Positions 1 to 64,000 of a stretch of DNA of 64,000 nucleotides are shown here, in pieces (the stretch's first letter is position 1; each line of letters begins with the position of its first letter). A program made the position numbers and the translations under genes. The notes below the pieces were generated by a model, which saw only the letters and a list, made by a program, of their open reading frames with translations, was not told where the DNA came from and did no database searches. This stretch comes from Flammeovirgaceae bacterium SG7u.111 (GTDB lineage: Bacteria > Bacteroidota > Bacteroidia > Cytophagales > Flammeovirgaceae): NCBI GenBank assembly GCA_034044135.1, contig CP139021.1:883635-947634 (forward strand). Reading direction: 5' to 3'.

Positions 1-209
1 AAAAGGAATTTGAATTGCTTTATTTCTTGGCCGAGAGCCCAAATAAAGTATTTAGCAGAGACGAATTGTTGACAAATATTTGGGGGTCGGATGTGTATGT
101 ATTGGCAAGAACAGTTGATGTACACATACGAAGGGTGAGAGAAAAAATTGGCAACGAGTTTATAAAAACAGTGAAAGGAGTAGGATATAAATTTGAGCTC
201 CAAGACTAG
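1..209 (+). CDS. Response regulator, OmpR/PhoB family, C-terminal DNA-binding domain (5' truncated)
   Basis: The reading frame is open at the window edge, so only about the last 68 residues are present. They form the winged-helix effector domain of OmpR/PhoB regulators: [11 protein letters not shown] opens the domain, followed by VFSRDELL, the recognition region [15 protein letters not shown] and the C-terminal hairpin VKGVGYKFE. The receiver domain lies outside the window. The next gene is a PhoR-like histidine kinase on the same strand, so the two probably form a two-component pair. A terminator-like hairpin and an inserted repeat separate them. The family call is secure; the signal sensed is unknown. 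Confidence 0.93.
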
Positions 210-231
210 TTTTTTAATTTAAGAATAAATA

Positions 232-270
232 AAAATGGGGAGGCTCTTACACAAGTCGCCCCATTTCTTT
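232..270 (+). terminator. Terminator after the response regulator
   Basis: AAATGGGG and CCCCATTT (8-bp perfect stem) flank an 18-nt loop and are followed by CTTTATAAAA. The site is 23 bp after the regulator stop codon. The weak U-tract suggests it may be leaky, leaving some read-through into the kinase. Confidence 0.5.
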
Positions 271-307
271 ATAAAAAAACACCTTGTTTTACCTCCATAC
301 TGAATTG

Positions 308-393
308 AGAGCATGTTTAAATTTTACCTATTTCGAAGTGAAAACCCCAAACTGAGCAGTTTCGCTTGAAAACTTAAATTTTAAACATACTCT
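308..393. mobile_element. MITE-like element with terminal inverted repeats, copy 1 (86 bp)
   Basis: The left end AGAGCATGTTTAAATTTT and the right end, read in reverse complement (AGAGTATGTTTAAAATTT), match at 16 of 18 positions. The interior shares blocks with the copy at 37683: CTATTTCG, and AACC-CAA-CTGAGCA-TTTCG. It carries no coding capacity. It sits between the response regulator and its kinase. I see no clear target-site duplication, so calling it a mobile element is inference. Confidence 0.55.
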
Positions 394-440
394 GAGTACA
401 AATTTTAGATTTACATAAACCTCACCTAAATATTTCTAGC

Positions 441-1526
441 ATGCTCATCAACCCAAGGGCTGTATCGCTACTGTTGGCAGGATCAATAGCATTAGTAACC
501 ATTGCATTTTTATCCTTGTTGGGAAGTGCGGGTGTTTCCTTGCTGGTAGTGGCTGGAGGAATTTCATTTTCCACGGCTTTTATTCTTATTTATATCACCC
601 TAGAGTTCTTGATTTTCAAAGAGATAAACGAAATTTATTCGCATTTGGAAAAAATTACCTCTCAGGATATGGATTACGAGCGAAAGCCCAACAAAGAAGG
701 TAGTAATAATCCTGTTAGGCGGATCAATGAGGAAATAAAAGCCTACATGGCTCGAAAGGAGGAGGAAATTGAGAAGTTGAAAAGGCTAGAAGTTTACAGG
801 AAAGAGTTCATTGCAGACGTATCCCATGAGCTAAAAACACCAATTTTTGCCGCCCAAGGTTATGTACTCACCTTGCTCGACGGTGCAGTGGACGATGAGA
901 ACGTAAAGTATAAATTCCTGAAAAAAGCAGCAAAAAGCCTTAGCGGGCTAGATGCACTAGTTCAGGATCTTTTGGTTCTTTCTCAAATAGAATCAGGCGT
1001 GATCCGTATGCAATTTAGTACGTTCGATATTCAAGATGTTACCCTCGACGTATTCGATCAGCTAGAGAAGAAAGCCAATAAAAAGGGTATCACGATGATG
1101 ATCGATAATATAAGGGAAGATGGGTTCAAGGTAAAAGCCGATGTGAACCGGATATTCCAAGTGATGTCCAACCTGATAAGCAATGCGATCAAATATGGTT
1201 TGGAGAGTGGTTTGTTGAAGGTGCACTTTGAAGAGACAGCAGACAAGATAATAGTTTCGGTAATAGATAATGGTCCCGGTATTGCCCCGGAGCATGTAGG
1301 AAGGTTATTTGAACGCTTTTACAGGGTGGATAAAAGCAGGTCGAAAAAGCAAGGCGGTACTGGTTTGGGTTTGGCTATTGTGAAACACATAGTGGAAGGG
1401 CATGACTCTCGGATCACCATCGATAGTAAATTAGGTGAAGGTACGACTTTCAAATTCCAATTGGAAAAAGCGAAAGAAAGCGAGAAGCGCTTAGAAAAAA
1501 CGGCTGATTACGATGAAGAAAGTTAA
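441..1526 (+). CDS. Sensor histidine kinase, PhoR/WalK-like
   Basis: This 361-residue membrane kinase senses a signal at the inner membrane and phosphorylates a response regulator, probably the one encoded just upstream. Two hydrophobic segments (about residues 8-28 and 33-58) form a short hairpin with almost no periplasmic loop. A charged HAMP-like linker and coiled coil (60-115) follow. The HisKA motif DVSHELKTP carries the phospho-accepting His129. The ATPase domain shows the N box NLISNAIKYG, G1 DNGPGIAPEHV, F box FERFYRVD and G2 GGTGLGLAIVKHI. The tail is acidic. With so little extracytoplasmic sequence, the stimulus is probably sensed in the membrane or the cytoplasm. Confidence 0.93.
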   Translation: MLINPRAVSLLLAGSIALVTIAFLSLLGSAGVSLLVVAGGISFSTAFILIYITLEFLIFKEINEIYSHLEKITSQDMDYERKPNKEGSNNPVRRINEEIKAYMARKEEEIEKLKRLEVYRKEFIADVSHELKTPIFAAQGYVLTLLDGAVDDENVKYKFLKKAAKSLSGLDALVQDLLVLSQIESGVIRMQFSTFDIQDVTLDVFDQLEKKANKKGITMMIDNIREDGFKVKADVNRIFQVMSNLISNAIKYGLESGLLKVHFEETADKIIVSVIDNGPGIAPEHVGRLFERFYRVDKSRSKKQGGTGLGLAIVKHIVEGHDSRITIDSKLGEGTTFKFQLEKAKESEKRLEKTADYDEES

Positions 1527-1589
1527 GTGAAATAGTTGCTTGACTGAGCTAGTTTGCCTTCGGGCAGGTGCTTTCCCCAATTTTCTCCT

Positions 1590-1597
1590 TACCTTTG
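1590..1597 (+). promoter_or_regulatory. Possible -7 element upstream of the beta-CASP gene
   Basis: TACCTTTG matches the Bacteroidota -7 consensus TAnnTTTG and ends 22 bp before the next start codon. No TTTG lies at the usual 17-23 nt upstream, so the promoter call is tentative. Confidence 0.35.
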
Positions 1598-1619
1598 GGG
1601 GAAAAATTGATATCATAGA

Positions 1620-3041
1620 ATGAAACTGACTTTTTGGGGTGCGGCGAGACAGGTAACGGGCAGCATGTTCCTACTCGAATTTGACGATGACTTTAGGCTG
1701 TTGATAGACTGCGGGATGGACATGAGAAGCCAAGAGGAAGATATGCCAGCTTTTCCTGGTTCATTGTTTCCATTTGAGGCGAGTATGGTCAATGCAGTGC
1801 TGCTTACACATGCCCACCTAGATCATTCTGGTAAAATCCCTAACTTGTATAGGGAAGGTTTTGAAGGGAAAATTTTTACCACCTTTCCCACCCGTGACCT
1901 TACCAAACTCTTACTCTACGATTCGGCAAACCTTAATAGAAGGAAAATCAACGATTATCATAAGAAAAGGAGCAAAATCCCTAATTATGAGCCAAAGTTC
2001 AACCCTGAAACACTGTTTTTAGAAAAGCATGTGGACGAAGCCATAAAAGGGTTTTCCCCGCTTCATTTTTCTAAAAGATACCAACTTACCAAGAACATTG
2101 TAGTTTCTTTGCAGCCTACGGGGCATTTGCTAGGAGCGGCAAGTGTTTATTTGGAAGTAACGGAAGGTGGAAAGAAAAAATCTTTCTTGTTTTCCGGTGA
2201 TATTGGCAGGAAGGACTATCCTTTGCTCCAAGATCCTGCGCCCATGCCTCAGGCAGATTACCTCATTTGCGAGACTACCTACGGTATTAGGTCGCACGAA
2301 TCGAGGCAAGAAACCGAAACAGCCATCGCCCAAGCGGTGAAAGAAGCCTGTGTGGATAAGCCCGGTCGCCTGCTCATTCCCGCTTTTAGTGTGGGGAGAA
2401 CCCAGGCAATTATTTATACCCTCCACAAGCTTTTTGCGAAGAAGAAATTGCCTCCGATCAGAATTTTTTCCGATAGCCCGTTGGGTCAGGAATGCAACAA
2501 GGCTTATGATCTTTATACCAATTATCTCAACGAAGACTCCCAAGAGTTCTCCGAGAAGCACAAAGGGCTTTTCAACTTCGAACAAATGGAGTACGTAGAA
2601 TCTGCTTTGGAAAGCAAACGTTTGGCGTCCAAAAAAGAACCGGCTATTATCATTTCCTCGTCGGGAATGCTGGAGGGTGGACGCATCCAATTTCACATTA
2701 GGGCCAATATTCAAAACCCTAACTGTACCATATTGATGGTGGGCTACAGTGCCGAGGGGACGTTTGGCAACCAACTGCTCAACATGAAAAATGGAATGGT
2801 GGAGCTGGGGCAAAAAAATGTGCCCGTATTGGCAAAAGTGATTTACACAGATGCATTCAGCGGTCATGGCGACCAAAATGATTTGTTAGAATTTGTGGGT
2901 TATCAAGATGCTTCCAAGCTCAAAAATATATTCTTGGTGCATGGGGAAGAAGAATCTATGGAAGGCTTTTCCGAAGTGTTGAAGGAAAAAGGCTATCAGA
3001 ATGTTACCATGCCAGAAAAAGGACAGTCTTTTGAGCTATAG
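1620..3041 (+). CDS. Metallo-beta-lactamase-fold RNase with beta-CASP domain (CPSF73/YSH1-like)
   Basis: This 473-residue protein is the usual length for bacterial MBL/beta-CASP/RMMBL hydrolases, which are zinc-dependent RNA endo- or exonucleases. The N-terminal lactamase fold shows IDCGMD and the zinc-binding signature THAHLDHSGKIP (about residue 60-70). GHLLGAAS and FSGDIGR supply further metal ligands. The beta-CASP insert (about 220-370) contains LICETTYG, IPAFSVGRTQA and SSSGMLEGGR. The C-terminal RMMBL segment carries DAFSGHGDQNDL and the final LVHGEEESMEGF. There is no signal peptide, so it acts in the cytoplasm. The RNA substrate cannot be inferred. An unrelated M42 peptidase follows. 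Confidence 0.93.
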   Translation: MKLTFWGAARQVTGSMFLLEFDDDFRLLIDCGMDMRSQEEDMPAFPGSLFPFEASMVNAVLLTHAHLDHSGKIPNLYREGFEGKIFTTFPTRDLTKLLLYDSANLNRRKINDYHKKRSKIPNYEPKFNPETLFLEKHVDEAIKGFSPLHFSKRYQLTKNIVVSLQPTGHLLGAASVYLEVTEGGKKKSFLFSGDIGRKDYPLLQDPAPMPQADYLICETTYGIRSHESRQETETAIAQAVKEACVDKPGRLLIPAFSVGRTQAIIYTLHKLFAKKKLPPIRIFSDSPLGQECNKAYDLYTNYLNEDSQEFSEKHKGLFNFEQMEYVESALESKRLASKKEPAIIISSSGMLEGGRIQFHIRANIQNPNCTILMVGYSAEGTFGNQLLNMKNGMVELGQKNVPVLAKVIYTDAFSGHGDQNDLLEFVGYQDASKLKNIFLVHGEEESMEGFSEVLKEKGYQNVTMPEKGQSFEL

Positions 3042-3171
3042 GAGAGGGGAAACTCTTTGTTAGAATGTAGAATTGTTTAAATTTGGTACGAAGCAGTTTT
3101 TAGTAAGTATTATCTGGTAAAAACTAGAATATTCTTTTGCTTACATCACAAATTCAAAAATCTGATAGACA

Positions 3172-4242
3172 ATGGATAACCATACAAAAAAATTCCTTTA
3201 CGAATACCTCAACAACCCTTCTCCCACTGGTTTTGAAACTCCGGGGCAGAAGATTTGGCTCGACTATATCAAACCTTACACCGACGATTATTTCACCGAT
3301 ACTTATGGAACGGCGGTAGCTGTAATAAACCCAAATGCGAAATACAAAGTGGTAATAGAGGCTCACGCCGATGAGATTTCTTGGTTTGTAAATTATATTT
3401 CCTCTGAAGGTTATATTTATGTGACCCGAAATGGAGGTTCCGATCATCAGATAGCACCTTCCAAAAGGGTGAATATTCATACCGAAAAAGGAACAGTGAA
3501 GGCTGTGTTTGGCTGGCCTGCTATCCATGTGCGCAATAGGATAAAAGAAGAAATTCCTACTACAGATAATATCTTTTTGGATTGCGGCTGCTCTTCTAAA
3601 GAGGAAGTGGAGGAATTGGGCGTGCACGTTGGCTGCGTTGCCACCTTCGACGATGAATTGATGGAACTCAATGATCGCTTCTGGGTAGGAAGAGCTTTGG
3701 ACAACAGAGTTGGTGGTTTTATGATCGCCCAAGTAGCTCGCAAGTTACATGAAAATGGTATTAAGCTCCCATTTGGACTGTATATAGTAAATGCGGTGCA
3801 AGAGGAAATAGGCTTGAGAGGCGCAGAAATGATAGCGGCAAGGATCAAACCTGATGTGGCTATTATTACAGATGTGTGCCACGATACCACTGCTCCTATG
3901 TACGATAAGAAAAAGCAAGGTGAGTTCAAGTGCGGTGATGGTCCTGTGCTCACTTATGGACCAGCAGTCCAAAATAACTTGCTCAAAATGATATTAGATA
4001 CTGCTGCGAAGAAAGAAATTCCTGTTCAGAAAGCAGCTGCTTCTCGCTCTACGGGAACCGATACCGATGCCTTTGCCTACTCCAACGAAGGCGTAGCTTC
4101 GGCGTTGATTTCATTGCCCCTCAAGTATATGCACACCACGGTTGAGTCGGCGCATAAGCTAGATGTGAAGAATGTAGTGAAGTTAATGTATCATTTCCTT
4201 TGCCAGCTAGAATCAGGTTACGATTTTAGGTATATCAAGTAA
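3172..4242 (+). CDS. M42 family metallopeptidase (tetrahedral aminopeptidase type)
   Basis: This 356-residue cytoplasmic enzyme belongs to the M42/M20-like fold, whose members trim peptides from the N-terminus as large self-compartmentalised complexes. The di-metal site is visible in order: AHADEI (His and Asp ligands), GRALDNRVGG (bridging Asp), QEEIGLRGA (catalytic Glu and ligand Glu), ITDVCHDT and the final MHTTVESAHK (His). Length and motif spacing are normal and no signal peptide is present. A strong terminator follows, so it is transcribed alone or with the upstream nuclease 130 bp away. Some family members were first described as endoglucanases; that activity is not supported by the motifs here. 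Confidence 0.93.
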   Translation: MDNHTKKFLYEYLNNPSPTGFETPGQKIWLDYIKPYTDDYFTDTYGTAVAVINPNAKYKVVIEAHADEISWFVNYISSEGYIYVTRNGGSDHQIAPSKRVNIHTEKGTVKAVFGWPAIHVRNRIKEEIPTTDNIFLDCGCSSKEEVEELGVHVGCVATFDDELMELNDRFWVGRALDNRVGGFMIAQVARKLHENGIKLPFGLYIVNAVQEEIGLRGAEMIAARIKPDVAIITDVCHDTTAPMYDKKKQGEFKCGDGPVLTYGPAVQNNLLKMILDTAAKKEIPVQKAAASRSTGTDTDAFAYSNEGVASALISLPLKYMHTTVESAHKLDVKNVVKLMYHFLCQLESGYDFRYIK

Positions 4243-4276
4243 GGAAGGGGTTAAGGTTTAATTTATAAAACTATAG

Positions 4277-4312
4277 AAGAGCGATGTCATCCAAGTGGCA
4301 TCGCTCTTTTTT
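4277..4312 (+). terminator. Rho-independent terminator after the M42 peptidase
   Basis: AAGAGCGATG pairs perfectly with CATCGCTCTT around a 12-nt loop, followed by TTTTTTG. It begins 35 bp after the stop codon. Confidence 0.9.
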
Positions 4313-4529
4313 GTTGGAGAGCTTGATATTCTGATTGAAAGTATGCTGTTGTGTTGTTAAGATGCTTTTCGTAGTCTGATTTTAGTTTCGAAAGTAAAGT
4401 TTTGGTTTGGGCAAGGGTGATGTTTATAAAAATGTTTTTTGTACATATAATAATAGGCATGTTGGGTGCATAAAAAGGGTATTTTAATTAAATTACTCTA
4501 TAAAGTATTTATCATCAATAACCCAAAAT

Positions 4530-5888
4530 ATGAGAACTGAAAAGAATGAAATGAAACGCAGGGAGTTTATTGGAAAAACTGCTGCGGTAGGAACACTTCT
4601 GGCTACTAACCCAATTTCTTCCCTCTTTGCCAATGGAAAGGCTGCAAAGATGAAAATAGCCCTAGTGGGTACAGGAGTACGAGGGGTGAGCATGTGGGGA
4701 AAGGCATTGGTGGAAGAGTATGCTGGCCAAGTGGAATTTGTCGGACTTTGTGACATCAATCCTGGTAGGTTGAAATATGGAAAGGATTTTATAGGGGCAG
4801 ATTGCAATACTTACACCGACTTTGAAGCAATGATGAAGAAGGAGAAGCCTGATACGGTGATAGTGACCACGGTAGATGCTACCCACCATGAGTTCATCAT
4901 CAAAGCCATGGAAATGGGGGCAAATGTTATCACCGAAAAACCCATGACCACCGATGAGACAAAATGCCAAGCTATTCTGGATGCTGAGAAGAAAACAGGC
5001 AAGAAAACTACGGTTACATTTAATTATCGCTATTCGCCCCATCGTCAGAAAATATATGAATTACTTCGTGCCGGAGAGATTGGAGATATTACTTCTGTTG
5101 ATTTTCACTGGTATTTGGATACGAACCATGGTGCTTCCTACTTCCGCCGCTGGCATGGCTTGCGTGAGAGGGGAGGAACACTTTTGGTACACAAATCTAC
5201 CCATCATTTCGATTTGCTCAACTGGTGGTTGGACTCTGAACCAGCTGAGGTTTTTGCTTTTGGGGAACTAGAGCATTATGGCAAAAATGGTGCGATGAGA
5301 GGGGAAAGCTGCCGTACTTGTACCCATAAAGATAGTTGCGATTTCCATTGGGATATTACCAAAAGCAAACATCTAATGGGCTTATATGCCGAAAATGAAG
5401 AACATGACGGATACATTCGAGATAGCTGTGTGTTCCGCGAAAAAATTGATATTTATGATAAAATGGCAGCGACCATCAAGTATGCAAACGATGTTACCGT
5501 AAGTTATTCGCTCACCACCTATTCGCCCTACGAAGGCTACCGCATTGCTTTTAATGGAACAAAAGGGCGTTTGGAGGCTTGGATACAAGAAAGGCAGCCT
5601 TGGGATAAGGAAAATTATGATGAGCTAAGGCTGACCAAGAATTTTGGAAAGACGGAGCTTATACGCATTCCCCATAGTGGAGGCGGACATGGCGGTGGAG
5701 ATACTCGCCTTAAAGATAAGATTTTCAAAACCCCAGATATGGCTGATCCATACCGTCAGTCGGCTGGAACCAGAGATGGTGCAATGTCTATTTTGGTGGG
5801 GATAGCTGCCCGCAATAGCATAGAATCTGGTAAGCCGGTGAAAATAGCAGATCTTACCAGCTTAAAGCCTATGGCGAAGCGACCGTAG
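4530..5888 (+). CDS. Gfo/Idh/MocA family oxidoreductase with Tat signal
   Basis: NAD(P)-dependent sugar or polyol dehydrogenase fold with an export signal. The N-terminus MKRREFIGKT followed by a short hydrophobic stretch is a twin-arginine signal, so the folded cofactor-bound enzyme is probably exported to the periplasm. The Rossmann motif is ALVGTGVRG, with the acidic CDINPGR at the end of the second strand. TEKPMT carries the family's catalytic Lys. The C-terminal alpha/beta domain follows, with HKSTHHFDLLNWW. A cysteine cluster (SCRTCTHKDSC, about residue 252-262) is seen in some exported members and may bind metal. An alternative start at 4551 would begin exactly at MKRREF. The substrate is unknown. 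Terminators on both sides suggest a single-gene unit. Confidence 0.9.
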   Translation: MRTEKNEMKRREFIGKTAAVGTLLATNPISSLFANGKAAKMKIALVGTGVRGVSMWGKALVEEYAGQVEFVGLCDINPGRLKYGKDFIGADCNTYTDFEAMMKKEKPDTVIVTTVDATHHEFIIKAMEMGANVITEKPMTTDETKCQAILDAEKKTGKKTTVTFNYRYSPHRQKIYELLRAGEIGDITSVDFHWYLDTNHGASYFRRWHGLRERGGTLLVHKSTHHFDLLNWWLDSEPAEVFAFGELEHYGKNGAMRGESCRTCTHKDSCDFHWDITKSKHLMGLYAENEEHDGYIRDSCVFREKIDIYDKMAATIKYANDVTVSYSLTTYSPYEGYRIAFNGTKGRLEAWIQERQPWDKENYDELRLTKNFGKTELIRIPHSGGGHGGGDTRLKDKIFKTPDMADPYRQSAGTRDGAMSILVGIAARNSIESGKPVKIADLTSLKPMAKRP

Positions 5889-5908
5889 ATAGTTGAAAAT
5901 ATCAGATG

Positions 5909-5934
5909 AGCCAAGGCAATGCCTTGGCTTTTTT
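5909..5934 (+). terminator. Rho-independent terminator after the oxidoreductase
   Basis: AGCCAAGGC and GCCTTGGCT form a 9-bp perfect stem with an AAT loop, followed by a run of six T. It begins 21 bp after the stop codon. Confidence 0.92.
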
Positions 5935-6083
5935 GTGCCCATATATTTTACCCTATTCTTCTAACAAAAGTTAAGCTTTTAAACATAGTTTGTTTCCAAA
6001 CAATCCACATGGTAATTTACATACACCTTTTTAGGTATTTGTAAAAACACTAACCAGCTATTAACAATTAAAAGCGAACAGCT

Positions 6084-6968
6084 ATGAAAAACATCTCAAT
6101 TTTGATTCTTTGCCTTTTTATGAGCAAGGCAACTTTTGCACTTTACGATTCTACCGAAGTCGTAGATATGGAAGCCTACCAGCACATCGTCGATAGTATT
6201 AATGATTCGTTCAACTATGAATATGGAACGGTAGAACTAGATGGGGGAATCGCAACACTCACCGTGCCCGAAGGGTATAAGTTTCTGGGGGCTGAGCAGA
6301 GCAACTTCGTTCTTACCGACCTATGGGGAAATCCACCATCTGAGGTACTGGGGCTTTTATTCCCAAAAGAAACGTTGCCTATTGGAGGGGACTTGACTTA
6401 CGCAGTGGAAATCACTTATTCGGAAGAAGGGTACATTGAAGACGAAGATGCAGAAGATATAGACTATGAGGCGCTTTTGGAAGAAATGCAAAGCGATATG
6501 GAAGAAGTGAATCCGGTGAGGGTGGAGCAGGGTTATGCTCCCATCACGTTAGTTGGTTGGGCTTCTGCACCATTTTATGATAAGGAAAATAAAAAACTTC
6601 ACTGGGCCAAAGAATTGAAGTTTGGTGATGCTGAAACGAATACGTTGAACTATAATATTAGGGTGTTGGGCAGAGAGGGTTTCTTGACAATGAACGCTAT
6701 TGGCGAAATGGATGCCTTGCCACTTTTCAACCAAGATGTTGATAAAATATTAGGTTCTGTTGAGTTCAACGAAGGGTATAAATATGGAGAATTCAATCCT
6801 AAGATGGATAGGGTAGCTGCTTACGGAATTGGCGGATTGGTAGCGGGGAAAGTGTTGGCAAAAGCTGGCTTTTTTGCGGTAATAGCAAAAGCTTGGAAGT
6901 TTATTGCCATTGGAGCAGTAGGGTTGTTTGGTTTACTCCGCAAGAAGTTTTTTGGCGCAAAGGAATAA
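6084..6968 (+). CDS. DUF2167 membrane-anchored protein
   Basis: A 294-residue exported protein matching the DUF2167 family. The N-terminus is a signal peptide (about 1-19). The family core appears as GGIATLTVPEGYKFLGAEQS followed by LTDLWGNPP. Later blocks are ITYSEEGYIEDEDAEDIDY, INLVGWA-type ITLVGWASAPFYD, and LNYNIRVLGREGFLTMN. The C-terminus (about 250-285) is hydrophobic and ends in basic LLRKKFFG, consistent with an inner-membrane anchor and a periplasmic domain. The function of the family is not established. A nearly perfect terminator follows directly, so the gene is a single unit. Confidence 0.88.
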   Translation: MKNISILILCLFMSKATFALYDSTEVVDMEAYQHIVDSINDSFNYEYGTVELDGGIATLTVPEGYKFLGAEQSNFVLTDLWGNPPSEVLGLLFPKETLPIGGDLTYAVEITYSEEGYIEDEDAEDIDYEALLEEMQSDMEEVNPVRVEQGYAPITLVGWASAPFYDKENKKLHWAKELKFGDAETNTLNYNIRVLGREGFLTMNAIGEMDALPLFNQDVDKILGSVEFNEGYKYGEFNPKMDRVAAYGIGGLVAGKVLAKAGFFAVIAKAWKFIAIGAVGLFGLLRKKFFGAKE

Positions 6969-6984
6969 TGGTTGTATTTGTGTT

Positions 6985-7024
6985 GAATAAAAAAATCTCT
7001 ACGAAAGTAGAGATTTTTTTATTC
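6985..7024. terminator. Rho-independent terminator after the DUF2167 gene
   Basis: An 18-bp perfect stem whose arms contain ATCTCTAC and GTAGAGAT, closed by a GAAA tetraloop and with seven A and seven T in the arms. It is symmetric, so it could act in both directions. Confidence 0.93.
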
Positions 7025-7143
7025 CTAATTTATGGAATCTACTTTAGAGTTGCATCTTGTAGATAACTTGCGTGCCTTAATGGGTTTTCAAGTCTGTGAT
7101 TTTAATAGAAAATTCAATTATTAAAACCTTATAAAACCGTCAA

Positions 7144-9012
7144 ATGAAAGTAGTAACATTATTTTTTTTAAGTTTGGTTTTTTCAAACCTTTTGGCACAA
7201 AGTCCTAAAGAACAAGAGGTAAAAACAGAAGTGAAGGAAGTAACCGTGTTTATAGAAGGGGCACAAGTCACACGGAAAAAATCGGTAAATATTCCAGCAG
7301 GGGAGACTGTTCTGAAATTTATAAACCTTTCTCCTTTTATAGATGCTAAAAGTGTGCAAGTGAAAGCTGAGGGCGATGTGACAGTGCTTTCGGTAAATCA
7401 TCAACAAAATTACCTAGATAAGCTAGATAAATCGAAAGAGCTAGACGAGCTGGAAAAGCAATTGGCTGTGCTTGATAAAGAAATGAAATTGCAAAGTACG
7501 TATATGGCTATTTTGCAGGAAGAACTTTCTTTCCTCATGACAAATAAAAATATCAGTGGCAAAGATCAGGGGTTGAGCGTTACAAACTTTAAAGAAACTT
7601 CGGAATATTATGGCAAAAGATTGACTGCGCTTAAGCTCAAGGAAATTGAACTAAGTGCTAAAATGATGGAATTAAGTGAGAAAAAAAGTGATATCAATAG
7701 TCAGATAAATACGATTTCGGGGAAAAGAGAATTTCCTAATGGCGAAATTTTAGTAAAAGTAGATGCGAAGAAAAATGCGAGTGTAGATTTTGAACTTTCG
7801 TATGTGGTAGGGAATGCGGGTTGGTTTCCTAGTTATGATATAAGGGCAAAAAACATAAACGAGCCTGTTGAGATTATCTACAAAGCCAATGTGAAACAGG
7901 ATACCAAAATTGAATGGAAAAACGTAAAGCTGAAGTTCTCGTCAGCAGATCCAAATGTATCGGGAATTGCTCCTGAACTTATTACTTATTACCTCGGCTA
8001 CTATACCGCACCTCCTGTTTATGACCGATCATTGAGCTCGGTAAGTGGGATAGTAAGACATGAAGATGGTGGGCCCTTGCCAGGTGTTACTGTTGTAGTA
8101 AATGGCTCAACAGTAGGGACTACTACTAATATTGACGGAAAATACACTCTTTCTTTGCCCAATAATGCTTCAGAACTGGTATTTTCATACATCGGGTACC
8201 AGACTGAAACATTGCCAATTGGAAGTAGTAATATCAATTTGACCATGTCCCCAGATATGGTTGCGCTAGATGAAGTAGTGGTAACAGGCTATGGCACAAG
8301 AAGTAGAAAAGCTAAGGGCAGGAATACTGCTGCAGGAGCTGCAGCCCCCACTATGAAGAGTGTTAGAGGGCAAAGTTCCGTACCTCTTGCTCAAGTAGAA
8401 AATCAGACTACGGTAGATTTTGAGATAAAAATGCCTTACTCAGTGAAGTCTGATAATAAGAGTTATTCGGTAGATATGGAAGTGTATTCGCTTTCGGCAA
8501 CCTTCCAGTACTATTGCGTTCCTAAAATTGACAAAGATGCTTTCTTGATTGCCAACATAGTTGATTGGGAGAAATATAACTTGCTAGAAGGAGAGGCGAA
8601 TTTATTTTTTGAAGGAACGTATGTGGGCAAGTCTATCTTAGATGTCCGTAATGCGACCGATACCTTGCAGATTTCTTTGGGAAGAGATAAAAATGTAGTG
8701 GTTTCGAGAGAGAAGGTAAAAGATTTCACCACAAAGCAATTTATTGGTAACAAAAAGCAAGATACGAGAACTTGGCGTACGGTTGTGAAAAACAACAAGA
8801 GCCAGGCAATAGATATGGTAGTTCTCGATCAAGTGCCTATTTCTACTTTAGAAGAAATTGAAGTAAAAATTGAAAACCTTTCAAATGCTAAGCACAACTT
8901 AGAAACTGGCGAGATAAAATGGGATTTTACCATCCAACCTTCGGAAAAGAAAGAGTTTGAGCTGAGATATTTGGTTAAGTATCCTAAAAATAGAAGTTTG
9001 ATAGTAGATTAA
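7144..9012 (+). CDS. MuiA-like DUF4139 protein with an inserted carboxypeptidase-D-like domain
   Basis: A 622-residue exported protein. After a signal peptide (1-19) comes a DUF4140-type beta domain (about 28-90, VTVFIEGAQVTRKKSV), a charged coiled coil (about 95-195) and the DUF4139 beta domain (GNAGWFPSYDIRA and WKNVKLKFSSADP). That domain is interrupted at about residues 299-382 by a carboxypeptidase-regulatory-like domain (SVSGIVRHEDGGPLPGVTVV through FSYIGYQT). The insert ends in LDEVVVTGYG, the sequence normally found just before TonB-receptor plugs. DUF4139 then resumes and runs to the end (QVPISTLEEIEV, WDFTIQPSEKKEFELRY). The function is unknown; the name comes from a mucoidy-inhibitor homologue. 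Exopolysaccharide genes lie nearby but on the opposite strand. Confidence 0.88.
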   Translation: MKVVTLFFLSLVFSNLLAQSPKEQEVKTEVKEVTVFIEGAQVTRKKSVNIPAGETVLKFINLSPFIDAKSVQVKAEGDVTVLSVNHQQNYLDKLDKSKELDELEKQLAVLDKEMKLQSTYMAILQEELSFLMTNKNISGKDQGLSVTNFKETSEYYGKRLTALKLKEIELSAKMMELSEKKSDINSQINTISGKREFPNGEILVKVDAKKNASVDFELSYVVGNAGWFPSYDIRAKNINEPVEIIYKANVKQDTKIEWKNVKLKFSSADPNVSGIAPELITYYLGYYTAPPVYDRSLSSVSGIVRHEDGGPLPGVTVVVNGSTVGTTTNIDGKYTLSLPNNASELVFSYIGYQTETLPIGSSNINLTMSPDMVALDEVVVTGYGTRSRKAKGRNTAAGAAAPTMKSVRGQSSVPLAQVENQTTVDFEIKMPYSVKSDNKSYSVDMEVYSLSATFQYYCVPKIDKDAFLIANIVDWEKYNLLEGEANLFFEGTYVGKSILDVRNATDTLQISLGRDKNVVVSREKVKDFTTKQFIGNKKQDTRTWRTVVKNNKSQAIDMVVLDQVPISTLEEIEVKIENLSNAKHNLETGEIKWDFTIQPSEKKEFELRYLVKYPKNRSLIVD

Positions 9013-9035
9013 TTTTGAGCAAAACTTAAAACCTG

Positions 9036-9914
9036 CTAGGTAGTAGTAGGGCTTATCCAAGAGCAAGTATCTTCCATGGAACGGAACTGAAAATTCTGCA
9101 TGAGAGGATGCTTGCTTTTGTAGTTTATATCTATAAGGTTTTCAATACCAAACGTAGCCAGAAGCTTTTGCTTGCCAGATTGGAATAAACCAAATCTCGA
9201 TCCATTGCTTGAGGTATTTAGTTCAGTAAATTTGGATAAAGGCATTTTTCCTGTATCCACAATAACTTTCTTGTTTACCTCATTCGCATCCAAAAGTTGT
9301 AACGTAGCAGCTGCCAAGTCCCGCACATCAGTATAACTTACTTTTAGTTGACCATTTTTTTTGATGGCGCTCAAACTACCCTGAAAATCTAATTTTGGAG
9401 AAAGACAGAGTGTTGAATTGATTATCAGAGCTTCCAACCCTTCTTCTATTCCCCTCCAAACCTCCGTTTCGGCCAGGTTGGCAATTCTGTGCCGGTCGGT
9501 CTGCAGCGGTTGGTTTTCCCATTTAAAGTTTTCATCTATATCATCGACTTGCTTTTTTACTACCCCCAGTGCCAGTACACTGCCTATGTAGCACAGTTTC
9601 ACTGTCTTTAAGAGGCACAAGTTGACTAGATTAGTAGTTTTTTCCACATATGAATGCCTCATTTTTTCAAACCGCTCTTCCTTTATATCCATATTGCTAT
9701 GTATGACCATATCTATGGAACTAAGTGCTTCATCAAGGGAAAAAACATCTTCCAAACTTCCTTCAACAATTTGTAGCTCAGGGGATATACCTTGATAGTA
9801 CTTTTTGTCTTCTGCAGTATTAGCAAGGACTTTTACTAAAGTATTTTGTTTGAGTAGTAGCTGTGCGATATAAGATTCTGGGATTTCTTTGCTTCCAGAT
9901 AACAAATAGACCAT
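9036..9914 (-). CDS. Atypical NAD(P)-dependent epimerase/SDR-like protein with degenerate active site
   Basis: A 292-residue protein with the layout of extended SDRs: a first strand VYLLSG, an acidic segment IVEGSLED matching the D-L-x-D region, DMVIHSNM, VNLCLLKTVKLCYIGSVLALG, and the late block YTDVRDLAAATLQLL typical of the substrate-binding half. The glycine-rich GxxGxxG loop is not recognisable (SGSKEIPES). In the segment that normally holds YxxxK, the sequence HRIANLAETEVWRG has lost both Tyr and Lys. It is probably non-catalytic or works differently. It converges with the MuiA-like gene (24 bp apart) and lies 64 bp beyond the exopolysaccharide operon terminator, so it may receive some read-through. 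Confidence 0.7.
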   Translation of the reverse strand: MVYLLSGSKEIPESYIAQLLLKQNTLVKVLANTAEDKKYYQGISPELQIVEGSLEDVFSLDEALSSIDMVIHSNMDIKEERFEKMRHSYVEKTTNLVNLCLLKTVKLCYIGSVLALGVVKKQVDDIDENFKWENQPLQTDRHRIANLAETEVWRGIEEGLEALIINSTLCLSPKLDFQGSLSAIKKNGQLKVSYTDVRDLAAATLQLLDANEVNKKVIVDTGKMPLSKFTELNTSSNGSRFGLFQSGKQKLLATFGIENLIDINYKSKHPLMQNFQFRSMEDTCSWISPTTT

Positions 9915-9956
9915 ACGATGTCGATTACAAACCTATAGTTTGTTACAGTTTAGGAA

Positions 9957-9996
9957 AACTCATTGTTGAACTAGTCTTCTAGCTTAACAATGAGTT
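9957..9996 (-). terminator. Hairpin terminator overlapping the end of the CpsB-type gene
   Basis: On the minus strand AACTCATTGTT pairs with AACAATGAGTT, with inner CTAG/CTAG pairing and an AAGA loop, then TTCC. The upstream arm encodes the last codons and the stop codon (9981-9979) lies in the loop region, so termination and translation end coincide. Confidence 0.65.
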
Positions 9997-10734
9997 ATTT
10001 AACATTTTTTGCTGAAGGGCTTTATTGTAATGAGGTGTTTGCCTAGCTTTTTCCATGTGGGGGAAATGTCTTTTACTGTGGCAGTCCGACCCCAAAAATG
10101 AGATCAACCCATCATCTATCAGTTTTTCAGCTACTTCTCTCGCTGTTTTCGAGTAATAGCCAGCTAGTGAGTTTATATTGACCTGAAGCATTACCCCCCG
10201 TTCTTTCAGTTTGGCAAATTCCTCATAGCTATCATACAAATAAATGTAACGCTCTGGGTGGGCAAAAACAGGTTGGTAGCCCAAAGACTGCATCAGGAAG
10301 ATAGCATGGTCAAATTGACTGCTTCTGTTGATAAATGCTGTTTCAAATAATAAGTAGTTTCCACCAAAGGTGAGGAGTTTATCATTGTTTTCCAGCATTT
10401 TTATAAATGCCTCATCAAGGTAGTATTCAGCTGCAGCTTCCAGCTCTATATTAAGCTTTTGTTGTTCTACTTTTTCTTTTACCCTATCTAGCTTTTCGAG
10501 GATTATTTCAGGCGTGTTTTTATATGAGTCACTGATAATATGTGGCGTCATTATTAGTTTTTCATACCCCATGTCAATCATTTGTCTGATCATTTCAAGG
10601 GTTTGAGGTATATTTTTAGAACCATCATCAATTCCAGGGAGCAAATGAGAATGCATATCCACTTTTAGTGGCTCCACGGGTTTGAATTCAGGTTTCTTTT
10701 TTGAACTTTTTATATTTTTAAAGATTGATAGCAT
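9979..10734 (-). CDS. Tyrosine-protein phosphatase, CpsB/CapC (PHP) family
   Basis: A 251-residue cytoplasmic PHP-fold phosphatase. In this family the enzyme removes phosphate from the tyrosine-rich tail of the partner BY-kinase and so resets polysaccharide chain-length control. The metal-binding N-terminal motif is VDMHSHLLPGIDDGS. Further PHP motifs are LIMTPHI, LEAAAEYYLDE, PVFAHPERY and the terminal FLGSDCHS. The start codon is only 2 bp after the kinase stop, so the two genes are translationally linked. Ligands and length are intact. The final codons lie in a terminator hairpin. Confidence 0.92.
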   Translation of the reverse strand: MLSIFKNIKSSKKKPEFKPVEPLKVDMHSHLLPGIDDGSKNIPQTLEMIRQMIDMGYEKLIMTPHIISDSYKNTPEIILEKLDRVKEKVEQQKLNIELEAAAEYYLDEAFIKMLENNDKLLTFGGNYLLFETAFINRSSQFDHAIFLMQSLGYQPVFAHPERYIYLYDSYEEFAKLKERGVMLQVNINSLAGYYSKTAREVAEKLIDDGLISFLGSDCHSKRHFPHMEKARQTPHYNKALQQKMLNNSLLS

Positions 10735-10736
10735 AG

Positions 10737-13163
10737 TTATCTGTTAATTATCTTTTTCCACCAAGGTATTGTTTTTTCGGTTTCGTCATAATATCCTTGA
10801 CTACCGCCTTCACTGTACTGGCTATAATTATAGCCATATCCGTAAGCAGGGCTATAATAGCTATAACCATAACTGTTTTTAACATCAGCTGCGTTCAGTA
10901 TTACAGATATATTGTTCAACTTATTTATTTCAAATAAGTTATTTACGCTAGCTGTAAATGCAACTTTCGAATATCCCGCTCTAAATACATAAATAGGAAT
11001 ATCCGCCTTTTTCATAACAATCACCCCATCTGTAACGAGTCCTACAGGAGGGGAATCCAAAATTATAGTATCATACTCTAATTTCAGCTTTTCTAGTAAT
11101 TTATCAAAGGCTTCGGACATAATTAACTCCGAAGGGTTAGGAGGGATAGGTCCTGCTGACAGATAATGTAACGTCGGAATGTCTGATTTTACAATGCATT
11201 CACTTGCTTCATGCCTACCTATTAAAATCGTAGATACTCCTCTGCCATTGCTTCCATTGAATGCTAAATGGACCTTTGGTTTCCTAAGGTCGAGGTCAAT
11301 GACCAATACTTTTGTATCGGCCATAGCGATAATCCCTCCTAAGTTTACTGCTACAAAAGTTTTTCCTTCACCACTAATGGTTGAAGTAACAGAAATAGTT
11401 TTTTGCTTGTGCTCAGAAGCGATAAATTCTAGGTTAGTTCGAATAGCTCTTATAGACTCACTAATATTCGATTTTGGTCTCTTGTCTACCAATAGTTGTG
11501 AATAAGCAAATTCTTCTTGTACTTTAGGTACCATGCCTAATATAGGAGCCTTTATATGCTTTTGAAGCTCCTTCAAGTTGTTGATCTTGTTGTTGGTAAG
11601 ATACCTTACAAATACAAAGGTGACTGAAAAGAAAAGAGCTGCAATTGCCCCTACGGCATATATAAGAAGAGCGACAGGGTAAATAGGCTCAGATTTAGCA
11701 TTTGGAGGAGAGAGAACCCTAAAGTCGGGTACTGTACCTGCCTTCGCTATTTCTATTTGAAGTCTTTTGCCTATTATATCGTTGGCTACTTTATCATAGA
11801 AACTATAGTATCGATTTATTTTTTTAAATTCAGAAGTCTCATCTGTATCTTCAAGCATTGAAGCTTCATACTCGTTAAGTTGAAGGTTTATTTTTTGAAT
11901 TTGCTTTCGCAAAAGTTCCTTCTTAAAATCAATTAACTTATTGATTTCCCAAATTTGTGCTGCAAGTTCCCTATCTATTTTTTTTCTAGCAGTTGTAGTT
12001 TCTTTGTAGTAGTTAATAATTCGCTCAGCATCTGCTTGGAGAGTCTGCATAGTTGTCAATATTCCAGATAACTGGCTGTCATTTAAGAGTCCTGCTACCA
12101 TACTAATGTAAGAAATACTGGAGTCTGCTTGGATCAGTTTTTCAATTTCGGTGTAGCTTTCTAACTCAAATTCTATACGTGTTTTTTCAGTTTGTGCAAC
12201 TTCAATTTTTGAAAAAAGATTATATACATCGTCTTTTATAGGAAGCTTTTGAACATCCTTAAATTTCTCTATTTCCTTTTCATAAAAATCTAGCGTGTCT
12301 TTTACTAGTACAAATTGCCTTTCCAAAAAGCTGAGCGATTGCTCGTATACCCTGTTTTTGTTTTCAATAGTTTTTACCAAATAGCTTTGGTTTACTGCTT
12401 TGAGTACTTCAGTAGCTTTGTTTTTATTAAAATCGCTAAAAGAAATGGCAATAGTGTTTGCCACTTTGTTCTCTACATCTACTATGAGGAATTTCGATAA
12501 GTAACTGTAGAGTACTTCATCGCTATTATAAACAAAGAAGTATTGCCCATACTTTACCTCAGGAAAGCGGGAGCGCCTTGAAGTAACAGTTAGTGCAAAA
12601 AAATCATTTTCAATATACTCTCCAAAACGGCAGTTCCTTGAATATTCAATTTTATCTTTTTCATATATCAACTCAAATGTATAGGGGTCATTTACCCTTA
12701 CGAACATCTTTTTATTTACAAAGCTCTGGTCCTTAAGTTTGAAATCAACTACGAAAGGGCTAGACTGGTATTTCTCTTCAGACAGGAAGTCTCCATCTAA
12801 AAAATAAGAAATGCGTAAGTCAGCGGAATCAATTACATCATGAAAAATTAGTTTTGAGCGAATGAGCGCTATTTCCCCTGCAAGGTTGATTGCATCGATC
12901 CCTTCGTTGAAAAAACCAATGTCTAAATTAAGCAACTGGCTAGAGCTTTGGAATTCGAGTTTTAGGGTAGTGTTGGCCTCATACACCGGTTTAGTGTATC
13001 GTAAAAATAAGAACACACCTACGCCACAGAGCAAGGCTATTAAGATAATAGCAAAGATGCTTTTTCTGAGTACGAATAGGAATTTTTCTAAATCGAAACT
13101 ATCTAGAATACTCGACTCCTCAGGTTCTTCTACAGATATATTTTGAAAAGGATTGTCTGACAT
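10737..13163 (-). CDS. Wzz/GumC-type chain-length protein fused to BY-kinase (tyrosine autokinase)
   Basis: An 808-residue inner-membrane co-polymerase and kinase for exopolysaccharide. A first transmembrane helix (about 28-52) begins the Wzz domain. A long periplasmic part with coiled coils (about 250-450) follows, and a second helix (about 500-525). The cytoplasmic BY-kinase domain has the Walker A TSTISGEGKTFVAVNLG, Walker A' VLVIDLDLRKPK and Walker B TIILDSPP. The tail has a tyrosine cluster (SYGYSYYSPAYGYGYNYSQ and more) that is the expected autophosphorylation site. The partner outer-membrane exporter is encoded 13 bp upstream and the phosphatase 2 bp downstream, giving a complete export-control unit. 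Confidence 0.95.
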   Translation of the reverse strand: MSDNPFQNISVEEPEESSILDSFDLEKFLFVLRKSIFAIILIALLCGVGVFLFLRYTKPVYEANTTLKLEFQSSSQLLNLDIGFFNEGIDAINLAGEIALIRSKLIFHDVIDSADLRISYFLDGDFLSEEKYQSSPFVVDFKLKDQSFVNKKMFVRVNDPYTFELIYEKDKIEYSRNCRFGEYIENDFFALTVTSRRSRFPEVKYGQYFFVYNSDEVLYSYLSKFLIVDVENKVANTIAISFSDFNKNKATEVLKAVNQSYLVKTIENKNRVYEQSLSFLERQFVLVKDTLDFYEKEIEKFKDVQKLPIKDDVYNLFSKIEVAQTEKTRIEFELESYTEIEKLIQADSSISYISMVAGLLNDSQLSGILTTMQTLQADAERIINYYKETTTARKKIDRELAAQIWEINKLIDFKKELLRKQIQKINLQLNEYEASMLEDTDETSEFKKINRYYSFYDKVANDIIGKRLQIEIAKAGTVPDFRVLSPPNAKSEPIYPVALLIYAVGAIAALFFSVTFVFVRYLTNNKINNLKELQKHIKAPILGMVPKVQEEFAYSQLLVDKRPKSNISESIRAIRTNLEFIASEHKQKTISVTSTISGEGKTFVAVNLGGIIAMADTKVLVIDLDLRKPKVHLAFNGSNGRGVSTILIGRHEASECIVKSDIPTLHYLSAGPIPPNPSELIMSEAFDKLLEKLKLEYDTIILDSPPVGLVTDGVIVMKKADIPIYVFRAGYSKVAFTASVNNLFEINKLNNISVILNAADVKNSYGYSYYSPAYGYGYNYSQYSEGGSQGYYDETEKTIPWWKKIINR

Positions 13164-13176
13164 TCTTTTCTTTTTA

Positions 13177-14055
13177 TTATTCTTTTTTAAGAGTTTCGAT
13201 CAACAACAATACGGTGATAGTCATACTTGTAATAGCTGTAATAGGAGTTAGAAGCACCGTTAAGTCTGTAAATGTCTCGCGGTCCAACCTACGCTTAGCT
13301 TCTACATAAATAATATCATTAGGCTCTACTATTATGTTTGATTTTGTATAGCCTTCCATTGTTGTTAGGTCAATTATTTTTACACTAGGGTTTTCTACAT
13401 CTCCCCTGATCAACCGTATTTTATCTGGCTTTGACCTATTTTGTACACTTCCTGCCAAAGCCAGGACCTCCACTAAAGTCATGTTCTCATTTCTAAGTGG
13501 CATAACCATATCGCCCAAAGCCCCCATTATAATGACACGCTTATTTAAATATTGAGTTTTTACAAAGGGCTTTTCGTAGTAAGTAGCATACTTCTCGCTT
13601 AACAGACTATCGGCTTGTTCTAATGTGAAGCCGCCTAACTTTACTTTTCCAATAAGCGGTAGTTCAGAAACCCCTGATTCATCTAGCAAATAGGAACGAG
13701 GTGCCATATTGTTGCTGGTGATGGGAAAGTTTAAGAGGCTATTAGTTTGTCCTCCTTGTTGATTTTGTTGCTGCTGCCTATTTACTCCTCCATCAGAAAT
13801 TGAAGGTTGATCTCCAATTTCAAACTCTGCATTGGGATCAATTAGGCGTTCACCGTTGTTCGTATAAATGGTAAACGCTAAAACATCATATGGTTCAAAT
13901 CTATATGCCTTTACTGCCCTGTTAAAGCTTTGGTCAAAAACTTCTGGGTTTATTTCATTTTCGGTAGAAAATAGAATGTTTTGTTTGAAAGAAGCGCAAG
14001 ATTGCAAACAGATAGTTGCTAAAAGCAGAAGAGTGCTGGTATTTAAATAGTTCAT
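13177..14055 (-). CDS. Polysaccharide export outer membrane lipoprotein (Wza-like, SLBB)
   Basis: A 292-residue lipoprotein that would form the outer-membrane portal for exopolysaccharide. The signal peptide ends in the lipobox LQSC (Cys at about 19). The export domain begins at YRFEPYDVLAFTIYTNN and includes YLLDESGVSELPLIGKVKLGG. An SLBB-type beta-grasp domain follows (KRVIIMGALGDMV through ALAGSVQNRSKPDKIRLIRG and IIVEPNDIIYVEAKR). A C-terminal hydrophobic stretch (about 265-285) fits the membrane-crossing helix. A Gln-rich linker (RQQQQNQQGGQ) interrupts the first domain. It is the first gene of the operon and lies behind a near-consensus promoter. Confidence 0.92.
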   Translation of the reverse strand: MNYLNTSTLLLLATICLQSCASFKQNILFSTENEINPEVFDQSFNRAVKAYRFEPYDVLAFTIYTNNGERLIDPNAEFEIGDQPSISDGGVNRQQQQNQQGGQTNSLLNFPITSNNMAPRSYLLDESGVSELPLIGKVKLGGFTLEQADSLLSEKYATYYEKPFVKTQYLNKRVIIMGALGDMVMPLRNENMTLVEVLALAGSVQNRSKPDKIRLIRGDVENPSVKIIDLTTMEGYTKSNIIVEPNDIIYVEAKRRLDRETFTDLTVLLTPITAITSMTITVLLLIETLKKE

Positions 14056-14149
14056 TATCTGTCTTTATATTATGTGTTAGGGTTAGTTAGAATACTGTGA
14101 TCAATAGGTTTTCCATGAACATGAGCTTTTTATTCTCATTGCCTATTGG

Positions 14150-14178
14150 CAAATATACACATTAACTTTTGGTACAAA
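14150..14178 (-). promoter_or_regulatory. Promoter of the exopolysaccharide operon
   Basis: Read on the minus strand, TTTG (14178-14175), a 17-nt spacer and TATATTTG (14157-14150) match the Bacteroidota consensus. The predicted transcript start is near 14143, leaving a leader of about 88 nt before the exporter start codon. Confidence 0.75.
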
Positions 14179-14421
14179 ACGAAGATTCGATAAGTGGTTC
14201 AATTCATTTCCAATTATTTAACCTAAATCATTGAACTTTTGGCATATGTTTTATCACTAAACACCTTTTTATAGCCAACTCTTAGGTTTAATTCCAAGGA
14301 TTGCTAATTTAGCTTTCAATAGATGAATTATTTTTTAATCTAAGGTATAACTGGATACAAAAATGCTTTTTGTTCTACCTATAAAAAAAGCATTTTATGA
14401 CCAATAAAAACATTTATAAAG
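14179..14421. other. Intergenic region with an AT-rich hairpin before the FabH-like gene
   Basis: The divergent gap between the exopolysaccharide operon and the FabH-like gene. AAAATGCTTTTT (14360-14371) and AAAAAGCATTTT (14385-14396) form a perfect 12-bp inverted repeat, 25 bp before the start codon. It could be part of the FabH-gene promoter or leader. No consensus promoter for that gene was recognised and nothing else stands out. Confidence 0.5.
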
Positions 14422-15426
14422 ATGAAAAGAGCCAAAATTGCCGGATTAGGATTTTATGTACCGGACAATGTAGTGACCAATGACGACTTATCAAAAAGAG
14501 TAAATACGACCGATGAGTGGATAAAGGAGCGAACAGGAATAGAGCAGCGTCGTTATATTGTAGATCTTGAAGAAGATGCTAACTACAAAATGGGGGCAAA
14601 AGCTTCTCGAATTGCTATGGAAAGGGCTGGAGTAACTGCCAAAGACATTGACCTTATTGTGTATGCCACTCTCAGTGCTGATTATATGTTCCCAGGTTCG
14701 GGTGTGCTATTGCAGCGCGAGTTGGGTTGTGGAAATGTTGGGGCGATCGACGTGCGGGCGCAATGCTCAGGCTTTGTGTACGGACTTTCCATTGCCGACC
14801 AATACATCAAAACTGGGATGTACAAAAATATTTTGCTCGTTGGGGCAGAGATACATTCTATGGGAATGGATTATTCTGATAGCGGTAGGCATATTGCCGT
14901 AATTTTTGGTGATGGGGCAGGGGCTGCGGTTATACAACCAACCGAAAAAGAAGGGCAAGGAATCCTCTCCACGCACCTTCACAGTCAAGGAGAGCATGCG
15001 GAAGAGTTAGCGACGATCGATCCTGGTTTTAGCAAAAAAGATAGGTTTACTCCAGACATGATTGAGCCGGGAGGAAGCTACTACCCTGTGATGAACGGGC
15101 AGTTTGTGTTCAAAAATGCCGTGGTTCGCTTTCCAGAAGTAATAGGCGAAGCTCTTGAAGCTAACGGTTTAGAGTTGGGTGATATAGATATGCTTATTCC
15201 CCATCAAGCAAACTTGAGAATTTCTCAGTTTGTGCAGAAGAGATTGGGCTTGCCCGATGAGAAAATACACCACAGTATCATGCGCTATGGGAATACCACG
15301 GCAGCATCTATTCCCATCGGGCTGACAGAAGCCTTCGAAATGGGCAAAATAAAAGAGGGTGACTTAGTGTGCCTTGCAGCTTTTGGCAGTGGGTTTACTT
15401 GGGCCAGTGCACTTATAAAATGGTAA
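14422..15426 (+). CDS. 3-oxoacyl-ACP synthase III family (FabH-like)
   Basis: A 334-residue thiolase-fold condensing enzyme that joins an acyl-CoA starter to malonyl-ACP in type II fatty acid synthesis or a related pathway. The N-terminus (KIAGLGFYVPDNVVTNDDL, TTDEWIKERTGIEQRRY) is typical of FabH. The catalytic triad is intact: Cys115 in RAQCSGFVYG, His261 in IPHQANLRI and Asn291 in YGNTTAASIP. The glycine-rich C-terminal AAFGSGFTWASALIKW is also typical. It stands alone, not in a fab operon, and has its own terminator. It could therefore be a secondary FabH paralogue with a specialised starter unit; the sequence does not decide this. Confidence 0.92.
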   Translation: MKRAKIAGLGFYVPDNVVTNDDLSKRVNTTDEWIKERTGIEQRRYIVDLEEDANYKMGAKASRIAMERAGVTAKDIDLIVYATLSADYMFPGSGVLLQRELGCGNVGAIDVRAQCSGFVYGLSIADQYIKTGMYKNILLVGAEIHSMGMDYSDSGRHIAVIFGDGAGAAVIQPTEKEGQGILSTHLHSQGEHAEELATIDPGFSKKDRFTPDMIEPGGSYYPVMNGQFVFKNAVVRFPEVIGEALEANGLELGDIDMLIPHQANLRISQFVQKRLGLPDEKIHHSIMRYGNTTAASIPIGLTEAFEMGKIKEGDLVCLAAFGSGFTWASALIKW

Positions 15427-15450
15427 AGATTTTCGGGTAGAAATCGTTTG

Positions 15451-15485
15451 AACTGCCCTATACTTCGGTATAGGGTAGTTTTTTA
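15451..15485 (+). terminator. Rho-independent terminator after the FabH-like gene
   Basis: CCCTATA and TATAGGG flank a CTTCGG loop, and AACT/AGTT extends the stem across one mismatch. A run of six T follows. Confidence 0.88.
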
Positions 15486-15492
15486 TATTAAA

Positions 15493-15549
15493 TAACTAAT
15501 GATTTAGTTAATTAATTTTTAATTTAGTTGTATAACTAAAAAATTAGTT
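15493..15549. promoter_or_regulatory. Three stacked BlaI-type operators
   Basis: Three inverted repeats share one design, AACTAA/TTAGTT arms with a 4-nt spacer or its mirror. Site 1 is TAACTAATGATTTAGTTA (15493-15510), site 2 TTTAGTTGTATAACTAAA (15523-15540) and site 3 AACTAAAAAATTAGTT (15534-15549). Centres are 30 and 10 bp apart, that is three and one helical turns. They cover the promoter of the BlaI-family gene 39 bp downstream, which fits autorepression. Confidence 0.72.
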
Positions 15550-15558
15550 TTATACTTG
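15528..15558 (+). promoter_or_regulatory. Promoter of the BlaI-M56 operon
   Basis: TTG (15528-15530), a 20-nt spacer and TATACTTG (15551-15558, one mismatch to TAnnTTTG). Operators 2 and 3 overlap the upstream half, so a bound repressor would block polymerase. Confidence 0.5.
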
Positions 15559-15587
15559 TTTTAAGAAATAAATAACCTGAAAGAGAA

Positions 15588-15965
15588 ATGAAAAAGTTAA
15601 CAACAGCAGAGGAGCAAGTGATGCAGATTTTGTGGGAACTGGAAAAAGGATTTGTAAAAGACATTATTGCAAAAATGTCTGAACCAAAACCTGCCTACAA
15701 CACTGTTTCTACACTTGTTCGGATTTTGGAGGGCAAAGGGTTTATTGACCACAAAGCCTATGGAAAAACCCACGAATATTTCCCCACTGTAAGCAAGGAA
15801 AAGTACAGCGAACAATACCTCAAAAGCTTTATTTCGGGATATTTCAGCGGTTCGTTCGAGAAAATGGTTTCTTTCTTCGCCTCCCGCAACGATGTGGATA
15901 TCAAAGAAATGGAAGAGCTGCTCAAGCACCTCGATGAAGATAAAGGAGAAGAAGATAAGGGTTAG
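15588..15965 (+). CDS. BlaI/MecI/CopY family transcriptional repressor
   Basis: A 125-residue winged-helix repressor. The N-terminal half is the DNA-binding domain: LTTAEEQVMQILWELEKGFVKDI, then AYNTVSTLVRILEGKGFIDHKAYGKTHEYFP, which contains the recognition helix (NTVSTLVRIL) and wing. The C-terminal half, with FISGYFSGSFEKMVSFF, is the dimerisation region. Classic members are cleaved or released after an M56 membrane protease senses a signal, and such a protease gene follows 85 bp downstream. The stacked palindromes upstream are the likely operators. A highly similar site lies upstream of the TlpA-family gene at 56456, so the regulon may include it. Confidence 0.93.
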   Translation: MKKLTTAEEQVMQILWELEKGFVKDIIAKMSEPKPAYNTVSTLVRILEGKGFIDHKAYGKTHEYFPTVSKEKYSEQYLKSFISGYFSGSFEKMVSFFASRNDVDIKEMEELLKHLDEDKGEEDKG

Positions 15966-16050
15966 CTAGAAGGGGCTTTGTCGTCGTCATTCGAGCCTTC
16001 CACGGCGTTGAAAAACCTCAAAGAATTTTAAGAATCAAAATATTAAAACC

Positions 16051-17274
16051 ATGATAAACTACCTCATCGAATCGTCGGTTTGCCTCCTTGTGTTTTACGG
16101 GTTTTACCTCCTGTTTTTGCAGCGAGATACCTTTTTTGAGCGCAACCGTTATTATTTGCTAGCGACAGCCTTGTTTTCCATTACCGTGCCTTTGCTGGAA
16201 TTAGAACTTTGGAATTCTTCTGAAAACGGCGTCATTTCCACTGTTTTTCTCTCCCTCAATATGGAAGTGAACCCTTCGGCAGATACATCAATGACCTGGA
16301 TGGAGTGGCTAATGGTTGGGTATATTTCCGTTGCTACATTCATGATACTAAGAGTAGGGGCGAGGATCTCTAAGCTTTTTATTCAAGCAAAAAAGCTCAA
16401 AAGTATTTCCAAAGACGGTTATCGGCTGATTTTGACCGAGGGGAAAATGCCCACTTTTGCCTTCCTCCACTTTCTTTTTTGGAACAATAAAGCTGGGCTA
16501 GAAAAAACAGAAGAAGAAAAAATAGTACAGCACGAACTTGCTCATATCCGAGGCCGCCACTCGCTCGATATCTTGTTCATGGAGCTGGTAAAAGCCCTGC
16601 TATGGTTCAACCCCGTGGTGTACTTTTTCAAAACCGCCCTTTCGGAGCAGCACGAGTTCATTGCCGACGCCAACGTACTTCGCAAAACAGATGTGAATTC
16701 TTACCGCAAGTTGTTGGTCAGTAGTTTTTTAGAAAGTTTTAATCTTCAAATAGTTCATAGTTTTAACCAACCCCCAATTAAAAAGAGAATTGCCATGTTA
16801 GAAAAATCAAAAACGTCATTCAAAGCAAGTTTTAAGTTGGTAATGGTGTTGCCCATTGCCGCTCTATTGTTCATTTCATATGCTTGTACTGATTCGTCAG
16901 TGGAAGAGTCAATTGAAAAGAAAGCTAAAGTCTCTGAATCTGAAGCCGAGCCTGACCTTGTGTTTGAGATTGTAGAAAAGCCAGCCCAGCCTCAAGGTGG
17001 GGTTCAAGCATTTATTTCTAATTATCTCGTACAAGAATTGAAATATCCAGAACAAGCAAAAAGTGAAGGTGTAGAAGGAAAAGTATATGTTGAGTTTATT
17101 GTTTTGAAAGATGGTTCCATAAGTAATGTGAAGGTTAAAAAGGGAATAGGGGCAGGCTGTGATAATGAAGCGAGGAGAGTGATAGAGGGCATGCCAAATT
17201 GGACTCCAGGGGAACAGAGAGGGCAGAAAGTAAATCAGAGATTAATCCTGCCTATAAACTTCAAGCTTGAATAG
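16051..17274 (+). CDS. BlaR1-like M56 metallopeptidase fused to a TonB C-terminal domain
   Basis: A 407-residue inner-membrane protein. Transmembrane helices lie at about 4-24, 34-52 and 85-105. The zinc peptidase motif HELAH (His161) is in the cytoplasmic segment, with EQHEFIADANVL downstream supplying the third ligand region. A fourth helix is at about 268-285 (LVMVLPIAALLFISYAC). The periplasmic part is not a penicillin-binding sensor. It is a TonB C-terminal domain (about 325-407: GGVQAFISNYLVQELKYP, GVEGKVYVEFIVLKDGSI, GMPNWTPGEQRGQKVNQRL). It is probably the signal-transducing partner of the BlaI-like repressor upstream. What the TonB-like domain binds is unknown; the fusion is common in Bacteroidota. 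Confidence 0.9.
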   Translation: MINYLIESSVCLLVFYGFYLLFLQRDTFFERNRYYLLATALFSITVPLLELELWNSSENGVISTVFLSLNMEVNPSADTSMTWMEWLMVGYISVATFMILRVGARISKLFIQAKKLKSISKDGYRLILTEGKMPTFAFLHFLFWNNKAGLEKTEEEKIVQHELAHIRGRHSLDILFMELVKALLWFNPVVYFFKTALSEQHEFIADANVLRKTDVNSYRKLLVSSFLESFNLQIVHSFNQPPIKKRIAMLEKSKTSFKASFKLVMVLPIAALLFISYACTDSSVEESIEKKAKVSESEAEPDLVFEIVEKPAQPQGGVQAFISNYLVQELKYPEQAKSEGVEGKVYVEFIVLKDGSISNVKVKKGIGAGCDNEARRVIEGMPNWTPGEQRGQKVNQRLILPINFKLE

Positions 17275-17404
17275 ATCCAAGGTTTTACGTTGAATTGAAA
17301 TCCTCTGTGCTGTGGCTTAGGGGATTTTTGGGGTTGGTAATAATTAGAATTTTTTTGATTAATAAACTATAAAGCTAAAGTGCCGGGCATTTTTTAGACT
17401 GCGT
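17275..17404. other. Intergenic stretch before the REP cluster
   Basis: First part of the 436-bp gap between the M56 gene and the transposase. It is AT-rich, has no clear hairpin with a U-tract and no credible gene. REP elements occupy the rest of the gap. Confidence 0.5.
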
Positions 17405-17488
17405 TTCTGCAACGCCTACAGCGTTGTTTTTCATCTATTCGCATGAAACTACAATAGTGGAACTCCTACGGAGTTCGCTTTGTCGAAA
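17405..17488. repeat. REP element, upstream copy
   Basis: An 84-bp block repeated almost exactly at 18193-18276 in the same orientation, so the two copies flank the transposase. It contains the palindromes CAACGCCTACAGCGTTG (17410-17426) and AACTCCTACGGAGTT (17461-17475). The two copies differ at only a few positions. Confidence 0.85.
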
Positions 17489-17576
17489 GGCAAAAACAAA
17501 AGAAAAACAAGCTCATAGAACCTGTCCTGCCTTTAGCGGGAAGTTACGATATTGTAGGAACAAAAAACAAGAAAGC

Positions 17577-17593
17577 CAACCTCGTAGAGGTTG
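17577..17593. repeat. REP palindrome CAACCTC-GTA-GAGGTTG
   Basis: A 7-bp perfect stem with a GTA loop, 117 bp before the transposase start. The same palindrome recurs at 18283-18297 and 18331-18347. A degraded CCTGC/GCGGG stem lies just upstream at about 17526-17540. Confidence 0.8.
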
Positions 17594-17710
17594 CAGAATA
17601 CAACAACTCACCTCCAACCACTATCTTTCCCCAAAAAGGCAGAACAAAACATCACAATTCATTTGAATATTCCTTCTCTTTTCCCGAAATTGAACAGAAA
17701 ACATCATGTT

Positions 17711-18175
17711 ATGAAACCTGGAGTTTTCACCCAACTGATTATCCAACTCGTATTTGCGGTAAAGTCAAGAAAAGGAATGTTGCGGAAAGAACAGCGTGAA
17801 AAAGTATATTCCCACATGGCTGTCCACCTAAACAACAAAGGGCATAAAAGTATCATAATCAATGGGATGTCTGACCATGTGCATGTGCTGTTGGGATTGA
17901 ACCCCACCATTTCAATTTCAGATACAGTGAGGGATTTGAAACGCAGTTCATCCCTTTTTATCAATGAACAAAATTGGTTGGCTGGCAAATTTGGCTGGCA
18001 AGATGGGTACGGAGCATTTTCCTATAGCAAATCCGACTTGGACAAGGTTTTTCGGTACATCCAAAACCAAGAGCAGCACCATCAAAAATTCAATTTCAGA
18101 AAGGAATATACCGAGCTTTTGAGAAAGTTTGAAATCGAACACGATGAACGGTTTCTGTTCGAGTTTTTTGAGTAG
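17711..18175 (+). CDS. REP-associated tyrosine transposase (IS200/IS605-like Y1 family)
   Basis: A 154-residue single-domain HUH nuclease. The metal-binding HUH motif is in MSDHVHVLLGL and the catalytic tyrosine is expected in FRYIQNQEQHH, the usual Y1 helix with a following Gln and His. FGWQDGYGAFSYSKS is a conserved block of the Bacteroidota members. The frame extends upstream, but family homology starts at MKPGVFTQLIIQLVFAV, so 17711 was chosen. No TnpB accompanies it. The gene is surrounded by short palindromic repeats on both sides, the arrangement of RAYT-REP systems, in which the protein is thought to mobilise or maintain the REPs. It appears intact. Confidence 0.93.
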   Translation: MKPGVFTQLIIQLVFAVKSRKGMLRKEQREKVYSHMAVHLNNKGHKSIIINGMSDHVHVLLGLNPTISISDTVRDLKRSSSLFINEQNWLAGKFGWQDGYGAFSYSKSDLDKVFRYIQNQEQHHQKFNFRKEYTELLRKFEIEHDERFLFEFFE

Positions 18176-18192
18176 GAAGGAGCTGTTTTGGA

Positions 18193-18347
18193 TTCTGCAA
18201 CGCCTACAGCGTTGTTTTTCATCTATTCGCATGAAACTACAATACTGGAACTCCTACGGAGTTCGCTTTGGCGAAATGGTATAACCTCGTAGAGGTTACA
18301 GTATTGTAGTTTCAGAAAGCAAGAAATATACAACCTCGTAGAGGTTG
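18193..18347. repeat. REP/BIME cluster, downstream copy
   Basis: The 84-bp REP block (18193-18276) is joined to an inverted partner. GAAACTACAATACTG (18233-18247) and CAGTATTGTAGTTTC (18299-18313) are perfect 15-bp inverted repeats enclosing AACTCCTACGGAGTT and AACCTCGTAGAGGTT (18283-18297). A further CAACCTCGTAGAGGTTG follows at 18331-18347. As single-stranded DNA this would fold into a long imperfect hairpin with small side stems, as expected for a bacterial interspersed mosaic element. Confidence 0.85.
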
Positions 18348-18390
18348 CAGAATGTCTATTCTTCTCCAATTCCCATCCTTCCTGCATCCA

Positions 18391-18424
18391 TTTGCGGAAA
18401 AAACATCAACAATCACTATACTTG
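18391..18424 (+). promoter_or_regulatory. Promoter of the S9 peptidase gene
   Basis: TTTG (18391-18394), a 22-nt spacer and TATACTTG (18417-18424, one mismatch to TAnnTTTG). The predicted transcript start near 18431 excludes any start codon before 18467. Confidence 0.55.
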
Positions 18425-18466
18425 CCCTACAACCACATTTTTGAATCACAACTACAAAGAATCAAG

Positions 18467-20818
18467 ATGAAAAAATTACTGATTATTCTATTTCTGTTCT
18501 CAAGTATATCTTCCTTCGCCCAGTATACCTCCGAGCTTTCCATAAAGGAAATTATGCAAGGAGAAAAATTTGTGGGCTACCTGCCCAGCAGGGTGGAATG
18601 GGGCGCAGATAGCAAAACCATTTACTTTAGTTGGAATCCCGATGGCGACACACTCCGCAGTACCTATAAGGTCAGCGTGGGCTCAAAAAACATTGAAAAA
18701 GTAGGAGTTGAAGAGCTCAAATCTCAAGTAGAATTGGGTGAGTTCAGTGCAGATAGAAAACTGATGGTCTATGAAAAATCAGGCGATTTGTTTCTCTATG
18801 AAACTGCTTCGGGTAAGAAAACCCAACTTACCAATACACTGGCTTCCGAACGCAACCCAAGCTTTTCGGGCGATGGAAAAAGCATTGTTTATTCTGCCGG
18901 CAACAACCTGTTTGTGTGGAATATAGAAACGGGAGCAACTTCTCAGCTTACCAATTTTAAGAAGGGAAATGAGAAAAAAGAAAAGGCTTTGCCAGCCCAT
19001 GAGCAATGGCTTGAAAATGACCAATTGGAATACATCGATATTTTAGCCAAGCGCAAGCGGGAGAAAGAGCTTTCGGAAGAAAGGAGGGAGGCGTTGAAGC
19101 CAAATCGCCCGTTGGAAATTTATCTTGGCAAGCATTCGGCGTTCAACATTCAGGCGAGCCCCGACTTGAAATTTGTTACGTACAATATTTCAAAGGATGC
19201 AAAAAGTGAACGCACGGAAGTGCCTTATTACGTGACCCAATCGGGGAAAACGGAACATATCAATGCCCGAAGCAAAGTGGGCAGCCCCCAAGATACCTAC
19301 GAGTTTTGGGTGTACGATGTGGAAAAAGACACGGCGTTTGCCATCGACACCGAGCAAATTGAAGGAATTTTCGACAAGCCCGAGTTTTTGAAAGACTATA
19401 CCGAAGGCGAATTTGACCCAAAATATGAAACCCCAAGGGAGGTGGTGTTCCAAGGTCCTGTTTATTCGGAAGAGGGGAAAGCGGTGGTGAACATCCGCTC
19501 GCTCGACAACAAAGACCGCTGGATTATGCTGCTCGATTTGCCCACGAGAAAGCTGGAACTCATCGACCGCCAGCGAGACGAGGCGTGGGTAGGAGGTCCT
19601 GGTATTTCCTCTTGGAACTTTAGCAGGGGAAACCTCGGCTGGCTGCCCGATAACCAAACGGTTTGGTTCCAATCGGAAGAAACGGGCTATTCCCACCTTT
19701 ATACTTATAACATCTCAAAGAAAAAGAAAAAAGCGCTGACCAAAGGCGAGTTTGAAATCCGAAGCGCAAGGCTCTCGAACGACAAAGCCCATTTTTACAT
19801 CCAAAGCAACAAGGTTTCCCCACACGTAAACCACTTTTACAAAATGTCGGTAAATGGTGGAAAAATGGAGCAAATCACTTCCAAAGAAGGGGCAAACGTG
19901 GTGAGCATGTCCCCCGACGAAAAGTATTTGGCGGTGAGGTATTCGTACAGCAACCAGCCTTGGGAGCTTTTTGTGATGGAAAATAAGGCGGGTGCGGAAA
20001 TGACGCAGCTCACCGAATCGACCACGGAGGAATTCAAAAAATACGACTGGCGTAAGCCCGAAATTGTTCGCTTTAAGGCAAGCGATGGGGCGGAAGTTCC
20101 CGCTAGGGTTTACAAGCCTGAAAAGCCAAATGGAGCGGCCGTGATTTTTGTCCACGGGGCGGGCTATCTGCAAAATGTACATAACTGGTGGAGCAGCTAC
20201 TACCGCGAATACATGTTCCACAATTTCCTCACCGACATGGGCTACACGGTGCTAGATATCGATTACCGAGGCAGCGACGGCTACGGTAGAGACTGGCGTA
20301 CGGGAATCTACCGCTGGATGGGTGGAAAAGACCTTTCCGATCAAGTAGATGGGGCAAAATATTTGGTAGAAGAGCACGGGATTGATGCAAAGCGATTAGG
20401 GATTTATGGCGGCTCTTACGGCGGGTTCATCACGCTGATGGCACTGTTCACCTCGCCCGAAACCTTCCAGAGCGGGGCAGCCCTCCGCTCCGTTACTGAC
20501 TGGGCGCACTACAACCACGGCTACACTTCCAACATCCTCAACACGCCCGTGGAAGACAGCATTGCCTACTACAAAAGCTCGCCCATTTACCACGCAGAAG
20601 GCTTAGAAGGCAAACTAGTGATGTTGCACGGGATGGTTGATGACAATGTACACTTCCAAGATGTAGTAAGGCTTTCTCAGCGCTTGATAGAGCTAAGTAA
20701 AACCGACTGGGACTTGGCTGTATTTCCCCTCGAAAGGCACGGATTCGTAGAAGCCAGCAGCTGGGCTGACGAGTACCGCCGAATTTATGAGCTGTTTGAG
20801 GAGACTATTGGAGAATAA
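18467..20818 (+). CDS. S9 family prolyl oligopeptidase (dipeptidyl-peptidase IV-like)
   Basis: A 783-residue exported serine peptidase. The start at 18467 was chosen because it begins a clean signal peptide (MKKLLIILFLFSSISSFAQ) and lies after the promoter. Residues of about 25-500 form the beta-propeller with repeated blade motifs (VEWGADSKTIYF, PSFSGDGKSIVYSAG, GWLPDNQTVWFQSE, MSPDEKYLAVRYS). The alpha/beta-hydrolase domain carries the triad Ser650 in YGGSYGGF, Asp725 in GMVDDNVHF and His758 in ERHGF. It probably trims dipeptides from peptides in the periplasm. There is no sorting domain at the C-terminus. A strong terminator follows. Confidence 0.93.
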   Translation: MKKLLIILFLFSSISSFAQYTSELSIKEIMQGEKFVGYLPSRVEWGADSKTIYFSWNPDGDTLRSTYKVSVGSKNIEKVGVEELKSQVELGEFSADRKLMVYEKSGDLFLYETASGKKTQLTNTLASERNPSFSGDGKSIVYSAGNNLFVWNIETGATSQLTNFKKGNEKKEKALPAHEQWLENDQLEYIDILAKRKREKELSEERREALKPNRPLEIYLGKHSAFNIQASPDLKFVTYNISKDAKSERTEVPYYVTQSGKTEHINARSKVGSPQDTYEFWVYDVEKDTAFAIDTEQIEGIFDKPEFLKDYTEGEFDPKYETPREVVFQGPVYSEEGKAVVNIRSLDNKDRWIMLLDLPTRKLELIDRQRDEAWVGGPGISSWNFSRGNLGWLPDNQTVWFQSEETGYSHLYTYNISKKKKKALTKGEFEIRSARLSNDKAHFYIQSNKVSPHVNHFYKMSVNGGKMEQITSKEGANVVSMSPDEKYLAVRYSYSNQPWELFVMENKAGAEMTQLTESTTEEFKKYDWRKPEIVRFKASDGAEVPARVYKPEKPNGAAVIFVHGAGYLQNVHNWWSSYYREYMFHNFLTDMGYTVLDIDYRGSDGYGRDWRTGIYRWMGGKDLSDQVDGAKYLVEEHGIDAKRLGIYGGSYGGFITLMALFTSPETFQSGAALRSVTDWAHYNHGYTSNILNTPVEDSIAYYKSSPIYHAEGLEGKLVMLHGMVDDNVHFQDVVRLSQRLIELSKTDWDLAVFPLERHGFVEASSWADEYRRIYELFEETIGE

Positions 20819-20872
20819 TTTGGTAATGAGTAGATGTGCTGATATGCTAATGAGGGAATGAAAAATGTGATG

Positions 20873-20909
20873 AACGTCCGGGTCGCTCGAAGTGTCCCGG
20901 ACGTTTTTT
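20873..20909 (+). terminator. Rho-independent terminator after the S9 peptidase
   Basis: AACGTCCGGG and CCCGGACGTT form a perfect 10-bp stem around a 13-nt loop and are followed by TTTTC. It begins 55 bp after the stop codon. Confidence 0.9.
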
Positions 20910-20917
20910 CTTCTTGT

Positions 20918-21010
20918 TCTCCAAACAAAGTTTTTCATACATTTATGCCGTGTTTTTCCTTCTTCAAAACAAAAGTGAGGGAAATTCAATCCTTAAGGAA
21001 AATAACAAAG
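20918..21010. repeat. Dispersed repeat of about 93 bp, copy 1
   Basis: This stretch and 27848-27940 share CCAAACAAAGTTTT, ACATTTAT, CTTCAAAACAAA, GAGG, TTCAA and GAGGAAAAT-type blocks in the same order and spacing. Both lie shortly before a small gene, here the Crp/Fnr regulator. There are no terminal inverted repeats and no reading frame. Confidence 0.6.
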
Positions 21011-21056
21011 CCAGTGGTTGATATACGGGGATGTTGAAGTGTAATTATTCAAAATT

Positions 21057-21623
21057 ATGGAGTCATTTTTAATAGATACATTTAAAATATCAAAACACGA
21101 AGCAGAACTGTTTTCATCTTGTTTTGAAAGGAAAGTTTTAAATCCAGGTGAAAAGTTTGTGAGTTTTGGGAGGGTAAGCCATAAAATTGGGTTTGTAGAA
21201 GAAGGGCTTTTAAAATGTATTCTTATAAAGGATGAAAAATCAGTTATTGACGACTTTGCGTTTCCTAATAACTTTGTAGCCAATTATTATAGTTTCTTGA
21301 AAAATGAACCTTCCAATAAGGATATTATTTGTTTGAAGAAATCTGTTTTAAGAATAACAACTCGAGAGAAATTAGCTGAATTTGATAAAAAGAACCCTTT
21401 TACTTTCGATTTAGCGAGGAAAGTAGCGGAAAAGCTCTTTCTAAGTACCCATGAAAAATGGGAAGACTTGAGGCTTTTGAGTGCCGAAGAAAGGTACTTA
21501 AAGCTTATAAGGACAAATAAGAAAATTACTGCTGAGATTCCGCAATATGAAATTGCATCCTATCTAAATGTAAGCCCCGAAACAGTTAGTAGGATAAGAA
21601 GAAAAATTGTTAAACGTTCTTGA
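21057..21623 (+). CDS. Crp/Fnr family transcriptional regulator with FNR-type recognition helix
   Basis: A 188-residue regulator. Residues of about 1-115 are a cyclic-nucleotide-binding-like beta barrel (GEKFVSFGRVSHKIGFVEEGLLKC). A dimer helix follows, then a helix-turn-helix (PQYEIASYLNVSPETVSRIRRKI, about 160-182). The recognition helix has E-x-x-S-R, the residues by which FNR reads TTGAT half sites. A perfect FNR-type box overlaps this gene's stop codon. The N-terminal cysteine cluster of oxygen-sensing FNR is absent, so oxygen sensing by an iron-sulphur cluster is unlikely and the ligand is unknown. The VOC and DUF1330 genes downstream are the likely targets. Confidence 0.9.
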   Translation: MESFLIDTFKISKHEAELFSSCFERKVLNPGEKFVSFGRVSHKIGFVEEGLLKCILIKDEKSVIDDFAFPNNFVANYYSFLKNEPSNKDIICLKKSVLRITTREKLAEFDKKNPFTFDLARKVAEKLFLSTHEKWEDLRLLSAEERYLKLIRTNKKITAEIPQYEIASYLNVSPETVSRIRRKIVKRS

Positions 21624-21633
21624 TCTATATCAA
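21620..21633. promoter_or_regulatory. FNR-type operator TTGATCTATATCAA
   Basis: A perfect match to TTGAT-N4-ATCAA. A weak -7 element GACTTTTG lies at 21656-21663, placing the site about 41-44 bp upstream of the presumed transcript start, the class II activator position. The next start codon is at 21694. Confidence 0.72.
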
Positions 21634-21693
21634 TGTATAGTTGATTTTTTAAGGTGACTTTTGTGATTCAGATAGTCATTAAAAGCAGTTGAT

Positions 21694-22077
21694 ATGAAAC
21701 TAAATGCTGGAATTTTAACAGAAAAACTTTCAGAAACAAAATCCTTTTATACCCAAAATTTAGGCTTTAGAATACAGTTTGAAAACGATTTCTACCTACT
21801 TCTCACTACGCCTAATGAACAAGATAAAGTAGGCTTTCTGAAACCAAATCACCAGACTCAACATCCTTTCTTCCATAAGCCTTTTCTTGGAGAAGGCCTG
21901 TTTTTAACTATTGAAGTTGAAGATGTGGATAAGTTATATTTTGAGCTAAAAAAGCTCGGTGTTGAAATAAAGGTCACCATAAGAGATGAACCATGGGGCG
22001 AGAGGCACTTTGCAATAGAAGATCCAAACGGAATAGGAATAGATATAATTAAATACATTCAACCATTTAAGGCTTAG
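21694..22077 (+). CDS. VOC (glyoxalase/bleomycin-resistance) superfamily protein
   Basis: A 127-residue protein with two beta-alpha-beta-beta-beta halves. LNAGILTEKLSETKSFYTQNLGFRIQFENDFYLLL opens the first and LFLTIEVEDVDKLYFELKKLGVEI the second, ending with the usual EPWGERHFAIEDPNGIGIDIIKY. The Glu in that last block is a common metal ligand of the superfamily. The substrate is not predictable; members include dioxygenases, glyoxalases and drug-binding proteins. It is 14 bp from the DUF1330 gene and downstream of the FNR-type box, so it is likely co-regulated by the Crp/Fnr protein. Confidence 0.85.
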   Translation: MKLNAGILTEKLSETKSFYTQNLGFRIQFENDFYLLLTTPNEQDKVGFLKPNHQTQHPFFHKPFLGEGLFLTIEVEDVDKLYFELKKLGVEIKVTIRDEPWGERHFAIEDPNGIGIDIIKYIQPFKA

Positions 22078-22091
22078 AAAGCTAAAACAAT

Positions 22092-22520
22092 ATGCAGAAA
22101 TATATAAATGCGAACCCTGAATCTGGAAAGAAATTCTATCAAGAATTTCACAATAAAGGAAAAATTGTAATGCTGAACTTACTGAGGTTCCGGCAAAACG
22201 CTGATTATACAAACTTGGGACAGATAAAACCTGATGAAGAAGTCAGCGGTGAAGAGGCCTACCAATTATATATGAAATCGACTTTGCCCGAATTAAAAAA
22301 AGCGGGAAGCCGAATCATCTATTATGGGAAAAGTAAAGACTTTCTCATTGGACCTGAACCCGAAAAATGGGATGCCGTTTTGATAGTTGAGCATGAGTCT
22401 GTATTGAAGTTTATGGAATTTGCCCAAAACAAAGATTATTTAAAAAATGCTGGACATAGAACCGCTGGATTAGAAGATTCTAGGTTGTTGCCTTCGATCG
22501 AAATAAAAGACTACGCATAA
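22092..22520 (+). CDS. DUF1330-like dimeric alpha/beta-barrel protein
   Basis: A 142-residue cytoplasmic protein. GKIVMLNLLRFRQNADY, then GEEAYQLYMKSTLPELKKAGSRIIYYGKS, and the late WDAVLIVEHESVLKFMEFAQNKDYLKNAGHRTAGLEDSRLLP match the ferredoxin-like DUF1330/EthD-type barrel fold. No catalytic residues are established for the family. It follows the VOC gene by 14 bp in what looks like a two-gene unit under the FNR-type operator. Confidence 0.8.
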   Translation: MQKYINANPESGKKFYQEFHNKGKIVMLNLLRFRQNADYTNLGQIKPDEEVSGEEAYQLYMKSTLPELKKAGSRIIYYGKSKDFLIGPEPEKWDAVLIVEHESVLKFMEFAQNKDYLKNAGHRTAGLEDSRLLPSIEIKDYA

Positions 22521-22580
22521 AACGATGTGTAAGTTGTAAACCTGCAGCCTTTTAGGGTGTCAATCGGGATGTTTTGATTA

Positions 22581-22607
22581 CTCCGTACAGGGGAAAACTC
22601 TACGGAG
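22581..22607. terminator. Hairpin between convergent genes
   Basis: CTCCGTA and TACGGAG form a perfect 7-bp stem around a 13-nt loop. There is no U-tract directly after it on either strand, so termination is only suggested by its position between two converging genes. Confidence 0.35.
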
Positions 22608-22642
22608 CACATGTTTTCCGGACGCAGACTCCCTTTTAGTCA

Positions 22643-23830
22643 TTACTCCTGAAGCTCTTTCTCAATAGCTTTTTTCAACTCTCCTTCTCTATATCCTAAG
22701 GAAGAATATTTAATAGTTCCTTTTTGGTCGATCAAGAAAAAAGTAGGGGCTACGTTTACTCCGTATTGTTGGGCTACTTCTTTGCCAGCAAATAGGGTAG
22801 GAATCTGAACGTTATGCTTCTCAACATACTGTTGGAGAACATCCAGTTTGTCGGCTGATTTTGTGAATTCAATTCCATAAACCTCCAGCCCTTTTTCGGC
22901 ATATGATTTTTGTATCTCATTGATTTCTGGAATAGCTCTAATGCAAGGGGAGCAGCCAGGAAACCAAAATTCCAATAGCGTGAGCTTGTTCTCAAGTTTG
23001 GAAAGGCTTACCGAATCTCCACTTACTTTGGGTAGCGTCCAATCTGGTGCTAGTTTACCTACCTGAGCATTTGCTTTTGCCCTAAAGCTCATAAAATAAT
23101 CTTTGAAGGACATTCGGAGATACCTCTCATCAAACCGGTCATATCCCCAAGTTGAGCTATCTCTTGTGGCGGCAAGGTTATAGTCGGTGAAATTTGCTTC
23201 ATACTTGTTGTTGTTTTCAGGATCACTAAGTGTAAACTGGGTGGGCATATAACTTTCTTTAGAGATATACAGGTTATAAAACAGAGGTTTTATATGTTTA
23301 GAATTACTTTTTAGTTCTCCATCAAGCCCAAAGTTTTTGCCATTTTTAAAAGTGAGTTTAAAGTTATAGCTGTCTATTTCATTTACTAATGTGTCCTGCT
23401 CCTTATTAATTACGATAGCTGTATCTTTAACGATTTCTGGAAGTAATTTTCTAACAGTATAAATCGAGTGCATTAAATAGCTAACTACTTTTCTTTTTGA
23501 AGGGTTTGTCCCGTGGGTAATAAGTTCCTGCTCAAGTCGGAGCATAAATAATGAGTTTCCAGTAAATACTGCTTCTGCCATGTTGTATTCAAATTGGAAC
23601 TTTGCTCCTATCAATGTGTCATTACTTCTGAAATCAAAAAAGCAAACTACAGTGTCATGTTTGTCGTAACCCATTTTTTCAAAGAAATAATACGTGGTAG
23701 TTGTATACTCAATGGTTTCCAATGAATTCAATTTTGAAATAGTTTTTTGTAGAATATCTTCGTCCGATTGGGCATTGGCATTCATGAACCCACAGACAAT
23801 TAAAGCTAGAGAGAGGGTTTTGTAAAGCAT
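22643..23830 (-). CDS. TlpA-like thioredoxin-fold protein
   Basis: A 395-residue exported protein. The signal peptide (about 1-20, LSLALIVCGFMNANAQ) is followed by a beta-rich domain of about 230 residues resembling LolA/LppX-type lipoprotein-binding folds (LETIEYTTTTYYFFEKMG, YNFKLTFKNGKNFG). The C-terminal AhpC/TSA-type thioredoxin domain (about 255-395) opens with GKLAPDWTLPKVSGDSVSL. It has the redox motif FPGCSPCIRAIPEI and the cis-proline loop VNVAPTFFLID. It probably reduces disulphides in the periplasm. Its domain order matches the gene at 56456, so the two are paralogues. Confidence 0.88.
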   Translation of the reverse strand: MLYKTLSLALIVCGFMNANAQSDEDILQKTISKLNSLETIEYTTTTYYFFEKMGYDKHDTVVCFFDFRSNDTLIGAKFQFEYNMAEAVFTGNSLFMLRLEQELITHGTNPSKRKVVSYLMHSIYTVRKLLPEIVKDTAIVINKEQDTLVNEIDSYNFKLTFKNGKNFGLDGELKSNSKHIKPLFYNLYISKESYMPTQFTLSDPENNNKYEANFTDYNLAATRDSSTWGYDRFDERYLRMSFKDYFMSFRAKANAQVGKLAPDWTLPKVSGDSVSLSKLENKLTLLEFWFPGCSPCIRAIPEINEIQKSYAEKGLEVYGIEFTKSADKLDVLQQYVEKHNVQIPTLFAGKEVAQQYGVNVAPTFFLIDQKGTIKYSSLGYREGELKKAIEKELQE

Positions 23831-23995
23831 GTTTATGTTTTTTAGGTGAAAAGGAGGTTGGGGTAAAGCACATTACTTTCTTTGCCGAGATGACTTGTTT
23901 ATTCTGTTATTGGTTGGAAGGTAGTATTTGAAATTCAGAAAGACATATTTTTAACTATGATTAACGCAGTGTTAAAAGTTGATAAGATTTACCCC

Positions 23996-24526
23996 ATGAC
24001 AAAAAAACTACTCATACTGTCCGATTTGTGGGGGAGGGAAAAAGCAGATTGGCTGAAATATTATTCCGAACCGTTGGGGGAGGCTTTTGAGATTCAATAT
24101 TACGATTGCTGCAAGTTGGGGGGCGTGGATAAAAGTGTGTACACGGAAGAAGCGCTCCATGCCCAGTTTGTAGGTGGAGGGATTGAACGAGCCGTAGAAA
24201 AATTGTTGGATGTTGAGAAAGAGGAAGTGAGTGTGTTGGCTTTTAGCATCGGCGGGACTATTGCGTGGAAGGCTGGCTTGAATGGATTGAAAATAAATAC
24301 CCTCTTTGCAATATCTTCCACAAGGCTCAGGCGTGAGGCTCAAAAACCTCCCTGCCAGGTCAACCTCTATTTTGGGGAGGAAGATCAATTTAAACCAAGT
24401 GCCGATTGGTTTGAAGAACTTAAGCTTTCCAGAACTCTTGTGAAGGGAAAGGGACACCTTATATATACCGAAAGTGAATTTGCCCACCTTGTGTCTAAAA
24501 GGCTTTCAAAAGATGTGATTTTTTAA
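23996..24526 (+). CDS. Alpha/beta-hydrolase-fold protein, small
   Basis: A 176-residue cytoplasmic protein. The start at 23996 (MTKKLLILSDLWG) was preferred because upstream codons add no family-like sequence. AFSIGGTIAWKAGL is the nucleophile elbow (G/A-x-S-x-G), LFAISSTRLR follows the next strand, VNLYFGEEDQFKP holds the acid-loop Asp and GKGHLIY the terminal His. Together these give a plausible Ser-Asp-His triad, although the protein is short for the fold and lacks a cap domain. The substrate is unknown. It is divergent from the TlpA gene. Confidence 0.7.
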   Translation: MTKKLLILSDLWGREKADWLKYYSEPLGEAFEIQYYDCCKLGGVDKSVYTEEALHAQFVGGGIERAVEKLLDVEKEEVSVLAFSIGGTIAWKAGLNGLKINTLFAISSTRLRREAQKPPCQVNLYFGEEDQFKPSADWFEELKLSRTLVKGKGHLIYTESEFAHLVSKRLSKDVIF

Positions 24527-24727
24527 GCCAAAGATTAATAAATGTTTATAACAAAGATAGTTTTTCTCCTTTTGTAGCTTGATTCATACATCTAGCTTAC
24601 ATGCCTTCCGTTACATACCTGAATTATATGGAGTTCTTAATTGGACTTCGATAAACTATTACTGACACAGCTTATTTGTTGATGGGTGATTATCTATCAA
24701 CCTAATTTTAGCCAAACTTCATCAGGT

Positions 24728-27700
24728 ATGACCAAGCATTTTCTATTTATATTCATTATCATTAGTTATTCGGTACAATGTTTTTCCCAAACCGGTCCGG
24801 GTGGGGTAGGAACGACTGATGGATCTAGCGAGTTAGAGCTATGGTTCGATAGCCGAGATGTAAATGGAGATGGAACAAATCCTGCTGCCAGCGATAATGT
24901 GGTAACTTGGGTTGATAAATCTGGGAATGTAAGAAATGTGACCCAAAATAAAGGAAATGTAGCCTTTTACGCCAACCCTGGTGTGACCTTCAATAATATT
25001 GGCTATTTGCTTGGCGATGATGCTGGGCTTCCTACGGGCGACGCTTCTCGAACGCTTTTCATAGTTGCTTCTACTCCAAGTATAGGAACTGACGATATCA
25101 TGTTTGCTTACGGAAGAGAAGCCGTTAACAATACATTTGCTGTATCGTCCAATGACAATGGCGTAGGCCGTGATGGGAACGTCGGGATGATTTTTTATGG
25201 TAATGACGTGGATGATGCCGGTGTAGGTGGTTGGTTTCCTGCTGGCACAACTAAGGTGGTGGGAACAAAATACATTACCGGTGGCACTAGAGAAATTTAT
25301 GTTGATGGTACGCAAATTCAAGACTTTACTTCGACTAATACCAATACGATCCTTAGCGATAGCCTTCAGATAGGCGGATGGAACACGTTTGACCTCAATT
25401 CGAGTGCGACTATCTACGAAATCCTTTTTTACTCTAAGGAATTGAATGGTGCTGAGCAGATCATTGTGGAGAATTACCTAGCGGCTAAAAATGGAGAAGA
25501 CTTGGCAGATAATGATGTGTATGACGAAGACGATAATGGTGATTTTGACTACGATGTTGCCGGAATAGGCAGAGTAGATGCATCGAATTTGCATGAAGAG
25601 GCACAGGGTACGGGAATAGTGAGGGTGTTGAACCCTACGGGGCTAGGCGATAACGAGTTTTTTATGTGGGGGCACGACAATGGAGCTTTGGCGGTAAACG
25701 AAAGTGCTGATGTTCCTACCGGAGTGGAGGCAAGATTTGAACGAGTGTGGCGAGTGAGCGAAGTAGATATTTCAGGTTCGGCGGTAGATGTAGGCAGTAT
25801 TGATATTAGGTGGGATTTGACAGGCATAAGTTCGATAACGGAGAATGATTTAAGGCTTTTGATCGATACCGATAATGATGGCTCGTTTGCCGATGAAACT
25901 CCAATTAGCGGAGCAACTTATTTAGGAGATAATATCTATGAGTTTGCAGGAGTTTCTGCAATTGCTAATAACCATCGGTTTACCTTGGGCAGTGTCCTTG
26001 CGAAATCTGGCCCAGGTGGGGTGGGTATGGCTAGCGGAAACGACATGCTAGAACTGTGGTTCCATAGCCGTGATATAAACGGTGATGGGACTAACCCTGC
26101 TGTAAATGCGAATGTGGAAACTTGGGCGGATAAATCTGGAAATGGTAGAAATGTGACTCAAAATAAATCAAACGTAGCGTATTACGATGGTTCAGGAGTG
26201 AAATTTAATAATATCGGTTATCTGTTAGGAGATGATGCCGGACTTCCTACGGGCGATGATTCTCGAACACTTTTTATAGTTGCTTCTACTCCAAGCGTAG
26301 GAACTGACGACATCATGTTTGCTTACGGAAGGGAAGCCGTTAACAATACTTTTGCTGTATCGTCCAATGACAATGGCGTAGACCGTGATGGGAACGTCGG
26401 GATGATTTTTTATGGTAATGACGTGGATGATGGAGGTGTTGGTGGTTGGTTTCCCGAAGAAACGACTAAAATTGTTGGGACAAAATACATTACAGGCGGT
26501 ACAAGAGAAATTTATGTAGATGGCGATCAGATTTTTACAACCAATGCAGCCACCACAAATACAATCCTTAGCGATAGCCTTCAGATAGGCGGATGGAATA
26601 CATTTGACCTCAATTCAAGTGCTACTTTTTACGAAATACTTTTTTATTCGAAAGCGTTGAACAGTGCCGAGCAAATCATTGTGGAGAATTACTTGGCTTC
26701 TACTCATGGAACACATTTGACCGAAAATAATGTATATGATGAGTATAAAGATGTAAATGGGAATTTTGATTCCGACGTTGCCGGAATAGGAAGAGTAGAT
26801 GCGGCAAATATTCATGACGATGCGCAGGGAACTGGAATTATTAGGGTATCTGCCCCTACTGACTTGGATGACGATGAGTTTTTGATTTGGGGGCACGATG
26901 ATGGAGAATTGGTAGCCACCGAAAAATCAGATGTTCCACTAGGTATGGAGGCAAGGTTGGGGCGTGTGTGGCGAGTAAGCGAAGCTAGCTCAACAGGTTC
27001 GTCAGTGGATGTTGGGGGCGTTGATATCCGATTTGATTTGACCGGGCTAGGAGAGGTGCAGCTTTCTGGCATGTCTGCTCCAGATTTGAGGCTATTAGTT
27101 GATTCGAATGGCGATGGAGTTTTCGCCGACGAGACACCAATTGCAGGAGCAACGTTAGTAGGAGGAAATATTTATCAATTTTCAGGCGTAACCGCTATTG
27201 AAGATAACTTCAGGTTTACCTTAGGCACAGCCGATCTCGTATTGACTCCCTTGCCAGTAACATTAATCAATTTTGAAGCAGCCTTGTTGGAAAACAATAC
27301 AGTCCAATTGGATTGGGAGACCGGTACTGAAATAGGTAACGACTATTTCTCCATAGAGCGTTCTGCCGAGGGGCGCCATTGGGCAGAGCTCGATCAGGTA
27401 GAAGGAGCAGGCAATTCTACCGACCTAGTTTCTTACAGCTTTTACGATGACCAGCCACTTTCAGGTACTTCGTATTACAGATTGAAGCAAGTGGATTTTA
27501 GTGGAGAGTTTTTCTACTCAAAAGTAGTTTCGGTAAGAAGGGAAGTAGGGGTAAAAAGTGAAGTGATTGTGTACCCTAACCCCACCATGGGCGAAGTAAT
27601 GATAGAAGGAAGCCCTTCGGAATTGGAATACCTTACTGTTTACAATGCCTTTGGAGCAGACATCACTCACCTGATCAGTATAGAAATGACAAGTGAGGCA

Positions 27701-27787
27701 AAAGCTGTTGTCGACCTTTCCCAACTGCAAGCCGGCTTCTACTTTTTGAAGAATAAAACAGTTTCTACTAAGGTCTGGAAGAGGTAG
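24728..27787 (+). CDS. Large secreted protein with two LamG/DUF8202-like units and a type IX sorting domain
   Basis: A 1019-residue cell-surface or secreted protein. The start at 24728 begins the signal peptide (MTKHFLFIFIIISYSVQCFSQ). Two tandem units of 405 residues follow. Each begins GPGGVG and contains LELWF-SRD-NGDGTNPA, VTWVDKSGN and RTLFIVAS, then a concanavalin-like lectin fold (GGTREIYVDG, LQIGGWNTFDLNSSATIYEILFY) and an Ig-like tail with R-WRVSE and DLR-L-D. After about residue 835 comes an Ig/fibronectin-like segment (LPVTLINFEAALLENNTVQLDWETGTE). The C-terminal T9SS sorting domain is VYPNPTMGEVMIEG through AGFYFLKNKT. It is probably an adhesin or surface-binding protein; no enzyme domain is visible. 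Confidence 0.85.
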   Translation: MTKHFLFIFIIISYSVQCFSQTGPGGVGTTDGSSELELWFDSRDVNGDGTNPAASDNVVTWVDKSGNVRNVTQNKGNVAFYANPGVTFNNIGYLLGDDAGLPTGDASRTLFIVASTPSIGTDDIMFAYGREAVNNTFAVSSNDNGVGRDGNVGMIFYGNDVDDAGVGGWFPAGTTKVVGTKYITGGTREIYVDGTQIQDFTSTNTNTILSDSLQIGGWNTFDLNSSATIYEILFYSKELNGAEQIIVENYLAAKNGEDLADNDVYDEDDNGDFDYDVAGIGRVDASNLHEEAQGTGIVRVLNPTGLGDNEFFMWGHDNGALAVNESADVPTGVEARFERVWRVSEVDISGSAVDVGSIDIRWDLTGISSITENDLRLLIDTDNDGSFADETPISGATYLGDNIYEFAGVSAIANNHRFTLGSVLAKSGPGGVGMASGNDMLELWFHSRDINGDGTNPAVNANVETWADKSGNGRNVTQNKSNVAYYDGSGVKFNNIGYLLGDDAGLPTGDDSRTLFIVASTPSVGTDDIMFAYGREAVNNTFAVSSNDNGVDRDGNVGMIFYGNDVDDGGVGGWFPEETTKIVGTKYITGGTREIYVDGDQIFTTNAATTNTILSDSLQIGGWNTFDLNSSATFYEILFYSKALNSAEQIIVENYLASTHGTHLTENNVYDEYKDVNGNFDSDVAGIGRVDAANIHDDAQGTGIIRVSAPTDLDDDEFLIWGHDDGELVATEKSDVPLGMEARLGRVWRVSEASSTGSSVDVGGVDIRFDLTGLGEVQLSGMSAPDLRLLVDSNGDGVFADETPIAGATLVGGNIYQFSGVTAIEDNFRFTLGTADLVLTPLPVTLINFEAALLENNTVQLDWETGTEIGNDYFSIERSAEGRHWAELDQVEGAGNSTDLVSYSFYDDQPLSGTSYYRLKQVDFSGEFFYSKVVSVRREVGVKSEVIVYPNPTMGEVMIEGSPSELEYLTVYNAFGADITHLISIEMTSEAKAVVDLSQLQAGFYFLKNKTVSTKVWKR
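24794..27223 (+). repeat. In-frame tandem duplication of a 1215-bp unit
   Basis: Unit 1 runs 24794-26008 and unit 2 26009-27223. Stretches such as the one encoding RTLFIVASTPS to DGNVGMIFYGNDVDD are almost identical at DNA level, including third codon positions. Other parts have diverged, suggesting either fairly recent duplication or partial gene conversion. Confidence 0.85.
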
Positions 27788-27847
27788 AGAATGTTTTGTG
27801 GCGAGGCTATTGGCGTTAATAATTTAACGTTCAAGGCCTATCCCATT

Positions 27848-27940
27848 CTTCCAAACAAAGTTTTCCTTACATTTATACTGTTATTTTTTCTTCCTCTTCA
27901 AAACAAATGAGGAGCTTCAACCCATGAGGAAAATGAGTCA
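27848..27940. repeat. Dispersed repeat of about 93 bp, copy 2
   Basis: Homologous to 20918-21010 over its whole length with small indels. It lies 40 bp before a small membrane protein gene, mirroring the position of copy 1 before the Crp/Fnr gene. Confidence 0.6.
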
Positions 27941-27979
27941 GAGAAGAGATCTAAATAATTGTATTTATCATAATTTTCC

Positions 27980-28513
27980 GTGAAGACGATTAACAAGATA
28001 TATTTTACATTGACATTTTTAGTATTAGCTGACCTGATTCTATACTTAAGTTATGGGATAACCTTAGCAACAAAAATTGCCGATCAATTACTTTTCTGGT
28101 CATGGTTCGTATTGACTTTTATTGTTGTATTTGGGCAATTCAGAAAAAAATGGGCTAGAACCTATGGAATTACATTGATGTTATTAACAGTACTAAGTCT
28201 ATTCCCAATGGGAATACCATTTTTATCCATAGTAGCTTTCATGATTCCACAAGGTGAAACTAACTACTATTACAAGGATCGAGAGATAAGAATTGAACGG
28301 ACAACTAAAAGTGTAATAGGCAAAATGTACGTAGGTGTGATTAAAAACTACTTGATTTTTGAAAAAGAGATCGCCGAACTTGATTACGAATTCGAAAATG
28401 ATGGAAAATACTATTCATTTGGTAAATTAAAATCCATAAGTAGAACGAAAGGAAATGATAACACAATAATCCTCAATCTAGACACTGGAAAAGAAATTAT
28501 AAAAAAAAAATAA
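27980..28513 (+). CDS. Hypothetical small membrane protein
   Basis: A 177-residue protein not recognised as a known family. The start is a GTG (KTINKIYFTLTFLVLADLILYLSYG). Three hydrophobic helices are visible at about 7-27, 37-53 and 60-92. The last part contains IPFLSIVAFMIP. The C-terminal half (about 95-177) is soluble and charged (YYKDREIRIERTTKSVIGKMYVG, KEIAELDYEFEND). It ends in a lysine run encoded by a long A tract. It has low GC relative to its neighbours. It stands alone behind a dispersed repeat, which could mean a recent arrival. No function is proposed. Confidence 0.6.
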   Translation: MKTINKIYFTLTFLVLADLILYLSYGITLATKIADQLLFWSWFVLTFIVVFGQFRKKWARTYGITLMLLTVLSLFPMGIPFLSIVAFMIPQGETNYYYKDREIRIERTTKSVIGKMYVGVIKNYLIFEKEIAELDYEFENDGKYYSFGKLKSISRTKGNDNTIILNLDTGKEIIKKK

Positions 28514-28701
28514 AAACAGCTCACAACAATGGCGAGAATGAAGAGTCGCTATAGGCCATCACACATAGCCAAGCTCCACTGATTTTTGCCCTCACGCTCT
28601 TCAGAGAGTTAGCGCAACGTCCTTTCAGAAGTTTATTTTTTCATTTCTCAATACTCACACTCTTTCCCACCCCCTCACTTCTGCAAAACCTCAGAGCTTT
28701 A

Positions 28702-28732
28702 TTTGGATAAGTGGTGTAGCTGCCTACTTTTG
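28702..28732 (+). promoter_or_regulatory. Promoter of the GH3 gene
   Basis: TTTG (28702-28705), a 19-nt spacer and TACTTTTG (28725-28732) match the Bacteroidota consensus fully. The transcript would start near 28739, 47 nt before the start codon. Confidence 0.75.
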
Positions 28733-28785
28733 TTAAAAGGACGAAACTGGTTCGTCAGGCACTCACCTTACAAGCAACTATAAAT

Positions 28786-30939
28786 ATGAAAAGACTATCT
28801 ACCCTACTTTTGTGTATCTGTACCTTTTGGGCTTCGGCACAAGAATATCCTTTCCAAAATCCAAGTCTGGGTGACGAGGAGCGATTAGACAACCTGATCT
28901 CTCTCATGACACTCGATGAAAAAATAAATTGTATGTCGACCCGCCCCGAGATTCCCCGCTTGGGCGTGAAGAAGCACCGGATAATTGAAGGACTGCACGG
29001 GGTGGCGCTCAGCGGTCCTGCCAACTGGGCGGTGAAGGGCGACGGAGCTGCACCAACTACCACTTTTCCCCAAGCCTATGGGCTGGCGCAGATGTGGGAC
29101 CCCGATCTGCTCCAGCAAATTGCTTCGTGGGAAGCAGATGAATGTCGTTACCTTACCCAAAGCCCAAAATATGCGAGTGGGGGCTTGATTATGCTAGCAC
29201 CTAATGCCGACCTTGGGCGAGATATTCGCTGGGGCAGGACGGAGGAATGCTACGGGGAGGATGCTTTTCTGACAGCGAAGCTGACCGTGGCTTTTGTGAA
29301 AGGCTTGCAGGGCGACGACCCAAAATATTGGAAAACTGCTTCGCTCATGAAGCATTTTTTGGCGAACAGCAACGAGAACAACCGCTATACAAATTCCTCA
29401 GATTTTGATGACCGACTGTTTCGGGAGTATTATTCGTACCCATTTTATAAGGGCATAACCGAAGGAGGATCGAGGGCATATATGGCTGCCTATAACAAAT
29501 ACAACGGGATTCCCTGCACGGTACACCCCATGCTGGAAGACATCACTGTGAAAGAATGGGGGCAAAATGGGATCATAGCCACAGATGGGGGAGCATACCG
29601 TAGGTTGGTAACGGCGCACGAGTATTATCCGAACCTCGAAATAGCGGCTGCCGAGTGTATAAAATCGGGCATCACCATGTTTTTGGATGATTACAAAGAG
29701 CCATTGAAAAGTGCTGTAACTCAGGGAATGTTAAAGGAGAAGGACATAGACGAGGCGCTGAGAGGTTCGCTCAGAGTAATGTTGAAATTGGGTTTGTTCG
29801 ACAACTCGGACAAGAACCCGTATGCGAAGATTGGGATAACGGACGAAACCGAGCCTTGGACGAAAAAAGAGGTGCATGAGCTGGTGAGAAAAGCGACGGC
29901 AAAGTCGGTGGTGTTGCTAAAAAATGAGGAAGAAATGCTTCCAATTAACAAAGAAGAAATCAAGTCGATAGCGGTGATAGGGCCAAGTGCCAATAGGGTG
30001 GTTTCTGATTGGTATTCGGGTACTCCGCCTTATGCGGTTTCGGTGTTGGAAGGAATTAAGAATGCAGTAGGAGAGGATGTTGAAGTGTTTTTTGCCGAAA
30101 GCAACAAGGCAGATTCGGCGGTGACCACTGCTAGCAAAGCAGATTTGGCAATAGTGTGTGTGGGCAACCATCCTTTGAGCTATTACCTAGGCTGGGGGGA
30201 GAACTTTGTAGCGAGCGATGGGCGCGAGGAAGTGGACAGGGAAGCGATTTCCCTTGAGCAAGAGGACTTGGTAAAGCTGGTGAAGGCTGCCAACCCGAAC
30301 ACGGTATTGGTGCTGGTTTCGAGCTTTCCTTACGCCATCAACTGGTCAAAGGAGCATGTGCCTGCCATCGTCCACATTACGCAGTCGAGCCAAGAGCTGG
30401 GCAATGGGCTTGCCGATGTGCTGTTTGGGAAAGTAAGCCCTGCAGGAAGGTTGGTACAGACCTGGTCGGCTTCTATCGACCATCTGTTACCCATTTTGGA
30501 ATACGATATCCGCAAGGGACGCACCTATATGTACGACGAACACGAGCCGCTTTTCCCCTTTGGCTTCGGGCTTACGTACACCAAGTTCGACTACAAAAAC
30601 CTGAGCTTGGACAAAAAGAAACTGAAAGACGGGGGCGTGGTAAACGTGACATTTGAGTTGGAAAATAAGGGCGACTTTGACAGCGACGAGGTGGCACAGC
30701 TCTATGTGAGCTTCCCCAAATCGGAAGTGGAGCGACCTGCCAAGGCACTGAAGGGTTTCAAGCGGGTGTTTGTGAAAAAGGGGGAAACCGTGGAGGTGAG
30801 CATCCCCCTAGCTGCCGAAGACCTGAAATACTGGAGCGTGGAAGAACATGCGTTTGTGCTGGAAGAGGGAAAGGTTTCTTTCTTTGTAGGCACCTCCTCA
30901 GCCGAGTCTAAGCTGAAAGGGGAAGTTGATGTGAGGTAG
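28786..30939 (+). CDS. Glycoside hydrolase family 3 (beta-glucosidase/xylosidase type)
   Basis: A 717-residue exported glycosidase. A signal peptide (1-19) precedes the (beta/alpha)8 domain, with the usual opening LDNLISLMTLDEKI. Substrate-binding GRDIRWGRTEECYGED and the KH pair in SLMKHFLANS follow, then the nucleophile Asp267 in IIATDGGAYRR. The alpha/beta sandwich domain (about 360-560) shows VVLLKNEEEMLPI and IAVIGPSA. The C-terminal fibronectin-like domain contains FPFGFGLTYTKF and ends in FFVGTSS. The usual SDW at the nucleophile is TDG, seen in plant-type xylosidase-like members. It is probably periplasmic and attacks terminal beta-linked sugars; specificity cannot be read from sequence. 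No SusC/SusD pair is nearby. Confidence 0.93.
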   Translation: MKRLSTLLLCICTFWASAQEYPFQNPSLGDEERLDNLISLMTLDEKINCMSTRPEIPRLGVKKHRIIEGLHGVALSGPANWAVKGDGAAPTTTFPQAYGLAQMWDPDLLQQIASWEADECRYLTQSPKYASGGLIMLAPNADLGRDIRWGRTEECYGEDAFLTAKLTVAFVKGLQGDDPKYWKTASLMKHFLANSNENNRYTNSSDFDDRLFREYYSYPFYKGITEGGSRAYMAAYNKYNGIPCTVHPMLEDITVKEWGQNGIIATDGGAYRRLVTAHEYYPNLEIAAAECIKSGITMFLDDYKEPLKSAVTQGMLKEKDIDEALRGSLRVMLKLGLFDNSDKNPYAKIGITDETEPWTKKEVHELVRKATAKSVVLLKNEEEMLPINKEEIKSIAVIGPSANRVVSDWYSGTPPYAVSVLEGIKNAVGEDVEVFFAESNKADSAVTTASKADLAIVCVGNHPLSYYLGWGENFVASDGREEVDREAISLEQEDLVKLVKAANPNTVLVLVSSFPYAINWSKEHVPAIVHITQSSQELGNGLADVLFGKVSPAGRLVQTWSASIDHLLPILEYDIRKGRTYMYDEHEPLFPFGFGLTYTKFDYKNLSLDKKKLKDGGVVNVTFELENKGDFDSDEVAQLYVSFPKSEVERPAKALKGFKRVFVKKGETVEVSIPLAAEDLKYWSVEEHAFVLEEGKVSFFVGTSSAESKLKGEVDVR

Positions 30940-30956
30940 AATGTTGGTTTCTGCAA

Positions 30957-30996
30957 ATCAAAGGCTCTGTTTTATTGAGCAGAGTCTTTGATGTTT
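30957..30996 (+). terminator. Rho-independent terminator after the GH3 gene
   Basis: ATCAAAG-G-CTCTG pairs with CAGAG-T-CTTTGAT (13 bp including one G-T wobble) around a 10-nt loop, followed by GTTT. Confidence 0.78.
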
Positions 30997-31021
30997 AATT
31001 CCAAAAGATAGCCTTGAAATG

Positions 31022-31029
31022 TACATTTG
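31022..31029 (+). promoter_or_regulatory. -7 element of the thioesterase gene
   Basis: TACATTTG fits TAnnTTTG exactly. No TTTG at the right distance was found. It rules out start codons before about 31036. Confidence 0.45.
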
Positions 31030-31075
31030 CAGCAAAATAATAATGAAGTTATTTAAACAAGGCTTTGTAAGCGTA

Positions 31076-31519
31076 ATGGAAGAAAATAAAAGACTGCAAT
31101 ACATAAAGAGTTTAATCGGGAAGCCATTTTCTGGAAGTGCTTCCCCTTTTGGGCACTTTTTAAAAGGTGAAGTATTGGCTGCAGATGAAAAGTCCACAGA
31201 GATTAAATTTAGGGTACGAAAAGACATGACCAACCCTGTCGGTACGCTTCATGGAGGAGTCACTTCTGCAATGATTGATGATTGCATGGGGGTGACATTT
31301 TTTGTGTTGGGGCTAGAGTATTTTTATCCTACTATCAACCTGAACGTAGACTTTTTTCATGCTGCTTTTGAAGACGATGATGTGAGAGTAAAAACAAGGG
31401 TGGTAAAACAGGGGAAGACCATTATCAATTTGAAGGCAGAAGTGTTTAATTCCGAGGATAAATTACTCGCCCAAGCAACTTCTAACATAGCTGTCAGTGG
31501 TATTAAAATCACATTCTGA
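31076..31519 (+). CDS. PaaI-family hotdog thioesterase
   Basis: A 147-residue acyl-CoA thioesterase-like protein with a single hotdog fold. The core NPVGTLHGGVTSAMIDDCMGV is the family signature, with the His-Gly-Gly turn and the Asp on the following helix. LNVDFFHAAFEDDDVRVKTRVVKQGKTI and AQATSNIAVS complete the fold. The start at 31076 (MEENKRLQYI) was chosen because homologues begin about there and because an upstream -7 element makes earlier starts unlikely; 31043 is an alternative. The substrate is unknown. It converges with the YdcF-like gene with only 3 bp between stop codons. Confidence 0.88.
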   Translation: MEENKRLQYIKSLIGKPFSGSASPFGHFLKGEVLAADEKSTEIKFRVRKDMTNPVGTLHGGVTSAMIDDCMGVTFFVLGLEYFYPTINLNVDFFHAAFEDDDVRVKTRVVKQGKTIINLKAEVFNSEDKLLAQATSNIAVSGIKITF

Positions 31520-31522
31520 TAA

Positions 31523-32221
31523 TCACTTCCCCACTTCTACTTCCTTCACATTTTTCCCCAAAGTACCCCTGAAGCGTTTCCAAAAACCTTCTCGGTCGGG
31601 GAGGGAAATGAAGTTTTTGATAAAGGCTGGAGCGGGGTCAATAGGCGGGTTTATTTGTTCTATTTCCTTCAAGGTATCAAACACCACAGGTAAGTAGGCG
31701 ATGTCTAGCTTGTGTTTTTTTACAAACTTTTTCACCATCGCACTTTGGAAAGGGTCAGTGGCGAGTGCTATTTTTTCAAACCCCATCTTTTTGGCTTGGT
31801 GGTACGAGTAATATACGTTTTCTGTACTGTGTTCTGCGAGGGTGTCTGTATAAATGTATTCTTCGGGTATGCCGAGGGCGATGCCGTATTGTTTCATGAT
31901 GATGCTTTCCACATAAGGGGAATAGACTGCCGAGCCTGAGTAGATAATATTTTTGGTATATCCATTTTCGTAAAGATAAACCGACCAATAGACCCGCATT
32001 TTCATGACATCTTGCCAAGTTTTACCTTCAAAGGGAACGCCTGGGACGATGATGGCATCGTAAGGAGCTTCTGTTTTATTTTTGTGATAGGATTTTACCG
32101 CAGACCTGTTTATACAAGAAAATAGCAAAACGGAGGCTACAAGTAAAAGGATATGGGCAATGTAAATGCCCCGCATTACCTTATTTTTTACAAAAAAACG
32201 AAGAACTTTTTTGAAAGACAT
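31523..32221 (-). CDS. YdcF/SanA-like DUF218 protein
   Basis: A 232-residue membrane-anchored protein. A basic N-terminus precedes one hydrophobic helix (about 19-36, IYIAHILLLVASVLLFSC), whose end resembles a lipobox. The DUF218 domain follows: DAIIVPGVPFEGKTW, NIIYSGSAVYSPYVES, the acidic TLAEHSTENVYYSYHQAKKMG and KIALATDPFQSAMVKKF. DUF218 proteins include SanA and ElyC, which influence envelope barrier function, and YdcF, which binds SAM. Its precise role is unknown. The domain probably sits in the periplasm. Confidence 0.85.
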   Translation of the reverse strand: MSFKKVLRFFVKNKVMRGIYIAHILLLVASVLLFSCINRSAVKSYHKNKTEAPYDAIIVPGVPFEGKTWQDVMKMRVYWSVYLYENGYTKNIIYSGSAVYSPYVESIIMKQYGIALGIPEEYIYTDTLAEHSTENVYYSYHQAKKMGFEKIALATDPFQSAMVKKFVKKHKLDIAYLPVVFDTLKEIEQINPPIDPAPAFIKNFISLPDREGFWKRFRGTLGKNVKEVEVGK

Positions 32222-32300
32222 TGAAGAGAATTGAAACGGTGGAGGAATTTACTTTGCTAGAAAACAAACTCCTCGTAGTATTAAAATGTTTTTCTAAAAG

Positions 32301-32693
32301 CTACGAATTCTTGCTTTCATCTATCCGCCATGGGGGATAGAGCCTATTTTCCCCACCATAGAATAAAATCAGTTGGTTACCGTCTGAGTCTTTTAACCTC
32401 GCCTCTCTCCAGAGCCAGTTTTTGTCCGATGGAAGTTCTTCAAACGCTATTCCTTTTTGCGCCAGTTCAGCTACCTTTTCATCGAGGTTATCGCATTCAA
32501 AATACACATAAATGCCATTGCCTTTGGGGAGGGAATCTACCAAATGAATGGAAAATGTAGAGCTACCACCGGGACACTCGAAGCGTGCGTAATGCGGCAT
32601 AGCTTTTACTATCAGCTTCAAACCTAATGTTTCATAAAAAGGGATTGACTTTTCCAAGTCGAGGGAAGGGACGGTGATTTGGTTGAGATTCAT
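32301..32693 (-). CDS. VOC superfamily (glyoxalase-like) protein
   Basis: A 130-residue protein. The start at 32693 (MNLNQITVPSLDLEKSIPFYETLGLKLIV) matches the beginning of VOC domains; the frame upstream reads through a terminator and is unlikely to be translated. FECPGGSSTFSIHLV closes the first half. NGIYVYFECDNLDEKVAELAQKGI and REARLKDSDGNQLILFY form the second, with the usual D-x-D-G-N turn. It is cytoplasmic with unknown substrate. It is unrelated in context to the VOC gene at 21694. Confidence 0.85.
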   Translation of the reverse strand: MNLNQITVPSLDLEKSIPFYETLGLKLIVKAMPHYARFECPGGSSTFSIHLVDSLPKGNGIYVYFECDNLDEKVAELAQKGIAFEELPSDKNWLWREARLKDSDGNQLILFYGGENRLYPPWRIDESKNS

Positions 32694-32730
32694 AGGGGTG
32701 GGTTTTAGAATTTCATTGCCAAAAAAACCT

Positions 32731-32778
32731 AAAAAAAAGGCTATCCGATTTCTATCTCGAAAAGCCCTTTTTTTTCTC
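32731..32778 (-). terminator. Terminator after the cold-shock gene
   Basis: On the minus strand an A-rich arm ending AAGGGCT pairs, with one bulged G, to AGCC followed by eight T. It begins 22 bp after the cold-shock stop codon and separates it from the VOC gene. Confidence 0.7.
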
Positions 32779-32799
32779 CTTGAATATGATGAATTGAGA

Positions 32800-32991
32800 T
32801 TAGATAACTTTAACCTCAATAGCATTTAATCCTTTTCTACCTTCTTCAGTTTCATAACTAACGCTATCGCCTTCACGAATCTCGTCAATTAATCCATTAA
32901 TGTGGACAAAAACATCTTTACCACCATCATCTGGTGTGATAAAACCGTATCCTTTTGAGTCGTTGAAGAATTTTACTGTTCCTTGATTCAT
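32800..32991 (-). CDS. Cold-shock protein, CspA family
   Basis: A 63-residue OB-fold RNA chaperone, slightly short for the family. The start at 32991 (MNQGTVKFFNDSKGYGFITPDDGG) gives the standard N-terminus. RNP1 is KGYGFI and RNP2 is VFVHI, both intact, and KGLNAIEVKV closes the fold. It binds single-stranded RNA in the cytoplasm. The leader before it (to about 33080) is AT-rich and about 90 nt long, and cold-shock genes often carry regulatory leaders. I see no defined riboswitch. Confidence 0.93.
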   Translation of the reverse strand: MNQGTVKFFNDSKGYGFITPDDGGKDVFVHINGLIDEIREGDSVSYETEEGRKGLNAIEVKVI

Positions 32992-33080
32992 TATTATAAA
33001 AGTTAAATAAATAAAGTGCAAGGATAGGATAATTTGAGCAGATTAAATAGTAAGTTGGAGAATATGATCTTCAAGATTTG

Positions 33081-33117
33081 TAAAAACAGACCTCACAGTC
33101 CGTGACGCCTGTTTTTA
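33081..33117 (-). terminator. Terminator after the GH95 gene
   Basis: TAAAAACAG and CTGTTTTTA form a perfect 9-bp stem, with an inner TCAC/GTGA pairing. The T run on the minus strand lies in the descending arm. It is 33 bp after the GH95 stop and could also work on the plus strand. Confidence 0.65.
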
Positions 33118-33149
33118 TTTTTTGATAAAAATTGAGATCTTCTTGATTT

Positions 33150-35552
33150 TTACCAAATTACTTCCAATTTCTCTCCCTTTTCTAGAGTGATCTCTTTTTG
33201 CTTATCGCCGTAAATCAAGGTAGTTGTTCCCCCAACTTTGGCTTCAATTTCCATTTTTACAAGAGCCTTGCTTTCCCATGCTAAGGAAAGTTCAAATCCA
33301 CCTCTGGCACACATGCCCTGTACGGTTCCGCTCTCCCAAGCATCGGGTAGGGCGGGTAGCAAATATATGTTGTTATTGTTCGATTGTACGAGCATTTCGA
33401 TGACGGCAGCAGCTCCGCCAAAGTTTCCATCAATTTGGAAAGGAGGGTGTGCATCGAACAAGTTCGGATATGTTCCGCCATGTCCCTTATGCGTTCCTTC
33501 CGAGCCGTCTGGGTCAACATATTTGAGCAGCTCTCGGTACATTTTATAAGCCCGGTTTCCGTCCCAAAGCCTTGCCCAAAGGTTTATTCGCCATCCCTTA
33601 GACCAGCCTGTGGTTTCATCGCCTTTTATTTCGAGCGAGGCACGACAAGCTTCTGCCAATTCAGGTGTTTCCGTAGGGGTAATATGATGGCCAGGGTAGA
33701 GCCCATAAAGCTGGGACTGATGGCGGTGCTTTGGGTCTTCGTCTTCCCAGTCATAATACCATTCCTGTAAGTTTCCTTTTTTGCCAATTTGGTAAGGGTA
33801 CAGCTCTTTCTTGACCTGAACAATACTGTCCACAAAAGCATCTTCGATCCCCAGAACTTCCGATGCACTGATAACATCATCAAACAGCTCTCGGATCATG
33901 GCCAAATCTGAGGTTGAGCCATACATAGTTGCGCCTATGTACCCACTAGGGGTGATGTATTTGTTTTCAGGTGAAGTAGAAGGAGAGGTGATCCATTTTC
34001 CGTTCTTATCTTTGACCATCCATTCTAGGCAAAACCTAGCAGCGCCCTTCATCAACGGGTAGCCCTCATTTTTGAGGTAACTGGTATCTTGGCTAAAGGT
34101 GAAATGCTCCCAAGGGTGAGTAGCAAGCCATGCGCCAGCCATATTCCAGTTCGCCCAGTTGGTGCCGCCCTGCCCAAAATCCCCAACAGGGTTGCTTAGT
34201 GCCCAGATGTCTGAGTTGTGCGCAGCCGTCCAGCCGTTTACACCGTAATAAGTTTTAGCTGTAATAGCTCCAGTACTTGCAATATTCTTTATCAGTCCTA
34301 AAAGTGGCTTGTGGAGTTCCGAAAGGTTTGCAATTTCAGCCAGCCAGTAGTTTTCCTCAGCATTAATGTTCAAGGTGTAATTGCTGCTCCAAGGCGGGCG
34401 CATATACGGATTCCAGATTCCCTGCAAGTTGGCGGGAGCTTCTTCGGTCCGGGAAGAAGAAATGAGCAAGTAGCGACCGTACTGGAAATACAATATTTCT
34501 AGGTTCTTGTCCTCTTTCCCTTCACCGTAGCGCAAAAGTCGTTCATTTGTGGGAAGGTCGGGTGCAGTGGTACTTCCCAAGTTCAGGGCTACTCTGCCAA
34601 AGAGTTCTTGGTAGTCTTCTAGGTGTCTTTTCTTCAATTCTTCAAAGCTTTTTTTCGAAGCTTTTTTGAGGTTGCTTACCGCCAAGGCTTGGTTATCTAT
34701 ACCTTCGGTAGCAGGGTTTTTATCGAACCCGTTGAAACTGGTGGCTATGGCAATGTAAATGGTAGCTTCGCTACAGCCCGAAAGCTCCAAGGTGCTATCG
34801 GTTGTTGTCACCTTTCCGTCAGGAGTAGAGACAGTGAACAAAGAGGTAAAACGAGTGCCCCTATTCTCATCGAAAAGCACTGCATCGGGCATGTCTCCTC
34901 GGTAGCTTGGCTCTGCGTGGTAAGGAGCGTAGCCGTTTACTTCCAGCATTTTTTTCGACTGGCTTGTCTTGTATTTCAGCAGGCTTTCGAAAGTGATGGC
35001 ACAGCTGATCGACTTTTTCTCGCTGCTGCTTAGCTTGATGACCATCACCTGGTCTGGGTGTGAAATGAAATATTCTCGCTCGAACTGGATGCCCTTGCTT
35101 TCGTACCTTACGGTAGAAATAGCTTTGCTGATATCCAATTCCCGGCGGTAGTTTTTAAAAGAGCCTTGGTCTTTATATTTGATAAACATAGTGCCCAAAG
35201 GTGCATATGACTGGGAAAAAGCACCTTGTAGGCGAACGTTTAGGGAATCTGCCAATTGGTAATTTTCTTCTGCTAAGGCTTTCCTTATGGGTTCAACAAA
35301 CTTGTATGCTTCAGGATTATTGTTGGCATTATACGGTTCGCCAGACCACAAAGTGGCATCGTTGAGGTAAATTTGGTCGGCTTTCACATCTCCAAAAACC
35401 GAAGCACCCATTTTACCATTTCCTAGTACCAAAGTCTCCTCAAAATAGCTTGCGGGCTTATCGTACCACAAAATTTCAGCAGATTGGGCGAAAGTGAAGG
35501 AGGCATTATAGATACATGCTAAAATCAATAAGGGAAAAAATTTCATTTTCAT
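33150..35552 (-). CDS. Glycoside hydrolase family 95 (alpha-L-fucosidase/galactosidase type)
   Basis: An 800-residue exported enzyme. The signal peptide (about 1-22) is followed by the N-terminal beta domain beginning ILWYDKPASYFEETLVLGNGKMGASVFG. The (alpha/alpha)6 barrel follows and a C-terminal beta domain closes the protein. Residues corresponding to the AfcA active site are present: the paired Asn in YTLNINAEENYW, the acid region TSPSTSPENKY, and Asp in FQIDGNFGGAAA. It should cleave alpha-1,2-linked L-fucose or L-galactose by inversion, from host or algal glycans. It is not in a SusC/SusD locus. A LytTR regulator gene lies 220 bp upstream on the same strand. Confidence 0.94.
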   Translation of the reverse strand: MKMKFFPLLILACIYNASFTFAQSAEILWYDKPASYFEETLVLGNGKMGASVFGDVKADQIYLNDATLWSGEPYNANNNPEAYKFVEPIRKALAEENYQLADSLNVRLQGAFSQSYAPLGTMFIKYKDQGSFKNYRRELDISKAISTVRYESKGIQFEREYFISHPDQVMVIKLSSSEKKSISCAITFESLLKYKTSQSKKMLEVNGYAPYHAEPSYRGDMPDAVLFDENRGTRFTSLFTVSTPDGKVTTTDSTLELSGCSEATIYIAIATSFNGFDKNPATEGIDNQALAVSNLKKASKKSFEELKKRHLEDYQELFGRVALNLGSTTAPDLPTNERLLRYGEGKEDKNLEILYFQYGRYLLISSSRTEEAPANLQGIWNPYMRPPWSSNYTLNINAEENYWLAEIANLSELHKPLLGLIKNIASTGAITAKTYYGVNGWTAAHNSDIWALSNPVGDFGQGGTNWANWNMAGAWLATHPWEHFTFSQDTSYLKNEGYPLMKGAARFCLEWMVKDKNGKWITSPSTSPENKYITPSGYIGATMYGSTSDLAMIRELFDDVISASEVLGIEDAFVDSIVQVKKELYPYQIGKKGNLQEWYYDWEDEDPKHRHQSQLYGLYPGHHITPTETPELAEACRASLEIKGDETTGWSKGWRINLWARLWDGNRAYKMYRELLKYVDPDGSEGTHKGHGGTYPNLFDAHPPFQIDGNFGGAAAVIEMLVQSNNNNIYLLPALPDAWESGTVQGMCARGGFELSLAWESKALVKMEIEAKVGGTTTLIYGDKQKEITLEKGEKLEVIW

Positions 35553-35773
35553 GTTGTTGGTACTTAGTTATAGTTAATGATCTGTTGTGCAGCACTGCAT
35601 AGTGCGCTATTTGGTAAAACGTTGCCAAAATACCCTGCAAAGCCAACTTGTCAAAGGGATGGTCCTAATTTTCTGATGAGGGATGGTTCTTGAAAATAGG
35701 AAAGGAGGTAGAAAATAAAGAGGGTATACTTTGACTTATTGAGCCAAAATTTTAGGGCAAGTGAAGGTTGTGC

Positions 35774-36505
35774 CTAACTCAAAAATTTTTTCTTGATATA
35801 TTCCTGAAAAGCATCCTTGTACTTTTCGGCTACTGGAATGCTGATTTTATCGAACAGGATCAGGTTACGCTGGATGGTTTCAATCTTATCGAGATTGACT
35901 ATGAAGGAACGATGGACTCGCATGAACTGCTCTTGTGGCAGCTTTTCCTCTAGGCTCTTCAAGCTCATGAGGGATAGCACTGGTTTTGAACCATCGGCTT
36001 TGTAAAATTTCACATAATCTTTCAATCCTTCGACATACAGCAGCTCATCCAGCTCTATTTTCAGCAACTTATATTCCGATTTTACAAAAAGAGCATTTCC
36101 AGTAGTACCAGCATTTTCCTGGGCACTTCCTTTGTTCGCTTTTTGAACCATCTCAAACCATTCTTTGGCTCGGGTTGCCGCACTCAAAAAATCTTGGTAA
36201 TTAAATGGCTTGAGCAAATAATCGATTGCTTTTACTTTATAGCCCTCAATGGCATATTGTTCAAATGCGGTGGTGAAAATTACTTTTTTATCACTGCCTA
36301 GCATTTGTGAAAACTCTAAGCCAGTAATATCAGGCATTTGGATATCCAAAAAAAGTAGGTCTACATGTGTTTCCTCCAATAGTTTCATAGCACTAGACAC
36401 CCCATTACACCTTCCTTTTAAGTTCAAAAAAGGAGTTTTTCCAACATAGTTTTCCAAAATATCTAGCGCCAAAGGCTCATCGTCTACAATTATGCAGTCA
36501 ATCAT
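35774..36505 (-). CDS. LytTR-family response regulator
   Basis: A 243-residue cytoplasmic regulator. The receiver domain (1-120) has the acidic pair DD at 8-9, the phospho-acceptor Asp54 in LFLDIQMPD, and Lys in LLKPFNYQDF. The LytTR DNA-binding domain (about 140-240) has LFVKSEYKLLKIELDELLYVEGLKDYVKFY and FMRVHRSFIVNLDKIE. Its start codon overlaps the kinase stop codon by 4 bp (ATGA), which shows translational coupling with the LytS-like kinase. The target genes are unknown; the efflux operon and the GH95 gene flank the pair. Confidence 0.94.
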   Translation of the reverse strand: MIDCIIVDDEPLALDILENYVGKTPFLNLKGRCNGVSSAMKLLEETHVDLLFLDIQMPDITGLEFSQMLGSDKKVIFTTAFEQYAIEGYKVKAIDYLLKPFNYQDFLSAATRAKEWFEMVQKANKGSAQENAGTTGNALFVKSEYKLLKIELDELLYVEGLKDYVKFYKADGSKPVLSLMSLKSLEEKLPQEQFMRVHRSFIVNLDKIETIQRNLILFDKISIPVAEKYKDAFQEYIKKKFLS

Positions 36506-37572
36506 ACATTTATCATTGTATTTTTCTCAGAAAGTGAGAGGGCTATCTTACATTCAAAATACTTCTTGCCATCCTCAATTTCAAACGTGTGTTTGTCGGG
36601 GTAAAGCAACTTTAACCTTTTTTCAATATTTTCCAACCCAATTCCCGATCCACTTCTATCATTGTCTTTCTTGGGATAGGAAGTGTTCTTTATATTGAAC
36701 ACTAACTCTTCGTTTTCATTTATCCTCATATCCATATAAATCTCAGATGGGTCAGAGGGATTGACTCCATGCTTGAAACTATTTTCTATCAAAGAAATAA
36801 ACAGCAAAGGGGCTACTTTATAGTCCGTTACATTTTCGGGAAAATGGTGTTCTACCCGAACATTATCAGAAACCCTTAGCTTCATTAAGTCAATATAATG
36901 CTTCATAAAGTGAATTTCCCTTTCAAGGGAAACATATTGTTCGTCACTATCATACAACAAGTATCTCATCAATTTACTTAGCTGATATACAGCATCTTGT
37001 GCCTTGTCTTGGTCTTGAATGATTAGACTATAGATATTATTCAGCGTATTGAAGAAAAAGTGAGGGTTCAACTGGTTTTTCAAATTGAGTATTTCGGAAG
37101 TCAATTTTTCTTTTTCTATCTCCTTTCGCTCACTTTCAGTCCTTAGCCATTCATTTGTGATTTTGATGGCAACGCTAATTCCGGTGGTCATTGAACAAGC
37201 AATAAAAAGAGTTAAAAACATCACTAAAGGTCCTGGGCCACGTCGGTTTGGTTCTGTCTCTTGCAAGCTTTCATAGAACACCCTCAGCTCGTCCATAAAA
37301 AAAAGGCAAATGAGGTTTATACCGAGATTGATCAATAAAAACACCCACACCTTTTTGGCAAATAAAACCTTCTTTATCAAATAGAAATAGTTTACATAAA
37401 AAATAAAGGCAAAAAATAGCAGAGGATTGACTCTCAACATATAATCGACTAAATCTTTTGGCGACTTATCATTTGACAAAAACGGCATAGAAAAAACAAT
37501 CCCCCACACCAATAGATGGAGAATTAAGGTCAAGTACTTTTGTGTTTTGCTGTTTATATTTTCAAATACCAT
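36502..37572 (-). CDS. LytS-like sensor histidine kinase
   Basis: A 356-residue membrane kinase. Four hydrophobic helices (about 15-32, 50-66, 75-93 and 115-135) span the membrane with only short loops. A coiled linker leads to the His_kinase domain: NQLNPHFFFNTLNNIYSL carries the phospho-accepting His171. The ATPase domain shows PLLFISLIENSFKHGV and the glycine box SGSGIGLENIEKRL. This family signals to LytTR regulators, and the partner gene follows with a 4-bp overlap. The signal is unknown. Confidence 0.94.
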   Translation of the reverse strand: MVFENINSKTQKYLTLILHLLVWGIVFSMPFLSNDKSPKDLVDYMLRVNPLLFFAFIFYVNYFYLIKKVLFAKKVWVFLLINLGINLICLFFMDELRVFYESLQETEPNRRGPGPLVMFLTLFIACSMTTGISVAIKITNEWLRTESERKEIEKEKLTSEILNLKNQLNPHFFFNTLNNIYSLIIQDQDKAQDAVYQLSKLMRYLLYDSDEQYVSLEREIHFMKHYIDLMKLRVSDNVRVEHHFPENVTDYKVAPLLFISLIENSFKHGVNPSDPSEIYMDMRINENEELVFNIKNTSYPKKDNDRSGSGIGLENIEKRLKLLYPDKHTFEIEDGKKYFECKIALSLSEKNTMINV

Positions 37573-37682
37573 CTTAGTGCATGTTTCCTTTCAGTCATTA
37601 AGCTAAATATTACTTTCACCATTTGCTAAGCCAAAGTATAAATTGTAACAAGGAAAAGAGTTTTACAAAAGCAACATTACAT
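37573..37682. other. Upstream region of the LytS-LytTR operon
   Basis: First part of a 367-bp gap holding the MITE-like copy 2 and the end of the efflux operon. A minus-strand TATACTTTG (about 37632-37640) resembles a -7 element with one extra base. No other structure is seen. Confidence 0.3.
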
Positions 37683-37796
37683 AGAGCATGTTTAAATTTT
37701 ATCTATTTCGCTGGAAATGCACATATCGAGAACCTCAATCTGAGCATTTTCGGTTTTGGACCGACACTCGGAAAACCTAAATTTTACACATACTCT
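37683..37796. mobile_element. MITE-like element, copy 2 (114 bp)
   Basis: The left end AGAGCATGTTTAAATTTT is identical to copy 1 over 18 bp. The right end, read in reverse complement, begins AGAGTATGTGTAAAATTT. The interior shares CTATTTCG and AACCTCAATCTGAGCA-type blocks with copy 1 but is 28 bp longer, so copy 1 may be a deletion derivative. Confidence 0.55.
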
Positions 37797-37939
37797 ATTC
37801 TGTATTATCACCTTTATAAAACCTTTCCTTTTGTTTGCTAGTGAGCTAGTTTAATAAAAACCAAACCTGATTCTAATTGTGTTGTTTGCTAGTGAAGTTA
37901 AAGGTATTACTCAGTAAATTGGGGATTTTAACGTATGTT
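37797..37939. other. Intergenic region with a short direct repeat
   Basis: GTTTGCTAGTGA occurs at 37833-37844 and again at 37884-37895. No terminator with a U-tract is evident after the permease gene that ends at 37940. Confidence 0.35.
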
Positions 37940-39160
37940 TTATTCGTATCTCAAAGCGATGATAGGGTCTAAACTAGAAGCCTTTCTTGCCGGATACCAG
38001 CCAAAAAAGATTCCAGTGACTGCGCAAACGGCAAAAGATATAATAATAGAAGATGATGTAATTACCGTTGGCCACATAAGCATATTGGATACGACCAGCG
38101 TACTACCGATTCCTAAGGCAACTCCAATCAACCCCCCTGTAATACTGATTAAAATCGATTCTACCAGAAATTGAAGGAGTATATCAACTCCTCTTCCACC
38201 AATAGCCATTCTCAAGCCTATTTCACGGGTACGTTCCGTAACCGATACATACATGATGTTCATAATCCCGATTCCCCCTACCAAAAGTGAAATACTGGCT
38301 ATAGCCACGAGCAAAACTGTCAAAATTTCACTTGTTGCGCTAAATGTGGAGATAAGCTCTTGTTGAGACCGAACCTCAAAGTCATCTTCGTCAGTAGAAC
38401 TGAGCTTATGCGAAGCTCTTAAAATCTCTGCCATTTCCTCCGCGGCTTGTTCTGCCACTTCTTCGCTTGATGCCGAAGCCAAAATCGATTGCAAGTGCGT
38501 AATAGCCAATAACCTTTTCTGCACGGTAGTATAAGGGGCTAAGATGATATCGTCTTGGTCTTGCCCAAAGGTGTTTTCCCCTTTTTCTGCCAACACCCCT
38601 ATTATTTTAAAAGGTATTTTGTTGAACCTGATCGTTTTTCCAACAGGATCTTCCCCATTGGGAAATATATTCTCAACAATGGTTTGTCCAATCACTGCTA
38701 CCTTTCCCATGGTCTTCACGTCTTTTTCGGTAAACATAATTCCACTTTCTACCGATAGTTTTCGGATATCAATATAATTGGGCGCAACACCATAAATAGA
38801 GGAAGGCCAATTATTTGCTCCATAAATTACTTGCCCCCCTCCGTTTACCTGTGGAGAAATAGCGGACAGTACTGTGCTTTTTTCCTCCAGCTCCTCTAGA
38901 TCATTTAGCGTAAGGACTTGCGAAGAGCTAGAGCCTTGCCGAACCCCTCCGGCCATGTCACTTCCGGGGCGCACAAATACCATGTTTGAACCCATGCTCG
39001 ATATCTGAGTTTTAATGCTTTGCTTGGATCCCTCACCTATGGCCAACATGGCAATGACAGAGGCTACACCTATGATAATTCCCAGCATAGTAAGAAAAGC
39101 ACGTGTTTTGTTACGCTGCAATGCTTTCCATGCTATTTTTAACAGATTAATAGCTTTCAT
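37940..39160 (-). CDS. MacB-like ABC transporter permease
   Basis: A 406-residue inner-membrane permease of the MacB/LolE type-VII exporter group. The first helix (about 19-42, FLTMLGIIIGVASVIAMLAIG) precedes a periplasmic MacB_PCD domain of about 225 residues. Three helices follow (about 283-310, 332-356, 366-390) with the FtsX core: VAIASISLLVGGIGIMNIMYVSVTERTREIGLRMAIG. In MacB the periplasmic domain moves substrates into a TolC-type duct by mechanotransmission. The ATPase is encoded separately 46 bp upstream, not fused as in E. coli. It is the last gene of the efflux operon. Confidence 0.93.
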   Translation of the reverse strand: MKAINLLKIAWKALQRNKTRAFLTMLGIIIGVASVIAMLAIGEGSKQSIKTQISSMGSNMVFVRPGSDMAGGVRQGSSSSQVLTLNDLEELEEKSTVLSAISPQVNGGGQVIYGANNWPSSIYGVAPNYIDIRKLSVESGIMFTEKDVKTMGKVAVIGQTIVENIFPNGEDPVGKTIRFNKIPFKIIGVLAEKGENTFGQDQDDIILAPYTTVQKRLLAITHLQSILASASSEEVAEQAAEEMAEILRASHKLSSTDEDDFEVRSQQELISTFSATSEILTVLLVAIASISLLVGGIGIMNIMYVSVTERTREIGLRMAIGGRGVDILLQFLVESILISITGGLIGVALGIGSTLVVSNMLMWPTVITSSSIIISFAVCAVTGIFFGWYPARKASSLDPIIALRYE

Positions 39161-39206
39161 TTTGTTCTGTTTGAATGTTTTTTATACCTCATTCATTAAT
39201 GAGGAT

Positions 39207-39950
39207 TTAGTCTGACTCTACGGGTAGCTGACGTAATGCTTCAGCAGCATTTTCAACACTCTCCACTGGGCTATCTTTTATAATATTCCCATCTTTCAAC
39301 ACCACCGTCCTTGAGCTAAAAAGTGCGATATCTGGCTCATGGGTTACAAAGGCTATTGTTTTCCCCCTTGAGTTAAGATCTTGGAAAAGCGCCATAATCT
39401 CGTAAGAAGTCCGTGTATCTAAGTTTCCAGTAGCTTCATCGGCGAGGACTACTACAGGATCGTTCACTAAAGCCCTTGCAATAGCGACCCTCTGCTGCTG
39501 CCCTCCAGAAAGTTGGCTTGGCGTGTGATCCATCCTGTCTTTCAGCCCAACCATTTCCAATGCATTTTCCGAGCGCTCTTGTCTTTCTTTTGAAGAAATA
39601 GCTCCATTGTACATAAGCGGAAGCTCTACATTTTCTAGCGCAGTAGTTCGGGGTAAAAGGTTGTAAGACTGAAAAATAAACCCTATTTTCTCATTTCGGA
39701 GCTTAGCCAGTGCATTTTTGCTTAACTCTTTAATCGGGACTCCATCAAGTTCGTAAATCCCCTTTGTAGGTTTATCAAGGCAGCCTAAAATATTGAGCAA
39801 GGTAGATTTCCCCGACCCGCTAGTTCCCATTATGGTCACAAATTCACCCTTGTCTATGGAAAATGAAATGCCTTTCAATGCTCTCACCATTTCGGTCCCC
39901 ATTACAAATTCCCTTTTCAGGTCTTGTATATCAATGATCTTTTTTTCCAT
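39207..39950 (-). CDS. MacB/LolD-type ABC transporter ATPase
   Basis: A 247-residue ATPase subunit. Walker A is GTSGSGKST, the Q loop is [10 protein letters not shown], the signature is [15 protein letters not shown], Walker B is [12 protein letters not shown] and the switch His is in VTHEPD. All motifs are intact. It powers the permease encoded downstream. The gene order adaptor, ATPase, permease with gaps of about 40 bp indicates one transcript. Confidence 0.95.
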
Positions 39951-39990
39951 TTCTTAAATGTTAAAGTTCTAAGTCTAGCTTCTACTCCCT

Positions 39991-41223
39991 TTATTTTTTC
40001 TTACCACGTCCGGGAGGTTTTTGCATAAATGGACTACTTCCTGCCTCTCCGCTTTCCCCACTACCAGTTATCACCTTCATCGAACTCACTACTTCGTCCC
40101 CCTCTTTTAGCCCACTCACTACTTGATACAATACACCGTCATCTTTTCCTGTCACTATAGGAACAGGAGAAATTTCATTTCCTTTCTTCACCCAAACCAT
40201 TTCCCCTTCGGGTTTTTCTGGCTTTGAATCAAAAGCTACGTTATTTACCTCCACCCTTGGCGGCCTACCTTCTCCTTCTTTTTCTAACTGTGCCATATAG
40301 AGTCCCATAGTTGCTTCATCTGGCTCAAAACGCAAGGCTTGAGCCTGAAGCGTTAGTACATTTTCCATTTCCAAGGTATAAATAGAAATACTTGCCGTTA
40401 GCCCAGGCATCAATTTTCCATCGGGGTTATCTGCTTTGATAATGACGGTATATGTCACCACATTTGACTCAACTACCGCTTCCAAACGGATTTGGGTCAC
40501 CGTTCCCTCAAACTCTTCGCCTGGGTAAGCATCTACGGTAAACACTACCCTTTGCCCCTCTTTTACTCCTCCAATATCAGCTTCATCCACATCTGCTTCC
40601 ACTTGCATTTGCTGCAGGTCTTGAGCAATGGTGAACAAAGTAGGCGTACTGTAACTAGCAGCTACTGTTTGTCCTACATCCACCGATCTGGACAATACGA
40701 CACCCTCAATTGGGGAGTAAATATTGGCATAGCTTAGGTTGGTCTTTGTTCTTTCCAATTCAGAGCTTCGCTGCTCCACCACGCTTTTTGCATTCACCAA
40801 TTTGTAAAGCGCTTCCTCATAATCTGTATCACTTACCATCTTGCTGTTGAACAGCTTTTCTATCCTGTCAAATGATTTTTGCTGGAAATCTCTCTCATTC
40901 AAAGCCGAAGCCATGTTTGCATTGGCTTCCCTAAGTGCCGCTTTCAAATTGGTTTTATCAAGCTCAGCAAGTAGTTGATTTGCTTTTACTTTCGAGTTAT
41001 AATCCACGTAAATCTTTTCGATCACCCCCGAAACTTGGGTGCCTACTTCCACTTGGGTAATGGGTTCGATAGTCCCAGTTGCAGTTACCACTTGTCTGAT
41101 CATTCCTCTCGAAACCTTTGTGGTCTCCACTTTAATTTCGCTAGACTTTTCGCTGAAGAAGAAAAATTTAACAGCGAACCCGATAGCTATTACTATAGAG
41201 CCGTATATCACTATTTTTTTCAT
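39991..41223 (-). CDS. Periplasmic adaptor protein, MacA-like
   Basis: A 410-residue membrane-fusion protein. The start at 41223 (MKKIVIYGSIVIAIGFAVKFFFF) begins the N-terminal anchor. VATGTIEPITQVEVGTQVSGVIEKIYVDYNSKVKANQLL is the first half of the lipoyl domain. An alpha-helical hairpin follows (about 85-150), then the second lipoyl half (SPIEGVVLSRSVDVGQTV) and the beta-barrel domain (MQVEADVDEADIGGVKEGQ). A proximal membrane domain closes it (PVPIVTGKDDGVLYQVVSGLKEGDEVV). It ends in a short Pro/Gly/Lys tail. It links the MacB permease to the outer-membrane channel encoded upstream. Confidence 0.93.
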   Translation of the reverse strand: MKKIVIYGSIVIAIGFAVKFFFFSEKSSEIKVETTKVSRGMIRQVVTATGTIEPITQVEVGTQVSGVIEKIYVDYNSKVKANQLLAELDKTNLKAALREANANMASALNERDFQQKSFDRIEKLFNSKMVSDTDYEEALYKLVNAKSVVEQRSSELERTKTNLSYANIYSPIEGVVLSRSVDVGQTVAASYSTPTLFTIAQDLQQMQVEADVDEADIGGVKEGQRVVFTVDAYPGEEFEGTVTQIRLEAVVESNVVTYTVIIKADNPDGKLMPGLTASISIYTLEMENVLTLQAQALRFEPDEATMGLYMAQLEKEGEGRPPRVEVNNVAFDSKPEKPEGEMVWVKKGNEISPVPIVTGKDDGVLYQVVSGLKEGDEVVSSMKVITGSGESGEAGSSPFMQKPPGRGKKK

Positions 41224-41316
41224 GAGTTTACTATTTGTTATAGAAAGACTAAAAGAACAGCCTGCAACGACTTTAGGAACAAGCACGAACCCAAAGCCGA
41301 AGCAAGTTGTACTGGT

Positions 41317-42663
41317 TTATAATTTGATAGGATTTCCTTGGTAGAATTGAAGGAGCTGGTAATAGAGCATAAGTGTATATTTTGTTTGTGTGAAGTTTTG
41401 TTGAGCGGTCAGGTACTGGTTTTGACTAACCAGTAAGTCCACCGTATTCAGGATTCCCACGTTAAATTGTTGTTTGGTTAAGTTGTAGGCTGTTTCAGCA
41501 GCTTCTAACTGCACTTTTGCAGAGTGCATTTCACTTTGTGAGGCTATTGCGCTTTGGTAGGCATTTTCAACTTTCTGGTACAAAGCTTTTTTAGTGGCTA
41601 TCATATCTAACCGTGCCGATTCTTTCGAAAGCTGAGCTGTGCTTACGCTTGTTTTAGTTTGAAGTTTATTAAAAATTGGTATACTCAACGTCACCCCAAC
41701 CCTTTGGTTAAAGTTGTTATCAAGTTGCTCGGAGAAATTGTAGCGTTGGGTGCTGGTAAATCCTGAAGAAAGCCCAGCATTTAATGATAGAGTAGGCAAA
41801 TAACCTGCTTTAGCTATTTTCCAATCGAGCTCTACTACGCTCTTTTGCAACTCACCTGCTTTTATCTCAGGCATAATGTCTAGTGCAGCTTGGTACACAT
41901 CCATCTTTTCTGGAAGCAAAACAGCATATTCCTCTTCAAAAGTTGGGATGAAAATCTCAAAGTCTTGTTCAGGCTCTAGTTCCAAGAGTTGCTTTAGCGT
42001 AAGTACTTGTTGGTTATAAGAATTGACTGTAGAGGTGTAGGTAAATTCATCGCTTGCGTATTGCGATTTGATATCTGCAAGCTCTTTTATCGCTACTGAA
42101 CCAGCTTCATAAAGTGCTTGTGTTTGTTCTACTTGCTTTTCCGAAGCTTCTAAGTTGGCCTCTGCAATAGATACTCCTTCCTTGTAATAGATTGCCATCA
42201 AATATGCTTGAGTAACATCTAGTACAATACTATTTTCAGCCTCCTCCACGTACAAAGAGTTTTGGTCCAACAACAAATTATTTTGCTGGATGGAATAATT
42301 CAACTGATTTCCCGCATACAAAGTCATTTGCGCATTTAACCCTAAACTTGTGGAGTGGATTTCTTGGGATAAAAACTCGCTAGTGATTGGGTCGATACTT
42401 GTTCCTCTAGTGAGAGATTGAGAACCCGATGCATTTAGGCTTGGAAGTTTAGACGCCTTTGCTTGCTCATACCTCAATTCTGAAGTCTGCTTGTTTAAGT
42501 TTGCCTGTTTTACAGTAATGTTGTTTTCCAACGCATAATTTATGCAGCCTTCCAAGTCCCATTTTTGTGGAGGAGTCGCTTGTTGCGAACTTGCTTGGTG
42601 GATGCCAAACAAGATAAATATCAAAACGAGATAATATTTTATGTGCTCTTTTATCATTGCCAT
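41317..42663 (-). CDS. TolC-family outer membrane efflux protein
   Basis: A 448-residue exported channel protein, first gene of the efflux operon. A signal peptide (about 1-27, YYLVLIFILFGIHQASSQ) is followed by two OEP repeats rich in long helices. WDLEGCINYALENNITVKQANLNKQTSELRYEQAKASKLPSLNASGS-type sequence opens the first and LDMIATKKALYQKVENAYQSAIASQ lies in the second. GILNTVDLLVSQNQYLTAQ is the classic terminal helix. It would form the trimeric duct across the outer membrane for the MacAB-type pump. The pump's substrate is unknown. Confidence 0.93.
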   Translation of the reverse strand: MAMIKEHIKYYLVLIFILFGIHQASSQQATPPQKWDLEGCINYALENNITVKQANLNKQTSELRYEQAKASKLPSLNASGSQSLTRGTSIDPITSEFLSQEIHSTSLGLNAQMTLYAGNQLNYSIQQNNLLLDQNSLYVEEAENSIVLDVTQAYLMAIYYKEGVSIAEANLEASEKQVEQTQALYEAGSVAIKELADIKSQYASDEFTYTSTVNSYNQQVLTLKQLLELEPEQDFEIFIPTFEEEYAVLLPEKMDVYQAALDIMPEIKAGELQKSVVELDWKIAKAGYLPTLSLNAGLSSGFTSTQRYNFSEQLDNNFNQRVGVTLSIPIFNKLQTKTSVSTAQLSKESARLDMIATKKALYQKVENAYQSAIASQSEMHSAKVQLEAAETAYNLTKQQFNVGILNTVDLLVSQNQYLTAQQNFTQTKYTLMLYYQLLQFYQGNPIKL

Positions 42664-42824
42664 TCAGATTATTTTAAGGCTAAGTAAGAGGCAATTCGCT
42701 GTTTTATAAAACGAGTATAGACGTTCTGGCAAGTTTCATAGAAGAACACCCCGATTTTAAGGATGGCGGTTTTTGAAAGTACCGATGAAATGGAGGAGTT
42801 TTATCGATAAATGGGAGAGGAAAT
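42664..42824. other. Region between HipT and the efflux operon
   Basis: Contains the upstream region of tolC and the end of the hip operon. GTTTTATAAAAC is a 12-bp palindrome near 42700. No consensus promoter or strong terminator was recognised. Confidence 0.3.
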
Positions 42825-43811
42825 CTAGCTCTTCATCAATTGCTTTAACCTACCTTGGTAGGCTTGCCAGTAATTCCTTTTAGTCTTTTCACTTAAAAAT
42901 GATGCATTTACTAGCTTTTCTACAGATTCAGATTTTGCCAGCATTGCCGACAATATTCCATCAAAAACTTTTTCCGCAATTCCTGCCTTCTCGGCGAGTA
43001 CTCCGAATTGGTAGCTAATTTTTCCTTGTGGCAAACTTTTGGGCAGTAGCCCTTCTTCCAAGGCAAAATCCTTATCTTCTATGTGTATTCGGCTATTCAA
43101 TAGATCATACGCTGGACTTAATCGGTAGTCGCCCATTGGAGTTTCAAGCAAGGAGAAGTTTTTAACATGGGCATCTCCGTTGGAAAAGAGGTAATTAAAC
43201 AGCAACAATTTCAAGAGCTTAGGAGCTTCCAATTTGTAAGCTGGCACGTATTGCTGCATCAGGTCAAGAAACTCTAAATAATTCCCTTCGTACTTATAAT
43301 GCTCCCCATGAGACTGGGGAGTTCTTCCAGCAAGAGAGGCAAAATCTTCTTGGGCTAATTTTGATCCATCTTCATTTCTATCAAAGCGTTTTGTAATGTA
43401 AGCAGGTTCACCATTTTGGAAAAACACCAAGGCATTTTCAGCCGTTTCGATCCCATAAACCTGACGAGCTATTTGCATAGTAAGATGTTCGTTCGCTGGC
43501 ATTTGCTCAGCTCTAGTACCTACACTTGGAATGGGTTTCAATATATAACTCCCCTGTTCACCTTCATTGGCTATCCTCAACTTGTTCTTTTCAAGCAGCA
43601 CCGAAAACTTTTCCTGAACTCCTGAAATAGAAATACGAGCTCGGCTATCCTCAAATAGCTCACTAGCACTTGAAGTGGATGTAGGCGAATCGTAGGGCAA
43701 CACATGATACACCTTTTTACCTTTAAAGACTTTTTTCAGGCATGTTGGGCTGTAAGTATTAAAACCTTTAGCCAAAGTTCCAGGACAATAATTTATTTCA
43801 GGAATACTCAT
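42825..43811 (-). CDS. HipT-like serine/threonine kinase toxin (short HipA)
   Basis: A 328-residue HipA-family kinase without the N-terminal subdomain, which is encoded separately upstream. The autophosphorylation loop carries Ser-Ile-Ser at 61-63 in ARISISGVQEKFSVL, the variant reported for HipT of E. coli HipBST. The ATP-binding core shows GSYILKPIPS and ANEHLTMQIARQVYGIETAEN. The catalytic motif is SNGDAHVKNFSLL (about residue 210) and the metal-binding motif is SPAYDLLNSRIH. Known HipA and HipT phosphorylate aminoacyl-tRNA synthetases (GltX, TrpS), blocking translation; the target here is unknown. Its start overlaps the HipS stop by one base (TGATG). All catalytic motifs are present. Confidence 0.92.
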   Translation of the reverse strand: MSIPEINYCPGTLAKGFNTYSPTCLKKVFKGKKVYHVLPYDSPTSTSSASELFEDSRARISISGVQEKFSVLLEKNKLRIANEGEQGSYILKPIPSVGTRAEQMPANEHLTMQIARQVYGIETAENALVFFQNGEPAYITKRFDRNEDGSKLAQEDFASLAGRTPQSHGEHYKYEGNYLEFLDLMQQYVPAYKLEAPKLLKLLLFNYLFSNGDAHVKNFSLLETPMGDYRLSPAYDLLNSRIHIEDKDFALEEGLLPKSLPQGKISYQFGVLAEKAGIAEKVFDGILSAMLAKSESVEKLVNASFLSEKTKRNYWQAYQGRLKQLMKS

Positions 43812-44137
43812 CAGTTTTCAATTTTAACTACCCTCACCGCACCAATACTATCATTTTTGGCTGTGATCATCAGGATACCAAAATAATCATCTTGATCTAT
43901 TCGATTATGCTTGCAAACTACTTGCTTATTTGAGCCTTCGGGAAGCATGCTATAAAAAAATGGGAAGAGAAATACGGAACTATGCTCTTGTTTGGTCTTA
44001 GGCAAAGTTGGGCTTATGCTCAACTTTTCGCTGGAAGCCAACCAAGCATCGTGGTAGCGAAAGGTAAACGAACCATCGTTATGCTGGGTCAATATTCCAG
44101 CTTCTTCATCTTTATATAAGATTTTTGCCTGTCTCAT
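43811..44137 (-). CDS. HipS-like protein (HipA N-terminal subdomain 1 as a separate gene)
   Basis: A 108-residue protein equal to the N-subdomain-1 of full-length HipA. AKILYKDEEAGILTQHNDGSFTFRYHDAWLAS is the first beta sheet. KLSISPTLPKTKQEHSSVFLFPFFYSMLPEGSNKQVVCKHNRIDQDDYFGILMITAKNDSIGAVRV-type sequence matches the rest, here quoted only in part: FFYSMLPEGSNKQ and DSIGAVRVV. In HipBST systems the separate HipS protein, not HipB, neutralises the toxin. Start and stop overlap HipB (ATGA) and HipT, so the three are translationally coupled. It could be mistaken for a truncated HipA, but the intact start, stop and overlaps argue for a genuine separate gene. Confidence 0.88.
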   Translation of the reverse strand: MRQAKILYKDEEAGILTQHNDGSFTFRYHDAWLASSEKLSISPTLPKTKQEHSSVFLFPFFYSMLPEGSNKQVVCKHNRIDQDDYFGILMITAKNDSIGAVRVVKIEN

Positions 44138-44352
44138 TTGTTGCGAGGTACATTTTTAAGTTGTAAGCCAATTTCCAACCCCAGTACATCAGCTAACTTT
44201 TGTAAGGTCTGTAGCGTAGGGTTTCCCTTTCCACTTTCAAACTGCTTTAAAGTTCTCAAACCCACACCAGAAAGCTCAGCTAAGGTTTCTTGGGTCACCT
44301 GCATCATTTCTCTGCGATCTTTTATAGCCTTTACCAATTCTTCAAAGTGCAT
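44134..44352 (-). CDS. HipB-like helix-turn-helix regulator
   Basis: A 72-residue Xre-type DNA-binding protein. The five-helix domain is MQVTQETLAELSGVGLRTLKQFESGKGNPTLQTLQKLADVLG. It lacks the extra C-terminal strand of E. coli HipB. As the first gene of the HipB-S-T operon it probably autorepresses transcription. The 18-bp perfect inverted repeat 41 bp upstream is the natural candidate operator. A minus-strand -7-like TATATTTA lies at 44374-44381. Confidence 0.9.
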   Translation of the reverse strand: MHFEELVKAIKDRREMMQVTQETLAELSGVGLRTLKQFESGKGNPTLQTLQKLADVLGLEIGLQLKNVPRNK

Positions 44353-44392
44353 TAGATTGCTCTTTTTTGTTTGTAAATATATTCCATTTATA

Positions 44393-44438
44393 AAAATACG
44401 ACTTAAAGTGCTGTGTAATACACTTTAAGTCGTATTTT
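44393..44438. promoter_or_regulatory. 18-bp perfect inverted repeat, probable HipB operator
   Basis: AAAATACGACTTAAAGTG (44393-44410) and CACTTTAAGTCGTATTTT (44421-44438) match perfectly around a 10-nt centre. A second palindrome GTGTAATACAC spans the centre (44413-44423). The site lies between hipB and the divergent permease gene, 41 bp upstream of hipB. No T run follows, so a terminator is less likely than an operator. Confidence 0.65.
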
Positions 44439-44622
44439 ACATACACCCTGATTATTTATATGTAAAATAGTGCAATTAATTGCGCTTTCAATAAGCAATT
44501 ATAAAAAGTTTAGTTATTACCGTTGTGTGAATTCAAAATATATTCACCTGCCCACAGGAACTAATTTCGCTGAAATTCAGTAGTGTTTTTTTAACATAGT
44601 TTATTACCCACTTATTTGTGTT

Positions 44623-45528
44623 ATGGAAAAGCAAAAACACTACTTAGCTGCTATCGGGGCTTTTGTTTTGTGGGGCTTATTTGCCATCCCCTTACGAACC
44701 TTGCAAGGTTACTCATCAGGAGAGATTCTCTATTTTAGGATTCTCTTTTCAGGTATTTTCCTTTCTGTCATTATGCTGGGTTTTAAAAAAGCATCGCTTA
44801 GGCAAGACTGGAAATATTTTAAAAGTCTTCAGAAAAAGCAACAGAAGAATGTAATATGGCTCACGTTGCTAGGTGGTCTGTTGCTCACGGTCAACTGGTT
44901 GGTTTTTATTCATATCGTGAACAATATCAATGTAAAAACAGCCTCCTTCACTTATCTGATGTGCCCGGTGATCACCGCAGTATTGGGTTATGTGCTGCTG
45001 AAAGAAAAGCTGAGCAAGTTGCAATGGGTAGCGGTTGTTCTTTGCGGTCTTAGCTGTGGGCTTATTGGGCTGAGTTCTTTTACCGAACTAGGTTTTAGCT
45101 TTATCACGGCAGTTTCCTATGCGCTTTACCTTATTTCCCAAAGGAAAAACCAAGGCTTTGACCGCCTGACGATGTTGACTATCCAAGTATTTTTCTCATT
45201 GGCAATGTTGACGCTGAGCTTCAGCTTTTTGGTAGAAACCACGCCTGTTTCCCTGCAGTTTTATGGAACTATTTCGGCTATAGCTTTACTGTTCACTATT
45301 TTGCCTTTATTCCTGAATTTATATGCTCTTAATAAGGTAAATTCGACTACAGTAGGGATTTTGTTGTACATCAACCCTCTCATGAATTTTGTGTTGGCCT
45401 TCACCCTTTTCGATGAGCACATGGATTTTATTCAGCTATTGGGATATTCCACCATATTCGTTGGCTTGTTCCTATTCAACTTTAAGAATATCAAAAAACT
45501 ACAAGGTAAGCTTGTGCGAGCGAAGTAA
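44623..45528 (+). CDS. EamA-family transporter, RarD-like
   Basis: A 301-residue inner-membrane permease with ten hydrophobic helices. The N-terminal KHYLAAIGAFVLWGLFAIPLRTL and GEILYFRILFSGIFLS match RarD-type EamA proteins. NWLVFIHIVNNINVKTASFTYLMCPVITAVLGYVLLKEKLS-type sequence (GYVLLKEKLSKLQW) is the first-repeat end, and GILLYINPLMNFVLAFTLFDEH the second. The substrate is not established for RarD. It diverges from the HipBST operon and ends in a terminator shared with the next gene. Confidence 0.85.
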   Translation: MEKQKHYLAAIGAFVLWGLFAIPLRTLQGYSSGEILYFRILFSGIFLSVIMLGFKKASLRQDWKYFKSLQKKQQKNVIWLTLLGGLLLTVNWLVFIHIVNNINVKTASFTYLMCPVITAVLGYVLLKEKLSKLQWVAVVLCGLSCGLIGLSSFTELGFSFITAVSYALYLISQRKNQGFDRLTMLTIQVFFSLAMLTLSFSFLVETTPVSLQFYGTISAIALLFTILPLFLNLYALNKVNSTTVGILLYINPLMNFVLAFTLFDEHMDFIQLLGYSTIFVGLFLFNFKNIKKLQGKLVRAK

Positions 45529-45549
45529 GTGAAAATAGAAAAGCCCAAG

Positions 45550-45598
45550 AACTAAAAACATCCTTTGAAGATAACTGCTTCAAAGGATGTTTTTAGTT
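45550..45598. terminator. Bidirectional terminator between convergent genes
   Basis: A 21-bp perfect stem with core arms CATCCTTTGAAG and CTTCAAAGGATG, a 7-nt loop, and A5/T5 tracts in the arms. It lies 22 bp after the permease stop and 18 bp from the lyase stop on the other strand. Confidence 0.93.
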
Positions 45599-45615
45599 TA
45601 GAAAACCACTTTACA

Positions 45616-46932
45616 TCAAGGTGTATATTTCTCGACCTCCACGGCGTAGATTTGGCTACTTCCTTCAAAATTTGCCCTAAAAATGATCCATTTCCCATCG
45701 GGCGAAAAATGTACATTGGGCTCTAGGTCGTAATTATGATGCTTCATGTTCACCAGTTTTTCTGAGCGCAAACTATCCCCTTCGGGGTGGAATAAGTATA
45801 GCCACATGCCATCTTCGGCTTTGGCAACTTGGGAAGGGTCTCCTCCGTCGCCTACAAATATTTTCTGGTCAGGAGAAATGTTGAAATGGATGGACCATTC
45901 ATCTCGCTTCATCGCATACTTTTTCTCTTCGCCAGTTTGGACATCGGCACCTGCCAAATAAAAAGTCTCACCTCGGGGGATCTGCAAATCGAACCAAATG
46001 GTTTTCCCATCTCGGCTGAAAAACTCATGCCCTGCTATTTCCCTATGCACCGTGCGTTTATGCATCAGCATGGGCTCTTCTTCTTGGATATCCATTCGCC
46101 AGACCCTGTCCACATAATGCCAAGGTCCTTCATGGCAAAACATGAGCATATTAGGATCAGTGGATGAAAACTGAACATGGTTCAGCCAAGCCGTATCGCT
46201 GTGCACCAAGGAAATCTCTTGGGTATCAATGTCGAGTGTAAAAATTGTATGTGGCAACTTTGCCTCGTAAATCAAACGAAAGAAATCTCCTTTTTTAGGG
46301 TTGTTTTTCAGGATGTCTCTCTTTTCCGGTACACTGAAAACCCCTGCAAGCAATTGTTCATCGGAGTTGAGCGTGGTGATTCCTGCCTGCGTCAGGCTAT
46401 CGGGGAATACATAGATCACCCGCGATTGTGCATTGTCGATGTTAGTAGCAAAAATGGTATCGCTACTTTGGTAAATGACTTCCCGCCGGTTTTTGGCAAC
46501 AATTTCCCCAAAAATGGAAGCTGGGTGATGGGTGATTTGTTTTATGTCAAGGGTTTTGAGGTTAAGGGTAAAAAGTTGTTTGATCTCCTTTCCTTTGTAA
46601 ACTTTGTCCGATTCCCTTTTTTGCTCACTGCCATAAAATACCATCAAATCGCCCTCATCGCCTTGGGCGGGGATAAAAGGATTATTATGGAAATAAAAAC
46701 TGCGATTATCGGCACCCGATCGGGTGAGTCTGAACAGGCGATGCCCCGTGTCTTTATCGATCCATTCTGCAACTGGCATAGGTTTTTGCTCACCAGTTTC
46801 TAATTTAAAAGGAAATTGTTTTTCATTAGAAGAGGAGGAACAAGAAAAAAATAGAGGGGAAATAAACAGAAGGCCGCCCATGGTCTTTAGGAGAAGGGCA
46901 AGCCATTTTCGAGATAGGCTTTTCATTATCAA
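45616..46932 (-). CDS. Oligogalacturonate lyase-like lipoprotein (PL22-like beta-propeller)
   Basis: A 438-residue lipoprotein. The signal ends in a lipobox LFFSC. The propeller opens with AEWIDKDTGHRLFRLTRSGADNRSFYFHNNPF, the conserved start of PL22 oligogalacturonide lyases. Blade-type repeats follow (LFTLNLKTLDIKQITHHP, HVQFSSTDPNMLMFCHEGPW, EFFSRDGKTIWFDLQ, WSIHFNISPDQKIFVGDGGDPSQ, HFSPDGKWIIFRAN). The His and Gln metal-site candidates of the family fall in these segments. It may cleave unsaturated oligogalacturonides at the cell surface or periplasm. Relatives also include TolB-like propellers without known activity, so lyase function is inferred. Confidence 0.78.
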   Translation of the reverse strand: MIMKSLSRKWLALLLKTMGGLLFISPLFFSCSSSSNEKQFPFKLETGEQKPMPVAEWIDKDTGHRLFRLTRSGADNRSFYFHNNPFIPAQGDEGDLMVFYGSEQKRESDKVYKGKEIKQLFTLNLKTLDIKQITHHPASIFGEIVAKNRREVIYQSSDTIFATNIDNAQSRVIYVFPDSLTQAGITTLNSDEQLLAGVFSVPEKRDILKNNPKKGDFFRLIYEAKLPHTIFTLDIDTQEISLVHSDTAWLNHVQFSSTDPNMLMFCHEGPWHYVDRVWRMDIQEEEPMLMHKRTVHREIAGHEFFSRDGKTIWFDLQIPRGETFYLAGADVQTGEEKKYAMKRDEWSIHFNISPDQKIFVGDGGDPSQVAKAEDGMWLYLFHPEGDSLRSEKLVNMKHHNYDLEPNVHFSPDGKWIIFRANFEGSSQIYAVEVEKYTP

Positions 46933-47065
46933 ATAGTTGTTTTGGTGAAATTAACTGGGTATTTATCAATTCCAATGTACCAAAATATTGGGGGAAAAGT
47001 AAATGGAGTTAAATAAAATTAAGGGAGATCTCATTCTTGAAAACAAACCCATTCCCAGCTTCTGC

Positions 47066-47404
47066 CTATTCCTCATATACCAACCAATCATCAAAATGAT
47101 TATTCATGTCGGTATCCAAAATGTAATAGCCATACCTGCCCGATTCATCTTCAGGTGCCGCTCCTTGAACTAACCGATACAAACCAATTTGAGTTTTTAT
47201 GCAGGGGGTGTGATAGAAATGATGCTTAAAAACAAACTCTTGTTTCTCAAATCGCAGCTCAATTTCACTTAGGGGATATCCTTCTTCAGGGTTTTCTTCC
47301 AAGCAGTTCTCAATCGCTACTTTGCATGATTTTATTGCATGGCCAATCAGATCATGCTTTTCGGAAAATTCCGTGAGACAAAGAGCTATATCTTTAATAT
47401 TCAT
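47066..47404 (-). CDS. Hypothetical protein, 112 residues
   Basis: Not recognised. It is acidic and soluble with no signal peptide or membrane segment. The first 35 residues look helical (DIALCLTEFSEKHDLIGHAIKSC). A beta-rich part follows (SEIELRFEKQEFVFKHHFYHTPC, TQIGLYRLVQ) and an acidic aromatic tail (GYYILDTDMNNHFDDWLVYEE). It lies 36 bp downstream of the SpoU methyltransferase gene on the same strand and may be co-transcribed. No function is proposed. Confidence 0.6.
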   Translation of the reverse strand: MNIKDIALCLTEFSEKHDLIGHAIKSCKVAIENCLEENPEEGYPLSEIELRFEKQEFVFKHHFYHTPCIKTQIGLYRLVQGAAPEDESGRYGYYILDTDMNNHFDDWLVYEE

Positions 47405-47440
47405 TTCTAACCTTAAAACAAGTAACCTGAAACCTGTAAC

Positions 47441-48106
47441 CTACTCCCCTCCGAACATCTCCAATAGCATACTGATATCCGTATCGTTGAGGGTTGGCAG
47501 TTTGTTCCAGAGCCATTGCACTTGCTTTTCGGTAAAGGGTTGGCTTGCTATAAGCCTTTCCACTTTCTCTTTTAGCTCGGGGTACTTGCCTCCCGTTTTT
47601 GCCACCTCTTTCGCCTTGGAAGTGATCACCAAAGGGGAGAACACATAGGCATAGATCATCACCGCTTGAGATAGGTTGATGGACGGATATTGGGTGTACA
47701 GCGGAATGGAAGAAACCACATCACAAAGCTTTAGGTCGTCTTCGGTAAGTCCGTTTTCCTCACTTCCAAAAACAAGTCCTATGTTCTCTGCGCTGTGTTT
47801 TTTATCTTTGAGCATGAGTAATACACCATCGGCAGAATGCATTTTTGCCTTGGCTTTCCGAACGCGTTTGGCAGATGTGGCCACTACAAAATCCATATCC
47901 TTCACCGCCGCCTCTACCGTATCAAATACTTCTACCTCTTCCAATACATCCGTAGAACCATGAGCTTGCCACATAGCCTTGTCACTCAGGTGGTTTTGGC
48001 TATTCACCACCCGCATATTCCGAAAGCCCATAGCTTTCATTGCCCTTGCCGCCGAGCCCACGTTTTCTGGTACTGCCGGCTCTACTAATATAAAATGAAG
48101 TTCCAT
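47441..48106 (-). CDS. SpoU/TrmH-family RNA methyltransferase (TrmJ-like)
   Basis: A 221-residue SPOUT methyltransferase that should transfer a methyl group from SAM to a ribose 2'-OH in tRNA or rRNA. Motif 1 is FILVEPAVPENVGSAARAMKAMGF with the catalytic Arg. Motif 2 is NIGLVFGSEENGLTEDDL and motif 3 IPLYTQYPSINLSQAVMIYAY, which together form the trefoil knot. PENVGSAARAM and the short C-terminal extension are TrmJ-like. TrmJ methylates position 32 of tRNA, but the exact target cannot be assigned from sequence. Confidence 0.9.
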   Translation of the reverse strand: MELHFILVEPAVPENVGSAARAMKAMGFRNMRVVNSQNHLSDKAMWQAHGSTDVLEEVEVFDTVEAAVKDMDFVVATSAKRVRKAKAKMHSADGVLLMLKDKKHSAENIGLVFGSEENGLTEDDLKLCDVVSSIPLYTQYPSINLSQAVMIYAYVFSPLVITSKAKEVAKTGGKYPELKEKVERLIASQPFTEKQVQWLWNKLPTLNDTDISMLLEMFGGE

Positions 48107-48170
48107 GGTTAGAAGGCTTTGGGTTTAATACTTTACAAACTAGCGTCTTTATGGTCTATTAGGTTCTGTT

Positions 48171-48304
48171 CTGACTGTTGCTGGTTGCTTGGTTCTAGTT
48201 ACTGGTTGAATGATGATCCGTTGCGATTTTCATTCGCCACTACAAAAATTAGTAACGAGAAACCAGTAACTAGCAACGCCACTCTCTTTTTAGCTAACAG
48301 TCAG
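48171..48304. repeat. Nested inverted-repeat element (134 bp)
   Basis: The outer arms CTGACTGTT (48171-48179) and AACAGTCAG (48296-48304) enclose inner arms CTAGTTACTGGTT (48195-48207) and AACCAGTAACTAG (48261-48273), all perfect. GTTGCT and AGCAAC-like blocks add partial pairing. It lies between two leftward genes and has no reading frame. Confidence 0.6.
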
Positions 48305-48338
48305 TCCACACTGATTTTTATCTAAAATTTCAAACTGA

Positions 48339-48950
48339 CTATGCGTACTCGTCCGTATCCAGTGCTTCTAGCACATCGGCCAGTGCATCAAAATCGTTGA
48401 CTCCCGTTTTTATCTCTTCGCTGCCCGTGAGCACCAAGCCTTTGGGTGAAAAAGTGTCAAGTACTTCATGTACATTCTCAACATTGATTGCGCCTTTCAG
48501 CCAAACAGAATACTTTTCAGACAATCCTGCTAGCCAGCCTTCTTCTGCTCCAGAAGGTATTTCTTTTAGCTCCAAGATGAAGAAGGCTACTTCGCTTTCA
48601 TATTTTGCCAGCAATTCTTCCACTTCGGCAGGGCGTTCTAGCACCTCTTCCAGCTTCAAAATAATGGGCGTTCCCAAGGCTTTCAATTGCTCCACCTCTG
48701 CCGAGGTTGTAGCTTCTATATAATCTAGTTTGTACTCTCCTAACTTTTCCACATCTACTGATGTGATTTCCCCTACATATTTCACCCCGGCCAACCAGCC
48801 TACTATTTCTGTGAAGTTTTCAGATGGGATATAGCCTTCCATCCCTTCGCTTACTGGTATTCCTATCATATCCACACCCATGCCGGCGCAGTACCTTGCA
48901 TCGTGCAAATTCCCGACTTTGCTCACTTTCACACTTGTCTTTAATGCCAT
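48339..48950 (-). CDS. TrpF-like (phosphoribosylanthranilate isomerase-like) protein lacking the catalytic Cys
   Basis: A 203-residue TIM-barrel-like protein. The opening KTSVKVSKVGNLHDARYCAGMGVDMIGI aligns with the TrpF start K-x-C-G-x-x-x-x-x-D-A-x-x-A-x-x-x-G-A-D, but Ser replaces the catalytic Cys. The middle (LGTPIILKLEEVLERPAEVEELL) and end (VWLKGAINVENVHEVLDTFSPKGLVLTGSEE) keep barrel-like alternation and a phosphate-loop-like GSEE. The segment expected to hold the catalytic Asp reads ILELKEIPSG, so it is also not clear. It is outside any trp operon. It is probably not an active TrpF; function unknown. Confidence 0.7.
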   Translation of the reverse strand: MALKTSVKVSKVGNLHDARYCAGMGVDMIGIPVSEGMEGYIPSENFTEIVGWLAGVKYVGEITSVDVEKLGEYKLDYIEATTSAEVEQLKALGTPIILKLEEVLERPAEVEELLAKYESEVAFFILELKEIPSGAEEGWLAGLSEKYSVWLKGAINVENVHEVLDTFSPKGLVLTGSEEIKTGVNDFDALADVLEALDTDEYA

Positions 48951-49126
48951 CGTTATCTCGTTTTTAGCTCTTAAAAAATCTGACCTAGCAAAGGTAAGTT
49001 TTAGAAGGGAAGAAAGCAGGGGGCTGGCTGGGAAAAATAGTTTGTCATTTTTTTTTATTTAACAATATCCGTAGCCTTCTAAAAAGGCAAATGATTTTTT
49101 TATCCAAGTTAGATTCTTTTTTATTT

Positions 49127-49156
49127 TTAATTAGTCTAAATAAATATATACTTTTG
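49127..49156 (+). promoter_or_regulatory. TTAGnCTAA operator and -7 element of the TonB-receptor operon
   Basis: TTAATTAGTCTAAATAA (49127-49143) is a near-perfect palindrome built on TTAG-T-CTAA, the core of DtxR/IdeR/MntR-type metal-regulator sites. The -7 element TACTTTTG (49149-49156) follows at once. ATTAGTCT (49130-49137) also has an inverted partner AGACTAAT at 49159-49166, bracketing the -7 element. A bound repressor would cover the promoter 30 bp before the start codon. Confidence 0.58.
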
Positions 49157-49185
49157 CAAGACTAATACTCAATACTCTAAAATAA

Positions 49186-51870
49186 ATGAAACAAACTTAC
49201 TATCTAACCAGTCTGATTTTTTACTTCTGCTGCACTCACACTATTACCGCTCAGCAACAAACTATGAGCGGTAAGGTATTAGAAATTGAATCAAAGATAC
49301 CAATACCTGTAGTCAGTGTAGTAGACCTAAGAACAGGCAAATGGATACTAACTGATGAAGAAGGAAATTTTACACTAAACGTTTTCCCTCAAAATTTTGA
49401 ACTACATTTTAAAATTTTGGGAAAGCAAGAATTGGTACTTACCAACCAAGAAGTGGATTCGCTCATTGGTCTTACTGTTTATTTAAAGAACAAAGATTTA
49501 AGGTTAGATGAAGTCACAGTAGTGGCAGATAAAAACAGTGGGAATATAGGTTCTGCTGTTACTCTTGATAAATATGCAATCAATCAATTCCAGTCATTTA
49601 GTTTGACTGAGGTACTTCAGCAACTCCCTGGGCAAACCATTACCCCTCCATCTCTCAATAGTACAAACATACTCAATCTTAGAACTGCAATTAGTAGTAA
49701 TAGCAATGCTTTTGGAGTCTCCTATATCATTGACGATATGCAGGTTTCCAATGATGAAAATATGCAATATTATCATTCTACTGCTCTTTCGCCCAATCAA
49801 AATATTTCTACTGGGCTCGATTTAAGGACAATTCCTGCTAGCACTATTGAGAAAGTAGAGGTAATTGCAGGTATTCCTGATGCAAAATATGGGAACTTAA
49901 CAACAGGGGTAATAAAAATAGATAAAAAGGCGGGAGTGTCCCCACTAACGGCATCAGTCAATCTAAGGCAAGGTACATCTTCTGTTAGCCTTAACAAAGG
50001 ATTCAAGTTGAGTGAAAAACTGGGAAACTTAAACATCTCTTTGGATTATTTAAATGCTAATTTAGATCCTACTAACAGTTTAAAATCTTATAATAGAATT
50101 ACATTAAGCAATATATGGAGTACACACAATAAGGCAAAAACGCTTAAAAACACCTTTTCAATAACACTATCCAAAAATCTGGATGATATTAAATACGATA
50201 AAGACAACGATGACGGAGGGCAGGAAGCCCAGTACAAAAAAGACAATAGTATTAGGATAAATAATCGAGCCAATTGGGCAATCGAATCGAAGTTTGTTGA
50301 TCAGGCCAGTTTTCAAATTGGAGGCTCTTATGCTGCTCAAGAGTCTTATAGGCAGTCATTTATAAATAGTGGAGGAAAACTTGTTCCTGTAAGTTTAGAA
50401 ACCGCACTCACCTCAGCAATCTATACACCTACTGCTTACCTTCAAATTGCACAGGTATTTGGCAAGCCTATTAATGCCAATTCAAGACTGGAACTTGCAA
50501 AAAACATAATAGGTAATTCTATAGATCACAAAATGTCACTAGGAATGAATGTCTCGTACAGTGACAATCTTGGGCAAGGAAAAATATATGATCCTGCACA
50601 TGCTCATGCCCAAGTTTCTCTTTCAAATAATAGTAGCCCAACCTCATTTGGCATAGGTATCAGAGCCCTTGATTATGAGAAATATGTAAAACCTCAAGTG
50701 AACTTAGGTGCCTATTTTCAGGATAATATGAGCATACACTTCGCAAATGGAAAGCTGCTGAGAGCCAACATTGGGATTCGTTACAACCACCAAGTAGGGT
50801 TCTCTAGTTTTGCACCAAGGGTTAATATGTCCTGTGAAGTATCTACCAATGCAAAAATTCGAGGAGGCATTGGGTTAGCGCATAAATCACCTTCTTTTCC
50901 ACAGCTGTATCCAGGCAATAAATACATAGATGTTTTATTAGCAGATTACAGAACCAACTATTACTCCTTCAACCTTGTACAAACCTATGTTAAAACGATT
51001 GAAAAAGTTGACCTCCGTCCCTATAAGATTTGGAAATACGAAATTGGAACAGACATAAACACCAAAGTAGGTAAGTTGGCGGTGACTGGTTTCCTCAATA
51101 AAACCTCTGGAGCGATAACCTCCGAAAAAATTAGAGAACTAGTCGATTTACCGGAACTAGCATTTACATTCACTGACGACCAGACCCCGCCCACCTATAC
51201 AATAACAGGCTATACTCCTTTTATTCTCTCTTATAATCTGTCCAAAAATGCAAAGTATACCACTGATAAAGGAATTGAGTTTTATTTTAATTTTAAAAAG
51301 ATAAAAGCAATAAATACTTCATTTAGTCTCAATGGAATGTATGTATATACTAAAGAATATAGTACTATACCTTATATTGATGAGACCTCAAATCCATTAG
51401 AAACAGAATATCTTTTCGGGTATTATGAACATATCCCTACTATCTCCGATAAACTAAGCCTTAGGCTAACAATTACCCATCATATACCTTCTATTGCCTT
51501 ATTAATCTCACTTACAGCCGAACAATTTACACGAACGGGCTCATACGCCAGCTTTAGGAGTATGTATCCTTATGCATACATGAATAGCCAACTAGAATAT
51601 TTTCCTATCGAAGAAGGCGATAGGAATAACAGCGAATATACAGAGCTTTTCCTTTCTCCCAGTTCCAGTGAAGATAATATCACACCAGCTTATCACAACT
51701 TTCATTTAAGAATTACCAAAGAGATGCAGAACGGGCTAAACATGTCGTTCTATTGCACTAATTTCTTGAATTACCTCCCCGAAATAACTTCGTCAAATGG
51801 ATCTATGGATGAAAAAAATAGTGACGTGTCGTTCGGAGCTAAAATCAAATATACATTCAAATCAATTTAA
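49186..51870 (+). CDS. TonB-dependent outer membrane receptor with carboxypeptidase-D-like N-terminal domain
   Basis: An 894-residue receptor. After the signal peptide (1-22) a carboxypeptidase-regulatory-like domain (about 25-105, MSGKVLEIESKIPIPVVSV) leads into LDEVTVVADKNSG and the plug (about 110-245). The plug shows LTEVLQQLPGQTITPPSL, SYIIDDMQVSND and IEKVEVIAGIPDAKYGNLTTGVIKI. The barrel extends to the C-terminus, which ends in aromatic-alternating VSFGAKIKYTF. It imports a ligand with TonB energy. It lacks a SusD partner; the DUF4876-like lipoprotein downstream replaces it. The metal-type operator upstream and the downstream peroxidase suggest iron or another metal complex. Confidence 0.93.
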   Translation: MKQTYYLTSLIFYFCCTHTITAQQQTMSGKVLEIESKIPIPVVSVVDLRTGKWILTDEEGNFTLNVFPQNFELHFKILGKQELVLTNQEVDSLIGLTVYLKNKDLRLDEVTVVADKNSGNIGSAVTLDKYAINQFQSFSLTEVLQQLPGQTITPPSLNSTNILNLRTAISSNSNAFGVSYIIDDMQVSNDENMQYYHSTALSPNQNISTGLDLRTIPASTIEKVEVIAGIPDAKYGNLTTGVIKIDKKAGVSPLTASVNLRQGTSSVSLNKGFKLSEKLGNLNISLDYLNANLDPTNSLKSYNRITLSNIWSTHNKAKTLKNTFSITLSKNLDDIKYDKDNDDGGQEAQYKKDNSIRINNRANWAIESKFVDQASFQIGGSYAAQESYRQSFINSGGKLVPVSLETALTSAIYTPTAYLQIAQVFGKPINANSRLELAKNIIGNSIDHKMSLGMNVSYSDNLGQGKIYDPAHAHAQVSLSNNSSPTSFGIGIRALDYEKYVKPQVNLGAYFQDNMSIHFANGKLLRANIGIRYNHQVGFSSFAPRVNMSCEVSTNAKIRGGIGLAHKSPSFPQLYPGNKYIDVLLADYRTNYYSFNLVQTYVKTIEKVDLRPYKIWKYEIGTDINTKVGKLAVTGFLNKTSGAITSEKIRELVDLPELAFTFTDDQTPPTYTITGYTPFILSYNLSKNAKYTTDKGIEFYFNFKKIKAINTSFSLNGMYVYTKEYSTIPYIDETSNPLETEYLFGYYEHIPTISDKLSLRLTITHHIPSIALLISLTAEQFTRTGSYASFRSMYPYAYMNSQLEYFPIEEGDRNNSEYTELFLSPSSSEDNITPAYHNFHLRITKEMQNGLNMSFYCTNFLNYLPEITSSNGSMDEKNSDVSFGAKIKYTFKSI

Positions 51871-51880
51871 TAAAACCACC

Positions 51881-53227
51881 ATGAAAAAAGTTACACTTAT
51901 TTCTTTCATAGCTTCTCTTCTTTTAGTGACAAGCTGTCACGAAGAAGATTTTATCACTCCAGTGTCTCATACCGTTGCTGTTACTTTCGATGAAGCCTAT
52001 GGCTCACTTACTTCAGAAGCTGCAGAATTAACATTGAATAATTTAGAAGATGGAAAGACGTATACTGCCACCACAGATGTTTCTGGTATGGCGATCGTGC
52101 AGATAGTTCCAGGAACATATAACATTACCGCAACCTTGCAGATGACAGCGGAAGAATACGAAACATTTTCAGGACAAAAAGTGGATACCGATGTGGCTTT
52201 TAATGCGTCATTGAGCAACGTTGTGATTAACGAGGCATCTAATGAAAATTCCGAGCTTGTATTGGTTACTGGCCGAATAGGCAATATCATTTTCAAGCAA
52301 ATCTATTATACAGGTTCCGATACAAAGTTAGGGGCAAGCTATAGGGATCAGTTTTTTGAGGTGTACAACAATTCTAATGAAATTATTTACCTTGATGGGT
52401 TGTGTTTTGCCCAAATCAAAGGAACAACTTCAACTCCCTCTACATTGAAAGATTACCATCAGTCAAATGGGCAATACGATTGGAGCCAATCTATAGGTCA
52501 AGCAAAAGGAAGCAGCTCCAATACTGATTATATCTATGCCGATGAAGTATTGAGAATACCGGGTACGGGCGAGCAATACCCTCTTGCTCCTGGAGAAGGG
52601 GCTATTGTGGCTGGTACTGCTGTGAACCACAAAGCTCCTCTTACAGCAGTAGATAGCAAAGGAGAAACCGTTACGTATGAAGTTCCTGAGCCGGACAGGA
52701 CTATTGACCTCAGTAATGCCCCCTTTGAAGCATATTACAGAGAATACCAAGAGGCGCAAGGAAAAAAATACTTGGCTTCAGATATTGATAATCCCAACGC
52801 AGTTAATCTTGATATTGTATTTAAGAGTTTTACAGGGCAAGACTTAATTTTGGATCCGAATGGTAGGGATGCATTTGCCTTGTTTTACGCAGATAATGAT
52901 TTGTTAAACTCATGGGATGCCCTTCCACTTCCTAGTGTGAGTGCCGATAAATATACAGAAACAACTGTGACTTTTCTCCAAATCCCTAATTCAGTAGTGA
53001 TTGATGCGGTAGAAGTTCAATATGTTGATCCAGCAAAAAACAAACCCAAAAGACTTGCCGATGTTTTAGATGCTGGTGAAATTGCTAGTATCCAAGGCAG
53101 GTATTCATCTGAGTCAGTCATTAGAAAAGTATCCAATACAATTGGTGATAGAGTAATTTATGTAGACACTAACAATTCTTCAGAAGATTTTGAAGTATTG
53201 TCACACCCGCAAGTAACAAATGAATAA
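51881..53227 (+). CDS. DUF4876-like surface lipoprotein
   Basis: A 448-residue lipoprotein. The start at 51881 gives a clean signal with lipobox VTSC (Cys at about 18). Residues of about 25-120 form a carboxypeptidase-like or Ig-like beta domain (VAVTFDEAYGSLTSEAAELTLNN through ATLQMTAEEYETF). The main domain begins RIGNIIFKQIYYTGSDTKLG and DQFFEVYNNSNEIIYLDGLCFAQ, which resembles lamin-tail-type surface domains and the DUF4876 family. The later GTGEQYPLAPGEGAIVAGTAVNHK also belongs to it. The receptor gene lies 10 bp upstream. It probably captures the ligand for the receptor at the cell surface. Confidence 0.82.
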   Translation: MKKVTLISFIASLLLVTSCHEEDFITPVSHTVAVTFDEAYGSLTSEAAELTLNNLEDGKTYTATTDVSGMAIVQIVPGTYNITATLQMTAEEYETFSGQKVDTDVAFNASLSNVVINEASNENSELVLVTGRIGNIIFKQIYYTGSDTKLGASYRDQFFEVYNNSNEIIYLDGLCFAQIKGTTSTPSTLKDYHQSNGQYDWSQSIGQAKGSSSNTDYIYADEVLRIPGTGEQYPLAPGEGAIVAGTAVNHKAPLTAVDSKGETVTYEVPEPDRTIDLSNAPFEAYYREYQEAQGKKYLASDIDNPNAVNLDIVFKSFTGQDLILDPNGRDAFALFYADNDLLNSWDALPLPSVSADKYTETTVTFLQIPNSVVIDAVEVQYVDPAKNKPKRLADVLDAGEIASIQGRYSSESVIRKVSNTIGDRVIYVDTNNSSEDFEVLSHPQVTNE

Positions 53228-54791
53228 AATAATCAAACAGGTTACAAGAACTCTTCTTTTGGTCATGTTAACGAGTAGTTGGCTTTATGCCAAACCTATT
53301 TCAGATACCTTAAGGATAACTCCCAACCAGTTGTTTTTTCAAGATATCCTGTCCTCTTACCAGTCGGCAGGATATACTCTTTCTTTTATTCCTGTAAAAG
53401 ATTACTCTTTTTCGAATCTATATTATAAAATAGAAAGGGGTTCACTTAAAAAAGGACAAGAGCCCCTTCAAGAACAACGAATTGGGATTAAATCTGACGG
53501 ATTGCGTAGAAATGAGAAAGTAAATTATTTTGGAGGTTTCCATATTTACAAAACATATATAGACCAGGTGGCATGGAACCTTTCCTATCTTTCACTTGAT
53601 GACGGAATGATAGACGACCCGCTCTATTTTGTCGTTTCTAAACCTGCAAGTTGGAACAATCAAACCTATGAATTCACTGGAGGAGTGGATTTTCCCCTCA
53701 ACAAAAAAATCACAATTACGTTAGGCTCAGACCTCAATTATTCCAATAAATACAGAACGGAATATGACCCTCGTGCTTCTATTACTTATAACAATCTTCT
53801 ATTTGAAGGAGTGGCTACTTATCACAGGCGGCATAATCACTTTAGTCTTGGGACAAGTTATGGGTATTCCCATGTCAGAAATAATATAGGGTTTTCAAAT
53901 TTAGACAAAAACAGACCTTCCAATTATGATATATATGTGAAATGGATGATAGGGTATGGCAATTTGCAGAATCCAACGGGAAAAGGTACTAACAGAAAAC
54001 GCAAACTTCACTCAGTTAGCTTGGGTTATAATTTCATAAAGGATGATCGACATTTGTTGATCAATACAGTTTACAGCAACGCTAAAAATATAACATATAA
54101 CGCTGCTATTAGCAAAGAAGATGAAGATATCATGGGACGATATGCGTCAAATAGCCTCAGCTATAATCTAACATTCTTACGTTTTATTAACTCACATAAG
54201 ACGGTGAAGATCGGGATAGATACGTATATTTTGAGCGGAAAGAATCATTTAAATACCAAAGGAGGAAAAACTTATGAAGCCTCTAAGCAAAAAATAATAT
54301 TATCGAGCTCTGTAAATAAGTTACGCAAAGGGTTGAACCAAAGCTTTGGAGTGAGTTTTAATTTTTTAAATACTATTCAAAGAGATGCATTGTCTAGTAC
54401 GACCGTACAACTAACTCGACTACATGCAGAGTTATACGCTCAAAAAGAATTTAAGCCTTTTGCAAAAGTGATTTGCTTGCCTTCTCTCACATTTGGTTAC
54501 CAACAGAATATTCAGAACAAATTAGTAGATGGAAACGATGGCTATTTGAAAACCATTGAAGATGACGATTATGCAGGGCTTTCACTTAAGGATTTTTATG
54601 ATAATGTGGTATATCATGACCTCTACATAAATTCCCTCAACCCTATAACGGGTTCTCTTGGGTGCACCATTAGCTTTTTAAATAGCGAGACATTTAATAC
54701 CTCAATTAAAATAGATGAATACGTTCAGGCTGCTTTTTCTGAAGAGCTATTTAGGTTTACGACAAACTTTTCCATTATTTTAGATTTTTAG
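53220..54791 (+). CDS. DUF6850-like outer membrane beta-barrel protein
   Basis: A 523-residue exported protein. A signal peptide (about 1-25, TRTLLLVMLTSSWLYAK) precedes a long series of alternating amphipathic strands (YFGGFHIYKTYIDQVAWNLSYLS, FTGGVDFPLNKKITITLGSDLNYS, SLGYNFIKDDRHLLINTVYS, KVICLPSLTFGYQQNIQ). It ends in a terminal aromatic strand FRFTTNFSIILDF, all typical of outer-membrane barrels. I link it to DUF6850 from memory of this gene neighbourhood. Its start overlaps the lipoprotein gene by 8 bp. It may be a second channel or accessory barrel for the same import system. Confidence 0.75.
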   Translation: MNKIIKQVTRTLLLVMLTSSWLYAKPISDTLRITPNQLFFQDILSSYQSAGYTLSFIPVKDYSFSNLYYKIERGSLKKGQEPLQEQRIGIKSDGLRRNEKVNYFGGFHIYKTYIDQVAWNLSYLSLDDGMIDDPLYFVVSKPASWNNQTYEFTGGVDFPLNKKITITLGSDLNYSNKYRTEYDPRASITYNNLLFEGVATYHRRHNHFSLGTSYGYSHVRNNIGFSNLDKNRPSNYDIYVKWMIGYGNLQNPTGKGTNRKRKLHSVSLGYNFIKDDRHLLINTVYSNAKNITYNAAISKEDEDIMGRYASNSLSYNLTFLRFINSHKTVKIGIDTYILSGKNHLNTKGGKTYEASKQKIILSSSVNKLRKGLNQSFGVSFNFLNTIQRDALSSTTVQLTRLHAELYAQKEFKPFAKVICLPSLTFGYQQNIQNKLVDGNDGYLKTIEDDDYAGLSLKDFYDNVVYHDLYINSLNPITGSLGCTISFLNSETFNTSIKIDEYVQAAFSEELFRFTTNFSIILDF

Positions 54792-54795
54792 AACA

Positions 54796-55944
54796 ATGAC
54801 ATTGAAGAATACCCTTTTTTTACTTGCCATTTTTTTCTGGGCAATCTGTGCTTTCAGCTTCATACACACCCCTAAAGCAAGTAGCTATTCCATAGATGAA
54901 TTGCGAAAATTATATAGTAGTGGAGATAACACTACTTGGCCCGAACCACTCCTCGATAGTGTAGTAATGCCATATTACCAAGAAATTGGGTCTTTGCCTG
55001 AAATGCAGTTTCCAATCAACAATCCTTTTAGCAAGGAGAAACTCAAACTTGGCAAAGCTCTTTTTTTTGACCCTAGGCTATCTAGCTCCAAGCAAATTGC
55101 CTGTGCATCTTGCCATGATTCTGAAATAGCATGGGGCGATGGCAGAAGATTTTCTTATGGGCATGATAGGCAGCTAGGCAAAAGAAATGCCATGACCTTG
55201 TTCAATATAGGTTACTATGACAGCTTATTTTGGGATGGAAGAGCTTCTTCATTAGAAGACCAGGTCCACTTCCCCCTTCAAGACTCGTTGGAAATGCAGT
55301 CCACTCCAGAAATTGCGGTCAAGCATCTCCAAGAAATAGAAGGGTACAAACCACTTTTCCAAGCTGCGTTTGGAGATACAAGCATCAACTTTGAAAAAAT
55401 CAAAATGGCAATTGCTACTTTTGAGCGAAGTATCGTGAGTAGGAAAAGCAAGTTTGATCGCTTTATTGGAGGAGATAGCCTGCGGTTTACCGATCAAGAG
55501 GTTTGGGGACTGCACCTTTTTAGAACCAAAGCAAGGTGTGTAAACTGCCATCATTCTCCTTTGTTTGCCGATAATAAATTCCACAACACTGGCTTGTCGT
55601 ATTATGGTAGAAAGTTTGAAGATCTTGGAAAATATAATGTGACCAATAATCCGTCTGATGTGGGCAAATTTAGGACTTCTTCTTTGAGGGAGATTGCTGT
55701 TAGCAAGCCATATATGCACAATGGATTGTTTCCTCATTTAGAAGGAGTGATTAATCTGTATAATGCAGGTATGCCTCATCCCAAAAGGAAACAACACCAA
55801 TTAGACGACCCTTTATTTCCTACCACCACTGATCTAGTACAGGAACTGCACCTCGCTGACGAAGAACAAGAAGCACTAGAAGCTTTTCTCTTGACACTTT
55901 CTTCGAGGCAAGTACGGGAACGACCTCCTGCCTTTCCTCATTAA
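54796..55944 (+). CDS. Di-heme cytochrome c peroxidase (MauG/CcpA family)
   Basis: A 382-residue periplasmic di-heme protein anchored or exported by an N-terminal hydrophobic segment (about 5-23). Two c-type heme sites are present: CASCH (Cys103, Cys106, His107) and CVNCH (Cys248, Cys251, His252). GKALFFDPRLSSSKQIACASC is the usual start of the first domain, and WDGRASSLEDQ and FRTSSLREIAVSKPYMHNG are family blocks. Members reduce hydrogen peroxide or carry out MauG-type oxidations. It begins 4 bp after the barrel gene, so it is part of the receptor operon. It may oxidise or release a metal or heme ligand on import. Confidence 0.92.
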   Translation: MTLKNTLFLLAIFFWAICAFSFIHTPKASSYSIDELRKLYSSGDNTTWPEPLLDSVVMPYYQEIGSLPEMQFPINNPFSKEKLKLGKALFFDPRLSSSKQIACASCHDSEIAWGDGRRFSYGHDRQLGKRNAMTLFNIGYYDSLFWDGRASSLEDQVHFPLQDSLEMQSTPEIAVKHLQEIEGYKPLFQAAFGDTSINFEKIKMAIATFERSIVSRKSKFDRFIGGDSLRFTDQEVWGLHLFRTKARCVNCHHSPLFADNKFHNTGLSYYGRKFEDLGKYNVTNNPSDVGKFRTSSLREIAVSKPYMHNGLFPHLEGVINLYNAGMPHPKRKQHQLDDPLFPTTTDLVQELHLADEEQEALEAFLLTLSSRQVRERPPAFPH

Positions 55945-55971
55945 CTACAACTTATAATTTACAGTTGAGAT

Positions 55972-56194
55972 ACAAGTAAAGAAAAATTGGAAAACTACAT
56001 TGAGAAGTTGGAAATTGAGTATCCTATTCTGGTGAATAGAGACGAGGAGCAATGTGGAAAAAGTATGGCGTGGATGGCATCCCTCATTTTTTTATCATAG
56101 ACCAAGAAGGGAAGATCAGCGATTATTGGAGGGGTTACCAAAAAGGTACGGTGGAAACGATTACCGAAGATCTTGACGGCGGAGTAGTACAGTA
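55972..56194 (+). pseudogene. Decayed 3' fragment of a TlpA-family gene
   Basis: The stretch is over 90 percent identical to 57468-57705, the end of the intact TlpA gene 1.3 kb downstream, including KLENYIEKLEIEYPILVN. A 13-bp deletion after GAGCA and a further deletion near the end break the frame. It has no start, no CxxC motif and no promoter. It is a remnant of a tandem duplication. Confidence 0.9.
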
Positions 56195-56327
56195 AAAGGA
56201 TAGCTTTTTGCTATTTTATTATGAATACTTACTAAGCTCCTAGTCACAAGGTTTCATTTTTTTTCTTATCAAACCTCTGTTTTAACATAAATAAACATAG
56301 TGTTAAATTGTGTTATATGTTTAGTAT
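56195..56327. other. AT-rich intergenic region upstream of the TlpA gene
   Basis: It continues the 511-bp gap between the peroxidase and TlpA genes. No hairpin with a U-tract and no gene are seen before the palindromes at 56320-56343. The end of the gap (56344-56455) holds a -7-like TATATTG. Confidence 0.4.
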
Positions 56328-56343
56328 AACTAATTATTTAGTT
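56328..56343. promoter_or_regulatory. BlaI-type operator upstream of the TlpA gene
   Basis: AACTAATTATTTAGTT is an AACTAA-N4-TTAGTT inverted repeat, the same design as the three operators at 15493-15549. An overlapping TTAGT-ATA-ACTAA palindrome lies at 56321-56333, so sites are again stacked. A -7-like TATATTG follows directly, and the TlpA start is 112 bp downstream. Confidence 0.58.
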
Positions 56344-56455
56344 TATATTGCAGTGTAGTATTTAGTAAAAACAAACAAAACAATATTACAAATTTGGTTT
56401 AGCTCGAAATACTGTTTGTATTAATAATGTTAACGTTATCAATATTTAAAAACTC

Positions 56456-57706
56456 ATGAAAATGTATAAACTCTCCATCATCGTTATCTTCTGCCTTATT
56501 GCAACGGTAGGAAAATCTCAGGATACACCCGCTCAAGAGCCAATTAAAGTCGTTGAATCATTCTTAGACAAAGTAGAAAAAAGTAAAACCATCAGCCATT
56601 CGAGTGACCAAGTTTGGTCAAGGATTGATGGGTTTGGTTTCGAAGACAATAATCATCATAAGGGAGACAGTAAATTTATGATAGTTCCTGATGATACTAT
56701 TGGGGCTTATTGTTCATTTCATGCAACACATAAGTCTTTAAGTTATAAAAATAAAAAGCCAGTTGTATTAACCGGTAATTATAATGGGATCTCTATGTCA
56801 ACAATTAACTACAATGATAGCACAGTCAACATCACAGACTTAAGTCAATATCCTTCTCAGAAGATATATATCACCACCTGGATGCTATATATGCATTCAG
56901 CAATGGATGTTTACAATATGATGAAAGAGAGCAGGGAGCTAGCTTACAAAAACTTATCATTTGTAAGCGACACAACTATTAATAATGAGAAGTGCGTGAG
57001 AGCTGTTCTTACTCAAAGAGACACTATTGTACAGGGAAAGCATTTGTTCAGTAAAAAAATCATTTCTATAAGCCCCACTACTTATTTGCCACGTCACACA
57101 ATCACCATCAATCATACGGCAATGGGCAACCAAACTATAGAAACTTCACTGAGTAACTATAAACTCAATGAGCAGTTTGAAAGTGGAACATTTTCTTCAA
57201 ATAATGTACCCGATGGATTTAGAAGGATTGATTACAGCCCTGTGAGATACGTCCCAACCTTAACGCCAGGTAAAGAAGCTCCTGGGTTTCAGTTATCCAC
57301 TGTCCAAGGCGGTCCAGTTTCTCTGGCTTCCTATAAAGGAAAAGTTGTGCTCTTACAGTTTTCGGGGGTAAATTGTGGCTTTTGCCGAGCAGCAATTCCT
57401 GATCTCAATGACTTATATACAAAGTTTGATAAAAAACAGTTTGAGCTGCTGAGCGTGTACTCCGATGCAAGTAAAGCAAAATTGGAAAACTACATTGAGA
57501 AGTTGGAAATTGAGTATCCTATTCTAGTGAATGGTGAAGAGGAGCAAGAAAAGCAGGGGCTGTGGAAAAAGTATGGCGTGGATGGCATCCCTCATTTTTT
57601 TATCATAGACCAAGAAGGAAAGATCAGCGATTATTGGAGGGGTTACCAAAAAGGCACGGTGGAAACGATTACCGAAGAAATTGGGAAGATGTTGACGGCG
57701 GAGTAG
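56456..57706 (+). CDS. TlpA-family thioredoxin-fold protein
   Basis: A 416-residue exported protein. The signal peptide (about 1-22, LSIIVIFCLIATVGKSQ) is followed by a beta-rich domain of about 240 residues. The C-terminal redoxin domain (about 270-416) opens with GKEAPGFQLSTVQGGPVSL. Its redox motif is VNCGFCRAAIPDL and the cis-proline loop is VDGIPHFFIIDQEG. It probably acts as a periplasmic thiol-disulphide reductase or resolves a partner such as a c-type cytochrome; the di-heme peroxidase lies upstream. It is a paralogue of the gene at 22643. A BlaI-type operator suggests repression by a BlaI-family protein. Confidence 0.9.
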   Translation: MKMYKLSIIVIFCLIATVGKSQDTPAQEPIKVVESFLDKVEKSKTISHSSDQVWSRIDGFGFEDNNHHKGDSKFMIVPDDTIGAYCSFHATHKSLSYKNKKPVVLTGNYNGISMSTINYNDSTVNITDLSQYPSQKIYITTWMLYMHSAMDVYNMMKESRELAYKNLSFVSDTTINNEKCVRAVLTQRDTIVQGKHLFSKKIISISPTTYLPRHTITINHTAMGNQTIETSLSNYKLNEQFESGTFSSNNVPDGFRRIDYSPVRYVPTLTPGKEAPGFQLSTVQGGPVSLASYKGKVVLLQFSGVNCGFCRAAIPDLNDLYTKFDKKQFELLSVYSDASKAKLENYIEKLEIEYPILVNGEEEQEKQGLWKKYGVDGIPHFFIIDQEGKISDYWRGYQKGTVETITEEIGKMLTAE

Positions 57707-57741
57707 AAAGTTGAGAATTTGTATCTTTCTAAAGAATCTAT

Positions 57742-57774
57742 AGCCTTTCCAATTTTTGCGGAAAGGCTTTTTTT
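57742..57774 (+). terminator. Rho-independent terminator after the TlpA gene
   Basis: AGCCTTTCC and GGAAAGGCT form a perfect 9-bp stem around AATTTTTGC-type loop sequence, followed by seven T. Confidence 0.9.
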
Positions 57775-57830
57775 ATTGCTTTCTCACCGAAATCCTTAGC
57801 TTCGCAGTTGAGAGCAATTTTATAAAATAT

Positions 57831-58751
57831 ATGAATGAAACTATTAATAGCATCCTAGAGGAAATACATCAGGAGGTATTGCCTTTTTTGGGGACTGGAA
57901 AGGTGGTGGACTATATCCCGATTTTGAACGAAGCTGATCCTAACAAGTTTGGGATGACCTTGATCTCCAATGACCGAAGGATTTATTCGGTAGGGAATGC
58001 GCAAGAATTATTTTCTATCCAAAGTGTTTCGAAAGTACTTACGCTTACCTTGGCCATGCAGCTTGGAGAAGAAAAACTGTGGAAGCGCGTAGGACGAGAG
58101 CCTTCGGGCAATCGGTTCAATTCTTTGGTGCAGTTGGAGCATGAAAATGGGAAACCTCGTAATCCATTTATCAATGCTGGGGCACTGGTGGTCACCGATA
58201 TGCTCATTTCGGCACTGGACGATCCTAAGGCAGAAATTTTGGATTTTGTACGGAAGGTTTCCTGCAATTCTACTTTGGAATATAACTTCGAGATAGCCCA
58301 AGCTGAAAAGGAAATGGGCTTTACCAATGCGGCATTGGTTAACTTTATGAAGAGCTTTAAGAATATAGAGAACGATGTAGAAGAAGTGCTGGATACTTAT
58401 TTTCATCATTGTTCAATTATGCTAAATACCGAAGATTTGGCTCGTAGTTTTATGATGCTTTCCAACCAAGGAAATATGAACTTTTGCAATGAGCAGATTA
58501 TCAGCAAACGGCAGTCGAAACGGATTAATTCGATTATGGCGACTAGCGGTTTTTACGACCAGGCGGGGGAGTTTGCCTACCGTGTGGGGTTACCGGGCAA
58601 AAGTGGGGTTTCGGGGGCGATTGCGGCGGTGTATCCTGGGGACTTTAGCGTAGCGGTGTGGAGTCCAGAGCTAAACTCGAACGGAAACTCGGTATTAGGC
58701 ATAGAGGCACTGGATAGACTCACTACGAAGCTTGAACTTTCTATTTATTAA
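57831..58751 (+). CDS. glsA: Glutaminase A
   Basis: A 306-residue cytoplasmic enzyme that hydrolyses glutamine to glutamate and ammonia. The start at 57831 (MNETINSILEEIHQEVLPFLGTGKVVDYIP) gives the standard family N-terminus. The serine-hydrolase-like active site is SIQSVSKV, with Ser65 and Lys68. Further family blocks are RNPFINAGALVVTDML, FHHCSIMLNTEDLARSFMMLSNQG, ATSGFYDQAGEFAYRVGLPGKSGVSGAI and SPELNSNGNSVLGIEALD (quoted in part). Length is normal and all key residues are present. A -7-like TAGCTTCG lies at 57797-57804, just after the upstream terminator. Confidence 0.95.
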   Translation: MNETINSILEEIHQEVLPFLGTGKVVDYIPILNEADPNKFGMTLISNDRRIYSVGNAQELFSIQSVSKVLTLTLAMQLGEEKLWKRVGREPSGNRFNSLVQLEHENGKPRNPFINAGALVVTDMLISALDDPKAEILDFVRKVSCNSTLEYNFEIAQAEKEMGFTNAALVNFMKSFKNIENDVEEVLDTYFHHCSIMLNTEDLARSFMMLSNQGNMNFCNEQIISKRQSKRINSIMATSGFYDQAGEFAYRVGLPGKSGVSGAIAAVYPGDFSVAVWSPELNSNGNSVLGIEALDRLTTKLELSIY

Positions 58752-58841
58752 GAGAAGTTGTCTAAAGTAAAACCTTTCGGCTACGAATGGTCTATTTTGT
58801 CCTATGCTTCTCCAATTTTTCCTTAAATAATCACAGAGAAA

Positions 58842-59324
58842 ATGAATGAGAATTTTGAGATAAGAAATGCTACGGCAGCAGATGCGCCTTTGGTGTTGGA
58901 CTACATAAAACGGTTGGCGAAGTATGAGAAAATGCTAGACGAGGTAGAAGCAACAGAAGAGCTGGTGATAAAGAATGTGTTCGAGAAAAAATATGCTGAG
59001 GTAGTAATTGCGGAATTGGATGGGAAGCCAGTGGGTTTTGCGTTATTTTTCCATAATTATTCCACGTTTGTAGGGAAGCCTGGGCTGTACCTCGAAGACG
59101 TTTTTGTAGATGTGGAGCACAGGGGCAAGGGTTTTGGAAAGAAACTGTTGGCACATTTGGCTCAGATAGCTATGGAAAGAGACTGCGGAAGGATGGAGTG
59201 GTCGGTACTGGATTGGAACGAGCCATCCATTAATTTTTACAAGTCACTGGGAACTGTTCCCATGGACGAATGGACGGTTTTCCGACTAGTGGGAGATTCC
59301 TTGAAAGACTTGGCTAAAGAATAA
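58842..59324 (+). CDS. GNAT-family N-acetyltransferase (diamine acetyltransferase-like)
   Basis: A 160-residue acetyl-CoA-dependent transferase. IRNATAADAPLVLDYIKRLAKYEKM is the typical start of spermidine/spermine acetyltransferase-like GNATs. The acetyl-CoA binding block is VFVDVEHRGKGFGKKLLAHL (R-G-K-G-x-G-K). The C-terminal motif is RMEWSVLDWNEPSINFYKSLG, and the final EWTVFRL fits the same subgroup. Polyamines or thialysine are likely substrates by family, but this is inferred. It follows the glutaminase gene by 90 bp on the same strand. Confidence 0.92.
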   Translation: MNENFEIRNATAADAPLVLDYIKRLAKYEKMLDEVEATEELVIKNVFEKKYAEVVIAELDGKPVGFALFFHNYSTFVGKPGLYLEDVFVDVEHRGKGFGKKLLAHLAQIAMERDCGRMEWSVLDWNEPSINFYKSLGTVPMDEWTVFRLVGDSLKDLAKE

Positions 59325-59341
59325 TTTCAACGCCTGTGTTT

Positions 59342-59497
59342 AGATCATGTTTAAATTTTTGTGTAAACTGAAAATCAAGAGTTTATGGTTCTGGTTATAT
59401 ATTTCCAATTGAGTTTATCGGGATAAATGAATGCGGAAATATGACGTCAGGTTCATAAAATATTGGTTTTCAGGAAGCAAAATTTTAAATATGCTCT
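59342..59497. mobile_element. MITE-like element, copy 3 (156 bp)
   Basis: The left end AGATCATGTTTAAATTTT matches copy 1 except one base. The right end in reverse complement is AGAGCATATTTAAAATTT, again similar. The interior is different and longer than in copies 1 and 2, so only the ends define membership. Confidence 0.45.
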
Positions 59498-59540
59498 TAT
59501 GTAAAAAAAAACTTATTCCAGCTCTGAGTAAAAAGAGAAA

Positions 59541-60824
59541 ATGATAACATTTGAGAAGCTAGCACTAAAGGAAGCTGATTACCTGACATTGGAGGAATTG
59601 GGAGGGAAAGAGAAGGCACTTATCGGATTGTTGAAGTTGCTGAAGGGAAGTAAATTGGCGCTTAAACTTACTTTTTTTGAAAAGTTGCTGAATTATCTTC
59701 GGGTGATCGCTTTTTATATAATTGATAACAACCATCTGGTTATCAACTTTGAACAAGGGATTTCTCCGGGTAAAGAAAGTAAGGTCAACACTTTAGCAGA
59801 ATTATTGCACCATCTAGGAATTGTAGAAATTGACAGGGGTTTTTATGTGATAAAGCCAGGTTATTTAGCCTTTGGAGTGGCAGAAAAAGTAGCAATTCGG
59901 TCGGCGGTATTACACGAAAGCCCCGTAGGTATGTTGCTTCGTAACCCTATATTTCAGCATATTATTGAAGATTTTCTCTTTGTAAGGAAACTAGTACGGA
60001 AATTCAGAAATGCATCTTTTCCACTGGATATTCCCCAGAAAAAGGCTTGGGTAAAGCTTTTGGAAAAAGGGCACTTGGACTACGAGGTAAGGCTAAGCGA
60101 AACGCTTTTTGAGCTTACTAAGTTACAAATCCCCAATAAAATTCCTTCGGTGTTTGATGAGAGTTATTACACCGAATCGGGTAGAAATGCCTTTAAGAAT
60201 TTTACGCAGCATAGGTTTAAGAAGGTGTTGGATACCATAGGGAAGAAAGAAATGGAGGTGTTGGATGTAGGCTGCGGGTATGGCAATTACATTGATGTGC
60301 TGAAGCGGTGGTCGGGTGAGGTAAAAGTGAAGGGCGTTGAATTGCAAAAAGAGGTTTTTGAGGAAGTAAGTGCCCGTTTCACCAATGATTCATCGGTTCA
60401 GGTTTTTAATGAGAACATTTTCACCTTCGGTAAGGAAGAGACGTATGATTTGGTTCTGCTCAACTATGTCTTGTTTTATTTCTCTAAGAAAGAAAAGGTC
60501 AAGCTGTTTGAGAGGTTGAAGTCATTGCTAAAACCAGGAGGGAGCATTCTTATTTGCCAGTATTATTCGGGAATAGAAGGTTTAAAAAAAGAGCTTGCGG
60601 CGCAGCAAGGAGAGCTAAACAGCATCAAAAAAATTGAGATGTATTTCAGCAATAAGGTGTTGTATGCCAATTCGCTCTGGAACGAGTCGGCAAGTACCTT
60701 TTCCCAGGCAGAAAGGTGGGAGGAGTTTCAGGAAATCTTATCCCAAAACGGTTTGAAAATCAACGCGCTCACCCATGCCGATAAATTTTACTATTCCCTC
60801 TTTATAGAGGTCATTGCGGTTTAG
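59541..60824 (+). CDS. SAM-dependent methyltransferase with N-terminal winged-helix-like domain
   Basis: A 427-residue cytoplasmic protein. The N-terminal about 200 residues are helical and contain a segment like a winged helix (KVNTLAELLHHLGIVEIDRGFYVIKPGYLAFG). The class I methyltransferase domain starts at about 225: LDVGCGYGNYIDVL is motif I, with the following VKGVELQKEVFEE acidic strand. YDLVLLNYVLFYFSKKEK and LKPGGSILICQYYSG are motifs IV and VI. The architecture resembles bacterial O- and C-methyltransferases with an N-terminal dimerisation domain. The substrate is unknown. Confidence 0.85.
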   Translation: MITFEKLALKEADYLTLEELGGKEKALIGLLKLLKGSKLALKLTFFEKLLNYLRVIAFYIIDNNHLVINFEQGISPGKESKVNTLAELLHHLGIVEIDRGFYVIKPGYLAFGVAEKVAIRSAVLHESPVGMLLRNPIFQHIIEDFLFVRKLVRKFRNASFPLDIPQKKAWVKLLEKGHLDYEVRLSETLFELTKLQIPNKIPSVFDESYYTESGRNAFKNFTQHRFKKVLDTIGKKEMEVLDVGCGYGNYIDVLKRWSGEVKVKGVELQKEVFEEVSARFTNDSSVQVFNENIFTFGKEETYDLVLLNYVLFYFSKKEKVKLFERLKSLLKPGGSILICQYYSGIEGLKKELAAQQGELNSIKKIEMYFSNKVLYANSLWNESASTFSQAERWEEFQEILSQNGLKINALTHADKFYYSLFIEVIAV

Positions 60825-60960
60825 TTGCACTATTCTTCCTCATAGGGAAGTGAAACGATAGAGTGAACCCTATTTCATATACCCATCTTCTACTATCTGT
60901 TCAGGCTGAATGGATATAAGCACAAATCCTTCGTGTTTTCTAACCTGTGGAGTGAATAAG

Positions 60961-60984
60961 GCACCTCTTACTAGAGGTGCTTTT
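60961..60984 (+). terminator. Hairpin terminator after the methyltransferase
   Basis: GCACCTC and GAGGTGC form a perfect 7-bp stem with a 6-nt loop, followed by TTTTAG. It lies 137 bp after the methyltransferase stop and 32 bp from the metalloprotease stop on the other strand. Confidence 0.6.
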
Positions 60985-61015
60985 AGGGTTATTTTTTGGT
61001 TTTTCATATACTGTT

Positions 61016-62086
61016 CTACCAAAGCATTACTGCTCCGCTACCGCTGGAAAAGGAAGAATAGAGCCTAAGCCTGAGCGTATAACTCCTGTTTTTGAATAAC
61101 CTGACCGATATTTTCGAATTATACAGATAACCACTATCGTCGTCACCGGCTAGGTAAGTTTGTGTGCCATTCATGTCTTCAAATAGTACCATTACAGTGT
61201 CTACATTTCCAAAAGTTTGGATCGTATAGTCCCTGTTCTGAGGTGGCTTGATGGTAAAGTCTAGTTGTTCGCTAGGCTCTATTTCTATTTTTTGGGAAAG
61301 GAAAGGCTCTAGTAGTGGATCTTCTTCCACCGCTTTAGGTGGGTAAAACTTTCGCACCTCGCTGATATCCACTTCCGAAAGACCAGCTTCAGGAATAAGA
61401 GGTCTATTTTGGTACTCGGAAGGTTGGCGAATAAGCCCGGCATCGAACCAATAATGCATAATTGAATCGCGGTCCCAGTTGGAGCCTTCCACCGCTGCAG
61501 GGGATATTTTTCGGATTACATTGTGGTAGGTTTGCTGCCTGCTCCAGTTATTAGGCGAGCCTCCAAAATAGTTGTATACAGCATCCTCATCCCAAACGAT
61601 ACCCGCATTGGGATTTTGGTGCTCGTGTGGAAACCCGAGTGCATGACCAATTTCGTGGAGGGCGGTATCCTTGCCATACGGAGTAGTCAAATCCCAGCCA
61701 AAATTCATGGTGCGCTTCGCTGGATCTGGAACAAAATCAACAGCATCTCTACCAACATATGACCAAGAACCTCCAGGCTCAAAGCCAATTCTAATTTCAG
61801 CATCGTTAGGGTCGCTCACTTCTTCAAATACCAAACCGATGCCTAGGTCTTTCCACGTTTGAAAGGCATCTCTAACCGCTTGTTTTTGAGAGTCAAGCCC
61901 ACGCCAGCTCGAGTTGTTTTCTAAAAAATGATAATGGAGGATGGTGTGATTTACCCATTTTTTTTCATTGTACCGCACCAATGATTGACGATTTGGATCG
62001 ATGTTATCGTCTAACTTCCTTTCTGGTACCTGAGGAAGGTTACAGGTATCCAAAAGGTGTGGTTTTTCAGTGTCTTTAGCTTTCAT
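61016..62086 (-). CDS. Astacin-like (M12A) zinc metalloprotease
   Basis: A 356-residue metzincin. The zinc motif HEIGHALGFPHEH gives three His ligands, the catalytic Glu, and the astacin-type HE after the third His. The Met-turn is SIMHYWF. The catalytic domain spans about 45-225, with WVNHTILHYHFLE and VFEEVSDPNDAEIRIGFEPGGSWSYVGRD upstream of the zinc site. The C-terminal about 95 residues form a beta domain like bacterial pre-peptidase C-terminal domains (YTIQTFGNVDTVMVLFEDM, LAGDDDSGYLYNSKISVRL). No signal peptide is visible at MKAKDTEKPHLLDTCNLPQ, so it may act in the cytoplasm or use another route. Confidence 0.88.
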   Translation of the reverse strand: MKAKDTEKPHLLDTCNLPQVPERKLDDNIDPNRQSLVRYNEKKWVNHTILHYHFLENNSSWRGLDSQKQAVRDAFQTWKDLGIGLVFEEVSDPNDAEIRIGFEPGGSWSYVGRDAVDFVPDPAKRTMNFGWDLTTPYGKDTALHEIGHALGFPHEHQNPNAGIVWDEDAVYNYFGGSPNNWSRQQTYHNVIRKISPAAVEGSNWDRDSIMHYWFDAGLIRQPSEYQNRPLIPEAGLSEVDISEVRKFYPPKAVEEDPLLEPFLSQKIEIEPSEQLDFTIKPPQNRDYTIQTFGNVDTVMVLFEDMNGTQTYLAGDDDSGYLYNSKISVRLFKNRSYTLRLRLYSSFSSGSGAVMLW

Positions 62087-62517
62087 GTTTTTAGATTAAA
62101 GAGTTACGAAAAGAGGCTAGTAATCCCAGTACAGTCGCTAAGAAGAAAGCTGGCTGTAGCGTAAGTTGGGTAATGAAATTGAGCTGGGGAAAGAGATAGT
62201 TGATACTCGGTTAATGTGGCAAGTAAGCAGTAATTGCAGATTTTGTAGCGTAAGTTTAATTAAGTGCCATTTATATACAGGTGAGCAGTCGTGTTTCAAA
62301 TTAAGTATTTAGCAGCTATAGAGCAAGTACTTTGGGTGAAAGAAGCTGTATAGAAGAAAATGAGTTGTTTTTCATTCTAGTACATGCCAAAAACGAAAAT
62401 ACCCTCGGACGGTGGCGCACAGCTCGAATGAATTATCTCCAAGGTAGAAGGTTAGCAATGTTATATATGAATCACAGGCAACGGGTATTTTTTGTCAGGT
62501 ATTAAGGTTTTCCATAA
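62087..62517. other. Intergenic region without recognised features
   Basis: A 431-bp stretch upstream of the metalloprotease gene and before the terminator of the GAF protein gene. I see no credible reading frame, repeat or hairpin. A regulatory region for the metalloprotease gene is likely, but no consensus promoter was found. Confidence 0.4.
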
Positions 62518-62549
62518 AAAAAGGATCATGTTGAAGCATGATCCTTTTT
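62518..62549. terminator. Rho-independent terminator after the GAF protein gene
   Basis: AAAAAGGATCATG and CATGATCCTTTTT form a perfect 13-bp stem with a TTGAAG loop. The flanking A and T runs make it symmetric. Confidence 0.92.
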
Positions 62550-62572
62550 GATAATTTATCTATATGGATGAA

Positions 62573-63988
62573 TTAGGTATTTTTATGCGCTTTAATCTGT
62601 ACTAATTCTTCTTCCAGCATCGCTATTTTTTCCAAATACTCCTGCTCCTTGCGAGCCATGGATTCTTGGGTAGCTCTCAATTCTTCTACATTCTGGCGCA
62701 TCTCATGCTCTTTTTCCATCAGCTCGTTGGACATCAACCTCGACTGGTCAAGCAATTTCTTAGTTTTCGAATTGACTTTGGTGGTGCTTATAGTAGAAGC
62801 TATATCTGCTCCAGCGCTTTCCAAGAAGTTGATTTCATGTTTTTCAAGCTCCTTAAAAGAGGCTATTTCAATGATTCCTTCTACTTTGTCACGCATTTTC
62901 AATGGCATGATCAATACATTTTTAGGAGTAGCTTTGCCAAGCCCAGAAGTGATGCTTACATATTCTTTCGGTATTTTTTTGAGGTAAACAGGTTTCCCTT
63001 CTAAGTAGCTCTGTCCGATAAGTCCCTCTCCTGGCATAATCACTTTTTCCATGAATTTTTGCCTGTTATATGCATAGCACGATTTCAGTTCTATCTGGAT
63101 TTTTCCTTCTTTTTCTTCACAGATATAAAGCCCTCCTTGGTTCACATCAAGGTATTTTACTACCCCTTTGAGCAGCGCCCGGTACATTTTTTCAGGATCA
63201 TCTGTGCTTCGAAGCATGACGTTTAGTTCAGCCAATCCTTTGGTAGCCCAGTTTCTTTTGGCTTCTTCCCTCCTCGAAATTTCTACTTCTTCAAGGGTTT
63301 GTTTCAATTCAACTTCTCTATTATTGAGCGAATCGTGCTTGGCTTGGGCTTCATCGAGGAGCGAATCGTTTATCTTTTTATATTGGATGTTCAAACGAGT
63401 AATGAATATGGACGAGGTTAGCAAAATGGCAACCAATAGAATTACATCGTCGAGAGCGGTGTTTTTGTAATTAGAGACAATCCCTAGTTGTTCACTTCCC
63501 ACCGAAAACATTTCACATATATTATCGAAGAAAAAGCTGATGGATAGGATGAGTATAATAGCCGAAAACATCCTTTTTTTCTCGTTTAGCATGAAGACCG
63601 TAAGAGGGAGGAGGATAGTTGCGGCTATGAGTAACCTTGAAGATGTATAATGGTAAGCTTCTATTCGGGTAGGATTACTGATTTTACTAAATACATTGAT
63701 AAACATAAGACCAATTGCCGGTGCTATACTTACTAAAAATCGAGAAAAACTGGTTAATCCCGAATAGTTCATCAGCAAGACAAACACCCCAATAAATCCA
63801 ACACCCAGAATAGGTATAGGTGTATAAGAGCTTCTTATCAAAAATAACGAAGAAAAAATAGTCGCGGCCACTACCATAAACACCCCAAACTGGTTGGAAA
63901 GAATCACCCGCTTATAAAGCTGGAAATTCATTTCTTCTTTCACGCCCAATCTGGCAATAGAGTTCAACGATTTTTTGATTTTATTCAT
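62573..63988 (-). CDS. Membrane GAF-domain protein with coiled-coil tail
   Basis: A 471-residue membrane signalling protein. About six hydrophobic helices (residues about 28-210) form an N-terminal membrane domain. A coiled coil (about 210-245, DSLNNREVELKQTLEEVEISRREEAKRN) precedes a GAF domain (about 250-400, LKGVVKYLDVNQGGLYICEE, LIGQSYLEGKPVYLKKIPK, MRDKVEGIIEIASF). A long C-terminal coiled coil (about 405-465) follows. There is no kinase, cyclase or phosphatase domain, so it must signal through a partner or by oligomerisation. The start codon is 12 bp from the window end and the product looks complete. Confidence 0.88.
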   Translation of the reverse strand: MNKIKKSLNSIARLGVKEEMNFQLYKRVILSNQFGVFMVVAATIFSSLFLIRSSYTPIPILGVGFIGVFVLLMNYSGLTSFSRFLVSIAPAIGLMFINVFSKISNPTRIEAYHYTSSRLLIAATILLPLTVFMLNEKKRMFSAIILILSISFFFDNICEMFSVGSEQLGIVSNYKNTALDDVILLVAILLTSSIFITRLNIQYKKINDSLLDEAQAKHDSLNNREVELKQTLEEVEISRREEAKRNWATKGLAELNVMLRSTDDPEKMYRALLKGVVKYLDVNQGGLYICEEKEGKIQIELKSCYAYNRQKFMEKVIMPGEGLIGQSYLEGKPVYLKKIPKEYVSITSGLGKATPKNVLIMPLKMRDKVEGIIEIASFKELEKHEINFLESAGADIASTISTTKVNSKTKKLLDQSRLMSNELMEKEHEMRQNVEELRATQESMARKEQEYLEKIAMLEEELVQIKAHKNT

Positions 63989-64000
63989 CAGAGTTTAGTG

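Follow-up and report, generated by a model that had tools for sequence, protein, structure and literature searches.

A predicted Fur-controlled TonB receptor operon that includes a MauG/MbnH-like di-haem enzyme

Gene content of the operon

We analysed a stretch of 64,000 nucleotides from Flammeovirgaceae bacterium SG7u.111 (the window; all positions are numbered from its first letter). It contains a compact operon of four genes with a predicted promoter region:

49123..49141, forward strand: Fur-box-like operator ATTTTTAATTAGTCTAAAT, which includes the palindrome TTAGTCTAA and agrees with the Fur consensus of Riemerella in 16 of 19 positions
49149..49156, forward strand: TAnnTTTG-type -7 element TACTTTTG, read directly from the sequence
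49186..51870, forward strand: TonB-dependent outer-membrane receptor, 894 amino acids (Pfam CarbopepD_reg_2, Plug and barrel)
51881..53227, forward strand: DUF4876 lipoprotein, 448 amino acids (Pfam), with lipobox Cys19 followed by HEED, a transthyretin-like N-domain, and Trp201 in GQYDW
53220..54791, forward strand: DUF6850 outer-membrane beta-barrel, 523 amino acids (Pfam), without a Plug domain match
54796..55944, forward strand: MauG/MbnH-like di-haem c-type enzyme, 382 amino acids (CCP_MauG Pfam, NCBIfam, alignments and tree)

An earlier note on this DNA described these gene families, their tight packing, and the absence of SusD, and all three points are borne out. The ORF coordinates give a gap of 10 bp between receptor and lipoprotein, an overlap of 8 bp between lipoprotein and barrel, and a gap of 4 bp between barrel and di-haem enzyme. 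(We start the lipoprotein at the lipobox ATG, 51881; the mechanical ORF begins upstream at 51797.) The receptor, DUF4876, DUF6850, and CCP_MauG domains of the four proteins all exceed their Pfam cut-offs, and Pfam finds no SusD domain in any of the four, so this is not a SusC/SusD system.

The lipoprotein is a clear member of DUF4876 (PF16215; 98.7 bits, cut-off 27.9). Its AF2 model (pLDDT 87.9) resembles 4q1z, the structure of BT_1938 (Z 28.6, rmsd 2.6, 268 residues aligned), and in a second fold search the other matches were accounted for by the N-domain (residues 25-132). Cys19, Tyr80, and His250 are invariant in 33/33 aligned rows. The barrel belongs to DUF6850 (PF21012; 166.6 bits, cut-off 27), and its model (pLDDT 88.3) matches CymA (Z 20.1, rmsd 4.6, 294 aligned) as well as porins and TonB receptor barrels; because so many barrels tie, its function is not readable from the fold.

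A predicted Fur box in the promoter

The palindrome TTAGnCTAA, which is its own reverse complement, does lie in the promoter as the earlier note had it (49131-49139), and the only other copy in the window, at 51461, falls within the receptor gene. The resemblance to DtxR-type sites did not hold up: among the upstream regions of the window and its relatives, 67 in all, none reaches 14/18 of the IdeR box, and a published Fur box fits instead. This is the 19-mer consensus from Riemerella (PMC5609570). The 16/19 match at 49123-49141 is the top forward-strand score in the window (the runner-up is 15/19 at 13075), and when the 200-nt upstream region was dinucleotide-shuffled 2000 times, 2 of the shuffles reached 16. 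Seven bases separate the 19-mer from TAnnTTTG, which we take to be the -7 element of the Bacteroidota promoter type, so the box is near the promoter, as in a Bacteroidota-type Fur regulon. TAnnTTTG was found in 37 of the 67 related upstream regions, as compared to 10.0 expected from mononucleotide shuffles.

Counting loci regardless of their relatedness, 26 of the 67 related receptor genes have a Fur box of at least 16/19 upstream (shuffle mean 0.15). At 15/19 or better, boxes precede 28 of 39 enzyme-linked loci, as against 2 of 28 that lack the enzyme, so for the bare three-gene core the predicted sites do not indicate iron control. A 14-base motif had been derived from the same upstream regions on which it was tested, which is circular, and the published 19-mer was used for the repeat test; neither enrichment test accounts for relatedness among loci. 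A near-identical motif also lies upstream of this genome's own haem genes, hmu and HmuY. By itself the motif has little discriminating power: the genome has 68 sites with at most two mismatches versus 58 for a backwards control. We inspected the surroundings of 10 motif sites in 8 regions of the genome: besides hmu and HmuY, the motif precedes SufBD-type, thioredoxin, and HTH-cupin genes, and the remaining sites lie in two gaps beside untyped genes and, in three cases, within ORFs.

For comparison, we also scored the reversed motif, two scrambled palindromes, and what we take to be the consensus boxes of E. coli Fur, PerR, IdeR (19 bp), and MntR. A PerR-like box, which is close in letters to the motif, is mildly enriched (10/67 at 12/14, shuffle mean 2.35), as is the reversed motif (3/67, shuffle mean 0.55). 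A PerR-type regulator of the operon is therefore possible. The genome encodes three FUR-family genes, and DtxR-family genes are present too. Before proteobacterial operons, E. coli-type boxes are weak (10 to 12 of 14). Of the SusCD-type loci, 8 show the region ahead of the sigma-sized gene, and 5 of these have the Fur-type box directly before that gene.

The link to metals proposed in the earlier note is supported, for iron, by the predicted Fur boxes of this and orthologous operons, by the hmu genes of the same genome, and by published induction elsewhere: the accessible part of one study reports that iron starvation induces receptor and DUF4876 operons of P. gingivalis and B. thetaiotaomicron by up to 214-fold (PMC10434189).

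The enzyme is MauG-like

The enzyme falls within the CCP_MauG superfamily (PF03150; 184.5 bits, cut-off 25.6) and has CxxCH haem motifs at residues 103-107 and 248-252. The earlier label of peroxidase is probably wrong. At the ligand position, which aligns with a Met of 2c1u, the enzyme has Tyr322 rather than the distal Met or His of a classical bacterial cytochrome c peroxidase; in the accessible text of PMC7567364, Tyr is the MauG-type ligand and Met or His the CCP-type. The alignments place a Tyr at the equivalent position of MbnH, in 90/90 rows of the subfamily, and in 35 of 43 controls, the other 8 having Met. Glu166 and both haem motifs are conserved. The position of the inter-haem Trp, presumably a residue of classical peroxidases, is mostly Arg (57/90) or His (25/90) in the subfamily. 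MbnH and MauG are the closest NCBIfam models, and the enzyme scores below the cut-offs of both (TIGR04039, 237.2 versus 362.85 bits; TIGR03791, an equivalog model, 199.6 versus 443.85 bits). It belongs to a distinct MauG/MbnH-like subfamily, whose loci can be found by LFRTKA and by HNG in place of HDG.

Conservation and linkage

Of 48 distinct DUF4876 places listed (own locus excluded), 40 were retrieved, from 36 genomes; the other eight lie in the genomes G446, G035, G450, G093, G243, G216, G062, and G565. The expectation that all four genes are linked in relatives is borne out for the receptor, DUF4876, and DUF6850, which occur together in 40/40 loci, and partly for the di-haem gene, which follows this core in 9 (and in the window). 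The other 31 have the core without the enzyme, including L086, L092, and L109, whose contigs end inside DUF6850 or no more than about 300 bp from it. Five of the next genes at these loci could be typed into families (HEAT, BNR/PSII_BNR with a T9SS tail twice, peroxiredoxin, and a second receptor); the others had nothing above cut-off. The control genome of Bacteroides ihuae, presumably an anaerobe, has DUF4876 and DUF6850 matches and no CCP_MauG match. Among the named genera, carriers of the operon are mostly aerobic.

Starting from the enzyme, a search with one receptor profile found a TonB-receptor-like gene within 6 kb for 65 of 80 relatives; among 43 control di-haem loci, 7 had one. (The controls were 40 loci hand-picked among the score-ordered matches listed, not lineage-matched, plus 3 genes from the same genome.) Family labels give 64/80, with DUF4876 loci whose receptor is cut off scored as linked. 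No receptor was detected within 6 kb of the other 15, six of which are from Planctomycetota. The enzyme stands beside importers in three architectures. The second runs sigma-FecR-SusC-SusD-lipoprotein-enzyme, and Pseudomonas helleri has sigma-FecR-receptor-enzyme-solute-binding protein-permease. This recurrence beside outer-membrane importers in many bacteria suggests a possible oxidative step in iron import. Furthermore, in the tree the enzyme of one DUF4876 operon (L147) nests among SusCD-type enzymes with support of 1.0. This implies that the enzyme moves between operon types and needs no single dedicated partner, a point in favour of iron, or of a cargo common to these operons, as its target.

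Trp201 of the lipoprotein is present in 6 of 10 enzyme-linked DUF4876 rows versus 3 of 33 others. Each of those three others comes from a genome (G540, G002, and G436) that encodes a subfamily enzyme elsewhere, outside the DUF4876 operon (43-49% identity), so all nine Trp201 loci in this set are in enzyme-carrying genomes. A separate named set of 33 rows, which counts the window, has Trp201 in 28. Conversely, eight loci have the enzyme without Trp201 (L073, L076, L077, L098, L176, L182, L189, and L193), and no listed W, Y, H, C, or M column fully splits the rows with the enzyme from those without, Trp201 coming nearest. Because Trp201 tracks the enzyme, it points to modification of a protein rather than of cargo and is a candidate substrate; it may also simply mark one lineage.

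Comparison with known systems

As far as the accessible text goes, MbnP/MbnH (PF20243, TIGR04039), MopE-SACCP, and CorA-CorB are likewise metal-regulated loci in which a MauG-like di-haem enzyme is encoded next to a partner protein; that partner is surface-located in the cases of CorA and MopE of methanotrophs (PMC3621798; PMC3912023). These systems differ in metal (copper, not iron) and in partner (MbnP or MopE/CorA, not DUF4876). Nor is the window operon, at 0.93 Mb, an MbnH/MbnP pair: the two MbnP genes of this genome are at 4.81 and 5.25 Mb, where both adjoin di-haem genes. MbnPH is said, in work by Manesis from 2021, to be a case of enzyme-driven protein maturation.

The iron-starvation operons PG1019-22, BT1938-39, and BT3625-33 share the pairing of receptor and DUF4876 lipoprotein (and BT_1938 shares the fold); the accessible part of the study lists no di-haem enzyme in them, and BT3625-33 has PepSY-TM genes (PMC10434189). 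The same source describes a similar locus with a barrel and a redox protein, BT2473-2482 (porin, thiol oxidoreductase, peptidase M75, and others), induced 69- to 324-fold by iron starvation. That locus differs in having another di-haem family, and an M75 protein in the place of DUF4876. We take its thiol oxidoreductase to be a di-haem protein of the DUF1111 type and M75 to be imelysin. In EfeUOB, too, a periplasmic haem peroxidase is a fixed member of an operon for iron import, but the enzyme is of the DyP type with haem b, and the system uses the inner-membrane Efe permease without a TonB receptor. Copper and iron precedents for such a combination thus exist. Our literature search on DUF4876, DUF6850, and MauG with TonB and siderophores found no description of this operon, which is weak evidence given thin coverage of subscription journals, and the accessible iron literature on Riemerella, Bizionia, F. 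psychrophilum, and Elizabethkingia does not name the enzyme.

Proposed function

We put at about even the chance that the operon encodes a Fur-repressed importer of iron chelates, with a periplasmic oxidising enzyme that acts on the cargo, the iron, or a partner protein. The Fur box, the motif at the genome's own hmu and HmuY genes, the published induction by iron starvation, the MauG-type Tyr, and the receptor linkage favour this. Judging from the site match, iron-loaded Fur would occupy 49123-49141 and thereby keep the promoter shut. Under iron shortage the receptor would import a ferric chelate, probably aided by the DUF4876 lipoprotein, which is probably surface-exposed, and the DUF6850 barrel. 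Some lineages, presumably mostly aerobic, would add the periplasmic enzyme with its MauG/MbnH-type haem ligation, which may use peroxide or oxygen to oxidise something tied to import. We tentatively prefer, for a Fur-repressed importer, the imported chelate or its iron as the target, with iron released or trapped as Fe(III), although we hold this at slightly less than even. Oxidation of a partner protein is the next likeliest target. The earlier proposal of oxidative processing of the ligand may hold, with partner-protein oxidation as a live rival.

That rival, which we consider rather unlikely, is modelled on MbnPH and, as suspected, MopE/CorA: the enzyme would oxidise Trp201 of DUF4876 (GQ[YF]DW) before the lipoprotein reaches the surface and so create a metal- or cargo-binding site. 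The models closest to our enzyme, MbnH and MauG, are protein-modifying enzymes. For MauG, this is also stated in the accessible part of PMC3912023. The distribution of Trp201 across both row sets and the two MbnP genes beside di-haem genes speak for such maturation, while the eight loci that lack Trp201, the different neighbours in SusCD and proteobacterial operons, and the enzyme's swap of operon type speak against it, as does the chance that Trp201 is a mere lineage marker. It is improbable that the enzyme is a periplasmic cytochrome c peroxidase that clears H2O2 where iron enters and so limits Fenton damage. Its superfamily, Glu166, and both haem motifs would suit such a role, as might aerobic hosts; but the inter-haem Trp is mostly replaced by Arg or His, generic scavenging has no need of receptor linkage, and the distal ligand is Tyr in every row, MauG-type rather than CCP-type (accessible text of PMC7567364). 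Least probable, and by our estimate quite unlikely, is that the di-haem protein is an electron carrier that reduces a periplasmic Fe(III)-chelate. PepSY-TM proteins do act as ferric-siderophore reductases, but the conserved Glu166 is an active-site feature of an oxidase/peroxidase family, and the named genera are mostly aerobic. The iron-starved BT3625-3633 locus joins PepSY-TM proteins to a DUF4876 operon (accessible part of PMC10434189), which favours reduction.

In F. johnsoniae, Fjoh_2477, MauG-like by description, is induced by phosphate starvation and lies beside PhoX (accessible text of PMC8115612). We counted it against the importer, along with the enzyme-less cores, the unlinked relatives, the weak proteobacterial boxes, the PerR-like enrichment, and the DtxR-family genes.

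Imported chelates are usually said to give up their iron by reduction or hydrolysis. If our proposal is correct, this conserved oxidising enzyme, with its predicted Fur box and its linkage to TonB receptors, would provide an oxidative alternative, and the part that MauG-like enzymes play in copper capture would have a counterpart for iron. A broader idea, which we hold with more doubt, is that a widespread class of MauG-like di-haem enzymes serves TonB-dependent iron import in at least three types of receptor operon: induced by iron starvation, it would oxidise the ferric chelate or a lipoprotein tryptophan with peroxide or oxygen, and aerobes would thereby release or capture iron oxidatively instead of by reduction. 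Trp201 provides a named candidate substrate, and LFRTKA together with HNG is a simple signature for finding more of these loci.

The operon and its conservation

The operon consists of a real, ordinary-looking iron-uptake unit, which we term the core (receptor, DUF4876 and DUF6850), and an unusual add-on, a di-haem enzyme:

49186-51870 (+), TonB receptor
51881-53227 (+), DUF4876 lipoprotein
53220-54791 (+), DUF6850 barrel
54796-55944 (+), MauG/MbnH-like di-haem enzyme (382 amino acids)

Reading the open reading frames bore out the four genes that the earlier note had described, with their order, 10-bp gap, 8-bp overlap and 4-bp gap, as well as their family assignments, each of which exceeds its Pfam cut-off. 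The lipoprotein starts at 51881, and its lipobox ends in Cys19, followed by His-Glu-Glu-Asp. (Such an acidic tail after the lipobox cysteine is of a kind seen on surface-exported lipoproteins of the Bacteroidota phylum.) The structural model of DUF4876 (pLDDT 87.9) has a transthyretin-like N-domain and matches 4q1z, the solved DUF4876 protein BT_1938 (Z 28.6, rmsd 2.6, 268 aligned). The DUF6850 model (pLDDT 88.3) is a barrel near CymA, porins, and the barrels of TonB receptors, with no clear best match. The G+C content of the operon is 37.5%, as compared to 40.3% for the window, which is low and within the range of operon-sized blocks (36.7 to 45.0%). Behind the operon, the gap at 55969-56170 contains a degenerate repeat of the last part (3' end) of the thioredoxin-like gene at 56456-57706 (90% DNA identity across 215 aligned columns), the remnant of a partial duplication.

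DUF4876 is present in 37 of 395 genomes across the phylum and, within the order, in 4 of 194 (both counts include the window's genome), so its distribution is patchy. DUF6850 is present in 29 of 247 genomes, 22 of them above the cut-off. Of the 48 DUF4876 places listed, we retrieved 40, which come from 36 genomes. The receptor, DUF4876, and DUF6850 are together in all 40, with DUF6850 set apart in L104 and L105. A di-haem gene follows the core in 9 of the 40 (L073, L076, L077, L090, L093, L094, L096, L098, and L110; in L093 a small ORF intervenes). At L086, L092, and L109 the contig stops in or just behind DUF6850, and these genomes hold distant di-haem genes only. The earlier note had staked its proposal on the four genes being linked in relatives; this holds for the core throughout and for the enzyme only in part.

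Evidence for regulation by iron

The promoter palindrome TTAGTCTAA, which the earlier note compared to DtxR-type sites, sits within a 19-mer (49123-49141) sharing 16 of its 19 bases with the Fur box ATTTAGAATTATTCTAAAT of Riemerella anatipestifer (PMC5609570), where purified Fur is reported to bind promoter fragments with putative boxes (PMC5609570). No other forward-strand site of the 64-kb window matches the published box as well. Of 2000 shuffles of the 200 nt upstream of the receptor, 2 reach 16. We took the upstream regions of 67 receptor genes from DUF4876 loci, the window's included, and scored the published box on either strand. Uncorrected for kinship, 26 regions match at 16 or more of 19 bases (shuffle mean 0.15, maximum 1) and 15 at 17 or more (shuffle mean 0). 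At 15 or more, there are 30 regions: 28 of 39 enzyme-linked regions versus 2 of 28 enzyme-less regions, and those two (L089 and L091) are from genomes that carry an enzyme elsewhere. Our claim of enrichment rests on the published box, as testing the 14-base motif that we derived from these same regions is circular (12 or more of 14 bases in 19 of 67 regions; shuffle mean 0.5, maximum 2). The window's own region scores 11 of 14 with this motif.

Elsewhere in the window's genome, two matches to the 14-base motif precede haem genes. One (13 of 14) is ahead of CbiX, FMN_bind/Fer4_5, and TonB-receptor genes, which make up a haem-uptake set, and the other (12 of 14) is ahead of HmuY. These putative Fur-type boxes lie at 5135 and 9865 of L210, a locus of this genome. 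Three genes of the FUR family and two of the DtxR family are present in the genome. Given the match to the published box, its enrichment, and the motif ahead of the genome's own haem genes, iron and Fur are a better reading of the palindrome than DtxR, which we found unsupported.

Published arrays for operons without the enzyme agree with the iron reading: in iron-poor medium, PG1019-22 reportedly rose 20.8- to 214.5-fold and BT3625-33 rose 36.7- to 128-fold (PMC10434189). Also, haemin is reported to alter expression of a DUF4876 gene in P. gingivalis (PMC10470040).

A subfamily of di-haem enzymes

In NCBIfam, the enzyme is nearest to MbnH (237.2 bits, cut-off 362.85) and next to MauG (199.6 bits, cut-off 443.85), below both cut-offs. 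Tyr322, at the MauG-type ligand position, aligns with a Met of the peroxidase structure 2c1u and, via a relative from the same genome, with a Tyr in 6e1c, which is the di-haem enzyme MbnH. A Tyr haem ligand is described as MauG-type, and Met or His as peroxidase-type (PMC7567364). The aligned position is Tyr in 90 of 90 subfamily members; 43 other di-haem loci (controls; 40 plus 3 from the window's genome) have 35 Tyr and 8 Met. LFRTKA is found in 79 of 90 members versus 0 of 40 controls; conversely, HDG is found in 36 of 40 controls versus 0 of 90 members, with HNG in its place in 66 of 90 versus 2 of 40. The window's genome also has two MbnP genes beside MauG-like di-haem genes, at L111 7957-9851 (~5.25 Mb) and L113 8647-10736 (~4.81 Mb), which form MbnPH-like pairs.

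Using ten operon enzymes as queries against a single genome for each species, we confirmed at least 581 relatives and analyzed the best 80. In type 1 (32 of these best 80), the enzyme belongs to a DUF4876/DUF6850 operon, in Capnocytophaga, Empedobacter, Mesonia, Chryseobacterium, Pedobacter, Sphingobacterium, Niabella, Apibacter, and others. (The enzyme is divergent in L178, the contig cuts L118, and the DUF4876 frame is split in L123.) In type 2 (22 of the best 80), genes for SusC-like, SusD-like, and lipoprotein X are nearby, and the fullest order is ECF sigma - FecR - SusC - SusD - X - enzyme, as typed by Pfam/NCBIfam on examples only (sigma and FecR in L139; SusC in L125; SusD in L124, L125, L137, L142, and L181). 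The X proteins are similar to one another across genera, and those of L124, L125, and L137 had no Pfam or NCBIfam match. X is placed between SusD and the enzyme at L124 7063-7995, L125 7366-8007, and L137 6380-7846. Type 3 is looser and mostly from Proteobacteria: a receptor gene is directly upstream of the enzyme in L146, L173, L179, L184, L186, and L187, with the Plug domain above the Pfam cut-off in L184 and slightly under it in L146 and L173. In Pseudomonas helleri, the order is sigma - FecR - receptor - enzyme - solute-binding protein - permease.

With a single receptor profile applied to both sets, 65 of 80 subfamily loci (the best 80 of at least 581) have a receptor-like gene no more than 6 kb away, versus 7 of 43 controls (Fisher p = 1.8e-12), or 6 of 40 without the three controls that have the subfamily motif. 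As the 80 were selected for being closest to the operon enzymes, this contrast describes the subfamily and not all MauG-like genes. An MbnP-like gene is nearby in 21 of 43 controls.

Boxes also precede some type 2 operons. Upstream of the enzyme, the 22 loci have seven sites with 12 or more of 14 bases of our motif, and five of these (L122, L128, L129, L139, and L148) start 39-50 bp ahead of a sigma-sized gene. Eight loci extend far enough to show this region. Scored there with the published box, the five reach 16 to 18 of 19 (0 or 1 of 500 shuffles), and the other three, L120, L124, and L132, do not stand out. These putative boxes are a second line to iron, independent of DUF4876. In type 3, E. 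coli-type boxes are weak (10 to 12 of 14); the best are in L183, L187, L184, and L186 (1, 5, 7, and 11 of 1000 shuffles, respectively), and those of L173, L146, and L179 are not notable (36, 79, and 124 of 1000).

In L183, from a Cellvibrionaceae MAG, a flavodoxin gene (184-894), a usual iron-starvation gene, is directly upstream of the enzyme. Chryseobacterium enzymes without a DUF4876 operon adjoin a divergent TonB-receptor gene (L152 5011-7353, by Pfam; L154 and L159, by size and place). Planctomycete relatives (L162, L190, and L191) adjoin dockerin, N_methyl, or DUF1559 genes with no receptor detected, so it might serve other purposes as well.

What the enzyme might oxidize

We found no description of this enzyme subfamily, or of its tie to iron import, in the literature that we searched; copper and iron precedents for such systems already exist. 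The receptor is the only neighbor common to all three operon types, so we prefer the view that the enzyme would oxidize the imported chelate or iron. A well-founded rival is that the enzyme matures a protein, by oxidizing Trp201 of DUF4876 (in the motif GQYDW), because in CorA and MopE a Trp is reported to be converted to kynurenine at a copper site, and the suspected oxidant is a co-transcribed di-haem protein (PMC3912023). Trp201 is present in 6 of 10 enzyme-linked versus 3 of 33 other DUF4876 rows, and those three are from genomes (G540, G002, and G436) that each have a subfamily enzyme elsewhere (43-49% identity), so that all nine Trp201 loci are in enzyme-bearing genomes. Among 32 genomes searched for the enzyme, mostly those with enzyme-less loci, these three and G223, whose enzyme is carried by a second operon, are the only ones with a match stronger than E 7e-62. 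On the other hand, Trp201 is absent from eight enzyme-bearing loci. The unlinked enzymes have as neighbors efflux-pump genes in G436, exonuclease VII and UvrA-like genes in G002, and a glutamate dehydrogenase gene in G540, with a receptor-like gene ~4 kb off; a second DUF4876 operon of G540 (L077) carries an enzyme too.

Relationships of the enzymes

The deep branches of the enzyme tree are poorly supported (0.09 at the base). Enzymes of the DUF4876 type do not separate from those of the SusCD type: the one from L147, a DUF4876 operon, falls inside a group of SusCD-type enzymes (support 1.0). Because the closest group to the window's enzyme in this tree comprises those of Capnocytophaga, Mesonia, and Psychroflexus (support 0.71), it is possible that it arrived horizontally from Flavobacteriia.
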